DNA of 42,931 bases from the NCBI GenBank assembly GCA_024638265.1, contig JAHEKQ010000015.1:8074-51004 (forward strand), given 5' to 3'. A program made the position numbers and the translations under genes. Numbering within the stretch: the first letter of the stretch is position 1; every line of letters starts with the position of its first letter. This document shows positions 1-42,931 of this stretch, piece by piece. The notes under the pieces were generated by a model. That model saw only the letters and a program-made list of their open reading frames with translations. It was not told where the DNA came from and searched no databases. The DNA comes from Flammeovirgaceae bacterium (GTDB lineage Bacteria; Bacteroidota; Bacteroidia; Cytophagales; Cyclobacteriaceae).

Positions 1-145
1 TTGCAATTGCTACATTTGTATTTCCAATGACACTAAGAGTCACGCATATTGCCGCAACACCAAGGCTCAGGAGGCCCCTCCTGGGGTAAATACTTTCTAT
101 TGATTGCCTACGTGGCGATCGCGTTTCGACACTTATATTTCTCAC
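1..145 (-). CDS. Possible N-terminus of an unidentified membrane or exported protein (partial, runs off left edge)
   Basis: An open frame on the minus strand starts at a GTG (143-145) just after an in-frame stop and stays open to the window edge, about 48 codons. The translation has a charged start (RSPRRQSIESIYPRRG) followed by a hydrophobic stretch (LLSLGVAAICVTLSVIG), which looks like an N-terminal membrane anchor or signal sequence. It would be divergent from the arginine operon, with only about 27 bp between the two starts. I do not recognise the family, and the frame is short enough to be open by chance, so this is a weak call. The left neighbour sequence would settle it. Confidence 0.3.
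   Translation of the reverse strand, partial: MRNISVETRSPRRQSIESIYPRRGLLSLGVAAICVTLSVIGNTNVAIA
68..83. repeat. Short perfect inverted repeat, 7-bp arms
   Basis: CAGGAGG, a two-base spacer, then CCTCCTG. It lies about 90 bp upstream of the arginine operon start and could be an operator or a small hairpin, but it also falls inside the possible divergent reading frame, where it may be chance. No second copy was noticed in the window. Confidence 0.25.
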
Positions 146-172
146 ATTATCTAAATCAACATTTTGTCAATT

Positions 173-808
173 ATGAAAATTGAATTGGCAATAGCTTCAG
201 AAAAACACCTGCCCCTGGCGGAACAGATCTGCGAAATGATTGCAGATGCAGCGCGCAAGAGAGGAACCGGTATTGCCAAGCGTGACCCGGAATATATCCG
301 AAAAAAGATCCGTGAAGGGAAAGCCGTGATCGCCACCGACAACGGAAAAGCCATTGGTTTCTGCTATATAGAAACCTGGCAGGAGAAACGTTATGTAGCA
401 AACTCAGGACTCATTGTCGACACAGATTATCGCGGACAGGGCCTGGCAAAGAAGATTAAAAAGAAGGCCTTTCAACTATCGCGAAAGAAGTACCCGGGGG
501 TAAAGCTCTTTGGAATTACCACCAGCCTGGCGGTAATGAGAATAAATTCTGAACTGGGATATAAACCCGTTACTTTCTCTGAATTAACTTCAGATGAGTC
601 ATTCTGGAAGGGTTGCCAGAGCTGTCCCAATTATGATATCCTCACCAGGAATAAGCGGAACAATTGCTTGTGTACCGGCATGTTATATGACCCTAAGCAA
701 CGAGAAATTAAGAATGGTGAACGAAGACGTAGGGTTGAACTTTACTACCGTTGGGTAAAACTCAAACGGGTCAATTTTTTAAAGCTGCTAAAAAGAAAAT
801 CATCATGA
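173..808 (+). CDS. GNAT-family acyltransferase, probable N-acylglutamate synthase of the arginine operon
   Basis: First gene of the arginine operon, 211 residues from the ATG at 173; an in-frame TTG at 164 would add only three residues. The acyl-CoA-binding motif of the GNAT fold is visible as DYRGQGLAKK (about residues 85-94). A cysteine cluster follows, C148-x2-C151-x13-C165-x-C167, which could bind a metal or be redox-active. The C-terminus is strongly basic. The operon has no classical argA or argJ, so this protein is the natural candidate to acylate glutamate with acetyl- or succinyl-CoA. From memory, homologues at this position in Bacteroidota have been linked to that step by mutant fitness data; I cannot verify that here. 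The stop overlaps the argG start in an ATGA. Confidence 0.8.
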   Translation: MKIELAIASEKHLPLAEQICEMIADAARKRGTGIAKRDPEYIRKKIREGKAVIATDNGKAIGFCYIETWQEKRYVANSGLIVDTDYRGQGLAKKIKKKAFQLSRKKYPGVKLFGITTSLAVMRINSELGYKPVTFSELTSDESFWKGCQSCPNYDILTRNKRNNCLCTGMLYDPKQREIKNGERRRRVELYYRWVKLKRVNFLKLLKRKSS

Positions 809-1992
809 AGAAAGTTGTACTGGCATTCAGCGGGGGTCTCGATACATCCTATTGTGCAGTTTACCTGTCGAAAGTAAAGAAGATGGAAGTGTACTCCGCC
901 CTGGTAAATACCGGTGGATTCGATACTGAGGAACTCAAACAGGTACATAGTAAGGCCGAAACCCTGGGTTTAAAAGAGCATGTAAACCTTGAAGTCACTG
1001 AGGAATTTTATACCCGTTGCGTCAAATACCTCGTGTTCGGAAATGCCCTGAGAAATCATACCTACCCTCTTTCGGTAAGTGCCGAACGGGTATTCCAGGC
1101 AATGGCCATTGCTGATTATGCCAATAAAATAGGGGCCGATGCAATCGCCCATGGAAGTACCGGCGCAGGAAATGACCAGGTGAGGTTTGATCTCGTTTTT
1201 GAGATTCTCTGCCCGGAAAAAGAAATAATCACACCCATCCGCGATCAGCAGTTATCGAGAGAAGAAGAGGTACGGTTCCTAGAAGAACACGGTGTCAGCC
1301 AGGCCTGGAACAAAGCAAAGTATTCCATCAACAAGGGATTATGGGGCACAAGTGTAGGTGGCGCTGAAACGCTCACATCAAATAAAGGCTTGCCTGAAGA
1401 AGCCTGGCCGACGCAGGTGACTAAGTCCGGGGAAGAGTCCGTGGAACTCGAATTTGACAAGGGGGAACTGACGGGAATTAATGGTGAGAAATTTTCTCCT
1501 GTAGAAGCAATTATGAGGTTGGCTGAATTGGCAGCACCCTTCGGTATTGGCAGAGATATTCATGTAGGCGATACCATAATTGGCATTAAGGGAAGAGTAG
1601 GATTTGAAGCTGCAGCACCCTTGATTATTATTAAATCGCACCAACTCCTGGAAAAACACGTGCTGAGTAAGTGGCAACAATACTGGAAAGATCAAATGGG
1701 TACCTGGTATGGAATGCAAGTTCATGAAGGACAATTCCTTGAACCGGTACTAAGGGACATTGAGAGTTTTCTGTCAAACAGTCAGCAACGTGTAACGGGA
1801 AAAGTCATCGTAAAACTATTTCCTTACAGGTTTGAACTTCTCGGTATTGAATCACAATTTGACCTGATGTCTTCAGAATTTGGCAGCTATGGTGAAATGA
1901 ATATCGGCTGGACGGGAGAAGATGTGAAAGCATTTACTAAAGTGCTTTCTAACGCGGGCAAAATTCAACATAAAATCCAGGGAGATGATTAA
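805..1992 (+). CDS. argG: Argininosuccinate synthase
   Basis: Joins citrulline and aspartate with ATP to give argininosuccinate, the penultimate step to arginine, in the cytoplasm. The ATP-pyrophosphatase loop AFSGGLDTS is at residues 7-15, and the conserved HGSTGAGNDQVRF block follows near residues 115-127. The start chosen is the ATG at 805, which gives the usual N-terminus MKKVVLAFSGG and 395 residues, normal for the family. An open frame extends 18 codons upstream, but that part lies inside the GNAT gene. It overlaps the GNAT stop by 4 bp and argC by 8 bp, so translational coupling is likely. Confidence 0.96.
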   Translation: MKKVVLAFSGGLDTSYCAVYLSKVKKMEVYSALVNTGGFDTEELKQVHSKAETLGLKEHVNLEVTEEFYTRCVKYLVFGNALRNHTYPLSVSAERVFQAMAIADYANKIGADAIAHGSTGAGNDQVRFDLVFEILCPEKEIITPIRDQQLSREEEVRFLEEHGVSQAWNKAKYSINKGLWGTSVGGAETLTSNKGLPEEAWPTQVTKSGEESVELEFDKGELTGINGEKFSPVEAIMRLAELAAPFGIGRDIHVGDTIIGIKGRVGFEAAAPLIIIKSHQLLEKHVLSKWQQYWKDQMGTWYGMQVHEGQFLEPVLRDIESFLSNSQQRVTGKVIVKLFPYRFELLGIESQFDLMSSEFGSYGEMNIGWTGEDVKAFTKVLSNAGKIQHKIQGDD

Positions 1993-2950
1993 GGTAGGAA
2001 TTATAGGAAGTGCAGGTTACACAGGTGGCGAATTGATCAGGTTACTTCTCAATCACCCCGAGGCTAAAATCGTTTTTGCTCAAAGCTCCAGTCAGGCAGG
2101 TAAGCCCGTTTCACAACATCATGGTGACCTGGTGGGTGAAACGGATATGCTCTTTACTGCCGGACATAAGTCCGATGCAGATGTAGTCTTCTTCTGTGGC
2201 GGTCATGGGAAGACCCGGGAATTTTTGATGAGAAATGAACTGTCCAAAGATACCAGGATCATTGATTTGAGCTCCGATTACCGCATTAACCCATCAGAAA
2301 ACGGGTTTGTCTATGGACTGCCCGAATTAGACAGTGAGAAGATCAAAGCGAGTAGGAAGGTGGCAAACCCAGGATGCTTTGCCACTGCTATTCAACTGGC
2401 CTTGTTACCTCTTGCTGAAGCGGGACTTGTACAGGGTGAGGTTCACGTAAATGCTGTTACAGGAAGCACAGGTGCCGGTGCCGGTTTATCAGGCACCTCA
2501 CATTTCAGCTGGAGGAACAATAATGTGTCGGTATACAAAGCTTTTAATCATCAGCATTTAGATGAAATTCTACAGAGCCTGAGACATGCTCAAAAGAACT
2601 TCTCAAGTCGGGTGAATTTCATTCCGGTCAGAGGGAATTTTTCGAGGGGAATCCTCGCCAGCGTTTACCTGGACTTCAAAGGGACCACAAAGGAAGCTGA
2701 ATCCATTTTCAACTCCTATTATTCATCAGCTCCTTTCACCCATGTCGCAAGCCAGAATCCTCACCTAAAACAAGTTGTAAACACCAATAAGTGCCTGGTT
2801 TTTCCGGAGGTGTACAATGGCAAATTGCTGATCATCAGCATCATTGATAACTTGCTTAAGGGGGCCTCAGGCCAGGCTATACAGAACATGAACCTTATGT
2901 TTGGTGTTCATGAAAAATCAGGATTGGAACTAAAAGGAACATCATTTTAA
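1985..2950 (+). CDS. argC: N-acyl-gamma-glutamyl-phosphate reductase
   Basis: Reduces N-acylglutamyl phosphate to the semialdehyde with NADPH. The N-terminal Rossmann motif GIIGSAGYTGGE is at residues 5-16. The catalytic cysteine is C131 in NPGCFATA, and the family blocks LSSDYR and GSTGAGAG are present. At 321 residues it is slightly shorter than enterobacterial ArgC, a length I associate with Bacteroidota. It sits between argG and proC, overlapping argG by 8 bp and proC by one base (TAATG). Whether the acyl group is acetyl or succinyl cannot be read from this protein. Confidence 0.95.
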   Translation: MIKVGIIGSAGYTGGELIRLLLNHPEAKIVFAQSSSQAGKPVSQHHGDLVGETDMLFTAGHKSDADVVFFCGGHGKTREFLMRNELSKDTRIIDLSSDYRINPSENGFVYGLPELDSEKIKASRKVANPGCFATAIQLALLPLAEAGLVQGEVHVNAVTGSTGAGAGLSGTSHFSWRNNNVSVYKAFNHQHLDEILQSLRHAQKNFSSRVNFIPVRGNFSRGILASVYLDFKGTTKEAESIFNSYYSSAPFTHVASQNPHLKQVVNTNKCLVFPEVYNGKLLIISIIDNLLKGASGQAIQNMNLMFGVHEKSGLELKGTSF

Positions 2951-3738
2951 TGAAAAAACTTACTATCATCGGCGGCGGTAACCTGGGGGCCTCATTGGCA
3001 CGCGGACTTACCGGTAAATCAGGGAATCTCTACGAAATTGTAGTGACAGGAAAATCAGAGAAACGTCTGAATCCTCTCCAGGAGGATGGGATCGCAGTAT
3101 CAATCGATAACCAGGATGCGGTCCAGGGTGCCGACTATATTATACTCTGTGTTCTCCCCCACCAGGTAACCAAGGTTTTGGAAGAGATAAAACCCGTTGT
3201 GGAGGACTCACAGGTAATTGTAAGTACGGCAACAGGGGTAAAAACCGGCGACATGAAAAGTGTGCTGCCCGGATGTAAAATAGTAAGGGCAATGCCCAAT
3301 ACTGCTGCAGCTATTTCACAATCCATGACCTGCCTTTGTTCAGATGATCTTAATGATGGAGAATGGACTGACGTACAAGCTTTATTTACCTCGATCGGTC
3401 AAACCATCATCATCGAAGAAAAGCTCATGCAGGCCGCGACAGTTCTCGGCGCCTCCGGTATTGCTTTTTTCCTTAGATATATCCGCGCTGCAACGCAGGG
3501 TGGAATACAAATGGGGTTTCACCCCCACGAAGCCCAACTGATCGCTGTACAAACTGCCATCGGGGCAGCCACCCTGGTACAGCAAAGCAGCAACCATCCG
3601 GAGATTGAGATCGACAAAGTGACTACCCCTAGGGGATGCACGATCGAAGGACTCAATGAGATGGAACACCAGGGACTAAGTAGCGCAGTGATAAAAGGAA
3701 TAATGACCAGTTACGATAAAATCAATAACATCTCGTGA
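2950..3738 (+). CDS. proC: Pyrroline-5-carboxylate reductase
   Basis: Reduces 1-pyrroline-5-carboxylate to proline with NAD(P)H. The dinucleotide-binding glycine motif GGGNLGASLARGL is at residues 8-20. The C-terminal part has the family pattern TTPRGCTIEGLNEME, which is close to the usual P-G-G-T-T signature but reads PRGCT here. Length 262 residues is normal. It lies inside the arginine operon between argC and argD and overlaps both by 1-4 bp. Its presence suggests that proline and arginine synthesis are co-regulated from glutamate semialdehyde-type intermediates; this is inference from position. Confidence 0.92.
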   Translation: MKKLTIIGGGNLGASLARGLTGKSGNLYEIVVTGKSEKRLNPLQEDGIAVSIDNQDAVQGADYIILCVLPHQVTKVLEEIKPVVEDSQVIVSTATGVKTGDMKSVLPGCKIVRAMPNTAAAISQSMTCLCSDDLNDGEWTDVQALFTSIGQTIIIEEKLMQAATVLGASGIAFFLRYIRAATQGGIQMGFHPHEAQLIAVQTAIGAATLVQQSSNHPEIEIDKVTTPRGCTIEGLNEMEHQGLSSAVIKGIMTSYDKINNIS

Positions 3739-4859
3739 AACCCTTTGATGTATATAGTGTCTATCCGGTCAACATTGAAAATGGTAAAGGCTGTTATGTC
3801 TTTGATTCAACCGGTAAAAAATACCTGGATTTCTATGGGGGACATGCTGTTATCTCCATTGGCCACAGCCATCCCCACTATGTCAGCAAGGTCTCAGGTC
3901 AGTTGCAAAAGCTTGGTTTTTATTCAAACTCGGTAGAAATACCTATTCAGAAAGAGGTGGCCGGACTTTTAGGGGAGTTATCAGGTTACAATGACTACGA
4001 TTTCTTTTTCTGCAATTCAGGAGCAGAGGCCATTGAAAATGCACTAAAACTCGCCTCCTTCCATACGGACCGGGAAAAAGTCCTTTATTTCAGCAATTCC
4101 TTTCACGGGAGGACTTCTCTCGCCGTATCTATCACCGATAATAGAGCTATTTCTGCACCCGTGAATTATACCGATCACGTGGAAAAAGTGTCCTGGGAGG
4201 GCCTTGATGAAGCGAGAGCAAAGCTTAAAGACCGGAAATTCTGCGCTGTGATCGTAGAAGGCATCCAGGGGGTTGGCGGGATTAATGTAGCAGAACCTCA
4301 ATTCCTGGAAGGGCTTTCTGAAATGTGCAGTGAAACAGGGACCTGCCTGATCCTTGATGAAATACAAAGTGGTTTCGGCAGGTCAGGGAAATTCTTTGCC
4401 CATCAGTACAGTTCGGTAAAACCGGACATCATAACAGTAGCCAAGGGTATGGGGAATGGTTTTCCAACCGGAGGAGTACTCATTCACCCAGACATCAAAG
4501 CCAAAAAAGGTATGCTGGGGACCACTTTCGGAGGCAATCATTTAGCTTCTGCAGCAGTTTTATCGGTTCTTGAAGTCCTCCGTGATGAAAATCTTTTGGA
4601 AAATTCGATGAAAATGGGACAGCTTCTGAAGTCGGAATTATCACGTTATGATCAACTGGAGGTAAGGGGCCTGGGCTTGATGATTGGAATAGACTTTCAA
4701 CAAGATACCAGGGAATTGAGGAAAAAACTTGTGCTGGAACAGGGTGTATTTACCGGAAGTGCCAAATCTCCGAATACACTGAGATTATTACCTCCGCTAA
4801 CTATTGGTGAAGAGGAAGTCCAAAAATTCTTAGATTCCCTTTCAAAAGTACTTGAATGA
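3735..4859 (+). CDS. argD: N-acylornithine aminotransferase (class III PLP aminotransferase)
   Basis: Transfers an amino group from glutamate to the N-acylglutamate semialdehyde to make N-acylornithine. The PLP lysine is K237 in TVAKGMGNGFPTGG, the ring-nitrogen aspartate is D208 in LDEIQSGFGRSG, and the phosphate-binding block NSGAEA is at 94-99. It starts at GTG (3735), overlapping the proC stop as GTGA; the N-terminus MKPFDVYSVYPV leaves no room for a later start. Length 374 residues is typical. The downstream carbamoyltransferase gene overlaps the stop by 4 bp. Confidence 0.94.
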   Translation: MKPFDVYSVYPVNIENGKGCYVFDSTGKKYLDFYGGHAVISIGHSHPHYVSKVSGQLQKLGFYSNSVEIPIQKEVAGLLGELSGYNDYDFFFCNSGAEAIENALKLASFHTDREKVLYFSNSFHGRTSLAVSITDNRAISAPVNYTDHVEKVSWEGLDEARAKLKDRKFCAVIVEGIQGVGGINVAEPQFLEGLSEMCSETGTCLILDEIQSGFGRSGKFFAHQYSSVKPDIITVAKGMGNGFPTGGVLIHPDIKAKKGMLGTTFGGNHLASAAVLSVLEVLRDENLLENSMKMGQLLKSELSRYDQLEVRGLGLMIGIDFQQDTRELRKKLVLEQGVFTGSAKSPNTLRLLPPLTIGEEEVQKFLDSLSKVLE

Positions 4860-5794
4860 AACATTTCATCTCTATATCCGATGTGGGTGACCCCGAACCG
4901 CTGGCCGAAGAGGCTTTAATGATGAAATCCAATCCGGAGAAATGGAGAAATTTTGCTGCCGGAAAATCGATATGCCTTATATTTTTTAATCCGAGCCTAC
5001 GTACCCGTCTAAGCAGCATCAGGGCGGCAGAAATATTGGGAATGACAGTCACCGTGTTTAATGTGGGAAAAGACGGCTGGCAACTGGAGTTGGAAGATGG
5101 CACAGTGATGGACAAAGGAAAAGCTGAACATATCAAAGAGGCTGCCGGCGTAATCAGTGCATATTTCGATCTTATTGGTGTACGATCATTTGCCGACTTG
5201 AAGAACCGTGATAAAGACTATCGGGACGCCATGATCTCCGGGTTTGTCAATTACTCCAGCGTTCCGATTGTAAGCCTCGAATCTACCACTTTGCACCCAC
5301 TACAATCACTCGCTGACCTAGCGACCATAAGGGAATTTGCGGTTAAAAAAAGACCCAAAGTAGTTCTTAGCTGGACCCCTCATCCACGTGCCCTACCCCA
5401 GGCAGTAGCCAATTCCTTCAGTCAATGGATGATGAATTCTGACGTTGAATTTGTCGTGACACATCCGAAAGGACTTGAGTTGGACCCAGGCCTGACCGGA
5501 AAACCTACCGTGGAGTATAATCGCAAATCCGCCTTTGAAGGGGCTGACTTTGTCTACGCAAAAAATTGGTCAACTTTCGAACCGTATGGTGAGATTGCCA
5601 GTCACCCCGACTGGATCATCGATGAAAAAATAATGGCTCATACGAATGATGCCGGATTCATGCATTGCCTACCGGTTCGAAGGAATGTGGTAGTAAGTGA
5701 TTCAGTACTCGATAGTCCAAGTTCTCTCATCATTCCACAGGCTACCAACAGGATCTGGTCAGCTGCGACGGTTTTTAAAAACCTCCTTTCGTGA
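4856..5794 (+). CDS. N-acylornithine carbamoyltransferase (acetyl- or succinyl-ornithine transcarbamylase)
   Basis: Carbamoylates N-acylornithine to N-acylcitrulline, replacing ordinary ornithine transcarbamylase. The carbamoyl-phosphate motif SLRTR is at residues 47-51, with HPLQSLADL and the C-terminal HCLPVRRN block. Recalled from the literature, the Bacteroides fragilis succinylornithine enzyme has Pro at position 90 and the Xanthomonas acetylornithine enzyme has Glu at the matching site. This protein lines up almost without gaps to the Bacteroides sequence as I remember it, and carries Ala90 (MDKGKAEH, residues 85-92). Acyl preference is therefore not settled. Length 312 residues. Start is ATG overlapping the argD stop (ATGA); its own stop overlaps argB. 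Confidence 0.93.
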   Translation: MKHFISISDVGDPEPLAEEALMMKSNPEKWRNFAAGKSICLIFFNPSLRTRLSSIRAAEILGMTVTVFNVGKDGWQLELEDGTVMDKGKAEHIKEAAGVISAYFDLIGVRSFADLKNRDKDYRDAMISGFVNYSSVPIVSLESTTLHPLQSLADLATIREFAVKKRPKVVLSWTPHPRALPQAVANSFSQWMMNSDVEFVVTHPKGLELDPGLTGKPTVEYNRKSAFEGADFVYAKNWSTFEPYGEIASHPDWIIDEKIMAHTNDAGFMHCLPVRRNVVVSDSVLDSPSSLIIPQATNRIWSAATVFKNLLS

Positions 5795-6573
5795 CTCCTG
5801 ATCTTACTATAGTGAAAATTGGTGGAAAGGTGACGGAGGATGGTCGACTTCTGGCATCTTTTTTAACAGAATTCTCAAGACTGGAGGGAAATAAAATCCT
5901 TGTTCATGGGGGTGGCAAAACCGCAGGACGGGTTATGGAAAAGATGGGTATAGAACCTAAAATGATCAATGGCAGGCGAATTACTGACTTGGAATCTCTC
6001 GATGTGGTTACCATGGTCTACGCCGGCTTAATCAACAAAAAAATTGTCGCAGGATTGCAAAATAATCAATGCAATGCGATGGGCCTTACCGGCGCCGACC
6101 TTGACTCAATTACGGCCGAAAAGAGGAAAGTAAAGGACATTGATTATGGCTACGCAGGTGATATCACAAAAGTCAATTCGGGCGTAATATCAAACTTTCT
6201 CCACCAGGGGATTGTACCGGTATTTTGTTCAATTACCCATGGTGCCGGAGGGCAGCTTCTCAATACCAATGCCGATACCATTGCTTCCACCCTGGCAAAG
6301 AGCATGACCTCTGAAGGTTATAGGGTAAAACTACTGTTGTGTTTTGAATTGGAAGGAGTGCTGAAACATCAGGATAACGAGGAGATATACTCTACTATCT
6401 CCACGGAAGAATATAAAAAAGGTGTGGAAAATGGTCAGCTGGCAGAGGGAATAATTCCCAAGCTTCAAAATGCTTTTGAAGCAATAAAGAATGGAGTGTC
6501 GGAAGTAAGGATTCTCAATGTCCAAAAGATTAATGATCCAGTAGCAGGCACCTTGATAAAATCGGGAATATGA
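5791..6573 (+). CDS. argB: N-acylglutamate kinase
   Basis: Phosphorylates N-acylglutamate, the second step of the pathway. The amino-acid kinase fold is marked by KIGGK (residues 9-13) and the glycine-rich HGGGK loop at 39-43, followed by INGRRITD and a C-terminal nucleotide-binding part with EGIIPKLQNA. Length 260 residues matches the short ArgB type. I did not see the N-terminal helix extension that accompanies arginine feedback in the longer, hexameric kinases, so feedback control may lie elsewhere; that is inference. Start is GTG, overlapping the upstream stop as GTGA. Confidence 0.93.
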   Translation: MTPDLTIVKIGGKVTEDGRLLASFLTEFSRLEGNKILVHGGGKTAGRVMEKMGIEPKMINGRRITDLESLDVVTMVYAGLINKKIVAGLQNNQCNAMGLTGADLDSITAEKRKVKDIDYGYAGDITKVNSGVISNFLHQGIVPVFCSITHGAGGQLLNTNADTIASTLAKSMTSEGYRVKLLLCFELEGVLKHQDNEEIYSTISTEEYKKGVENGQLAEGIIPKLQNAFEAIKNGVSEVRILNVQKINDPVAGTLIKSGI

Positions 6574-7607
6574 TAGCTGTGGATCTTCTAAAACAAATGA
6601 TCAGCATCCCTTCCTTCAGCAAAGAGGAATCGGGGACAGCTGATTTGCTAACGGATTACCTGGAGAAGCAAGGATGCAGGGTAAAAAGAAAGGGAAATAA
6701 TATCTGGACAAGCAGTGCAGAAGATCCGGGGAAGCCCAATATCCTCATAAACTCCCATCACGATACAGTGAGGCCAGTTTCCGGATGGAAAACTGATCCC
6801 TTCGAGCCCCTCGAACAGGGTGACAAACTGATAGGATTGGGTAGCAATGATGCCGGTGCTTCGGTAGTAGCGTTAATTCATGCCTTCCTTGAACTAAAAT
6901 CCACACCACCTCCCTTCAATATTACCTTACTACTTTCAGCGGAGGAGGAAATATCAGGAAAAGGAGGTGTTGAATCTGTGCTGGATCAATTACCACAGAT
7001 CCAATTTGGAATCGTTGGTGAGCCAACATCCATGAAAGTGGCCGTAGCGGAAAAGGGATTAATTGTAGTAGATGGGGTCGCATCCGGCAAAAGCGGTCAC
7101 GCTGCACGAAATGAGGGTGACAATGCGATATACAAGGCCCTGAAAGATATTGAGCTCCTTAAACACCTGAAATTTGCCAAGGTTTCGAACCTTCTCGGCC
7201 CGGTAAAGGTTAGCGTAACGCAGATTGAGGCCGGCACTCAACATAATGTAGTTCCGGGACATTGCCATTTTGTGATCGATGTCAGAACTACGGATAGCTA
7301 CACCAATGAGGAGGTCATGGATATTTTGCAAAATACCACCAAAAGCCAGCTGACCCCGAGGTCTTTACGTTTGAATTCCAGTGGTTTACCTTCGGATCAT
7401 ACTGCCTGGCCAACCATAAAAGAACTCGGACTGAAAACTTATGGAAGTCCGACCCTCTCCGACCAGGCATTGATGTCCTTCCCCACCGTTAAAATGGGGC
7501 CGGGCGAATCTTCGCGCTCCCATACTGCCGGGGAATTCATCAAGAAGAGCGAAATTGAAGAGGGGATTAAAGGGTACAAGCGTTTTTTAAATCATTTAAG
7601 GTTTTAG
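6570..7607 (+). CDS. argE: M20-family N-acylcitrulline / N-acylornithine deacylase (ArgE type)
   Basis: Removes the acyl group, most likely from N-acylcitrulline, because the operon carbamoylates before deacylating. Metallopeptidase family M20 is shown by H63-x-D65 in SHHDTV, metal-bridging D94 in GSNDAGAS, catalytic E125 with ligand E126 in SAEEEISG, E151 in GEPTS, and the C-terminal histidine in SRSHTAGEF. Length 345 residues. Start is ATG overlapping the argB stop. The argE symbol is by role; sequence alone does not separate acetyl from succinyl substrates or ornithine from citrulline. Confidence 0.9.
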   Translation: MIAVDLLKQMISIPSFSKEESGTADLLTDYLEKQGCRVKRKGNNIWTSSAEDPGKPNILINSHHDTVRPVSGWKTDPFEPLEQGDKLIGLGSNDAGASVVALIHAFLELKSTPPPFNITLLLSAEEEISGKGGVESVLDQLPQIQFGIVGEPTSMKVAVAEKGLIVVDGVASGKSGHAARNEGDNAIYKALKDIELLKHLKFAKVSNLLGPVKVSVTQIEAGTQHNVVPGHCHFVIDVRTTDSYTNEEVMDILQNTTKSQLTPRSLRLNSSGLPSDHTAWPTIKELGLKTYGSPTLSDQALMSFPTVKMGPGESSRSHTAGEFIKKSEIEEGIKGYKRFLNHLRF

Positions 7608-7612
7608 CAATC

Positions 7613-8944
7613 ATGAAACTCTGGGACAAAGGCTATAGTATCGATGAATGGGTTGAATCGTTTACCGTAGGAAAAGACAGCGAATTGGATCTAGTCCTGG
7701 CCAGGTGGGATGTACTGGGTTCATTGGCGCATGGAAAAATGCTGCATTCCATTGGTTTGCTGAATGAAAAAGAATGGAGGAGGCTTGAAAAAGGACTTCA
7801 GGAGATTTTAGAAGAGATATCAGAAGACAAGTTCAGTATAGATCGCGGGGTAGAAGATGTTCATTCACAAGTGGAGCTACTGCTTACCCACCGTCTCGGG
7901 GAAATTGGAAAGAAAATTCACAGCGGGCGTTCACGAAATGACCAGGTGCTGGTCGATCTACGACTTTTTTTCAGATCTGAAATTCAGGAGCTATTCGAAT
8001 TGAGTATTGCATTGTTCAATTCATTTATGGCCCAGGCAGAAAAGCATAAAGATATCCTGATGCCGGGATACACCCATATGCAGGTAGCTATGCCATCTTC
8101 ATTCGGCTTATGGTTTTCCGCTTACGGGGAAAGTCTTATTGAAGATCTGATGGTTTTGCAGACAGCCTGGAAAATCTGTAATCAAAACCCCCTGGGCTCT
8201 GCTGCCGGCTACGGGAGTTCGTTTCCCCTGGACCGGGAGATGACAACCCACCTACTGGGATTTGACGACCTCAGTTACAATTCAATTGCTGCTCAAATGG
8301 GGCGGGGAAAGACAGAGAGAACTTTGGCATTTGCCATGAGTTCACTTGCCGCTACCGTGGGAAAATTTGCCATGGATGTTTGTCTTTATTCAGGACAGGA
8401 TTTTAGATTCGTTTCCTTACCGAAAGAGCTGACCACGGGATCGAGTATAATGCCCCACAAGGCCAATCCCGACGTTTTTGAGATTCTTCGGGGCCGGTGT
8501 AACCTAATCCAGGCACTTCCCAACAGCCTGTCCCTGTTACTCGCCAACCTCCCCGCCGGCTATCACAGGGAATTACAGCTATTGAAAGAGGAAATATTTC
8601 CCCGGATCTCAGATCTGAAAAATTGCCTGGGGATGTGCAAATACGCCCTCGATAAGATCACCATCAATACCTCGCTCATTTCAGAAGAGAAATATAACGA
8701 TCTGTTCACCGTCGAAGAGGTCAATCGCCTGGTAGTAGAGGGAATGCCATTCAGGGATGCCTATCAAACGGTAGCTAAAAAAATTAAGGATGGAAGCTAC
8801 AGTCCCAACAAAGAAATTTCCCACTCACACCTGGGAAGCATCGGCAACCTCGCCCTCGACGGAATCCGATCTAAGCTGGATCGTGTAAAAGATGAATTTA
8901 ATTTTGATGAGGTGAATGAGGCGTTGGAGAAGCTGGCTCGGTGA
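7613..8944 (+). CDS. argH: Argininosuccinate lyase
   Basis: Splits argininosuccinate into arginine and fumarate, the last step. Fumarase/aspartase superfamily signature TTGSSIMPHKANPDVFE ends at residue 290, with the catalytic serine in the mobile SS loop (277-278); the HSGRSRNDQ block is at 103-111 and the active-site His155 in YTHMQ. Length 443 residues, slightly short but within the range for Bacteroidota. It follows the deacylase gene by 5 bp and closes the operon. Downstream is a tandem heptamer array and then the convergent PurF-like gene. Confidence 0.95.
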   Translation: MKLWDKGYSIDEWVESFTVGKDSELDLVLARWDVLGSLAHGKMLHSIGLLNEKEWRRLEKGLQEILEEISEDKFSIDRGVEDVHSQVELLLTHRLGEIGKKIHSGRSRNDQVLVDLRLFFRSEIQELFELSIALFNSFMAQAEKHKDILMPGYTHMQVAMPSSFGLWFSAYGESLIEDLMVLQTAWKICNQNPLGSAAGYGSSFPLDREMTTHLLGFDDLSYNSIAAQMGRGKTERTLAFAMSSLAATVGKFAMDVCLYSGQDFRFVSLPKELTTGSSIMPHKANPDVFEILRGRCNLIQALPNSLSLLLANLPAGYHRELQLLKEEIFPRISDLKNCLGMCKYALDKITINTSLISEEKYNDLFTVEEVNRLVVEGMPFRDAYQTVAKKIKDGSYSPNKEISHSHLGSIGNLALDGIRSKLDRVKDEFNFDEVNEALEKLAR

Positions 8945-8983
8945 ACTAACAGCTAGCAGGGGGAATTAGAAAGAGAATAGCCC

Positions 8984-9053
8984 GTATCCGCTATCCGGTA
9001 TCCGCTATCCGCTATCCGCTATCCGCTATCCGGTATCCGCTATCCGCTATCCC
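8984..9053. repeat. Tandem heptamer array, ten units of (C/G)TATCCG
   Basis: Ten head-to-tail 7-bp units. Units starting at 8984, 8998 and 9033 read GTATCCG and the others CTATCCG; the last ends in C instead of G. It fills most of the gap between the convergent ends of argH and the PurF-like gene. The reverse complement of the GTATCCG form makes up a second array at 32233-32281, also between convergent genes. Confidence 0.95.
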
Positions 9054-9063
9054 GGCATCTCGC

Positions 9064-10950
9064 CTAATACGCCCTCACCACTTTCCCTTCGCGGAAGTTG
9101 ATGAATGACTTATTGGCCACACGGTAACCTCCGGTGGTGGGAAAGTCGCCGGTGAAGTACCAGTCGCCTGTGTGTGCCGGAATGGCTTTATGTAAGCTCT
9201 CAATAGTTTGATAGATCACTTCAACCTCGGCTTTCATATCATCCGGTCGGACGATCTCTGTAATCTTACTAGAAATCTCTTCATAAGTAAACTCATTATA
9301 TAATTCGTTTACACAATTGGTCCTTTCCTTATTTTTCACTGCCTTCTTGCACTTTTCGTAGACCTCATCGAGTTTGTACTGCAGATTCTTTTCTTCGATA
9401 AGGGCAATCATCGCGCGGAAGGCAACGAATTCCGTGATCTTGGACATATCAATTCCGTAGCAATCCGGGAAACGAATCTGGGGTGCGGAACTGACAATTA
9501 TGATTTTTTTGGGACCCAAGCGATCCAGCATTTTCAATATGCTTTTCTCCAGGGTTGTCCCCCTAACAATAGAGTCATCGATTACTACCAGCGTATCAAT
9601 ACCCTTCCTGATCACTTCATAGGTGGTATCATAGGCGTGAGTGACCATTTCATCCCTATGGTCATCATCGGCTATAAATGTCCTAAGCCGTGCATCCTTT
9701 AAAACGAGCTTTTCCACCCTGAGACGGAAAGAGAGCAAGTCATCCAGGGACTCTATATGGGGTTTGAAGTCGAGGAAAACTTCCTTCCGCTTTGCAACCA
9801 GGTATTCTTCAATGCCGGCAACCATTCCGAGGAATGCGGTTTCCGAAGTATTAGGGATATAGGAAAATACAGTGTTTTTAAGATCGAAATTGATGGATTT
9901 AAGGATCTGGGGGACCATAAGACTTCCCAAACTTTTCCTCTCATTATATATCTCAGGATCGGTACCCCGTGAAAAATAGATTCTTTCGAAACTGCATGAT
10001 TTCCTTTCACCCTGTTTTGTGATTGGGAACAGGGCATAATCCCCTGACTTGTTTACGATCAGCGCATGACCCGGATCGATTTCCTGGATGTCTTCATAAT
10101 TGACGTTAAAGGCTGTTTTAATGGCCGGCTTCTCAGAGGCTACCACAACTACTTCGTCATCAGCATAATAATAAGCAGGTCGTATTCCATTGGGATCACG
10201 CGCAACAAAGGATGCTCCATATCCTGTCAACCCGCACATGGCATAACCCCCATCGAAGTCTTTGCAGGATCTTCTTAAAACCCTTTGAAGGTCCAGTTCA
10301 TTTTCAATCTTGTCTGTGATGTCCTGGTTGGGAATTTTTTCTTTATACTTCTTATAAATTTTTTCTACTTCCTCATCGAGAAAATGCCCGATTTTTTCCA
10401 TGACCGTTACCGTATCGACTCTTTCTTTGGGGTGCTGGCCGAGGTCCATCAGAATTTCAAACAACTCATCATTATTGGTCATATTGAAATTCCCTGCCAT
10501 AACAAGGTTTCGGCTTCGCCAATTACTACGGCGGAGCATGGGGTGGCAGTTCTCAATCTCGTTTTTCCCATGGGTACCATAACGGAGATGTCCTAACCAA
10601 ACCTCACCGGTAAATGCCTGATTTTCACGGAGCCATTCAGCATCCATAAATTTCCCTGCTCCTGCTCGTTGTGCCTTCCGGTACTTCTTACTGACCTTTG
10701 CAAACACATCCTGGATGGGCTGTTGAGCCACGGACCTGTATCGGCTTATATATCTCAGTCCGGGGGCCAGGTCAATTTTTATATTAGCTAATCCGGCACC
10801 ATCCTGCCCCCTGTTCCTCTGTTTTTCCATGAGGATATACATTTTGTTGAGGGCAAAAGTGGGCGAGCCGTATTTATCAATATAATATTGGAGAGGCTTG
10901 CGGAGTCTGATATGAGCTATCCCGCATTCGTGCTTTATGACGTCGCTCAT
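9064..10950 (-). CDS. purF: Long PurF-like amidophosphoribosyltransferase / class II glutamine amidotransferase
   Basis: Two domains are visible. The N-terminal Ntn glutaminase starts at the nucleophile Cys9 (HECGIA), so an eight-residue propeptide must be removed. RNRGQDGAG, LRYGTHG and DPNGIRP follow. The C-terminal phosphoribosyltransferase domain has the PRPP loop VVIDDSIVRGTT and FPDCYGIDMS. At 628 residues it is about 150 longer than canonical PurF, with extra sequence inside the glutaminase domain and at the C-terminus. The usual HNGNLTN loop reads GNFNMTN. Bacteroidota often carry such a long form beside a canonical PurF, so its exact role (first purine step or another PRPP-dependent transfer) is uncertain. 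Start is the ATG at 10950. Confidence 0.8.
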   Translation of the reverse strand: MSDVIKHECGIAHIRLRKPLQYYIDKYGSPTFALNKMYILMEKQRNRGQDGAGLANIKIDLAPGLRYISRYRSVAQQPIQDVFAKVSKKYRKAQRAGAGKFMDAEWLRENQAFTGEVWLGHLRYGTHGKNEIENCHPMLRRSNWRSRNLVMAGNFNMTNNDELFEILMDLGQHPKERVDTVTVMEKIGHFLDEEVEKIYKKYKEKIPNQDITDKIENELDLQRVLRRSCKDFDGGYAMCGLTGYGASFVARDPNGIRPAYYYADDEVVVVASEKPAIKTAFNVNYEDIQEIDPGHALIVNKSGDYALFPITKQGERKSCSFERIYFSRGTDPEIYNERKSLGSLMVPQILKSINFDLKNTVFSYIPNTSETAFLGMVAGIEEYLVAKRKEVFLDFKPHIESLDDLLSFRLRVEKLVLKDARLRTFIADDDHRDEMVTHAYDTTYEVIRKGIDTLVVIDDSIVRGTTLEKSILKMLDRLGPKKIIIVSSAPQIRFPDCYGIDMSKITEFVAFRAMIALIEEKNLQYKLDEVYEKCKKAVKNKERTNCVNELYNEFTYEEISSKITEIVRPDDMKAEVEVIYQTIESLHKAIPAHTGDWYFTGDFPTTGGYRVANKSFINFREGKVVRAY

Positions 10951-11023
10951 TGGAGTTTTGTTATCGCGAAGTTAACACTCTTCACAGAGGGTAACAAATA
11001 GATAACAATTCTAACTCATAAAA

Positions 11024-13024
11024 TCAGTATTTAGTTTCAGCACTGGGAAGAGAAAAACTGAATTTGCTTCCTTTGCCAGGCTCTGACTCGATCCACAAGC
11101 TGCCGCCATTTCTCTCAATAAATTCACGGCTGATCTTTAGACCCAGTCCTGTTCCCTTCGACTCCGGTGTTTCATGCTTGTTGATGAGCTTCTTTTCTTT
11201 TAGGATGTAATCCTGGTACTCTTTAGATATTCCCACGCCATTATCCAGCACATGAACATTCACGTGTCCGTTTTCTGATTCTGCAGATATCTTTATTCTA
11301 GGGTTATCCCCTGAGTATTTTATCGCGTTGGAGAGAAGGTTCCGCAATACCAAATCAACCATGTTTTTATCTGCATATACGACGGACCCGTTGACACTGG
11401 CATTGATTTTCAATGGTTTATCAGATGTTTCCTGGACGAGGTCAATATTATCTTCAACCACCTCTTTCAAGCTGAACTTTGATCTGGATACTGTAATTTT
11501 TTCCATCTGAATGAGTGCCCACTCAAGAAGATTGTCCAGCAATCTTTGAGTCTGCTCCGTCCTTCTTCCTATGGTACTTACCAGTTTCTTTGTCTCAGCC
11601 TCACTCAGGTCGTTACTATCAAGTAACTTCAGAACACCTGACAAAGACCGAATGGGTGACCGTAAGTCGTGGGCAAGTATTGAGAAAAACTTGTCTTTCA
11701 CCTTGTTGAGCTCTGCGAGTTCGTCCTTTTGTCTTTCTATTTCAGCCTTTTTTAATCTAAGCTCATTGTTGACCTTTCGCCTCTTTCTTCCTGACCCGTA
11801 AACCAGGACCAGTAAGACCACCAGGATAATCATAAAAATCATGAGGATGTTTCTCAACACCTCTTCTTTTTGCATTTGTTCGAGGCGGGTTGCTTCACGT
11901 GTATTCAGTGAGGTGATCTCAAGATCTTTTACATCCAACTCATGTTGCAGCTTCAAACTGCTGAGTTGTACTCTGCTCATAACTTGCTGAAGACTATCCT
12001 TTACAGTGTGGAATCTCTCATAATATTTCAATGCAGTGGCAAAATCATTCTTCTTTTTTGCAATGAGATACAGGATACGGTAGGATTCACATTCAATTTC
12101 CTTTTTCCGGGAGTTGGCACTTAGGTCGATACTCTTCCAGATAGTATTCTCAGCCAGGGTATTCCGGTCGGTAAACATATATAAAGTAGCAAGTCCATTG
12201 AGAATGGTCGCCTGGCGTTCTTCATTCTCCATTTTCTCTGCGATTCCCAGGGCCTTTTGAAACAGTCCTTCGGATTCCTCATAGTGCTCCTGGTGTAGTG
12301 TACTAAGGGCAATCTTGGTGTAGATATCGACTTCCAGAACAGGAATACTCAAAGAGTCAATTCCAGACATGGCAGCATCGTAGTAGCTATTGGCCTTTTC
12401 ATAATCCCCGGACATAAAATGCAAGAAACCAATCTCCTTATTTACATAGGCAATACCCGGGTAGTCCCGCGACTCCTCGCTCAGTTTCAACGATTCCTGG
12501 TATTTATCCATGGCTTCATCCATCTGGCCGAGTTCCTTATGGACCAGTCCGAAATTAAAGGTGGTTACCGCCATACCAAAAGTGTCCTGATTTATCTCTG
12601 AAATTTGATAGGCATTGAGGAAATTTTCATAGGCCTTGTCATAATTCCTGACCTCCAGGTAATCATCGCCGATATTATTATAAACCTTTTGAAGAAGAAG
12701 ACTGTCCGTCTGAAAAGACTGAGCAGCAGTGAGTGCCAAAAGGTCAAGCCGTAAAGCACCCATATAATTGCCATCGATATTCTCAATCAACGCAAGCTGA
12801 GACAAAGCTTTAGCCTCGAGATCATAGTACTTTAATTCACGGGATTCCTGCAAAACCTGGATAACCCTGGTCTGAGCACTATCGGGAAACTCGTCGATGT
12901 AGTTGTTGGTCTCCTCGAGTTGATCTAACAACTCCCCGTGATCTTCCATAGCCTGGAATGCCAAGCCGGCCGGCATACACAGAATGCTAAAAATGAGCGC
13001 CAGGAAATAGTTCACCAATCTCAC
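11024..13024 (-). CDS. Exported-sensor TPR histidine kinase (orphan)
   Basis: A 666-residue membrane kinase. A signal peptide (residues 1-24) leads into a periplasmic region of tetratricopeptide repeats (about 75-340), a coiled coil (about 345-390), one transmembrane helix (about 393-409) and a cytoplasmic kinase. The H-box is FFSILAHDLRSPI with phosphorylated His452; the ATPase part has the N-box NLLSNAIKY, DNGVGI and the GTGLGL loop. No response regulator gene lies beside it, so its partner is elsewhere. The TPR sensor domain suggests that it senses a protein or envelope state rather than a small molecule; this is inference. The gap of about 70 bp to the PurF-like gene shows no obvious terminator. 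Confidence 0.9.
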   Translation of the reverse strand: MRLVNYFLALIFSILCMPAGLAFQAMEDHGELLDQLEETNNYIDEFPDSAQTRVIQVLQESRELKYYDLEAKALSQLALIENIDGNYMGALRLDLLALTAAQSFQTDSLLLQKVYNNIGDDYLEVRNYDKAYENFLNAYQISEINQDTFGMAVTTFNFGLVHKELGQMDEAMDKYQESLKLSEESRDYPGIAYVNKEIGFLHFMSGDYEKANSYYDAAMSGIDSLSIPVLEVDIYTKIALSTLHQEHYEESEGLFQKALGIAEKMENEERQATILNGLATLYMFTDRNTLAENTIWKSIDLSANSRKKEIECESYRILYLIAKKKNDFATALKYYERFHTVKDSLQQVMSRVQLSSLKLQHELDVKDLEITSLNTREATRLEQMQKEEVLRNILMIFMIILVVLLVLVYGSGRKRRKVNNELRLKKAEIERQKDELAELNKVKDKFFSILAHDLRSPIRSLSGVLKLLDSNDLSEAETKKLVSTIGRRTEQTQRLLDNLLEWALIQMEKITVSRSKFSLKEVVEDNIDLVQETSDKPLKINASVNGSVVYADKNMVDLVLRNLLSNAIKYSGDNPRIKISAESENGHVNVHVLDNGVGISKEYQDYILKEKKLINKHETPESKGTGLGLKISREFIERNGGSLWIESEPGKGSKFSFSLPSAETKY

Positions 13025-13089
13025 AACTCACGAATTTATCAATATGAGTCACTTGGATGCCAGTGAATTATGGTCAATTCCTTACAATA

Positions 13090-13890
13090 TCAGAAACTAT
13101 CAAACAGTTTACTTCTTTCGAGATTAATCTCTCTACCAAAAAATTTGCGGGCTGACCTTTCAAATGCAGGCGTATAATCAGATACAAAAAACCTGCATTC
13201 TGTAGTTTTTGGTTCATTTCTTACATGTTCAGACAACAATTTGTCCGCGACTATAGTGCTGCTTTCAAGGATATCCACCCCATTTCCGAAGTAATTCTCC
13301 AACTCATTTTTTAACAATGGATAGTGAGTACAGCCCAATATTAAAGCGTCCAAGGAGACCAGTTTTTCACCGTGAAGGTATTCCCGGATAATTTCATTCT
13401 TAAGGTGATCGCTGAATTTATCTTCCTCTATTAGTGGGACGAGAAGTGGTGTTGCATGAGAATATACCTGGATGGAGGGGTCTTCTTCCAGAATCTTTTT
13501 CTCATAGATTCCAGAGTCTATCGTTCGTTTTGTACCTATCAAACCCACTTTTTTACCGGGATAATTTTTGAGTACATGATCCACCATAGGGTCTATCACA
13601 TTAATTACCGGGGTATTGTGCACAAAATATTCCTTCACCAGGTTGGTAGCCGAAGCTGAAGCAGAATTACATGCGATTGCTATTGAATCACAACCGTTTT
13701 CCACCAAAAAGCGTGAGATCTTTATAGCGTAGGATTGAATGGCCGCTTCAGACTTATCACCGTATGGTAAATGGGCAATATCTCCGAAATAGATCATCTC
13801 GTTGTAAAGACCCGTTTCCACGATAGCTTTTGCTACGGTAAGTCCACCAATTCCGCTATCAAATACACCAATTTTGGACGCTTTTTTCAT
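13090..13890 (-). CDS. murI: Glutamate racemase
   Basis: Converts L-glutamate to D-glutamate for peptidoglycan. The two catalytic cysteines are C74 in ACNSASA and C187 in GCTHYPLL; the N-terminal FDSGIGGLT block (residues 10-18) is intact. Length 266 residues is normal. It is divergent from fabI across about 87 bp, and a TAnnTTTG promoter element lies just upstream of the start. Confidence 0.96.
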   Translation of the reverse strand: MKKASKIGVFDSGIGGLTVAKAIVETGLYNEMIYFGDIAHLPYGDKSEAAIQSYAIKISRFLVENGCDSIAIACNSASASATNLVKEYFVHNTPVINVIDPMVDHVLKNYPGKKVGLIGTKRTIDSGIYEKKILEEDPSIQVYSHATPLLVPLIEEDKFSDHLKNEIIREYLHGEKLVSLDALILGCTHYPLLKNELENYFGNGVDILESSTIVADKLLSEHVRNEPKTTECRFFVSDYTPAFERSARKFFGREINLERSKLFDSF

Positions 13891-13897
13891 TAACTGC

Positions 13898-13905
13898 CAA
13901 AGGTA
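13898..13905 (-). promoter_or_regulatory. Bacteroidota-type -7 promoter element for murI (TACCTTTG)
   Basis: On the minus strand this reads TACCTTTG, an exact match to the Bacteroidota sigma-70 consensus TAnnTTTG, ending 7 bp before the murI start codon. I found no clear TTG -33 element at the usual distance. The position implies a very short leader. Confidence 0.5.
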
Positions 13906-13946
13906 TAATCTCTGATTTAAATGGTACTATAGCTACCCATTTTTTG

Positions 13947-13954
13947 TAATATTG
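13947..13954 (+). promoter_or_regulatory. Possible -7 element for fabI (TAATATTG)
   Basis: TAATATTG matches TAnnTTTG at all but one defined position and lies 24 bp upstream of the fabI ATG. It is the best candidate on this strand but has no clear -33 partner. Confidence 0.35.
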
Positions 13955-13977
13955 CAGACCTGTTAAATAGCACAATC

Positions 13978-14787
13978 ATGAACGATCTGTTAAAGGGAAA
14001 AAGAGGAATTATTTTTGGAGCGCTGGATGAGAATTCCATTGCCTGGAAAACCGCTGAAGCAGCCCACGCTCAAGGCGCAACATTCACGCTCACTAATGCT
14101 CCCATCGCTATGCGAATGGGAGCCATTCAGGAATTGGGAGCAAAATGTAATGCCGAAATAATCCCAGCTGATGCCACTTCTACTGAAGATTTGACGGAAT
14201 TGTTCGAAAAATCCATGGATGTACTTGGCGGTAAGATTGATTTTGTTCTTCACTCCATAGGTATGAGCCCGAATGTGAGAAAAAAGAAAGATTACGGGGA
14301 CCTGAATTATGATTGGTTTCAGAAAACCCTCGATGTATCAGCCCTATCCTTTCATAAGGTATGCCAGGTAGCGGAAAAATCGGGAGCCATGAATGAATGG
14401 GGATCTATAATGGCTTTGAGTTACATTGCTGCTCAAAGGGTCTTCCCCGACTATTCCGATATGGCCCAGGCCAAGGCTTTGCTCGAATCAATTGCCCGGA
14501 GTTATGGGGCCCGGTTTGCTAAAATTAATAAGGTCAGGGTCAATACTATTTCCCAATCTCCTACCAAAACGACAGCCGGAACGGGGATCAAGGGCTTTGA
14601 CGTGTTTTACGACTATGCCGATATGATGTCACCCCTGGGAAATGCCACAGCAGAAGATTGCGCGAACTATATCCTCGTCATGTTCTCAGACTTCACGAGG
14701 ATGGTTACGATGCAAAACCTCATGCACGATGGTGGATTCTCCTCGTCGGGAATTACGGCAGAACTGATAGAACAACTGGAGAAATAG
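13978..14787 (+). CDS. fabI: Enoyl-[acyl-carrier-protein] reductase (NADH), FabI type
   Basis: Reduces the trans-2-enoyl group on ACP in the last step of each fatty-acid elongation cycle. It is an atypical short-chain dehydrogenase: the FabI triad appears as Y149, Y159 and K166, with the same spacing (10 and 7 residues) as the E. coli enzyme. The N-terminal cofactor loop (GIIFGALDENSIAW) and SQSPTKTTAGTGI are family features. Length 269 residues. ispE follows after 4 bp, so the two are likely co-transcribed. Confidence 0.95.
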   Translation: MNDLLKGKRGIIFGALDENSIAWKTAEAAHAQGATFTLTNAPIAMRMGAIQELGAKCNAEIIPADATSTEDLTELFEKSMDVLGGKIDFVLHSIGMSPNVRKKKDYGDLNYDWFQKTLDVSALSFHKVCQVAEKSGAMNEWGSIMALSYIAAQRVFPDYSDMAQAKALLESIARSYGARFAKINKVRVNTISQSPTKTTAGTGIKGFDVFYDYADMMSPLGNATAEDCANYILVMFSDFTRMVTMQNLMHDGGFSSSGITAELIEQLEK

Positions 14788-14791
14788 AGTA

Positions 14792-15589
14792 GTGCTCTGT
14801 TTTCCCAATGCCAAGATCAACCTTGGCCTCCAGGTTTTAAGAAAGCGGGATGACGGGTTCCACGACATTGAATCAGTGTTATACCCGATACCCCTTGAGG
14901 ACGTTCTCGAAATCAAGGATTCCTCATCATTGAGTTTTTATATTACCGGACTGGAGATTCCTGGAATACCAACTCAAAACCTATGCTTAAAGGCATATGA
15001 ATTGCTGAGTGACCAATTCAAAATTCCCCCTATCGAAATTCATCTGAGAAAAAATATTCCAATGGGGGGAGGACTTGGAGGGGGTTCATCGGATGGTGCA
15101 CATATGCTTAAACTCCTCAACAATTATTTTAAACTAGACATTTCCACACGCCAACTCGAAATAATTGCCTCCAAACTGGGATCTGATTGCCCTTTTTTCA
15201 TTCAAAATAGTCCCGCACTGGCAACGGGAAGGGGAACAGAGCTTTCCCCCGTTCAACTGTCACTCAAGGGGAGATACCTTCTGCTTCTCTTCCCTGAAAT
15301 TCATTCATCAACAGCGGAGGCTTATGGGGGAATTACACCTCTTGAAGGGAGAATCCCAGTTTCAAAAATCCTTATAAAGGATATATCCGAATGGAAAGAA
15401 TACCTGGAGAATGATTTCGAGACTACAATATTCAATCTCTATCCTCAATTGGGTGCTTTGAAAAACCAACTTTATGAAAACGGTGCTTTATACGCCTCAA
15501 TGACCGGATCGGGTTCGGTAATATACGGGATCTTTGATCATAAATTGGAGCTGGCTTTAGCGCAAAACCACCTATGGCTGAGGCTTTAG
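14792..15589 (+). CDS. ispE: 4-diphosphocytidyl-2-C-methyl-D-erythritol kinase
   Basis: GHMP kinase of the MEP isoprenoid pathway, phosphorylating CDP-methylerythritol. The start is the GTG at 14792, giving the usual FPNAKINLGL beginning. The ATP loop PMGGGLGGGSSDGA and the LGSDCPFF block are clear, and MTGSGS is near the C-terminus. Length 265 residues. It overlaps the convergent PAP2 phosphatase gene by 4 bp at the 3' end, so the two transcripts must share ends. Confidence 0.94.
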   Translation: MLCFPNAKINLGLQVLRKRDDGFHDIESVLYPIPLEDVLEIKDSSSLSFYITGLEIPGIPTQNLCLKAYELLSDQFKIPPIEIHLRKNIPMGGGLGGGSSDGAHMLKLLNNYFKLDISTRQLEIIASKLGSDCPFFIQNSPALATGRGTELSPVQLSLKGRYLLLLFPEIHSSTAEAYGGITPLEGRIPVSKILIKDISEWKEYLENDFETTIFNLYPQLGALKNQLYENGALYASMTGSGSVIYGIFDHKLELALAQNHLWLRL

Positions 15590-16242
15590 GCTTTTCTGAA
15601 CAGATCCCTTAGTGATTTTTCGGGCCAGCTACCATTACCTATTGGTCCAAGGATTCTTCTTGTAATTACAAGGGTTAATAAACCAGCCAACATACCCAAA
15701 GCGGCACCAAAATAGGTATCGACAAAGAAATGTTGAAGAAGGTAAATACGGGAGAACCCCACTCCCACCGCTAAGATAAATCCGAGGATATAGAACCATC
15801 TTCGGTTAATTACCAGGGAAAGGAAAAACCATATGGCAAAACCCGTAGTAGTGTGACCCGACGGAAAGGTATTGGTCGTTGCTATATCAACCCCTTCTAC
15901 GCGATTCCAGTCCCTCTCCTCATCAAAGTATGCCGTGGGCCTCTTCCAACCTTCAAAAATCGTTCGTTTCAAGCCCTGACTAAACAGCAAAATCAAAACT
16001 GTGAGAACTACCACCGCAATCGAAAAATAGTACCTGTAAAACAGCATCCCGATAAGGAGGGCCAATAACATGATCCCGTCACCGAGATAGGTCCAGTATT
16101 TCATTAAAAGATCTAGTACCGGGTGATGCATTGTGTTTACCCATAGCACAATATCACCTTTTTCAAAAAAGAGAAATAATATGCCTCCCACGAGGAAACC
16201 CAATAGTGAGAACCAGCCAAATGAATTTTTCAGCCTGCTCAT
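15586..16242 (-). CDS. PAP2-superfamily membrane phosphatase
   Basis: A 218-residue integral membrane protein with several hydrophobic helices. PAP2 motifs are present: a lysine followed by RP (KRTIFEGWKRP, spacing longer than the textbook K-x6-RP), FPSGHTTTGF, and SRIYLLQHFFVDT with the catalytic His and Asp. Such enzymes remove phosphate from undecaprenyl pyrophosphate, phosphatidic acid, phosphatidylglycerophosphate or lipid A; the substrate cannot be assigned from sequence. It overlaps the EamA transporter start region by 4 bp and ispE by 4 bp. Confidence 0.88.
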   Translation of the reverse strand: MSRLKNSFGWFSLLGFLVGGILFLFFEKGDIVLWVNTMHHPVLDLLMKYWTYLGDGIMLLALLIGMLFYRYYFSIAVVVLTVLILLFSQGLKRTIFEGWKRPTAYFDEERDWNRVEGVDIATTNTFPSGHTTTGFAIWFFLSLVINRRWFYILGFILAVGVGFSRIYLLQHFFVDTYFGAALGMLAGLLTLVITRRILGPIGNGSWPEKSLRDLFRKA

Positions 16243-17150
16243 GACATTCCCGGAATTGTATCTTTTTTCTGGTTCCTGTTCAATACGGGATATATAAAAA
16301 TAGAAATGAGAATAATCAATGTTCCAAAATAGAACCCCAGATCCATTTTTTCGCTCTCGCCGAATACCAACACTGCCAGGATGATCCCATAAACCGGTTC
16401 CATATTGAGGACGATATTTATTGCAAAGGGAGTCAGACGCTTCATGAGCTCAATGTAGTGTGAGTATGCATATACTGTACATACCAATGCAAGTATGGCT
16501 AGCCAAAGCCAATCCATATTAGTGGCAGCCAGCTGCACCCCTGAATCTGAAATAAAACTCCCGTATAACGGCATAAAGATAATTGTGAGTATACATGCCC
16601 CAATCATCTCATAAAATGTGATAACATGATGATTATATTCCTTGGAAAATGAAGAGTTAAACACAGCAAATAGAGCAGCTAGAAAAGCTGAAATTATAGC
16701 AAACAATAAACCGAGCCAGTATTCAAATTCAAAATGAAAAATTACATACAGGCCCGCAATGATCAGGAGACTCAGAATTACCTCGTGCGGGTAGATCCTC
16801 CTGCGATAGTAAATAGGCTCCAGTATACTGGTCCAGAGAGAAGTAGTGGCCATTCCGGCCAGGCATACCGATACCGTGGAGACCCGTGCGGAAGCAAAGA
16901 AGAAAATCCAATGGGCTCCTATAATCGCACCTATTCCCAGGATTTTCCAAAAGTCCTTCCCTTTTAACCTGGGTGATATTTTCATCCACTTTATTAGCAA
17001 GTACAAACCTATGGCGGCCAAACCTGTGCGGTAAAAGACAATTTCAATGGAGGGAATGGATATCAATCTTCCGATAACAGCCGTAAAGCCCCAAATTAGG
17101 ACCAGGAAATGGAGTTTTATTGAATCCCCGACACCGCGCGAAAAGATCAT
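16239..17150 (-). CDS. EamA/DMT-family transporter
   Basis: A 303-residue protein with about ten hydrophobic helices arranged as two similar halves, the drug/metabolite transporter fold. The second half contains the usual conserved run with NMEPVYGIILAVLVFGE. Substrate unknown; the family exports metabolites or amino acids. It overlaps the LptF/LptG-type gene by 4 bp upstream and the PAP2 gene by 4 bp downstream, suggesting one transcript. Confidence 0.88.
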   Translation of the reverse strand: MIFSRGVGDSIKLHFLVLIWGFTAVIGRLISIPSIEIVFYRTGLAAIGLYLLIKWMKISPRLKGKDFWKILGIGAIIGAHWIFFFASARVSTVSVCLAGMATTSLWTSILEPIYYRRRIYPHEVILSLLIIAGLYVIFHFEFEYWLGLLFAIISAFLAALFAVFNSSFSKEYNHHVITFYEMIGACILTIIFMPLYGSFISDSGVQLAATNMDWLWLAILALVCTVYAYSHYIELMKRLTPFAINIVLNMEPVYGIILAVLVFGESEKMDLGFYFGTLIILISIFIYPVLNRNQKKDTIPGMS

Positions 17151-18220
17151 TTTGGAATGGTTTTATACATAACCATTGAGATTCCACCAAATATGACATT
17201 GGGAATCCATACCGTAAGTGCGGGATTAAGTCCACCAACCTCTGCGATAGATTTTGTCAGCACAAAGAAAAGGATGAACACGAATGACAGGAAGAATCCC
17301 AGGGCTATCCTGAAACCAGTTCCCCCCCTCGATTTCTTGGAGGCTACGATTACTCCCATAAACATCAGTATCAGAACGGTGAACGGGGAGGTGAAGCGGA
17401 CATATTTTTCTACTTCATAAACCTCTACATTGCTTGCGCCTCTTTTCTTCAGTGTATCAATATATTCATTTAACTCTGGTAACGTCATGCCATCGAAGCG
17501 CCTGTAATCATTCCCGAATTCCGCCGGGTCAATTGCTACTGCTGTATCCATTTCAATCCCGGAATCAATAATCGGTACATCGTTAACGAGTTTCCAATGT
17601 TTCCATGAAGTCAACCTCCATTTCTCTTTTTCTTCATCCCAAATCATCTGTCTGGCACTCAACTTCTCGGTCACTTGATTATCGACTATATGCTCAAGGG
17701 TGAATTGCTGCCCTATATTGGTATTGTTGTTAAAACTCCTGATATACATAAAGTCATTTTCACCGACCTGGATGTGTACATCCCGCTCGGAGAAGACAAA
17801 TGTTTTCTCCAGGTATGCTATTTCAAAATCCAGTTTCGCCCTGTTCGACTTTGGAATCACCCAGCCAGTCAGGTAAAAATTCAATACCCCGATAATCAGT
17901 CCACCCAACAGGTATGGCACCAGCATGCGCTTGAAGCTGAGCCCGGAACTAAACATCGCAATGATCTCCGTATGTCCCGCTAAACGGGAGGTGGTGTAAA
18001 CCGTGGCAATAAAAGCTGTGATTGGGGTAATCAGGTTAGCGATGAAAGGGATAAATCTAAGGTAGTAACCTGCCACTTCAATGAATCCAAGGCCGTTTAC
18101 TACGTATTTACCCATCTTTTCAGTGATATCAATGACGGTGATAATGAGGATAAGGATGAATACCACGAAAAAGAAGGTAATCATCAATTGTTTCAATATG
18201 TAGCGATCTAGGGTCCTCAT
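17147..18220 (-). CDS. LptF/LptG (YjgP/YjgQ) family lipopolysaccharide export permease
   Basis: A 357-residue inner-membrane protein: three N-terminal helices starting RTLDRYILKQL, a soluble beta-jellyroll-like periplasmic region (about 135-265) and three C-terminal helices. With LptB it would extract lipopolysaccharide from the inner membrane. The RYILKQ opening and the GLSFKRMLVPYLLGG cytoplasmic-loop block are typical of LptF/G; which of the two it represents I cannot tell. The start codon directly follows the tgt stop, an arrangement I recall from other Bacteroidota. Confidence 0.9.
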   Translation of the reverse strand: MRTLDRYILKQLMITFFFVVFILILIITVIDITEKMGKYVVNGLGFIEVAGYYLRFIPFIANLITPITAFIATVYTTSRLAGHTEIIAMFSSGLSFKRMLVPYLLGGLIIGVLNFYLTGWVIPKSNRAKLDFEIAYLEKTFVFSERDVHIQVGENDFMYIRSFNNNTNIGQQFTLEHIVDNQVTEKLSARQMIWDEEKEKWRLTSWKHWKLVNDVPIIDSGIEMDTAVAIDPAEFGNDYRRFDGMTLPELNEYIDTLKKRGASNVEVYEVEKYVRFTSPFTVLILMFMGVIVASKKSRGGTGFRIALGFFLSFVFILFFVLTKSIAEVGGLNPALTVWIPNVIFGGISMVMYKTIPK

Positions 18221-19351
18221 CTAAAGTCTACGGGTAACTTTTTCAACCATTTGCCTCTTCCAATCAAAAAAGGTTCCATTTTCAATCCTATCCCTTGCCT
18301 GTCTGACCAACCAAAGGTAAAAAGTAAGGTTGTGAAGGCTGGCAATTTGTGCACCCAGAATTTCTTTGCTCATAATCAGGTGCCTGAGGTATGCTTTTGT
18401 GTAGAAACCGCTGATTTCAGATCCAATAGCATCATCAATCACCGACAAGTCACTTTTCCATTTTTCATTCCTGATGTTAACAATGCCTTCGGAAGTGAAT
18501 AACATCCCGTTCCTGGCATTCCGGGTTGGCATTACACAATCAAACATATCCACTCCAAGTGCAATGCATTCCAATATATTTTCCGGGGTACCAACACCCA
18601 TGAGGTACCGCGGTTTATCCCAGGGTAGGAGATCACATACCAATTCGGTCATTTCATACATCATTTCCGCAGGTTCCCCTACCGAAAGCCCCCCAATTGC
18701 ATTACCAAAACGGTTTCTCTCAGAAATCTCTTCTGCTGAAATCTTCCTGAGGTCTTTAAATGTCGAACCCTGCACAATGGGAAACAGGGTTTGATCGTAT
18801 CCGTATAATGCTTTACCCTTGTCGAAGTGTTCAATGCACCGATCAAGCCAGCGGTGTGTAAGTTTCATCGACTCCATGGCATAGCGGTAGTCACAAGGGT
18901 AAGGGGTGCACTCATCGAATGCCATAATAATATCTGCCCCGATCTCTCGTTGAATATCCACAGCATTTTCCGGGCTGAAGAAATGCTTTGAACCGTCGAT
19001 GTGGGAGCGGAAGGCAACTCCCTCTTCCTTAATTTTCCTGTTGTCCGATAAAGAATAAACCTGGTACCCTCCGCTGTCGGTAAGGATGGGCCCCTCCCAA
19101 CCCATAAACTTGTGCAGTCCACCAGAGGTTTTAAGTATCTCGGTTCCAGGTCGCAAATAAAGGTGATATGTATTTCCCAGGATAATCTCTGCCTGGATAT
19201 CCTCAACCAGTTCCCTTTGCTGAACCGCCTTGACAGTTCCCGCAGTACCTACAGGCATGAAAATGGGTGTGGAAATGTCGCCGTGACTGGTGGAGATTAC
19301 ACCGGTCCTTGCATTCGAATTCTTATCCCTATGAAGTAGTTTGAACTGCAT
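18221..19351 (-). CDS. tgt: Queuine tRNA-ribosyltransferase (tRNA-guanine transglycosylase), zinc cysteines absent
   Basis: Exchanges guanine-34 in GUN-anticodon tRNAs for a queuosine precursor. The general base D92 is in TDSGGYQ, the nucleophile D271 in FDCVMPTRNARNG, and GGLSVGE sits at 220-226. Length 376 residues is typical. The usual zinc site C-x-C-x2-C before the (S/T)-(R/K)-AYLRHL block is missing: residues 303-317 contain no cysteine, although H340 of the SLHNL motif remains. The catalytic core is intact, so activity is expected. It is followed without a gap by the LptF/LptG-type gene. Confidence 0.94.
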   Translation of the reverse strand: MQFKLLHRDKNSNARTGVISTSHGDISTPIFMPVGTAGTVKAVQQRELVEDIQAEIILGNTYHLYLRPGTEILKTSGGLHKFMGWEGPILTDSGGYQVYSLSDNRKIKEEGVAFRSHIDGSKHFFSPENAVDIQREIGADIIMAFDECTPYPCDYRYAMESMKLTHRWLDRCIEHFDKGKALYGYDQTLFPIVQGSTFKDLRKISAEEISERNRFGNAIGGLSVGEPAEMMYEMTELVCDLLPWDKPRYLMGVGTPENILECIALGVDMFDCVMPTRNARNGMLFTSEGIVNIRNEKWKSDLSVIDDAIGSEISGFYTKAYLRHLIMSKEILGAQIASLHNLTFYLWLVRQARDRIENGTFFDWKRQMVEKVTRRL

Positions 19352-19399
19352 AACTTCCTTTCAAGATGCAAAAGAACTAAAAGGAAGTTAGAAAAGCCC

Positions 19400-20812
19400 T
19401 TAGGTGGCCTTAATTTTGATCTTTTCCTTAAGCTCCTTGATCGAAGCCTTGAAACCGGAATTAGTATCCATCATGTCCTCAACGGCTTGAATAGAGTGGA
19501 TAACCGTACTGTGATCACGGCCGCCGAAATGCATACCAATCGCTTTAAGTGAATGCCTTGTAAACATTTTTGCGAGGTACATAGCCACCTGTCGCGCCAT
19601 CACGATCTCTTTCTTCCTGATCTTATCCTTGAGAGCCCTTGCGTTGACATCAAAATATTCCGCAACAGTCTTCTGGATATAATCGATGTCCACTTCGGTA
19701 TCGATATCACTAATGATATTTTTCAGGGTCTGTTTGGCCAACTCCAGGTCAATATCCACCCTGTTGAGAGAAGCATGGGCGATCAAGGAGATCAACACTC
19801 CTTCCAGCTCACGGATATTGGTTTCCACCGAGTAAGCCAGGTATTCTGTAACCTCATCGGGAATACTTAGGCCGTCATTTTCCATCTTACTCATGATGAT
19901 GGCTACCCGTGTTTCATAATCGGGCAACTGCAAATCTGCCGTCAATCCCCACTTGAACCTGGAGAGCAATCTCTCCTCGAGGCCTTTAAGGTCTTTGGGA
20001 GGGCTGTCACTCGTCAAAATTATCTGTTTTCCCATCTGGTGCAGATGGTTGAAAATATGGAAGAAAATCTCCTGGGTCTTTTCCTTTTTGGCGAGGAATT
20101 GCACATCGTCGATGAGGAGCACATCCACCTGCATATAGTAATTCTGAAACTCCTGGATCTTATTATTCTTCAGGGCACCAATAAACTGGCTGGTGAATTT
20201 TTCGGAAGACACATAGAGGACAAACTTGTTCTTGAATTTCTTTTTGACCTCATTCCCGATGGCTTGTACCAAATGAGTCTTACCAAGCCCTACCCCACCA
20301 TAGAACATAAGCGGATTAAAGGAGGTAATACCGGGTTTCTGCGCCACGGCAAAGCCCGCGCTTCGAGCCAGTCGGTTACAATCTCCTTCCACAAAATTCT
20401 CGAAAATATAGTTGGGATTGAGTTGTGAATCGCGCTGGTCAATACCGATTTCTGGGATCTTGAAAGGCGAAACATAATTGTCCATTTCATCAATCGCATT
20501 GTTCCGTGCCTCGCTGTGCGGGAGTTTGACGGACATCGGCGAATTCGAAGCGTTACCTCTGTCAACGATAACGGAATACTGAAGCTTTGCTTCGGGGCCT
20601 AATTTCTCATGAATCGCCTTTTTGAGTACTCCGATATAGTGTTCCTCCAACCACTCATAAAACCATTGGCTTGGCACCTGGATCGTGAGAATATTGTTCT
20701 CGTAACGGACAGGTTTTATGGGTTTAAACCACGTTTCAAAGCTTTTTTCACCAATATCTTCTCTAATTACTTCGAGACAATCATTCCATACGGTTCCGCT
20801 TTCAACGTGCAT
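19400..20812 (-). CDS. dnaA: Chromosomal replication initiator protein DnaA
   Basis: Binds DnaA boxes and opens oriC. Four domains can be traced: the N-terminal helicase-loading domain starting VESGTVWNDCLEVI, a short linker, the AAA+ domain with Walker A GGVGLGKTH and Walker B LLIDDVQFL, and the C-terminal DNA-binding domain with the signature FGGRDHSTVIHSI. The frame opens at a TTG (20815) directly before an ATG (20812); I chose the ATG, giving 470 residues. No dnaN or recF is adjacent. The upstream 200 bp are AT-rich with a single DnaA-box-like sequence, not enough to call an origin. Confidence 0.96.
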   Translation of the reverse strand: MHVESGTVWNDCLEVIREDIGEKSFETWFKPIKPVRYENNILTIQVPSQWFYEWLEEHYIGVLKKAIHEKLGPEAKLQYSVIVDRGNASNSPMSVKLPHSEARNNAIDEMDNYVSPFKIPEIGIDQRDSQLNPNYIFENFVEGDCNRLARSAGFAVAQKPGITSFNPLMFYGGVGLGKTHLVQAIGNEVKKKFKNKFVLYVSSEKFTSQFIGALKNNKIQEFQNYYMQVDVLLIDDVQFLAKKEKTQEIFFHIFNHLHQMGKQIILTSDSPPKDLKGLEERLLSRFKWGLTADLQLPDYETRVAIIMSKMENDGLSIPDEVTEYLAYSVETNIRELEGVLISLIAHASLNRVDIDLELAKQTLKNIISDIDTEVDIDYIQKTVAEYFDVNARALKDKIRKKEIVMARQVAMYLAKMFTRHSLKAIGMHFGGRDHSTVIHSIQAVEDMMDTNSGFKASIKELKEKIKIKAT

Positions 20813-21002
20813 CAACTAACGACAATTAAGTAGGTTAAACTTGTACGCTTATACAAAATGGGGGAAACAAATTTGACAAAAATTGGTGAAGATCAAAACT
20901 AGTTGAATATAAATTTCAAAGATTTTTCGATCCACAAAAACCGAGCCCCATTTAAGCAGTAAGAGGCTGAGATTTCACTCCTATTTTCACCGCTTTATGT
21001 AG

Positions 21003-21010
21003 TATCTTTG
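21003..21010 (+). promoter_or_regulatory. -7 promoter element TATCTTTG for the methylmalonyl-CoA mutase gene
   Basis: TATCTTTG matches TAnnTTTG exactly and ends only 5 bp before the ATG at 21016. Transcription from it would start at or very near the start codon, which predicts a leaderless or nearly leaderless messenger. No clear TTG -33 element was seen. Confidence 0.5.
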
Positions 21011-21015
21011 CACGA

Positions 21016-24000
21016 ATGAAGTCATTAGATTTTTCTGAATTCCCGAAAAGTACGTCTAAGGAATGGAATGACCTACTCCCTGATGATCTCAGAATTAATG
21101 GAGCGAATAAAATCGGGGCGATTCAATCATTTTACACAAGGGAACATCTCGGTAAGTTCAAGGGAAATGGCTACCCCGTCTGGAGCGGGTCATGGATAAG
21201 TTCGGTCCATTTCAAAGAGGAAATAAATGACCATTCAGAGAAATTATTGGTCGAAATTGAAGGACTTTCGGTCCAACATCTATCTGGTCTGGCAAAGGGT
21301 CTTGCACCGGACCATCTCTTTGTTTCAGAACCAATATCAGCATTGCCTGATTTAAAGGGAACCAGGATTTACTCCATGTCAGGTGACAACTCAAAACAAC
21401 TGGGGACCAATCATTCAGACCTGGGTTTCAAATTGCCAAATGACCCAGATGCTTTTGCACAGTTTCTGGTAGAATTAGATTCCAGGCTTCAGTCCGAACC
21501 CAATGCAAATCAAGTTATTCAAAGACTTCATTTCAATATTGAGACAGGTCATCACTTCCTCAAAACCATTGCTGAGATCAAAGCCATACGCTGGTTGGTT
21601 TATTCATGCCTGATATGCAGGGGATTCTCCCTTAGGCCTGAGGATATATTTATCCATGGAATAGTTCCTGCAGATCATTCACCGGACTACGATCCGGAAG
21701 GACAAATGATCAGCCAGCCGCTTTCTGCATTTGCAGCGGTATTGGGAGGATGTAATGCGGTTAGCATTGAGGGATTGCAGGATAAGGAATACCAAGTGAG
21801 AATAGCCAGGAATGTTCACTACCTGCTGAAAGAGGAGTCTAGAATTGGAAAAACTTCCGATCCGGTTTCCGGGGGCTATTTCTTTGAGTCATACATGGCA
21901 GATATCGTCACAAAATCGTGGGATGAGCTAAAGAATTCCCTGGATGGCTGGAAACCACTAGCAGAAATCAATATTCCCCCAGTACAGGAGTCAGAAGAAA
22001 CATGGAGCGGATCAAATCCATTTGAAATACCTGTAACAGTCACAGAAAAAGACCTTGAAGATTTAAAACATGAAGATTTCATTGCGGGAAAACCACCCTA
22101 CCTGAGGGGTCCATACCCAAGCATGTACCTTCAACGCCCCTGGACGATCAGGCAATATGCGGGATTTTCGACTGCCCATGAATCCAATGCTTTTTACCGG
22201 AGAAATCTCGCTGCCGGACAGAAAGGCCTTAGCGTAGCTTTTGACCTCTCCACCCACCGGGGTTACGACTCGGACCATCCCAGGGTCACCGGTGATGTGG
22301 GAAAAGCGGGTGTGGCTATTGATACGGTAGAGGATATGAAAGAGCTTTTCCAGGGAATTCCCCTCGATAAGATGTCCGTATCAATGACAATGAACGGAGC
22401 CGTGATCCCCATAATGGCATTTTATATTGTCGCTGCTGAAGAATCCGGCGTCTCTGCGGAACAATTGAAGGGTACCATTCAAAACGACATTCTCAAGGAG
22501 TTCATGGTCAGGAATACCTTCATTTATCCGCCGGATAAATCCATGAAGATTGTTGCCGACATATTCAGGTATACTTCTGAAAAAATGCCCTCTTTCAATT
22601 CCATCAGTGTGAGCGGTTACCATATGCACGAAGCGGGAGCCAATGCCGAAATCGAGTTGGCCTACACGCTGGCTGATGGACTGGAGTATATAAAGACAGG
22701 GATTGATGCCGGGATTCCCATTGATAAGTTTGCCCCGCGCATATCATTTTTCTGGGGAATAGGTATGGACTTTTTTACCGAAGTGGCTAAGATGAGGGCC
22801 GGAAGGATTCTATGGGCTAAACTGGTAAGCAGGTTCAATCCCCAGAATCCAAAATCATTGGCGCTGCGAACTCACAGCCAGACTTCGGGTTGGAGCCTTA
22901 CTGCTCAAGATCCATACAACAATGTAGCGCGTACTGCTATCGAAGCCCTGGCCGCCGTCTCAGGGCATACCCAGTCGCTGCATACCAACTCCCTGGATGA
23001 AGCGATCGCCCTTCCGACGGATTACTCTGCTGGAATTGCCAGAAATACTCAGAAATACCTGCAACAGGTAAGCGGGCTCACCGAAACTATTGATCCTTTT
23101 GCGGGATGCTACCTGGTTGAGTATTTGACCATGAAACTTGCTGATGGTGCATGGGAATTGATCCGGGAGATTGAAGAGCTCGGGGGTATGACCAAGGCCG
23201 TCGAACAGGGCCTTCCTAAACTCAGGATCGAAGAAGCGGCTGCAAAGAGACAATCAATGATAGACACCGGCTCTGAAATCATTGTCGGGGTGAACAAATA
23301 TCAAACCGATGAACAGGATTCGTTTGATATCCTTGAAGTTGATAACTCTGCAGTGAGAAAGGAACAGGTAGAAAAAATTGAGAAGATCAAGGGATCAAGA
23401 GATGCTGAAGCGGTAAAGAAAGCACTTTTAGATATCTCCGAAGCGGCAAAGTCGGGAGAGGGTAACCTGCTGGGGCTTGCTGTTGAAGCGGCCAGGAAAA
23501 GAGCAACCCTGGGGGAGGTTTCAGAAGCTATGGAGAAAGAATTTGGCCGGTATACATTACCCACCCGATCAGTTTCAGGTGTATATTCGAAAGTTGCGAT
23601 GAAAAATAAAAATTTCAGCCAAGTGATTGAGGCGGCCCGGGAATTCGAAAAACTGGACGGGCGAAGGCCACGTATTTTGGTTGCCAAAATGGGCCAGGAC
23701 GGGCATGACCGGGGAGCCAAAGTCATTGCCACAGGTTTTGCCGATATGGGATTTGATGTGGATATCGGCCCGCTTTTCCAGACCCCTGATGAAGTGGCCC
23801 GGCAGGCGATGGAAAACGATGTACACCTCGTTGGAATTTCCTCCCTTGCGGGCGGACATAAGACGCTGATACCCGAATTAGCAAGTGAATTGCGCAATTT
23901 AGGAAGGCCTGATATCAAGATCATTGCCGGGGGAATTATCCCCGAGCAGGACCATAAAGAATTATTTGAAAAAGGTGTAAGCTACATTTTCGGTCCAGGT

Positions 24001-24063
24001 ACGGTGATTTCTGATGCCGCATTGCAAGTGGTATCCGACCTGATTTCAGATTACCAATCCTGA
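21016..24063 (+). CDS. Methylmalonyl-CoA mutase, small-subunit-like barrel fused to complete catalytic subunit
   Basis: A 1015-residue single chain. Residues about 1-330 resemble the barrel of the non-catalytic small subunit ([12 protein letters not shown] opening, [15 protein letters not shown], then [14 protein letters not shown] and [12 protein letters not shown]) but are roughly half the length of a normal small subunit, without its own B12-like domain. Residues about 335-1015 are a full catalytic subunit: [15 protein letters not shown] near the active site, then a C-terminal cobalamin domain with D895-x-H897-x2-G900 (DGHDRG), His being the cobalt ligand. It interconverts (R)-methylmalonyl-CoA and succinyl-CoA. 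In most Bacteroidota I know, the two subunits are separate genes. No stop or frame change interrupts the junction, so the fusion is genuine in this sequence. Confidence 0.93.
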
Positions 24064-24137
24064 GGAAATAGATATTCCTTTCTGGTCATCCCCGTAGATA
24101 TTTAGTAACTTAGTTTCTTGGTTAAAACCTCAGGATT

Positions 24138-27100
24138 ATGTTGAAGAATATCTTAGGGATACTATTACTAGGAGCTTTACTGATCAGTACGGACCTACAG
24201 GGTCAGAAGAAATACGATAAGCTCCTTTCAAAAGCCGACAACCAGTACGAGTATGGTGATTACACAAAAGCCATAAAGTCGCTTAAAAAGTTTCAGAAAA
24301 AAGTAGTCTCGAAACTTGGGGAAAGCAACAAGTACATCCCGGTTTATTACCTGCGGGAGGCCATGTATTACTGGGCCTCCGGAGTAGTAGTAGGTTTTGA
24401 TATCAGCATCAACCAGGCAATTGCCACCAGTGAGCAATTCCATGGCCTCGACTCAGAGGAGCACGCACTCAACGTTAAAGAGGCTGCCTATATCTACCTT
24501 TTATACGGGAATTACAGGAAAGCCGACAGCCTAATCCAGATATCGAGGAATATTATGATCAGTAATGATATCACTTCAGAAGACGTGAATGCCGAGATTG
24601 AATTGGCCAGGGCATCTATCCTTTCGGGAAAAGGATTTTACAGGGAAGCGATGGATTTCATAAATGATAAAGAAGATTATTTTAAAACCAGGGCTGCAGA
24701 AAGAGAATCCTATGTCGATGAAAGTGGGAAACTCATTGCACGGAGGTTAGAAGAAAAGGAAGTGATAAAACGTTTTGCACAGTATGCAAAACTGATTACC
24801 CTAAAAGCAAGGACGCTGGGGGAAATGGGAGAACTTGAAGGGGCTTACCTGGCCTATGAAAAAGCACGTGACTGGATTGCTGCCGAACGAAAGTGGCTGG
24901 GTAAAGACAGTTATGAATACGTAGAAAACCAGTTTGCCTTCGCAAATTTCAAGGTTGACAATGGGCTGGACCCCGATGAATTGGGAACGGGTATGCACAG
25001 GGAAGAAGGGTACAGCAAAATACTTTCGACTCTTAAAAAAGGGCACAATGAAAGCCATTTTCTTGCAGCCGATATTTATGAAACCACCCTTACCAACTAT
25101 CTCATTAACCGTAAGTTTGCAAAGTACAGGAACCTTAAAGTTGAGTATAAGAGATCAATCGAAAAGAACTTTAAGAAGAACAGCCTCCACTATATAAATC
25201 TCGAAACCCTGGACTTCAATTCAAAGCTGGAAAGGGATCGGACGAAAGATCTGGAAAACAGTGCCAATGCGATCCTGGCTAACACGCAGACATTACCCAC
25301 AAATCATAAAAAGACTATCCAGGTGCTGGATTTTCTTTATCGTATCGCCATAAAAGACAGGAATTTTTCCAATGGAGAACGATACTTGAATAATATGGTT
25401 GAAATCCAGAAGGATTTGTATGGTGATGATGCTCCCAAATACCACCTGGCAAAAATCCGCCTGGCTCATTTCTATCTCGCTTATACCAATAAAATCAATG
25501 AAGCGGAAGAAATCTACCAGAACAGCTTTTTCAATATTGTGAGAAATGAGATCACCCCGATGCATGTGGATTACATTGAGATCCTGAATAACCTTGCCGG
25601 ATTATACATCTACAGGGATGAATTTGAGAAGGCAAAGTCTACCCTGGAAGAAGCCCTTACAGTCAGCCTTAAGAAATTCAGGGATCTCGAAGATATCGAA
25701 TATGCCAAGGAACTGGAAAGGGTTGCGAGTCTTCAGATCGATCTGGGCGAATATGACTTAGGCGAGAAAAACCTTAATGATGTGCTCGAGATATACAGGA
25801 AAAAGCGGGTAAAAAATGATGAGTATAACCTGATATACCTGATAAAGGCCAATGAGACACAAGCAAAACTACTTGGAATTAAAGGGTATTTCGATGATGC
25901 TGAAAAACTTATAGTAGAATCCCAGGAAATGCTGGAAGAGGCAGCAACCTTGGAAGGCTTTAACCAGTTTGAGGCCATCGATGAATTGGCAAGCTTGTAC
26001 ATATTCCTCGGACGATATGCCGAATCCGGGGAGCTTCTCGATCAGTTGATCACTGAATATGAAAGTCTTTATGGAACTGAATCCGGCAAAATAGTCAATG
26101 CCCTGATCAACAAGGGCAGACTGTTGATGCTGGAGGGAAATTATACTGAAGCCGAACAAACGATCACAAGGGCAGATAACATTGCAAACGAGGTGTTTGG
26201 CGAAAGATCTACATATGCTGCATCCACCCAATTACTCGTAGGCGAATTATATATGAACATCGGCGATTATGAAAAATCGATAGATGCCATTCAGAAATCT
26301 GTTTCGATTCGTGAAGAGCGCTATGGAGAGGACCATATTATCGCTGCCTTGGCAAAATCTCAGCTGGGGGTAGCCAAATATTACAATGGTGACTCATTTG
26401 AGGAAACCGAGCAGATCATGGAAGAATCCAGGACTACTATCAAGAATAAACTGGGAGTCACCAACCCCCGTTATGCTGAGGTAAGTACTAACCTGGCCAA
26501 GGTCTTTATCACCAGTGGAAAGGAAATTGAAGCCATTGCAGCACTTTCACAGGCAGAGTCTATTTGGAACGATATCGCAGGGCGTAGGGGTTCCAGGAGA
26601 AATGTAAACGTCGGAAGAATTAATCTCCTGGCGGGGGATGTCTATTACCAGCAGAAGAACTATTCCAAGGCAGAGGAATTTTACTCGAAAGCAAGGGATA
26701 TTTTCAGGAGGTCTTTAAATGAGGATCACCCCGAATACGTAAAGGCATTGTCAAAGTTGAGCCGGGTTTACTATATGGAAGGTGATAGCCGGAAGTCTAA
26801 GGAAACCATGGAACTCGCCATTGCAAGTTATGATAATTACATTCGTGAGTTTTTTAAGTCTTTGAGTGAAAGGGAAAAAGCAAAATTCTGGAACAGGATA
26901 AGACCGGACTTTGAATTCTATAATACTCTTGCCATCAAATTCAGGGATGAAGACAAGGACGCTGTGGGTAAAGTCTACAATAATGCCCTAATGACTAAGG
27001 CCCTGTTGCTTAACTCCTCCATCAAAATACGTCAGAGAATTTTGAGTAGTGGCGATGAAGAATTGATCGAAAGCTATGGAGAATGGCTAAAGAGTAAAGA

Positions 27101-28412
27101 AGAGCTAACGAAAGCAATGGCTATGAGCCAGGAAGCCCTGACGGAGAATAATGTCAATTTACCTGGGCTTAACGATAAAGTGGAGCAGCTAGAAAAATAT
27201 CTGAGTACAAGATCTGAAGACTTCAGTAACGAGCTTGAAGAGAGCAGGGTGACTTGGGAAGATGTCCGAACCTCCTTAAAAGAAAATGAGGTGGCCCTGG
27301 AAATGGTACGTTTCAGGTATTTTGACCATGTATTTACTGATTCAATTATTTACGCGGTAATGTATGTCAAAAATGACAGCCGGCAGAAAAACCCTGAAGT
27401 GATCCTGATCAATAACGGGTACGACCTGGAAAATCGTTATTTCAAGTTTCACAGGAATGCTATAAATCTCAGGATCAGAGATCCCTACTCCTATGATATG
27501 TACTGGAAACCGATCGTCGGCACTATCGGGAACCTGGCTACTGTTTATCTCTCTCCGGATGGGGTCTATAACCAGATCAACCTGGAGTCAATTCCCACAG
27601 AAGGGGATAAATACGTAATAGACAATTCCAATATTATCCTGGTCAGTAATACCAAGGAGTTGTACCTAACACAGCAGAGAAAGGGACAGGAAGGGGATGA
27701 TACCAGTACTGAGGCACTTATGTTTGGAAACCCCCAATACTATCTTTCCTCCACAGCCAGCAATCAATGGCCCCAGCTTCCCGGAACGGAACGGGAGGTC
27801 TCAGCCCTTAGGAATTTGCTATCAGACGGTGGTGTACAGAGTGACTATTATACCAAGGACGAAGCAACCGAAGAACAGATTAAGTCACTCGCCAGCCCAC
27901 AAATTCTTCACATCGCCACCCATGGTTTCTTTACTCCATCAACGCAACTTCCCATGGATATGGAGCTCAATGAAGCAGAAAACGCAAAGAATCCTCTCCT
28001 AAGGACTGGGTTGATTATGTCGGGTGGTGGAGATGTGCTCGACAAGACAGCGTTCAATTATAACCTGGAAAGCGGGATTCTCACCGCATACGAAGCGATG
28101 AACCTCAACCTGGACCAGACAGATCTCGTGGTTTTAAGTGCCTGTGAAACTGGCCTAGGCGAGATCAGCAATGGTGAGGGGGTATATGGACTTCAACGGG
28201 CTTTCCTCGTGGCCGGTGCTGAGACATTGATCATGAGTATGTTTAAGGTGGACGATGAAGCCACACAGAAACTTATGGTTAATTTCTACCAGAAATGGAT
28301 GGAATCCGGGAATAAGCGGGAATCGTTTGTTGCAGCCAAAAAGGAATTGCGTAATGAGTATAAGGATCCCATTTACTGGGGCTCCTTCATTATGATGGGA
28401 TTGGATAAGTAA
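24138..28412 (+). CDS. Exported TPR-CHAT protein (caspase-like peptidase fold)
   Basis: A 1424-residue protein with a Sec signal peptide (about 1-22, ending QGQ, no lipobox cysteine), a very long series of tetratricopeptide-type helical repeats (about 30-920), a helical connector with coiled-coil character (about 920-1060) and a C-terminal CHAT domain. The caspase-like dyad is present as H1262 in IATHGFF and C1336 in SACETG, with the following GLQRAFLVAGAET block. CHAT proteins are cysteine peptidases related to caspases and separases; many TPR-CHAT proteins are cytoplasmic, but this one should act in the periplasm or outside. The target is unknown. The penicillin-acylase-family gene starts 13 bp after its stop, suggesting a shared transcript. 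Confidence 0.9.
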   Translation: MLKNILGILLLGALLISTDLQGQKKYDKLLSKADNQYEYGDYTKAIKSLKKFQKKVVSKLGESNKYIPVYYLREAMYYWASGVVVGFDISINQAIATSEQFHGLDSEEHALNVKEAAYIYLLYGNYRKADSLIQISRNIMISNDITSEDVNAEIELARASILSGKGFYREAMDFINDKEDYFKTRAAERESYVDESGKLIARRLEEKEVIKRFAQYAKLITLKARTLGEMGELEGAYLAYEKARDWIAAERKWLGKDSYEYVENQFAFANFKVDNGLDPDELGTGMHREEGYSKILSTLKKGHNESHFLAADIYETTLTNYLINRKFAKYRNLKVEYKRSIEKNFKKNSLHYINLETLDFNSKLERDRTKDLENSANAILANTQTLPTNHKKTIQVLDFLYRIAIKDRNFSNGERYLNNMVEIQKDLYGDDAPKYHLAKIRLAHFYLAYTNKINEAEEIYQNSFFNIVRNEITPMHVDYIEILNNLAGLYIYRDEFEKAKSTLEEALTVSLKKFRDLEDIEYAKELERVASLQIDLGEYDLGEKNLNDVLEIYRKKRVKNDEYNLIYLIKANETQAKLLGIKGYFDDAEKLIVESQEMLEEAATLEGFNQFEAIDELASLYIFLGRYAESGELLDQLITEYESLYGTESGKIVNALINKGRLLMLEGNYTEAEQTITRADNIANEVFGERSTYAASTQLLVGELYMNIGDYEKSIDAIQKSVSIREERYGEDHIIAALAKSQLGVAKYYNGDSFEETEQIMEESRTTIKNKLGVTNPRYAEVSTNLAKVFITSGKEIEAIAALSQAESIWNDIAGRRGSRRNVNVGRINLLAGDVYYQQKNYSKAEEFYSKARDIFRRSLNEDHPEYVKALSKLSRVYYMEGDSRKSKETMELAIASYDNYIREFFKSLSEREKAKFWNRIRPDFEFYNTLAIKFRDEDKDAVGKVYNNALMTKALLLNSSIKIRQRILSSGDEELIESYGEWLKSKEELTKAMAMSQEALTENNVNLPGLNDKVEQLEKYLSTRSEDFSNELEESRVTWEDVRTSLKENEVALEMVRFRYFDHVFTDSIIYAVMYVKNDSRQKNPEVILINNGYDLENRYFKFHRNAINLRIRDPYSYDMYWKPIVGTIGNLATVYLSPDGVYNQINLESIPTEGDKYVIDNSNIILVSNTKELYLTQQRKGQEGDDTSTEALMFGNPQYYLSSTASNQWPQLPGTEREVSALRNLLSDGGVQSDYYTKDEATEEQIKSLASPQILHIATHGFFTPSTQLPMDMELNEAENAKNPLLRTGLIMSGGGDVLDKTAFNYNLESGILTAYEAMNLNLDQTDLVVLSACETGLGEISNGEGVYGLQRAFLVAGAETLIMSMFKVDDEATQKLMVNFYQKWMESGNKRESFVAAKKELRNEYKDPIYWGSFIMMGLDK

Positions 28413-28425
28413 GCGTATTATCAAC

Positions 28426-30807
28426 ATGAGAAAATTTTTTGCAGGACTACTGATCCTGCTGGTGCTGATCATTGTATCAGGAGGGCTCTACCTGTATTCC
28501 TTCAAGCCGGATTACGGCGGAGAAGTGATCCTCAAAGGCTTGAATTCTGAAGTTGATATAATTTACGATCAGTACGGGGTTCCCCATATTTATGCCACAA
28601 ACGAGGAAGATGCATACTATGCCCTTGGCTATGTGCATGCTAAGGAGCGTCTCTTCCAAATGGAAATGATCAGGCGCGTTGCCACAGGCAGCTTATCAGA
28701 AATTGCAGGGTCGGAGTTCATCAGGGTCGATAAATTCTTCAGAACCCTGGGAATGGAAAAGATTGCAGATCAATCTGAAGCTATAGATTTCAATGAGGAC
28801 AATGCCATTGCCCGATCGGCTGATGCTTATACAAGGGGGATTAATGCTTTTATTTCCGAGAATGATAAACCTATTGAATTCGTCCTGATGGGAATACCCT
28901 TGAGGCCATTTGAACGAAAGGACATTTATTATACGGCAGGCTACCTCGCTCTGGGTTTTGCAGAGGGCTTCCGAACCGACCCACTACTTACTTATATCGA
29001 GACAAAATACGGGAAAGACTATCTCTACAGCTTCTCAATAGATTCCCGCAATGAATCGGAATACCTGGGCGTATTTCCACAGGAGGAATCATTGGCATTG
29101 ATTAGCGAAGAGATGCATGATGTTTTTGACCAGATCCCAATACCCTTATTTCACGGGAGTAACAGTTGGATAGTTGGCCCCGAAAAAACCGATTCTGATT
29201 ATCCCATCCTGACCAACGATACACATATTGGCTACAGTCAGCCGGCCGTATGGTTTGAAGCACACCTGGAATACCCCGGAATGAGCCTTTATGGTCATTT
29301 TGCAGCGGGATTTCCGTTCGCCATCCTTGGTCATACTCCCAATACAGCATGGGGAATGACGATGTTTGAAAACGATGACGCTGATTTTTATGTAATGGAA
29401 ACCCATCCGGACGATTCCACAAGGGTCTTGATCGACAGCGTCTGGGTTGAATCTGAATCCCGTTATGATACTATTACAGTCAAGGACAATGACAAGGTAA
29501 TATTTGCTATAGCTGAAACACCATGGGGTCCAATCATCAACAACAGCCTTGAAGCATTCCCCTCTACAGTCAAACAACCAGTAGCTGCCCATTGGACCTT
29601 TCTTCAGAGTCCCAGTCCACTGCTCAATGCAACATATAATCTGTCAGCAGCAAAGAATGTATATGAAATTGGGGAGGCTGCCAGCCTCGTGAAGGCCCCC
29701 GGTTTAAATATTATGGCTGCTGATACTGAGGGGAATTACGGTTGGTTTGCGGCGGCTATGCTCAACAAACGTGATGGGATTTCAAATTCAAAGGTGTTTT
29801 TGAATGCCAATTCACATAGTCCCCAGGGGTATTATGACAATAGTTATAATCCCAAGGCGGTTAATACGCCCTGGAATTATGTTTATTCCGCGAACAACCA
29901 ACCCGATACCACGAGGGGAATTTTTCATGCGGGTTATTACATGCCGGAAGACCGGGCCATTGAGATTCGTACATTCCTGGATTCAAAAGATAAGTTCAGC
30001 TTTGAGGAACTTCGGGATTTCCAACTCCATTCCACTTCTTCTAAATCTGCGGAGGTCGCGAAATTGATACTTGACATATACCGGAACGTTCAACTAACCG
30101 GTGAAGAGACGGATATGCTGGCACTCTTAAATGACTGGAACGGAACACAGGATAGAAACTCCCTGGCGTCTACGGTATATTATACGCTGCTTTCAGAAAT
30201 ATACCACCACTCCATGGCAGACGAGCTGGGAAGGAAGAAGCTGGATATGATGTCGCAGCTCGCGGTGTTTAAAAGGAGTCATCTTCGCTTCCTCCGGGAA
30301 TCGTCGAATCCCTGGTGGGACAATACTAAGACTGAAAAAATTGAAAAACGTTCGGATATTTTATCAGAGGCCATTAGTCATGCATATGAAAAGCTTAGTG
30401 AAAATCTCGGGGATAATATGGATCAATGGCAATGGAAAAAGATTCACAAGCTCACCCATCCTCATATTCTTGGATCGGTCGACCTGCTGGCTCCATACTT
30501 TAACGTAGGTCCTTTTGAAGTGGACGGCGGTGTGGAAACGGTGAATAACAGTATGATGGCCTTGACCCATGGTCCAAGGCTGGATGCCCGGGCCGGGGCT
30601 GCTATGAGACGGGTGATTGACATGGGAAATGTGGCAGGGGCAAACGGAATTCTTCCCACGGGTCAAAGCGGACATTTCCTAAGTCCGCACTACGATGACC
30701 AGGCACAAATGTATGCCAATGGAGAATTCCGTATCTTAATGACCAGAGAAGAGGATATTTTCAAGCTAGAAAAAAATCATTTGACACTTTTACCTGATGG
30801 AAGATAA
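28426..30807 (+). CDS. Penicillin-acylase family Ntn hydrolase (S45), membrane-anchored or exported
   Basis: A 793-residue precursor with an N-terminal hydrophobic segment (about 4-25) and the alpha-chain block DQYGVPHIYA. The autoproteolytic junction is HG-S245-NSW; Ser245 becomes the N-terminal nucleophile of the beta chain, followed by PILTNDTHIG and the GFPFAILGHT block. The enzyme would hydrolyse an amide such as a penicillin, acyl-homoserine lactone or other N-acyl compound in the periplasm; the family does not predict the substrate. It lies between the CHAT gene and the K+ channel gene, overlapping the latter by 11 bp. Confidence 0.92.
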   Translation: MRKFFAGLLILLVLIIVSGGLYLYSFKPDYGGEVILKGLNSEVDIIYDQYGVPHIYATNEEDAYYALGYVHAKERLFQMEMIRRVATGSLSEIAGSEFIRVDKFFRTLGMEKIADQSEAIDFNEDNAIARSADAYTRGINAFISENDKPIEFVLMGIPLRPFERKDIYYTAGYLALGFAEGFRTDPLLTYIETKYGKDYLYSFSIDSRNESEYLGVFPQEESLALISEEMHDVFDQIPIPLFHGSNSWIVGPEKTDSDYPILTNDTHIGYSQPAVWFEAHLEYPGMSLYGHFAAGFPFAILGHTPNTAWGMTMFENDDADFYVMETHPDDSTRVLIDSVWVESESRYDTITVKDNDKVIFAIAETPWGPIINNSLEAFPSTVKQPVAAHWTFLQSPSPLLNATYNLSAAKNVYEIGEAASLVKAPGLNIMAADTEGNYGWFAAAMLNKRDGISNSKVFLNANSHSPQGYYDNSYNPKAVNTPWNYVYSANNQPDTTRGIFHAGYYMPEDRAIEIRTFLDSKDKFSFEELRDFQLHSTSSKSAEVAKLILDIYRNVQLTGEETDMLALLNDWNGTQDRNSLASTVYYTLLSEIYHHSMADELGRKKLDMMSQLAVFKRSHLRFLRESSNPWWDNTKTEKIEKRSDILSEAISHAYEKLSENLGDNMDQWQWKKIHKLTHPHILGSVDLLAPYFNVGPFEVDGGVETVNNSMMALTHGPRLDARAGAAMRRVIDMGNVAGANGILPTGQSGHFLSPHYDDQAQMYANGEFRILMTREEDIFKLEKNHLTLLPDGR

Positions 30808-31636
30808 ACCGTTAGCCAAATGGCGCGAGGATCTTGGCAATGTGATCTTTGGCGTCGATACATTTTCGGGCCGATTGTTTGACGTTTTATTGCTCCTGGC
30901 TATTGTCTTAAGTGTTGTAGCAGTAATGCTGGAAAGTGTGGTACCCATTGCGGAAGAATATGGGCTTTACCTGCACATTGCTGAATGGTTTTTTACCATC
31001 CTCTTTACCTTTGAGTATGCTGCCCGGCTAATCGTTGCAAGAAAACCAACGAAATATGCCCGGAGTTTTTTCGGGCTTGTCGATTTACTCTCAATTCTAC
31101 CCACGTACCTTAGTTTGGTCTTTTCCGGTGCTCAAATGCTACTTGTCATCCGAAGTATCAGGCTATTGAGGATTTTCAGGATTCTAAAACTGGTTCGGTT
31201 CCTGGGGGAAGCCAGTCAGCTCATGGAAGCGTTGCGGTCGAGCCGTGCTAAGATTACGGTCTTCATTGGAGGAGTATTTATTCTCGTGGTAGTCATGGGT
31301 TCTCTAATGTACCTCATTGAAGGAGGAGATAATGGATTCACCAGTATTCCCAGGAGTATCTACTGGGCCATTGTCACACTGACTACCGTTGGTTACGGGG
31401 ACATTGCCCCGCAGACCGTTCTCGGTCAATTCGTTGCCAGTGGCATCATGATCCTCGGTTATGGAATCATAGCTGTGCCCACGGGAATTGTTACCTCTGA
31501 AATGACCAAGGCCAAGTATAAAGTGAAGCACACTGAAGTCTACTGCCCTGGCTGCAATAATCGCGATCATGATAAGAATGCTGACTATTGTAAGATCTGT
31601 GGTACTTCTCTAGATAGAATTAATAATTCAGATTAG
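30797..31636 (+). CDS. Voltage-gated K+ channel (Kv-type, six helices) with C-terminal zinc ribbon
   Basis: A 279-residue ion channel subunit. A voltage-sensor domain (S1-S4, about 25-135) has positive residues every third place in S4 (R119, R122, R125, R128, K131, R134); the pore has the selectivity filter TTVGYGD (196-202). The C-terminal tail carries C250-x2-C253 and C265-x2-C268, a small zinc-ribbon pattern. It probably forms a K+-selective tetramer in the inner membrane. It overlaps the penicillin-acylase gene by 11 bp. Confidence 0.93.
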   Translation: MEDKPLAKWREDLGNVIFGVDTFSGRLFDVLLLLAIVLSVVAVMLESVVPIAEEYGLYLHIAEWFFTILFTFEYAARLIVARKPTKYARSFFGLVDLLSILPTYLSLVFSGAQMLLVIRSIRLLRIFRILKLVRFLGEASQLMEALRSSRAKITVFIGGVFILVVVMGSLMYLIEGGDNGFTSIPRSIYWAIVTLTTVGYGDIAPQTVLGQFVASGIMILGYGIIAVPTGIVTSEMTKAKYKVKHTEVYCPGCNNRDHDKNADYCKICGTSLDRINNSD

Positions 31637-31689
31637 TGAGAGGGGATAAGGGGACGGGGGGACGAGGAGATGGTAGATGATAGATGTTA

Positions 31690-31707
31690 ATTGAACGTTT
31701 GTTCAAT
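31690..31707. promoter_or_regulatory. Palindrome 1 of a four-site operator array (TetR style)
   Basis: ATTGAACGTTTGTTCAAT: inverted half-sites ATTGAAC and GTTCAAT. The first of four similar 18-bp sites upstream of the YccF gene; its start lies 34 bp before that of site 2. Confidence 0.7.
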
Positions 31708-31723
31708 TTTTTTTATGTCCCAG

Positions 31724-31741
31724 ATTGAACATTTGTTCAAT
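31724..31741. promoter_or_regulatory. Palindrome 2 of the operator array
   Basis: ATTGAACATTTGTTCAAT, differing from site 1 by one base. It directly abuts site 3 with no spacer. Confidence 0.7.
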
Positions 31742-31759
31742 ATTGAACGATCGTTCAAT
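31742..31759. promoter_or_regulatory. Palindrome 3 of the operator array, perfect 18-bp palindrome
   Basis: ATTGAACGATCGTTCAAT is a perfect palindrome and probably the strongest site. Such symmetric TGAAC/GTTCA half-sites are a common form of TetR-family operator; no TetR gene lies in the window. Confidence 0.75.
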
Positions 31760-31774
31760 TGTTGAATTGAAAAT

Positions 31775-31792
31775 CTTGAACAATCGCTCAAG
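31775..31792. promoter_or_regulatory. Palindrome 4 of the operator array
   Basis: CTTGAACAATCGCTCAAG, a weaker relative with half-sites CTTGAAC and GCTCAAG, starting 33 bp after site 3 and ending 60 bp before the YccF start codon. Confidence 0.6.
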
Positions 31793-31852
31793 ATAACTTC
31801 TTTTGTTGCTTCCCGTAAACCAAGAATAAATCAATCAACCAAGCTTGAATTT

Positions 31853-32225
31853 ATGAACACTATCGGCAACCTGTTGTGGTTTATCCTGGGGGGATTTCTC
31901 ATTTTCCTTATATACCTGTTTGGATCTTTGGTACTGATTATAACCATTATCGGGATCCCCTTTGGTATTCAGACCTTGAAGCTTTCAACCCTGGCACTAT
32001 TTCCTTTTGGAAAGACCGTGGTCGCCGGAGAGAGGGCTTCCGGTTGTCTCTATCTTATCATGAATATTATATGGATCCTGGTCGCAGGTATCGAGCTGGC
32101 CATCGTACACTTGGTCCTCGCGTTTTTCTGCTTCATCACCATTATTGGCATCCCTTTTGCCCGCCAACATATCAAATTGGCAGCCTTAGCGCTGGTGCCA
32201 TTTGGGCATGATATTGTAGAGCGGC

Positions 32226-32230
<5 letters not shown>
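31853..32230 (+). CDS. YccF-domain inner-membrane protein
   Basis: A 125-residue integral membrane protein made of two similar halves, each with a hydrophobic helix followed by an IIGIPFG/ IIGIPFA segment and an LALFPFGK / LALVPFGHD turn, the hallmark of the YccF domain. Function is unknown. Upstream, in the 216 bp after the K+ channel gene, is the four-palindrome operator array, so expression is probably controlled by a TetR-type repressor. The stop codon TAG lies inside the first unit of the following tandem repeat. Confidence 0.9.
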
Positions 32231-32284
<54 letters not shown>

Positions 32285-32336
32285 GGGTAGGAATCAATAT
32301 TATTATCTCACTGCACCGTTAGTTGTTAGTTAATCG

Positions 32337-34778
32337 CTAATCACACTTACAATACTCCTTCTCCAGCGAGCCATAAGGGATCATTCCATATTTACCCGTG
32401 AAGAGGTCACACCATTCTGATCCTTTGTATTGGCGAACAAGGGAAATGAATTGGGGATCGTGGTAATAGGCCAGTCGGAGGTATAATTCCAATAACTCAC
32501 TGGTTGGCTCACGTTCCCTGGCCACACGGTTCAGGAGTTGGTAGGCGGCATTGGATCCGTCACGAGAAAGGTATAGCTTGTTCAGTAACACAAACTGGTT
32601 TGCCACTTTTAGCAGATATTCATCTTCCATTTCCAAAGCCACAGTATTGAAATAATTCTTGAGGTGATTGAAGGACCGTACAAACTGGGCATTATACTTA
32701 CCCTCCAGGTACCCGATATTCTGGAAGTGGTGCAAAGTCTTCAGATTGAAATCGAGATTTATCTGGTCGAGTTGATTAGCACAAAGCCGGCTTGAGAGTG
32801 AGTTTAACCTGGTCATTTGCCGCATCATTACCTCGCGGTCTACATCGGGATCATAATAAGTGCCTGATTGCACTTCCCATCCGTTCACATTCACCGACAG
32901 GAATTGAAACAGATCAAACGCCAGGATCTGGTCGGACCGGTATACATATCTCAGGATATCCTCATCAGATTCCAAAACAATCTTTTTGAGTAATAGATAA
33001 TATCGCGGGTAGTGGTCCAAGAAAGGCAGACCCTGTAAAGATGCCGTTTGGCCGGCTCCCTCTTCCTTCCATTTTTCCAGCATGTAAAGGTGATGCAAGG
33101 TCAAGGGATAATAAAGGGGGATATCAGGATAATGAAATAGTTCAAGCATACTTATGGGCAACCTGCCTTCTTTCACCAAGGTAAAGGTCAAGTCATGAAC
33201 GTCTACCATACGTGTAATAACATCCTTATTCAAGGCCATACCCGCATACCATGGTTCACGTCTACTGTGCGCTTCATACATATTTTTAAACAATGAATGT
33301 GCATCTCGTATAACTGATTCTATGGGAAACACCTGGCTGAATTTCCCATTATGATAATCCTCCCTGGCCTTGTAGAACTGGACCCAAGTCAAATATTCCG
33401 ACTTTGGGATATCTCGATTAATCTCTTCCCTGGTAAAGATGCCCCTTTCGACCAAACCATCGAGGTAATTTAGTATTCCGTGAACCCTGGGCCTGGCATC
33501 AAAGCCCGCCCTCTGTTTATTTAATTCTATCCAGATCGCATGGCGAATATCCCGGAAAGCAAAGGTGACTTTCTCTGAATTTGAAAGCCTCTTTGAAAGC
33601 AGGATGGTCAATTTTGCCTTGCGCTGGGCTGCTAAAAGAGGTTCCAGACGAATCTGCAATGAATCCTTCTCTAATTCCCCTTTGATCTCATCTTCACTAA
33701 GGCTGTCAAGCCAACCATGAGGTGAGTCCTGCAACTGCTCACGAAATAATTCCCAATTTTCTGTGGTGATTATAGTGTCCATGATGATTTTCTCATCATT
33801 ATATTTTTCCAACACATCCAGTAAAATGGAAGCACGTCGTTCCTGCAATTTCCTGTTGTTCTCGAAAGATCCTTCAATAGAAGCATAACCCTCTACCCTG
33901 GCCTTCATTATTGATAAACTATCCCTCCTGAGCAGATCAATAATAGGTTGAATACTCTGCGTCGAATAGTCCGCACTGTTCTTGGCAAAATTCAGCTGAT
34001 AGGTTCTCGAAATGTAGTTTTCAGGCCGTGGAATATAGAATAAGGGATTAATCCATTCAACAGTACCCGTAAGCTTTTTGAATGTGGTCCTTCGGTCAAA
34101 GGGTACACATTCCTTTCGTTGCAGGGCAATAAACCGATCGGCCTTTTTACCGGTGATGGTATCAAACCGTATGGTCAGTAGCTTTTTCTTCTTCTTGATG
34201 AAATCAAAACTCAGCTCGTCCGACTGCCAACGTTCATCCATGGGAATTCCCAAAAGGGCCCAGCTCATATCTTCCAAACCCCGTAATCCCGTTTTGCCCT
34301 TCAGATATTTCCTGAAGAGCCGATTTTGCTCCCTTAAATACCCATCCATATAATCCCGTCCGTAGTCCTCTACCTGATCTGAAACGCTCTCATAACGTTG
34401 AATAGCAAATTGATTGATGAAGTTGTTCCTGATATACTTGTACCTGACCAGGGAGTCCTGTACCAGGAGGTTTTCCCCACAATCATCTGAAAAAGTGTAA
34501 GCCATAGCGCGGATACCGTCTTTCTTCTTCTTACGGAGAATCTTGCCTATTGCCCCCGGGGTTCCGGGTGCAAAGACCAGGTGAGGCGGGTCTGCCAGGC
34601 TATCGATTTGAACTGAATATCCCGCTTGAGAAAGTATTGAGGCTGCCCGGCGTGCCTGGGGATCCTGGAGGTCGAGGTAGATTCCCCAGATCATTACCTC
34701 GTCTTCTGCCAATTGCGCCATTCCATTAAAGGCCCAGAGTAGCAGTAAAAAACCTAACATCATCCTCATTACTGGCAT
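32337..34778 (-). CDS. Large exported protein with an internal OmpA-like segment, function unknown
   Basis: An 813-residue protein I cannot assign to a named family. A signal peptide is clear (LGFLLLLWAFNGMAQ, about residues 8-22). Residues about 258-326 resemble the OmpA C-terminal peptidoglycan-binding domain: a beta strand (YQLNFAKNSADYST), then VEGYASIEGSFENN and RKLQERRA in place of the usual GHTD-G-N-LS-RA pattern. The rest (about 330-810) is mostly predicted helix, with no catalytic motif I recognise. It is probably periplasmic and may bind the cell wall. Several methionines cluster at the start (MPVMRMM); I kept the first. It has its own gap upstream, with a terminator for the preceding gene. 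Confidence 0.75.
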   Translation of the reverse strand: MPVMRMMLGFLLLLWAFNGMAQLAEDEVMIWGIYLDLQDPQARRAASILSQAGYSVQIDSLADPPHLVFAPGTPGAIGKILRKKKKDGIRAMAYTFSDDCGENLLVQDSLVRYKYIRNNFINQFAIQRYESVSDQVEDYGRDYMDGYLREQNRLFRKYLKGKTGLRGLEDMSWALLGIPMDERWQSDELSFDFIKKKKKLLTIRFDTITGKKADRFIALQRKECVPFDRRTTFKKLTGTVEWINPLFYIPRPENYISRTYQLNFAKNSADYSTQSIQPIIDLLRRDSLSIMKARVEGYASIEGSFENNRKLQERRASILLDVLEKYNDEKIIMDTIITTENWELFREQLQDSPHGWLDSLSEDEIKGELEKDSLQIRLEPLLAAQRKAKLTILLSKRLSNSEKVTFAFRDIRHAIWIELNKQRAGFDARPRVHGILNYLDGLVERGIFTREEINRDIPKSEYLTWVQFYKAREDYHNGKFSQVFPIESVIRDAHSLFKNMYEAHSRREPWYAGMALNKDVITRMVDVHDLTFTLVKEGRLPISMLELFHYPDIPLYYPLTLHHLYMLEKWKEEGAGQTASLQGLPFLDHYPRYYLLLKKIVLESDEDILRYVYRSDQILAFDLFQFLSVNVNGWEVQSGTYYDPDVDREVMMRQMTRLNSLSSRLCANQLDQINLDFNLKTLHHFQNIGYLEGKYNAQFVRSFNHLKNYFNTVALEMEDEYLLKVANQFVLLNKLYLSRDGSNAAYQLLNRVAREREPTSELLELYLRLAYYHDPQFISLVRQYKGSEWCDLFTGKYGMIPYGSLEKEYCKCD

Positions 34779-34813
34779 AATGTGAAAATAGCGAAAAGGT
34801 ACGACTTGGGAGA

Positions 34814-34853
34814 GGGTTGATGGGTGGATGGGTTGATGGGTTGATGGGTTGGA
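34814..34853. repeat. Tandem octamer array, five units of GGGTTGAT
   Basis: Five 8-bp units; three are exact GGGTTGAT, one reads GGGTGGAT and the last GGGTTGGA. It lies just upstream of the gene starting at 34778 and downstream of the terminator at 34887-34914. It is strongly G/T-rich on the + strand. Confidence 0.9.
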
Positions 34854-34886
34854 GGTTGCGGGTTAGGTTTCGGGAGGGTTGGGTAA

Positions 34887-34914
34887 TAAAAAAGCCCCGA
34901 CTCACATCGGGGCT
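34887..34914 (-). terminator. Rho-independent terminator for the beta-barrel operon
   Basis: Perfect 8-bp stem, AGCCCCGA and TCGGGGCT, with a 6-base loop (34901-34906). On the minus strand the stem is followed by a run of six T, so it would end transcripts coming from the gene at 34938-35663, whose stop is 24 bp upstream. Confidence 0.85.
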
Positions 34915-34937
34915 AAGATTTATCAACCTTATATTCC

Positions 34938-35663
34938 CTAGTCGAAATCAAAAATGGAGACTCCAACGCTAAAGGCATTCAATTCAGGACCTCGGCCGGC
35001 GACGAACAGGTTGTTCAGGTCGTAGTTGGCAAACAGGTCCACGTCCCTGAATCCCAACCGGAACCTCACGCCATACCTGAGGTTTTCCACAAAGTAGTTT
35101 CCCCGATCCTTATCCTTAAAGCTTTGATTGTTTTTGTTGTATTTCACTTTAGTATAGCTACCCAATCGGTATCCACCATAAACTCCCGCTCCGATTCGGA
35201 AACTGTTTTTTCGGTGACCAAACCGGAACATGGGCACCATACTGGCATTGATGTAGGAAACCACCAGCTTACTTTTCTCGGGAGCAACTTCACTGTCTGG
35301 ATTTTGAACAAAGGAAATCTGGCCTGGATCACGCAATACCAAAACCCCCGGGTCCTGGAATTTAAAATTGTACCAGGAGATATCTCCTCCCCAGTCCAGC
35401 CAGAGCGGTCCAAGCACCTTGGTGCTGTTGATGGAGCCCAATGCCACGTACCACGAACCAAAGGGTTTGATGGTATAGAGTTCCCCGGTCTGATCGGGAA
35501 ACTGTCCGTCAGTGACATAATTATTCATACCCAGATCAATCTTAAAATCATTGATGGTGTGACTTGACCTTCGTCGCTTTTTGTCTTCATCGTCCTGGGC
35601 TGTCGCCTGGAATCCTGTTAAGATTATTCCGCTTATCAGAAATAGGGTAAATAGTCGTTTCAT
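34938..35663 (-). CDS. Outer-membrane beta-barrel protein, paralogue B of the sigma-factor operon
   Basis: A 241-residue protein with a signal peptide (1-22), a short charged segment DDEDKKRRRSSH after the cleavage site and then alternating beta-strand sequence to the end (FRIGAGVYGGYRLGSYTKV, YGVRFRLGFRDVDLFANYD, final FSVGVSIFDFD), typical of an 8-10 stranded outer-membrane barrel. It is a clear paralogue of the adjacent upstream gene: NNYVTDGQFPD / YTIKPFGS / LGPLWLDWGGD match NYLTADGKFPD / YTLKPFNS / LGPLHLQWGGN. It is the last gene of the ECF sigma operon, with a terminator downstream. No specific function is known to me. Confidence 0.85.
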   Translation of the reverse strand: MKRLFTLFLISGIILTGFQATAQDDEDKKRRRSSHTINDFKIDLGMNNYVTDGQFPDQTGELYTIKPFGSWYVALGSINSTKVLGPLWLDWGGDISWYNFKFQDPGVLVLRDPGQISFVQNPDSEVAPEKSKLVVSYINASMVPMFRFGHRKNSFRIGAGVYGGYRLGSYTKVKYNKNNQSFKDKDRGNYFVENLRYGVRFRLGFRDVDLFANYDLNNLFVAGRGPELNAFSVGVSIFDFD

Positions 35664-35691
35664 TATTTTCGAGTTTTTTGTTTAATGCTTT

Positions 35692-36462
35692 TTAAAATAT
35701 TATTCCGAATCCAAAAGGGGTGAGTTCAGGGCCCCGGTTCTCCTGGTATAAGGTCGACATGTCATAGGTGAAGAAGAGGTCGGTGCTCTTCCAGCCAATT
35801 TGTGCCCGGACACCATACTTCAGGTTATTGATATAGAAGTCAGATCGATTTTTGTCTTTCTGGTTCCTACCATCATTAAAGACCACTTTGGTCCTGCTAC
35901 CAATCCTGTATCCTCCATAAACACCGGCTCCGAAACGGAAACCCCCATCAGAACTTCGTGGGTCTGTATGAATCATCGGAATGATCATGGCATTGAGGTA
36001 GGTAGTCTTGAGCTTACTCTTTTTATAGCTCTGATACCCGTTCGAATCGAATGAAAACTCCACTCCATCTACACCTTTGATCATCCTCGCACGAGGGTCC
36101 TGGAATTTTACCACATACGTGGTTACATTTCCTCCCCACTGCAGGTGCAAAGGGCCCAGAATTCGCGTTTCATTTAAGGCAGTTAATCCAACTGAAACAC
36201 TGTTAAACGGTTTAAGGGTATATATCTCATTGGTAGCATCGGGAAACTTCCCATCGGCTGTCAGGTAATTGGTTAACCCGAATTCGAAGTTTACCATATT
36301 CTTACTTCGATTTCTCTTAGACCTTTCCCGCTCCTCGTCATCACGTTCTTCGTTTTCCTGTTCAATGTCATCCGAATCTGCATCCTGGGCAAGGGCAGTG
36401 ACCGGCCAGATGAACACCGTCAGAATTATCACTAAAAGTATTTTTTCAATCCTTTTCATCAA
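35692..36462 (-). CDS. Outer-membrane beta-barrel protein, paralogue A of the sigma-factor operon
   Basis: A 256-residue protein: signal peptide ending near ALAQ, an unusually charged stretch rich in Glu, Asp and Arg (about residues 28-55), then beta-strand sequence with FRFGAGVYGGYRIGSRTKV and a C-terminal PFGFGIIF strand. It is paralogous to the next gene, probably from a tandem duplication. It overlaps the anti-sigma-like gene by 4 bp, which ties its expression to the sigma/anti-sigma pair. Confidence 0.85.
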   Translation of the reverse strand: MMKRIEKILLVIILTVFIWPVTALAQDADSDDIEQENEERDDEERERSKRNRSKNMVNFEFGLTNYLTADGKFPDATNEIYTLKPFNSVSVGLTALNETRILGPLHLQWGGNVTTYVVKFQDPRARMIKGVDGVEFSFDSNGYQSYKKSKLKTTYLNAMIIPMIHTDPRSSDGGFRFGAGVYGGYRIGSRTKVVFNDGRNQKDKNRSDFYINNLKYGVRAQIGWKSTDLFFTYDMSTLYQENRGPELTPFGFGIIF

Positions 36463-37208
36463 TCCTCTATATCTTCTGGTTTCACTTCATTTTTCTTTCG
36501 GCCAAATGTCAGCAGGTCATTTTTTGCTTCCCTTAGAGCACTCCACCCTTTGTTATCATTCTTGAAATCCTTTGCCAGTTCGATCACCTTTTGCAGGTTG
36601 ATCCCCCGCTCAGACTCCTCTTTTTCAAAAGTGGGTTGTTCCAACTTAATAGGGTTGGCATTGAATGCTACGGGAGAAATCCCAGGATTAGTCTGCACTC
36701 CCGCTATGGCATTGAGTTTAGTGAGGTCCATTGCCTGTTCCTGGTTAACTGATTCTTTGGGCGTTCCTTCATTGGCAGCTTGTATATTGTCAGCTAGTAC
36801 CGGGGTGCTTACTGTAGGAGTACTTTCCTTTTTCTGAGTGCTTCCTGTCTTTTGCCTAGTTTGCTCAGTTTCCTCTGATTGAGGCACCCTCTCCTCTTCT
36901 ATCCCGGTTTGAGTAGCTTTATCAACCTCAGCAAGTGTTTGAATATCTTTGCTTTGTGGTTGTTCAGTATTCTGATTTTCCCCGGTTTCTTCAGCCGTCA
37001 TTTCCGGGGCTTTTGTATCGGGGAGGAAAATGATAAATAAGATCAGGGCAATAAGTAAAATACTTGCTGCAATTCCGACATAGAATCTCCAGGTAACTTT
37101 ATCCGACTGGATATTGCCTTCGACCTTTGCCCAGGCTGATTCCGGGACTGGTGTCCCATGTGATTCAAGTTTCTTTCTGAATAAATTATCTACTTCGCGC
37201 TCCCTCAT
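36459..37208 (-). CDS. Single-pass membrane protein, probable anti-sigma factor
   Basis: A 249-residue protein: a short cytoplasmic N-terminus (LFRKKLESHGTPVPESAWAKVE, about 9-30, the form I associate with Bacteroidota proteins next to ECF sigma genes), one transmembrane helix (about 43-64), a long low-complexity Thr/Glu/Gln-rich periplasmic linker (about 70-180) and a conserved-looking tail LREAKNDLLTFGRKK. It overlaps the sigma gene by 4 bp upstream and paralogue A by 4 bp downstream. Anti-sigma function is inferred from layout and architecture; there is no zinc motif of the ZAS type. Confidence 0.7.
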   Translation of the reverse strand: MREREVDNLFRKKLESHGTPVPESAWAKVEGNIQSDKVTWRFYVGIAASILLIALILFIIFLPDTKAPEMTAEETGENQNTEQPQSKDIQTLAEVDKATQTGIEEERVPQSEETEQTRQKTGSTQKKESTPTVSTPVLADNIQAANEGTPKESVNQEQAMDLTKLNAIAGVQTNPGISPVAFNANPIKLEQPTFEKEESERGINLQKVIELAKDFKNDNKGWSALREAKNDLLTFGRKKNEVKPEDIED

Positions 37209-37786
37209 GACCCTTGAATATTTTGATTCAAATAATTCTCTGTTTTCAGCAAGTGTTGCTTTAAAATAGCTCTTGCCCTGCTGAGTTGTGACTTGGAAGT
37301 GTTTTCTGAAACTCCCAATTCTTTAGCTATTTCCTTATGTGAATAGCCCTCGATGGCATACATATTAAATACCGTTCGGTATCCCACAGGAAGTGACTGA
37401 ATCATATTCATCAGGTCTTCTGCTTCCAGGTGGTTTTCCAAATGGTTCAAGTCTGGCTCCCTGTCTGCTACTTCGATATCCACTTCAAGATCCATGAACT
37501 TATTCCTCCGGATATAGGTCAGGGATTCATTCACCATGATCCTTCGCACCCATCCTTCGAAACTTCCTTCGAATTTGAACTGGTCTACTTTATCGAACAC
37601 TTTGGTAAATCCTGTAACCATTACTTCTTCTGCTTTTTCGGGATCTTTCAGATAACGCATACAAACACTATACATCAAGGGGGAAAACCTGTCATATAAA
37701 TCGCGCTGCGACTTTGCTTGTCGCTTGACACAACCTCTGATAAGCTCATCATCACTCTTGCGGTGTATGTTTAGCATTTCTTTCAA
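37205..37786 (-). CDS. RNA polymerase ECF-type sigma-70 factor
   Basis: A 193-residue ECF sigma factor. Region 2 covers about 12-80 (DELIRGCVKRQ ... LYDRFSPLMYSVCMRYL ... FEGWVRRIMVNESL) and region 4 about 125-180 (LPVGYRTVFNMYAIEGYSH, then KEIAKELGVSENTSKSQLSR). It begins the operon sigma, anti-sigma-like, barrel A, barrel B, with 4-bp overlaps between the first genes, so it probably controls these genes and its own in response to an envelope signal. Start is the ATG at 37786; another ATG three codons later is possible. Confidence 0.93.
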   Translation of the reverse strand: MKEMLNIHRKSDDELIRGCVKRQAKSQRDLYDRFSPLMYSVCMRYLKDPEKAEEVMVTGFTKVFDKVDQFKFEGSFEGWVRRIMVNESLTYIRRNKFMDLEVDIEVADREPDLNHLENHLEAEDLMNMIQSLPVGYRTVFNMYAIEGYSHKEIAKELGVSENTSKSQLSRARAILKQHLLKTENYLNQNIQGS

Positions 37787-38206
37787 ATCCCGTTCACTTT
37801 ACAGATGCAAGCCCCCTGTGATTGGTTGCATGGGTTTATTTTTTTATTGAAGTACTAAAATACTACTCTGAAAGGGAATTATCGGTCAAATACGGCTAGT
37901 GGGGAGATATAGGGGTTTTGTACTAATCTTAGGGAGTGATTATTGGGCCTTGGTGGCTGGTATTTGCGGGATTTTATAGGTGAAAGTACCCATTTGCATA
38001 AAGCGATGTAGCGGATTGATGTGGGTAAATCTGAGTAAATTGAACTAGGGAATGGGGTGGGTATGTGTTCCCCATTTAATAGTCTTAAGAAGAATTGTAT
38101 GAATATAACAGGGAGCTGGCCGGAGACAGTCGTGATCCCATGAACCTTGGACCTCAAAATAGGTCATCTCATCCATTTCGCTTAAATTAAAGTATAATCG
38201 ATCTCC
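37787..38206. other. 420-bp intergenic region between the divergent ECF operon and the cyclase gene
   Basis: No convincing gene: the longest frame, about 92 codons on the minus strand, has no recognisable composition. It must hold both divergent promoters. Near the ECF start are inverted arms ATGCAA (37805-37810) and TTGCAT (37826-37831), which could form a leader hairpin or an operator. Upstream of the cyclase gene is a TATAAT-like hexamer (about 38191) but no TAnnTTTG match. Confidence 0.4.
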
Positions 38207-40792
38207 ATGAAGCGTTCTGCAGCCATTATGTTCACTGATATAGTAGGATATTCCTCAGTCATGAACACCGATGAGGAAAAGGCGATGGCTATTCTTCAGA
38301 AAAACAGACAGATTCATGTAGCGGCTGTTTCGGATCAACGGGGAACTTTGATAAAAGAACTCGGGGATGGAATGATTGTGAGTTTCGACTCGGTCTCGGC
38401 GGCAGTTGAGTGCGGGATTAAAATTATTATAGAATCGGAAGGTTTTGAGGTCAAGATTGGTATTAACCATGGCGAAGTTACATTTGAAGACGATGATATC
38501 TTTGGTGATCCGGTGAATGTGGCCGCGAGGATTGAATCCATAGGTTCGGGGAATAGCATCCTATTATCAGGGCTCGCCAATGCGATGCTCGCCAATAATA
38601 ATGCAATCCGGACAGAGAAGCTCGGTGAATATTTGCTCAAGAACATTGCAGAACCTGTTGAAATATTTGCGGTCTCGCACAAGAGTCTTTACCAACCTGA
38701 TGCTGAAGAATTAAAGCAAAAGGCTGTTCCTGTAGAAAGTGGGATATTCAATAATCTTCCCATAGTCAATAGTTCCTTCATAGGAAGAGATAGAGAAATT
38801 GATGAGATAAGGAGCCTTTTTGTTAAAAGTAATCTCGTCACTTTATATGGGCCAGGTGGTTCAGGAAAAACGAGGTTAGCAACTGAACTTGCAAGAAGGT
38901 ACTTGTCTGATTTTAGAGATGGAGTTTATTTTGTCGATTTGTCATCGACGACCAATGAAAACCTCGTGGTAGGTATTATTGCTGATATTCTTCGTGTTCC
39001 TGAAGAGGCTGGAGTACCTAGGCAAGAATCGATATCCAAGATGATTTCTAACAAATCGTGCCTTGTGATCATTGACAATTGCGAACACCTCATTGACAGG
39101 TGTGCCGATCTGTTAGATTATTTATCAAAGTCTGCAACGAGTGCTAAGTTAGTCGCTACCAGCAGGGAAGTTTTGAATATTCAGAATGAACAGCCTTATT
39201 TAGTGCCTACACTCTCTGTATCCAGTGAAGGTTCAGGTGATTTCCAATCGGAAGCTGTACAGCTATTTACATCAAGAGCCAAGGAGATAAGAAATGATTT
39301 TGTCCTCAACAAAGAGAATGGTGATGTTATTATCGGGATTTGCAGAAAACTTGACGGTATTCCACTGGCTCTGGAGTTAGCCGCTTCCAGGATAAACCTT
39401 ATGGATACGAAAACATTACTGGAAAGACTTGACAAACAATTCAGCATTCTGAAAACCAATGACCGTTCACTGGATAGCAGGCATAAGACCATAGAAGCTA
39501 CCATTGATTGGAGTCATCAGCTGCTATCTGAGGAGGAGCAGGTGCTGTTTAACCGGTTGTCAATCTTTAACGGAGACTTTGGGTTAGAGGAAGCAGAAAA
39601 GATCTGTGGGTTCGAACCTCTTGAAGAGTCAGATGTACTTGACCTTATGAGTCAGTTGGTCAATAAGTCTTTGCTAATCCCTGTCCATAGTGAAGGGAGT
39701 ACGATTAGGTACCGCTTGCTTGAGCTTATGAAACAGTACGGGGCTAGAAAAATTGGTGAGGACCATTCCGCTGCCGCAGAAAGGATGTTTGTCTATTTCT
39801 GTGAATTGGGTACAAAATCATACTATGAGAAGTTAGAGAGAAATCAGTATTGGCGTCAACGACTAAGCTTAGACGAGGCGAATATAATTGGTATCCTTAA
39901 CCATTTAAACGGGGATGTAGAGAGAACCATGGTCCTGGGAGCAAATTTTCTTTGGTATTGGATGGAAAGAGATCTTGCACATGTAGCTTTTGAATACATG
40001 CTACCTGTTATTGGGGACTATAAACATAAGGATTCTATTAAGGCCAAATCACTTTGTACTCTTGGATTGATGCTAGCCAGAAGTGATAAGGTTGATCTAG
40101 CTTTGGATTATGTTAAGGAGGGGATGGAAATTTTTGAGTCACTGGAAGATAATATTGAGAAAGCAGATTCTGCACTAAACAGTGTCCTCATATATCTTTG
40201 GACTGGTGAATTTACACTTGCTAAAATTGGGTTGGATATAGCACTGCAGATTTCAGGCAAACTCCAGGATACATTTATGGATACGAGAGTAGGTATGTAT
40301 AATGCCTGCTATTATTTGTACCAATTTAATGTGGACGACGCGGAACCCCTGATCAATACTGGGTTTGAGCTTGCGAAAAAGAACCAATCCCCCTGGGATA
40401 TAATTATTTATTCACACATTTATGCTGATGTTCCCCTGGTAAGAAAACAATATGATGAAGCGGAAAAAAGATACCAAAGCTCGTGTCGGGTTTGCATCGA
40501 TTTCGGCAATCAATTTCAGGCGTGTATAGAATTGCAGGGAGTATCAATGGCGCTTTCGGGCCAGGGAAGAACAGAGAAATCTATCAAAATATGGGGAGGG
40601 ACATTAAAAAAATTCGAGGAAATCGGTATGTCGCCTATGAGCCTGCCTTTTTGGATTACGTTGCAAAAAGATACAATTGTTCAAAGGATAGAGGAGATCG
40701 GAAAAGAAAAATCAGAGCAACTGATAAATCAGGGAAGAGAATTGACATTTGATCAACTGGTGGAGTACGCGTTGGATTCGGAGAGTATGTAG
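38207..40792 (+). CDS. Class III adenylate cyclase fused to STAND ATPase and TPR-like repeats
   Basis: An 861-residue cytoplasmic protein. Residues 1-160 are a class III cyclase with a full catalytic set: metal-binding D11 (MFTDIVGYS) and D54 (KELGDGM), adenine-selecting K50 and D101 (GDPVNVAARIES), and transition-state N104 and R108. Residues about 190-520 are an NB-ARC/STAND ATPase with P-loop YGPGGSGKTR, Walker B LVIIDNCEHL and GIPLALELAA, like the regulatory ATPases of the LuxR/AfsR kind. Residues about 540-860 are helical repeats. There is no C-terminal HTH. Lysine/aspartate at the purine sites predicts ATP rather than GTP as substrate. Spot-counted GC is lower than in the arginine operon, possibly a sign of transfer. 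Confidence 0.9.
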   Translation: MKRSAAIMFTDIVGYSSVMNTDEEKAMAILQKNRQIHVAAVSDQRGTLIKELGDGMIVSFDSVSAAVECGIKIIIESEGFEVKIGINHGEVTFEDDDIFGDPVNVAARIESIGSGNSILLSGLANAMLANNNAIRTEKLGEYLLKNIAEPVEIFAVSHKSLYQPDAEELKQKAVPVESGIFNNLPIVNSSFIGRDREIDEIRSLFVKSNLVTLYGPGGSGKTRLATELARRYLSDFRDGVYFVDLSSTTNENLVVGIIADILRVPEEAGVPRQESISKMISNKSCLVIIDNCEHLIDRCADLLDYLSKSATSAKLVATSREVLNIQNEQPYLVPTLSVSSEGSGDFQSEAVQLFTSRAKEIRNDFVLNKENGDVIIGICRKLDGIPLALELAASRINLMDTKTLLERLDKQFSILKTNDRSLDSRHKTIEATIDWSHQLLSEEEQVLFNRLSIFNGDFGLEEAEKICGFEPLEESDVLDLMSQLVNKSLLIPVHSEGSTIRYRLLELMKQYGARKIGEDHSAAAERMFVYFCELGTKSYYEKLERNQYWRQRLSLDEANIIGILNHLNGDVERTMVLGANFLWYWMERDLAHVAFEYMLPVIGDYKHKDSIKAKSLCTLGLMLARSDKVDLALDYVKEGMEIFESLEDNIEKADSALNSVLIYLWTGEFTLAKIGLDIALQISGKLQDTFMDTRVGMYNACYYLYQFNVDDAEPLINTGFELAKKNQSPWDIIIYSHIYADVPLVRKQYDEAEKRYQSSCRVCIDFGNQFQACIELQGVSMALSGQGRTEKSIKIWGGTLKKFEEIGMSPMSLPFWITLQKDTIVQRIEEIGKEKSEQLINQGRELTFDQLVEYALDSESM

Positions 40793-40846
40793 GGCAGGAT
40801 ATACCAGAAATTCGAATGACAGGGTACCCTCAAGAGGATAAAGGTG

Positions 40847-42046
40847 TTAGCTCAATATCGAAATCAATACCCCCGCTGCAACTGCACTACCTATAACCCC
40901 GGAGATATTACTGGCCATGGCATAATATAAAATATGGTTCTGGGGATCGTGTTTCAGGCTTACATTATTCGCCACCCGGGCGGCCATCGGCACGGCACTC
41001 AAGCCCGTGGCTCCAATAAGTGGGTTGATCTTCTTTTTATTGAACAGGTTATAAACTTTCACGGCATAGATCCCGCCGGCTATTGAAATGGAGAATGCGA
41101 TAAAACCGCCTACCAGTATTAACAGAGTCTGCAGGTTGAGAAAAGATTCTGCTGACATGGTAGCACCTACACTCAAACCCAGAAATATGGTGGCTGTATT
41201 CATGATACCCCCACGGGCTGCCTCTTTCAGACGCTCAACGCTGGACCCGATTTCCTTAACGAGATTCCCAAACACAAGCATTCCTATCAGTGGCATGGCT
41301 GAGGGTACCACTACGGCTACAATCGAAGCGATCACAAGAGGAAAAATAATCTTAACGGTTTTAAGGTTTTTGATCGGGGTCTTTGAAGGATATAGTCTAT
41401 CCTGCTCTTTCATATTGATGAGCAGTTCGTTCTTCTTCATAGTCAATCTTACCACGAAGGGAATTATTACCGGGACAAGTGCCATGTAGGAATATGCTGC
41501 AACAGCTATGGGGCCGAGTAATTCCGGATCAGCCAGCATGATGGCTGTATATATGGCGGTCGGTCCGTCAGCACCGCCGATAATTCCCAGAGCAGCCGCG
41601 TTTTGCGGTGTGAATCCGACCAGTATGGCAAAAATAAGGACGGTGAAAATTCCAATTTGGGCGGCTGCACCAAAAAAGGCCAGGCGAAGGTTTCTCAGCA
41701 TGGGACCAAAATCGGTCAATGCTCCAACTCCCATGAAAATCAATGGTGGAAGTAATCCGGTCTTTATCAGGGAATAATACAGAAAACTGATGATCCCATG
41801 ATCTTTGGCAATTTCGAGTAGCCCCAGGTGATCGACTTGTTCAGGAGTGGCTACCGCCAGGTTCCCGCCCAGCGAATTAGCCAGAAGGACCCCGAAACCA
41901 ATTGGGATGAGGAGGAGTGGTTCATACTCCTTTTTTATGCCGAGATATAAGAGAATGATCCCTACGAGGATCATTATTAACGATCCCGGGCTGCCAATAA
42001 AACTACTGACAGCGGTCATTTCGTAAAGCTTTTCAAGAAAATCCAT
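40847..42046 (-). CDS. oadB: Sodium-translocating decarboxylase beta subunit (OadB family)
   Basis: A 399-residue integral membrane protein with about ten helices. The family blocks GGADGPTAIYTA and LIGATGLSAVPMAARV are present, the regions that carry the Na+-binding residues in this family. It decarboxylates carboxybiotin from the alpha subunit and drives Na+ out. It starts 3 bp after the alpha-subunit stop. No gamma subunit is visible in the window, but it may lie upstream, beyond the right edge. The true substrate (oxaloacetate or another acid) depends on the alpha subunit. Confidence 0.92.
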   Translation of the reverse strand: MDFLEKLYEMTAVSSFIGSPGSLIMILVGIILLYLGIKKEYEPLLLIPIGFGVLLANSLGGNLAVATPEQVDHLGLLEIAKDHGIISFLYYSLIKTGLLPPLIFMGVGALTDFGPMLRNLRLAFFGAAAQIGIFTVLIFAILVGFTPQNAAALGIIGGADGPTAIYTAIMLADPELLGPIAVAAYSYMALVPVIIPFVVRLTMKKNELLINMKEQDRLYPSKTPIKNLKTVKIIFPLVIASIVAVVVPSAMPLIGMLVFGNLVKEIGSSVERLKEAARGGIMNTATIFLGLSVGATMSAESFLNLQTLLILVGGFIAFSISIAGGIYAVKVYNLFNKKKINPLIGATGLSAVPMAARVANNVSLKHDPQNHILYYAMASNISGVIGSAVAAGVLISILS

Positions 42047-42049
42047 GCA

Positions 42050-42931
42050 CTATCCCAGCTTCACCAGTACTTCGTCTTCCTCGACCGATGACCCGCTGGA
42101 GACACAAATTTCAACTACTTTCCCTCCTTTATCTGCCTGGATGGCATTATATACTTTCATGGATTCGATATAGCCAATTAAATCACCTTTGCTAATTACA
42201 TCACCCACTTTCAATCCGACCTCAGAATTATCCTTGGTCAGCATAAAATTTCCTTCAATAGGTGCGATGATCTCCCCTTTTGCCGGGCTTCCATTGGAAT
42301 TCTCTGAAGACTTATTTTCAGGAGGATTGGAATCAGGCTTCCCTCCTCCATTATTATAGCTGATATTCACTTCATAAGACTTGCCGTCAATACTGACGGT
42401 CATGGAGCTCGGTGCCGGAGTTATAGATTGAGCTTCTGCTGGTTGTTCGGATTTATCTTCAGCCGCTTTCCTTTCAGCAAGATCGGCTTCGAATTTCAAC
42501 TTAGCTTCCCCTGATTTATACGCTTTGTATTGCTCGGGGTGCATCGCATATTCAAATAGTTCCTCGTCATCCTGCCCGGTTTCCCAACCCAGCTCTGTCA
42601 TTTCCTTTCGCACGTCATCAAGAACATCCGGGAAATTATCTTGTGGATTACCATCAAAAAATTCCCTGCCCTGCTCAGAGGCCAGTTTCTTCAATTCCGG
42701 GGCTACATCGCCTGGTACCTCGCCTGCATTACCCAACATCATATCCCAGGTATTGTCGTCGATCATAGACCATCTCTCCTTGCCCTTCATCATTTGCATC
42801 ACGTTCATCAGGGCCACATTCTTGACATACTGAGAATAAGGAGTAACCAGTGGAGGATATCCCATCTTGGGCCATATGTACTCAACCTCATCAAATAGCT
42901 TAATGAGCAATTCATCCTGGTCCACTGTATC
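42050..42931 (-). CDS. Oxaloacetate decarboxylase alpha subunit / pyruvate carboxylase B-type biotin protein, C-terminal part
   Basis: The frame is open to the right edge; an in-frame GTG at 42925 is not the true start, because the sequence begins inside the carboxylase domain (MGYPPLVTPYSQYV). About 294 codons are seen: the end of the conserved carboxylase domain, an acidic Glu/Ala/Lys-rich linker and then a biotinyl domain with ESMKVYNA, where the lysine 34 residues from the end carries biotin. The usual motif is (A/S)MKM; here Met after Lys is Val, as in many Bacteroidota. The missing N-terminal part should be the HMGL-like carboxyltransferase barrel. With the adjacent oadB this makes a Na+-pumping decarboxylase. 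Confidence 0.88.
   Translation of the reverse strand, partial: DTVDQDELLIKLFDEVEYIWPKMGYPPLVTPYSQYVKNVALMNVMQMMKGKERWSMIDDNTWDMMLGNAGEVPGDVAPELKKLASEQGREFFDGNPQDNFPDVLDDVRKEMTELGWETGQDDEELFEYAMHPEQYKAYKSGEAKLKFEADLAERKAAEDKSEQPAEAQSITPAPSSMTVSIDGKSYEVNISYNNGGGKPDSNPPENKSSENSNGSPAKGEIIAPIEGNFMLTKDNSEVGLKVGDVISKGDLIGYIESMKVYNAIQADKGGKVVEICVSSGSSVEEDEVLVKLG

Follow-up and report, generated by a model that had tools for sequence, protein, structure and literature searches.

Six arrays of four palindromes in a Flammeovirgaceae genome, one of them upstream of yccF, as probable operators of a TetR-family regulator

Four palindromes stand in close order before a yccF gene in the draft genome of a Flammeovirgaceae bacterium, and the locus raises the question of which protein reads them and to what end. 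The window, by which we mean the whole stretch of 42,931 nucleotides analyzed here, contains four TTGAAC-N4-GTTCAA dyads at 31690-31792, and its features are collected in Table 1 together with those of related loci in the same genome. The core is exact at three of the four sites and has one mismatch at the fourth, and the sites start 34, 18 and 33 bp apart. Four 18-mers at 31690, 31724, 31742 and 31775, the third perfectly palindromic and abutting the second, had been described in a first-pass annotation of this DNA, and all of these particulars, spacings included, were found as claimed. At up to two mismatches the window holds seven core matches against 2.96 expected, the three beyond the array being scattered two-mismatch matches. 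The gene downstream had been called a YccF gene, an assignment that is secure as judged by its profile matches (Pfam YccF, 126.6 bits; NCBIfam NF008740, 144.7 bits against a cut-off of 123). The six TetR_N matches of the genome (E<=0.001) all lie off contig C12, in agreement with the earlier remark that the window has no TetR gene.

Table 1. Positions of the putative operator sites, arrays and neighboring genes in the window and on other contigs of the same genome
Feature	Position	Strand	Remarks
Operator site 1 (putative)	window 31690..31707	.	ATTGAACGTTTGTTCAAT; matrix score 31.5 bits
Operator site 2 (putative)	window 31724..31741	.	ATTGAACATTTGTTCAAT; abuts site 3; 27.8 bits
Operator site 3 (putative)	window 31742..31759	.	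ATTGAACGATCGTTCAAT; perfect palindrome, GATC centre; 33.0 bits
Operator site 4 (putative)	window 31775..31792	.	CTTGAACAATCGCTCAAG; one core mismatch; 24.4 bits
Whole four-site array	window 31690..31792	.	contig C12
yccF, presumed target	window 31853..32230	+	125 aa; start codon 61 bp past site 4 core
Ion-channel gene	window 30797..31636	+	Ion_trans 121.4 bits; upstream, same strand; stop 53 bp before array
Sister array	C34:1317-1446		between stop codons of AHSA1-like and thiolase genes; fills the gap
Sister array	C69:150-268		47 bp before ATG of 171-aa gene (C146/C69); htpG starts 247 bp from other end
Sister array	C70:3493-3593		between 5S rRNA and 3' end of M16 peptidase gene
Sister array	C93:7942-8032		ends 11 bp before ATG of TetR-family gene
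Sister array	C110:60284-60382		47 bp before ATG of lipoprotein-like gene
TetR-family gene, candidate regulator	C93:8044-8619		192 aa; stands alone; array ends 11 bp before ATG

The genome (G000; 3.63 Mb in 173 contigs, 97.6% complete) was scanned for the same motif. At up to one mismatch TTGAACN4GTTCAA gave 43 forward matches, 21 exact and 22 with one mismatch, against eight for the reversed control, whereas the shorter TGAACN4GTTCA gave 28 and the stricter pattern TTGAACRWWYGTTCAA gave 20, both against none. All 21 exact matches sit in six arrays, on contigs C12, C34, C69, C70, C93 and C110; C146 ends in the DNA with which C69 begins (a 180-base overlap with one difference), and one exact match is duplicated there. 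The one-mismatch matches comprised three in arrays, one lone site on C169 and 18 scattered singles. When up to two mismatches were allowed, each of the six arrays contained exactly four sites, 24 in total. At the control rate for up to one mismatch, and with independence assumed, a cluster of four such sites within 101 bp would arise by chance with a probability of about 4e-12 per genome. A 24-position matrix built from the 24 array sites was scored over nine stretches of the genome; array members obtained 22.3-34.0 and the C169 site 29.7, and the best other position, the C146 copy aside, reached 14.9. In leave-one-out scoring of the 16-mer, members obtained 17.1-27.6, the C169 site 24.1, a single on C145 18.1, which is as high as the weakest array member, and the remaining 17 singles at most 14.4. 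Exactly one exact-core site in every array has a self-complementary GATC centre, a pattern noticed post hoc (p 0.03 for random allotment). The perfect GATC-centred site is present in seven copies in this genome, or six without the C146 copy, and was not found in any of 389 further genomes from the order.

The arrays are 91-130 bp long and all six are intergenic, two lying in convergent, two in divergent and two in tandem gaps. Their internal spacings were 34-18-33, 41-43-30, 30-43-30, 23-29-33, 23-29-23 and 30-33-20; the dyads alone are common to them. Since spacings and flanks differ, the arrays are not copies of one element. When the 18 spacings were pooled they favoured, at zero phase, a period of 10.5 bp (p about 0.005 with the period fixed; p 0.013 for the best period within 10-11, taken post hoc with uniform spacings of 17-45 as the null), and with a free phase, periods of 10.75-12 fitted slightly better than 10.5. 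The same-face, cooperative spacing suggested earlier from the window array is thus compatible with the pooled data, although some individual spacings, 18 and 34 among them, fit badly. In four of the six arrays a start codon follows, 11, 47, 47 or 61 bp past the array. Convergent gaps accounted for 5 of 41 gaps of at least 130 bp (312 kb sampled, crude ORF caller), and the two arrays found in such gaps represent no clear excess, yet no promoter preference either. Beside these two, on C34 and C70, we saw only short ORFs, mostly antisense to their neighbors and none convincing, and an Rfam search of locus L018 returned nothing beyond 23S and 5S rRNA. Based on domain matches, the genes next to the six arrays share no common functional theme.

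The first-pass annotation had taken the palindromes for TetR-style operators served by a distant regulator, and the genome scan for the pattern and for a TetR gene with a self-site turned up a strong candidate off the window contig, the C93 gene with its four self-sites. Of six TetR_N genes in the genome (E<=0.001), it is the only one with an array nearby (1.9-3.1 kb scanned round each gene); at locus L206 a lone two-mismatch match lies past the 3' end of the TetR_N gene. The C93 protein belongs to the TetR family, its N-terminal HTH domain scoring 34.5 bits against the curated Pfam cut-off of 24 (37.2 bits in the genome-wide TetR_N search), and its TetR_HI_0893_C domain 41.7 against 27. As is typical of TetR operators, short palindromes, here four, precede the regulator's own gene. 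The protein scored below the equivalog cut-offs of RefZ (NF037937, 26 bits against 180), KstR (41.4 against 280), FabR (37.4 against 151) and FadR (32.8 against 200), and it was not listed for SlmA (NF007015) at E<=0.001; the latter model was listed, below its cut-off, for the TetRs of two other loci, L139 and L091. On one side tetR is flanked by a divergent gene whose product has cNMP-binding and HisKA matches, and on the other by a run of N followed by a peptidase-E-like gene, the latter read by eye without a domain match. The divergent gene (L019:4281-5648) encodes 455 aa with a cyclic-nucleotide-binding domain, a HisKA match just under the cut-off and an N-terminus that is TIR-like by eye; a gene with a lipoxygenase match comes after it.

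Tandem copies of the motif were also sought in public genomes, where at least 114 stretches carry them; the 114 listed and four from viral contigs made up the 118 loci examined. In 80 of the 118 listed loci a TetR-like ORF lay within 300 bp of a site, and in 38 none lay that near; for random points in these loci the rate was 11%. In 49 of the 118 a site fell in the interval that runs from 300 bp upstream of the TetR start to 60 bp within the gene. Among the matches listed, tandem TTGAACN4GTTCAA pairs adjoin TetR genes in Shewanella, Vibrio, Alteromonas, Arthrobacter and others, which, with the array before the C93 start codon, supports the description of the sites as TetR-style. These loci have two or three sites, and in 81 of the 118 listed the distance between sites is 23-24 bp; four or more occurred, among the matches listed, only as regular short-period repeats (L121, L134, L145, L194, L199 and L201). 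No YccF gene was found in the 118 listed loci, and the neighbors of an Alteromonas TetR have no theme in common with those of the arrays. Arg29 in helix 2 of the C93 protein recurs in 78 of 81 aligned TetRs from motif-adjacent loci, many of them close relatives and the set not independent, against four of the protein's 47 family homologues; for Ser41 the figures were 44 of 81 and two of 47. Rows at E 1e-6 or weaker had been removed before alignment, and one of the 81 (L169:1803) does not itself adjoin the sites. Arginine at this position is common in TetR_N domains generally. Apart from G104, where both copies are at other places, the genomes of the 47 homologues are without the strict motif.

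Closer to home, none of the 38 nearest relatives had the strict motif. Eleven of 294 other genomes of the family carried it, in one or two copies each and 12 copies in all, four of which are beside a TetR-like ORF; no YccF gene was present in these 12 loci (about 3 kb each, one of 1.9 kb). The site set was thus not found in the sampled relatives, and its four-site layout is unusually constant. Absence upstream of orthologues in close relatives, which the first-pass annotation had named as evidence against its reading, is indirectly indicated by these counts. However, the absence of the motif does not discriminate between explanations, and neither supports nor refutes that reading, because no close orthologue of the C93 TetR was found in the 294 genomes either, the best-scoring homologues being 22-31% identical. 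Upstream of 19 family TetR homologues there was no four-site array with exact 7-bp arms (the upstream DNA of L060 being short); some have single palindromes there, a few styled AATGAACGTTCATT. Nothing like a theme shared with the arrays was apparent around one such homologue (a short-chain dehydrogenase, an aldehyde dehydrogenase and a VIT-family protein) or around a motif-neighboring TetR of the family (an alpha/beta hydrolase and a DeoC-family aldolase).

Taken together, these results make it probable that the arrays are four-operator sets of the C93 TetR, a protein that would be specific to this lineage, repress its own gene and act on yccF and others. The palindromes are very probably binding sites of this protein; control of yccF by its array is likely, and yccF is likely to be one target among several. 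It is established that the sites exist, that every array has four of them and that one array precedes tetR; binding, repression, cooperativity, a ligand and the status of yccF as a true target are what we infer. One dimer would bind each dyad of 16-18 bp, and with neighboring dyads mostly on about the same helix face, some four dimers would sit side by side over 91-130 bp. From the array 11 bp before its start codon the C93 TetR would repress its own gene, and in like manner yccF; the C110 lipoprotein-like gene and the 171-aa gene that diverges from htpG would probably be repressed as well, until a ligand brought about release.

The operator reading is preferred because the six arrays have exactly four sites each, with high matrix scores and few rivals elsewhere, because the only TetR_N gene of this genome with such an array has it ending just before its ATG, and because the listed tandem loci adjoin TetR-like ORFs far above the random rate. 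It is also favoured by the frequency of Arg29 in motif-adjacent TetRs relative to family homologues, by spacings close to the helical period and by the four arrays that precede an ATG. Against it stand the C34 and C70 arrays between 3' ends, where no gene start was found and which this explanation leaves out, as well as the lack of a theme among neighbors, the motif-free nearest relatives, the 18 scattered one-mismatch matches, the 38 listed loci without a near TetR and the post hoc character of the phasing and GATC patterns. Either the convergent arrays hold undetected transcripts or binding there has another purpose. To our knowledge, it is unusual for a repressor to keep to a layout of four sites at six unrelated loci, of which two have no gene start that we could find.

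Among described systems, the HI_0893-type TetR repressors are one of the nearest, given that both domains of the C93 protein exceed the corresponding Pfam cut-offs and that PDB 3QKX is its second-best sequence match among solved structures; the C93 gene differs in standing alone and carrying a four-site array. The pairs of Shewanella, Vibrio, Alteromonas and Arthrobacter share the core motif, the adjacent TetR gene and the helix-2 arginine, but belong to other TetR subgroups and have two or three sites. EthR is reported to bind its operator as a homo-octamer (PMC5403819), and the likeness, predicted in the C93 case, would consist of an autoregulated TetR-family protein with four dimers at one promoter region; the difference is that the C93 system has four separate clear dyads over its 91-130 bp, at six loci. 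By analogy, four loosely phased dyads are compatible with EthR-type octameric loading. SlmA and RefZ are TetR-family proteins with positional DNA sites, dozens in the case of E. coli SlmA and five motifs at a handful of loci in that of RefZ, according to the accessible text of PMC6657595. They resemble the C93 system in the TetR fold and, for RefZ, in the small number of loci; the C93 protein matches neither model, and four-site arrays are not described for them in that text. Nor is the arrangement described in the accessible portions of the literature on multiple TetR operators, YccF regulation and Bacteroidetes TetR regulons, which is not proof of absence; no paper on Cytophagales TetR proteins was among those listed.

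A positional role like that of SlmA or RefZ is possible, though weakly supported. The arrays would then be chromosomal landmarks loaded with several TetR dimers, organizing the nucleoid or guiding division, and it would be incidental that some of them lie near start codons, autoregulation excepted. Such a role would suit the fixed four copies per array, the intergenic position of all six, the absence of promoter preference or functional theme and the precedent of two positionally acting family members (PMC6657595, accessible text). Yet a start codon lies close to four of the six arrays, the C93 TetR fails the RefZ cut-off and is unlisted for SlmA, and six arrays plus one lone site on 3.6 Mb are few for nucleoid occlusion, so that we consider landmarks improbable. 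We find it marginally harder still to credit a lineage-specific TetR with six landmark arrays that evolved nucleoid positioning independently of SlmA and RefZ, plus autoregulation. Another regulator could bind the sites, with C93 tetR merely one of six targets, as the listed loci without a TetR-like ORF and the purely predicted binding by the C93 protein would allow. The TetR genes near most listed loci, often with a site at their start, the helix-2 arginine that the C93 protein shares with motif-neighboring TetRs and the lack of arrays at the remaining five TetR genes of this genome speak against this, and we judge it unlikely.

Two of the arrays are situated between 3' ends, a frequent setting for repeats and terminators, and the intergenic DNA of this genome has other short repeats, as would be expected if the dyads were structural elements (terminator hairpins, or REP- or MITE-like sequences) with no regulatory role. 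However, the arrays have only the dyads in common, each dyad arm measures 6 bp and is AT-rich, every exact copy of the motif belongs to an array and four arrays come close before start codons; a structural origin is thus very unlikely. As for chance clustering, the 18 scattered one-mismatch matches are of the order of the eight in the control; for the arrays themselves chance is refuted by the excess of all three patterns over their reversed controls and by the recurrence of six arrays of four, leaving it a negligible probability.

If the C93 TetR does act through these operators, an orphan TetR regulator is linked to a sharply bounded site set in one genome, and a YccF gene gains a regulatory handle. 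The system would also offer a clean way to ask what a TetR needs four dimers for and whether TetRs drift from gene control to chromosome organization.

Some minor observations were made along the way. The lone C169 site (ATGAACGATCGTTCAA, L022:5697-5712), the top-scoring one outside any array, is upstream of feoB-side DNA as well as of a divergently oriented 251-aa gene. Short-period tandem repeats with the 7-bp units ACCGGAT and TATCCGC occupy 32231-32284 and 8985-9052 of the window, and degenerate repeats resembling them are also found near other arrays (L017 290-430, L018 3280-3720 and L019 5720-5930). In Thiotrichales bacterium 19S3-11 (L112:3065-3652) a TetR adjoining a tandem motif pair has RefZ as its top NCBIfam match, nearly full length, at 62 bits and below the cut-off of 180. 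Tandem repeats of 23 bp that contain TTGAACN4GTTCAA are present at L121:6823-6907 and L134:4457-4577, both on Prevotellaceae contigs and near the end of the stretch, and at L194:869-976.
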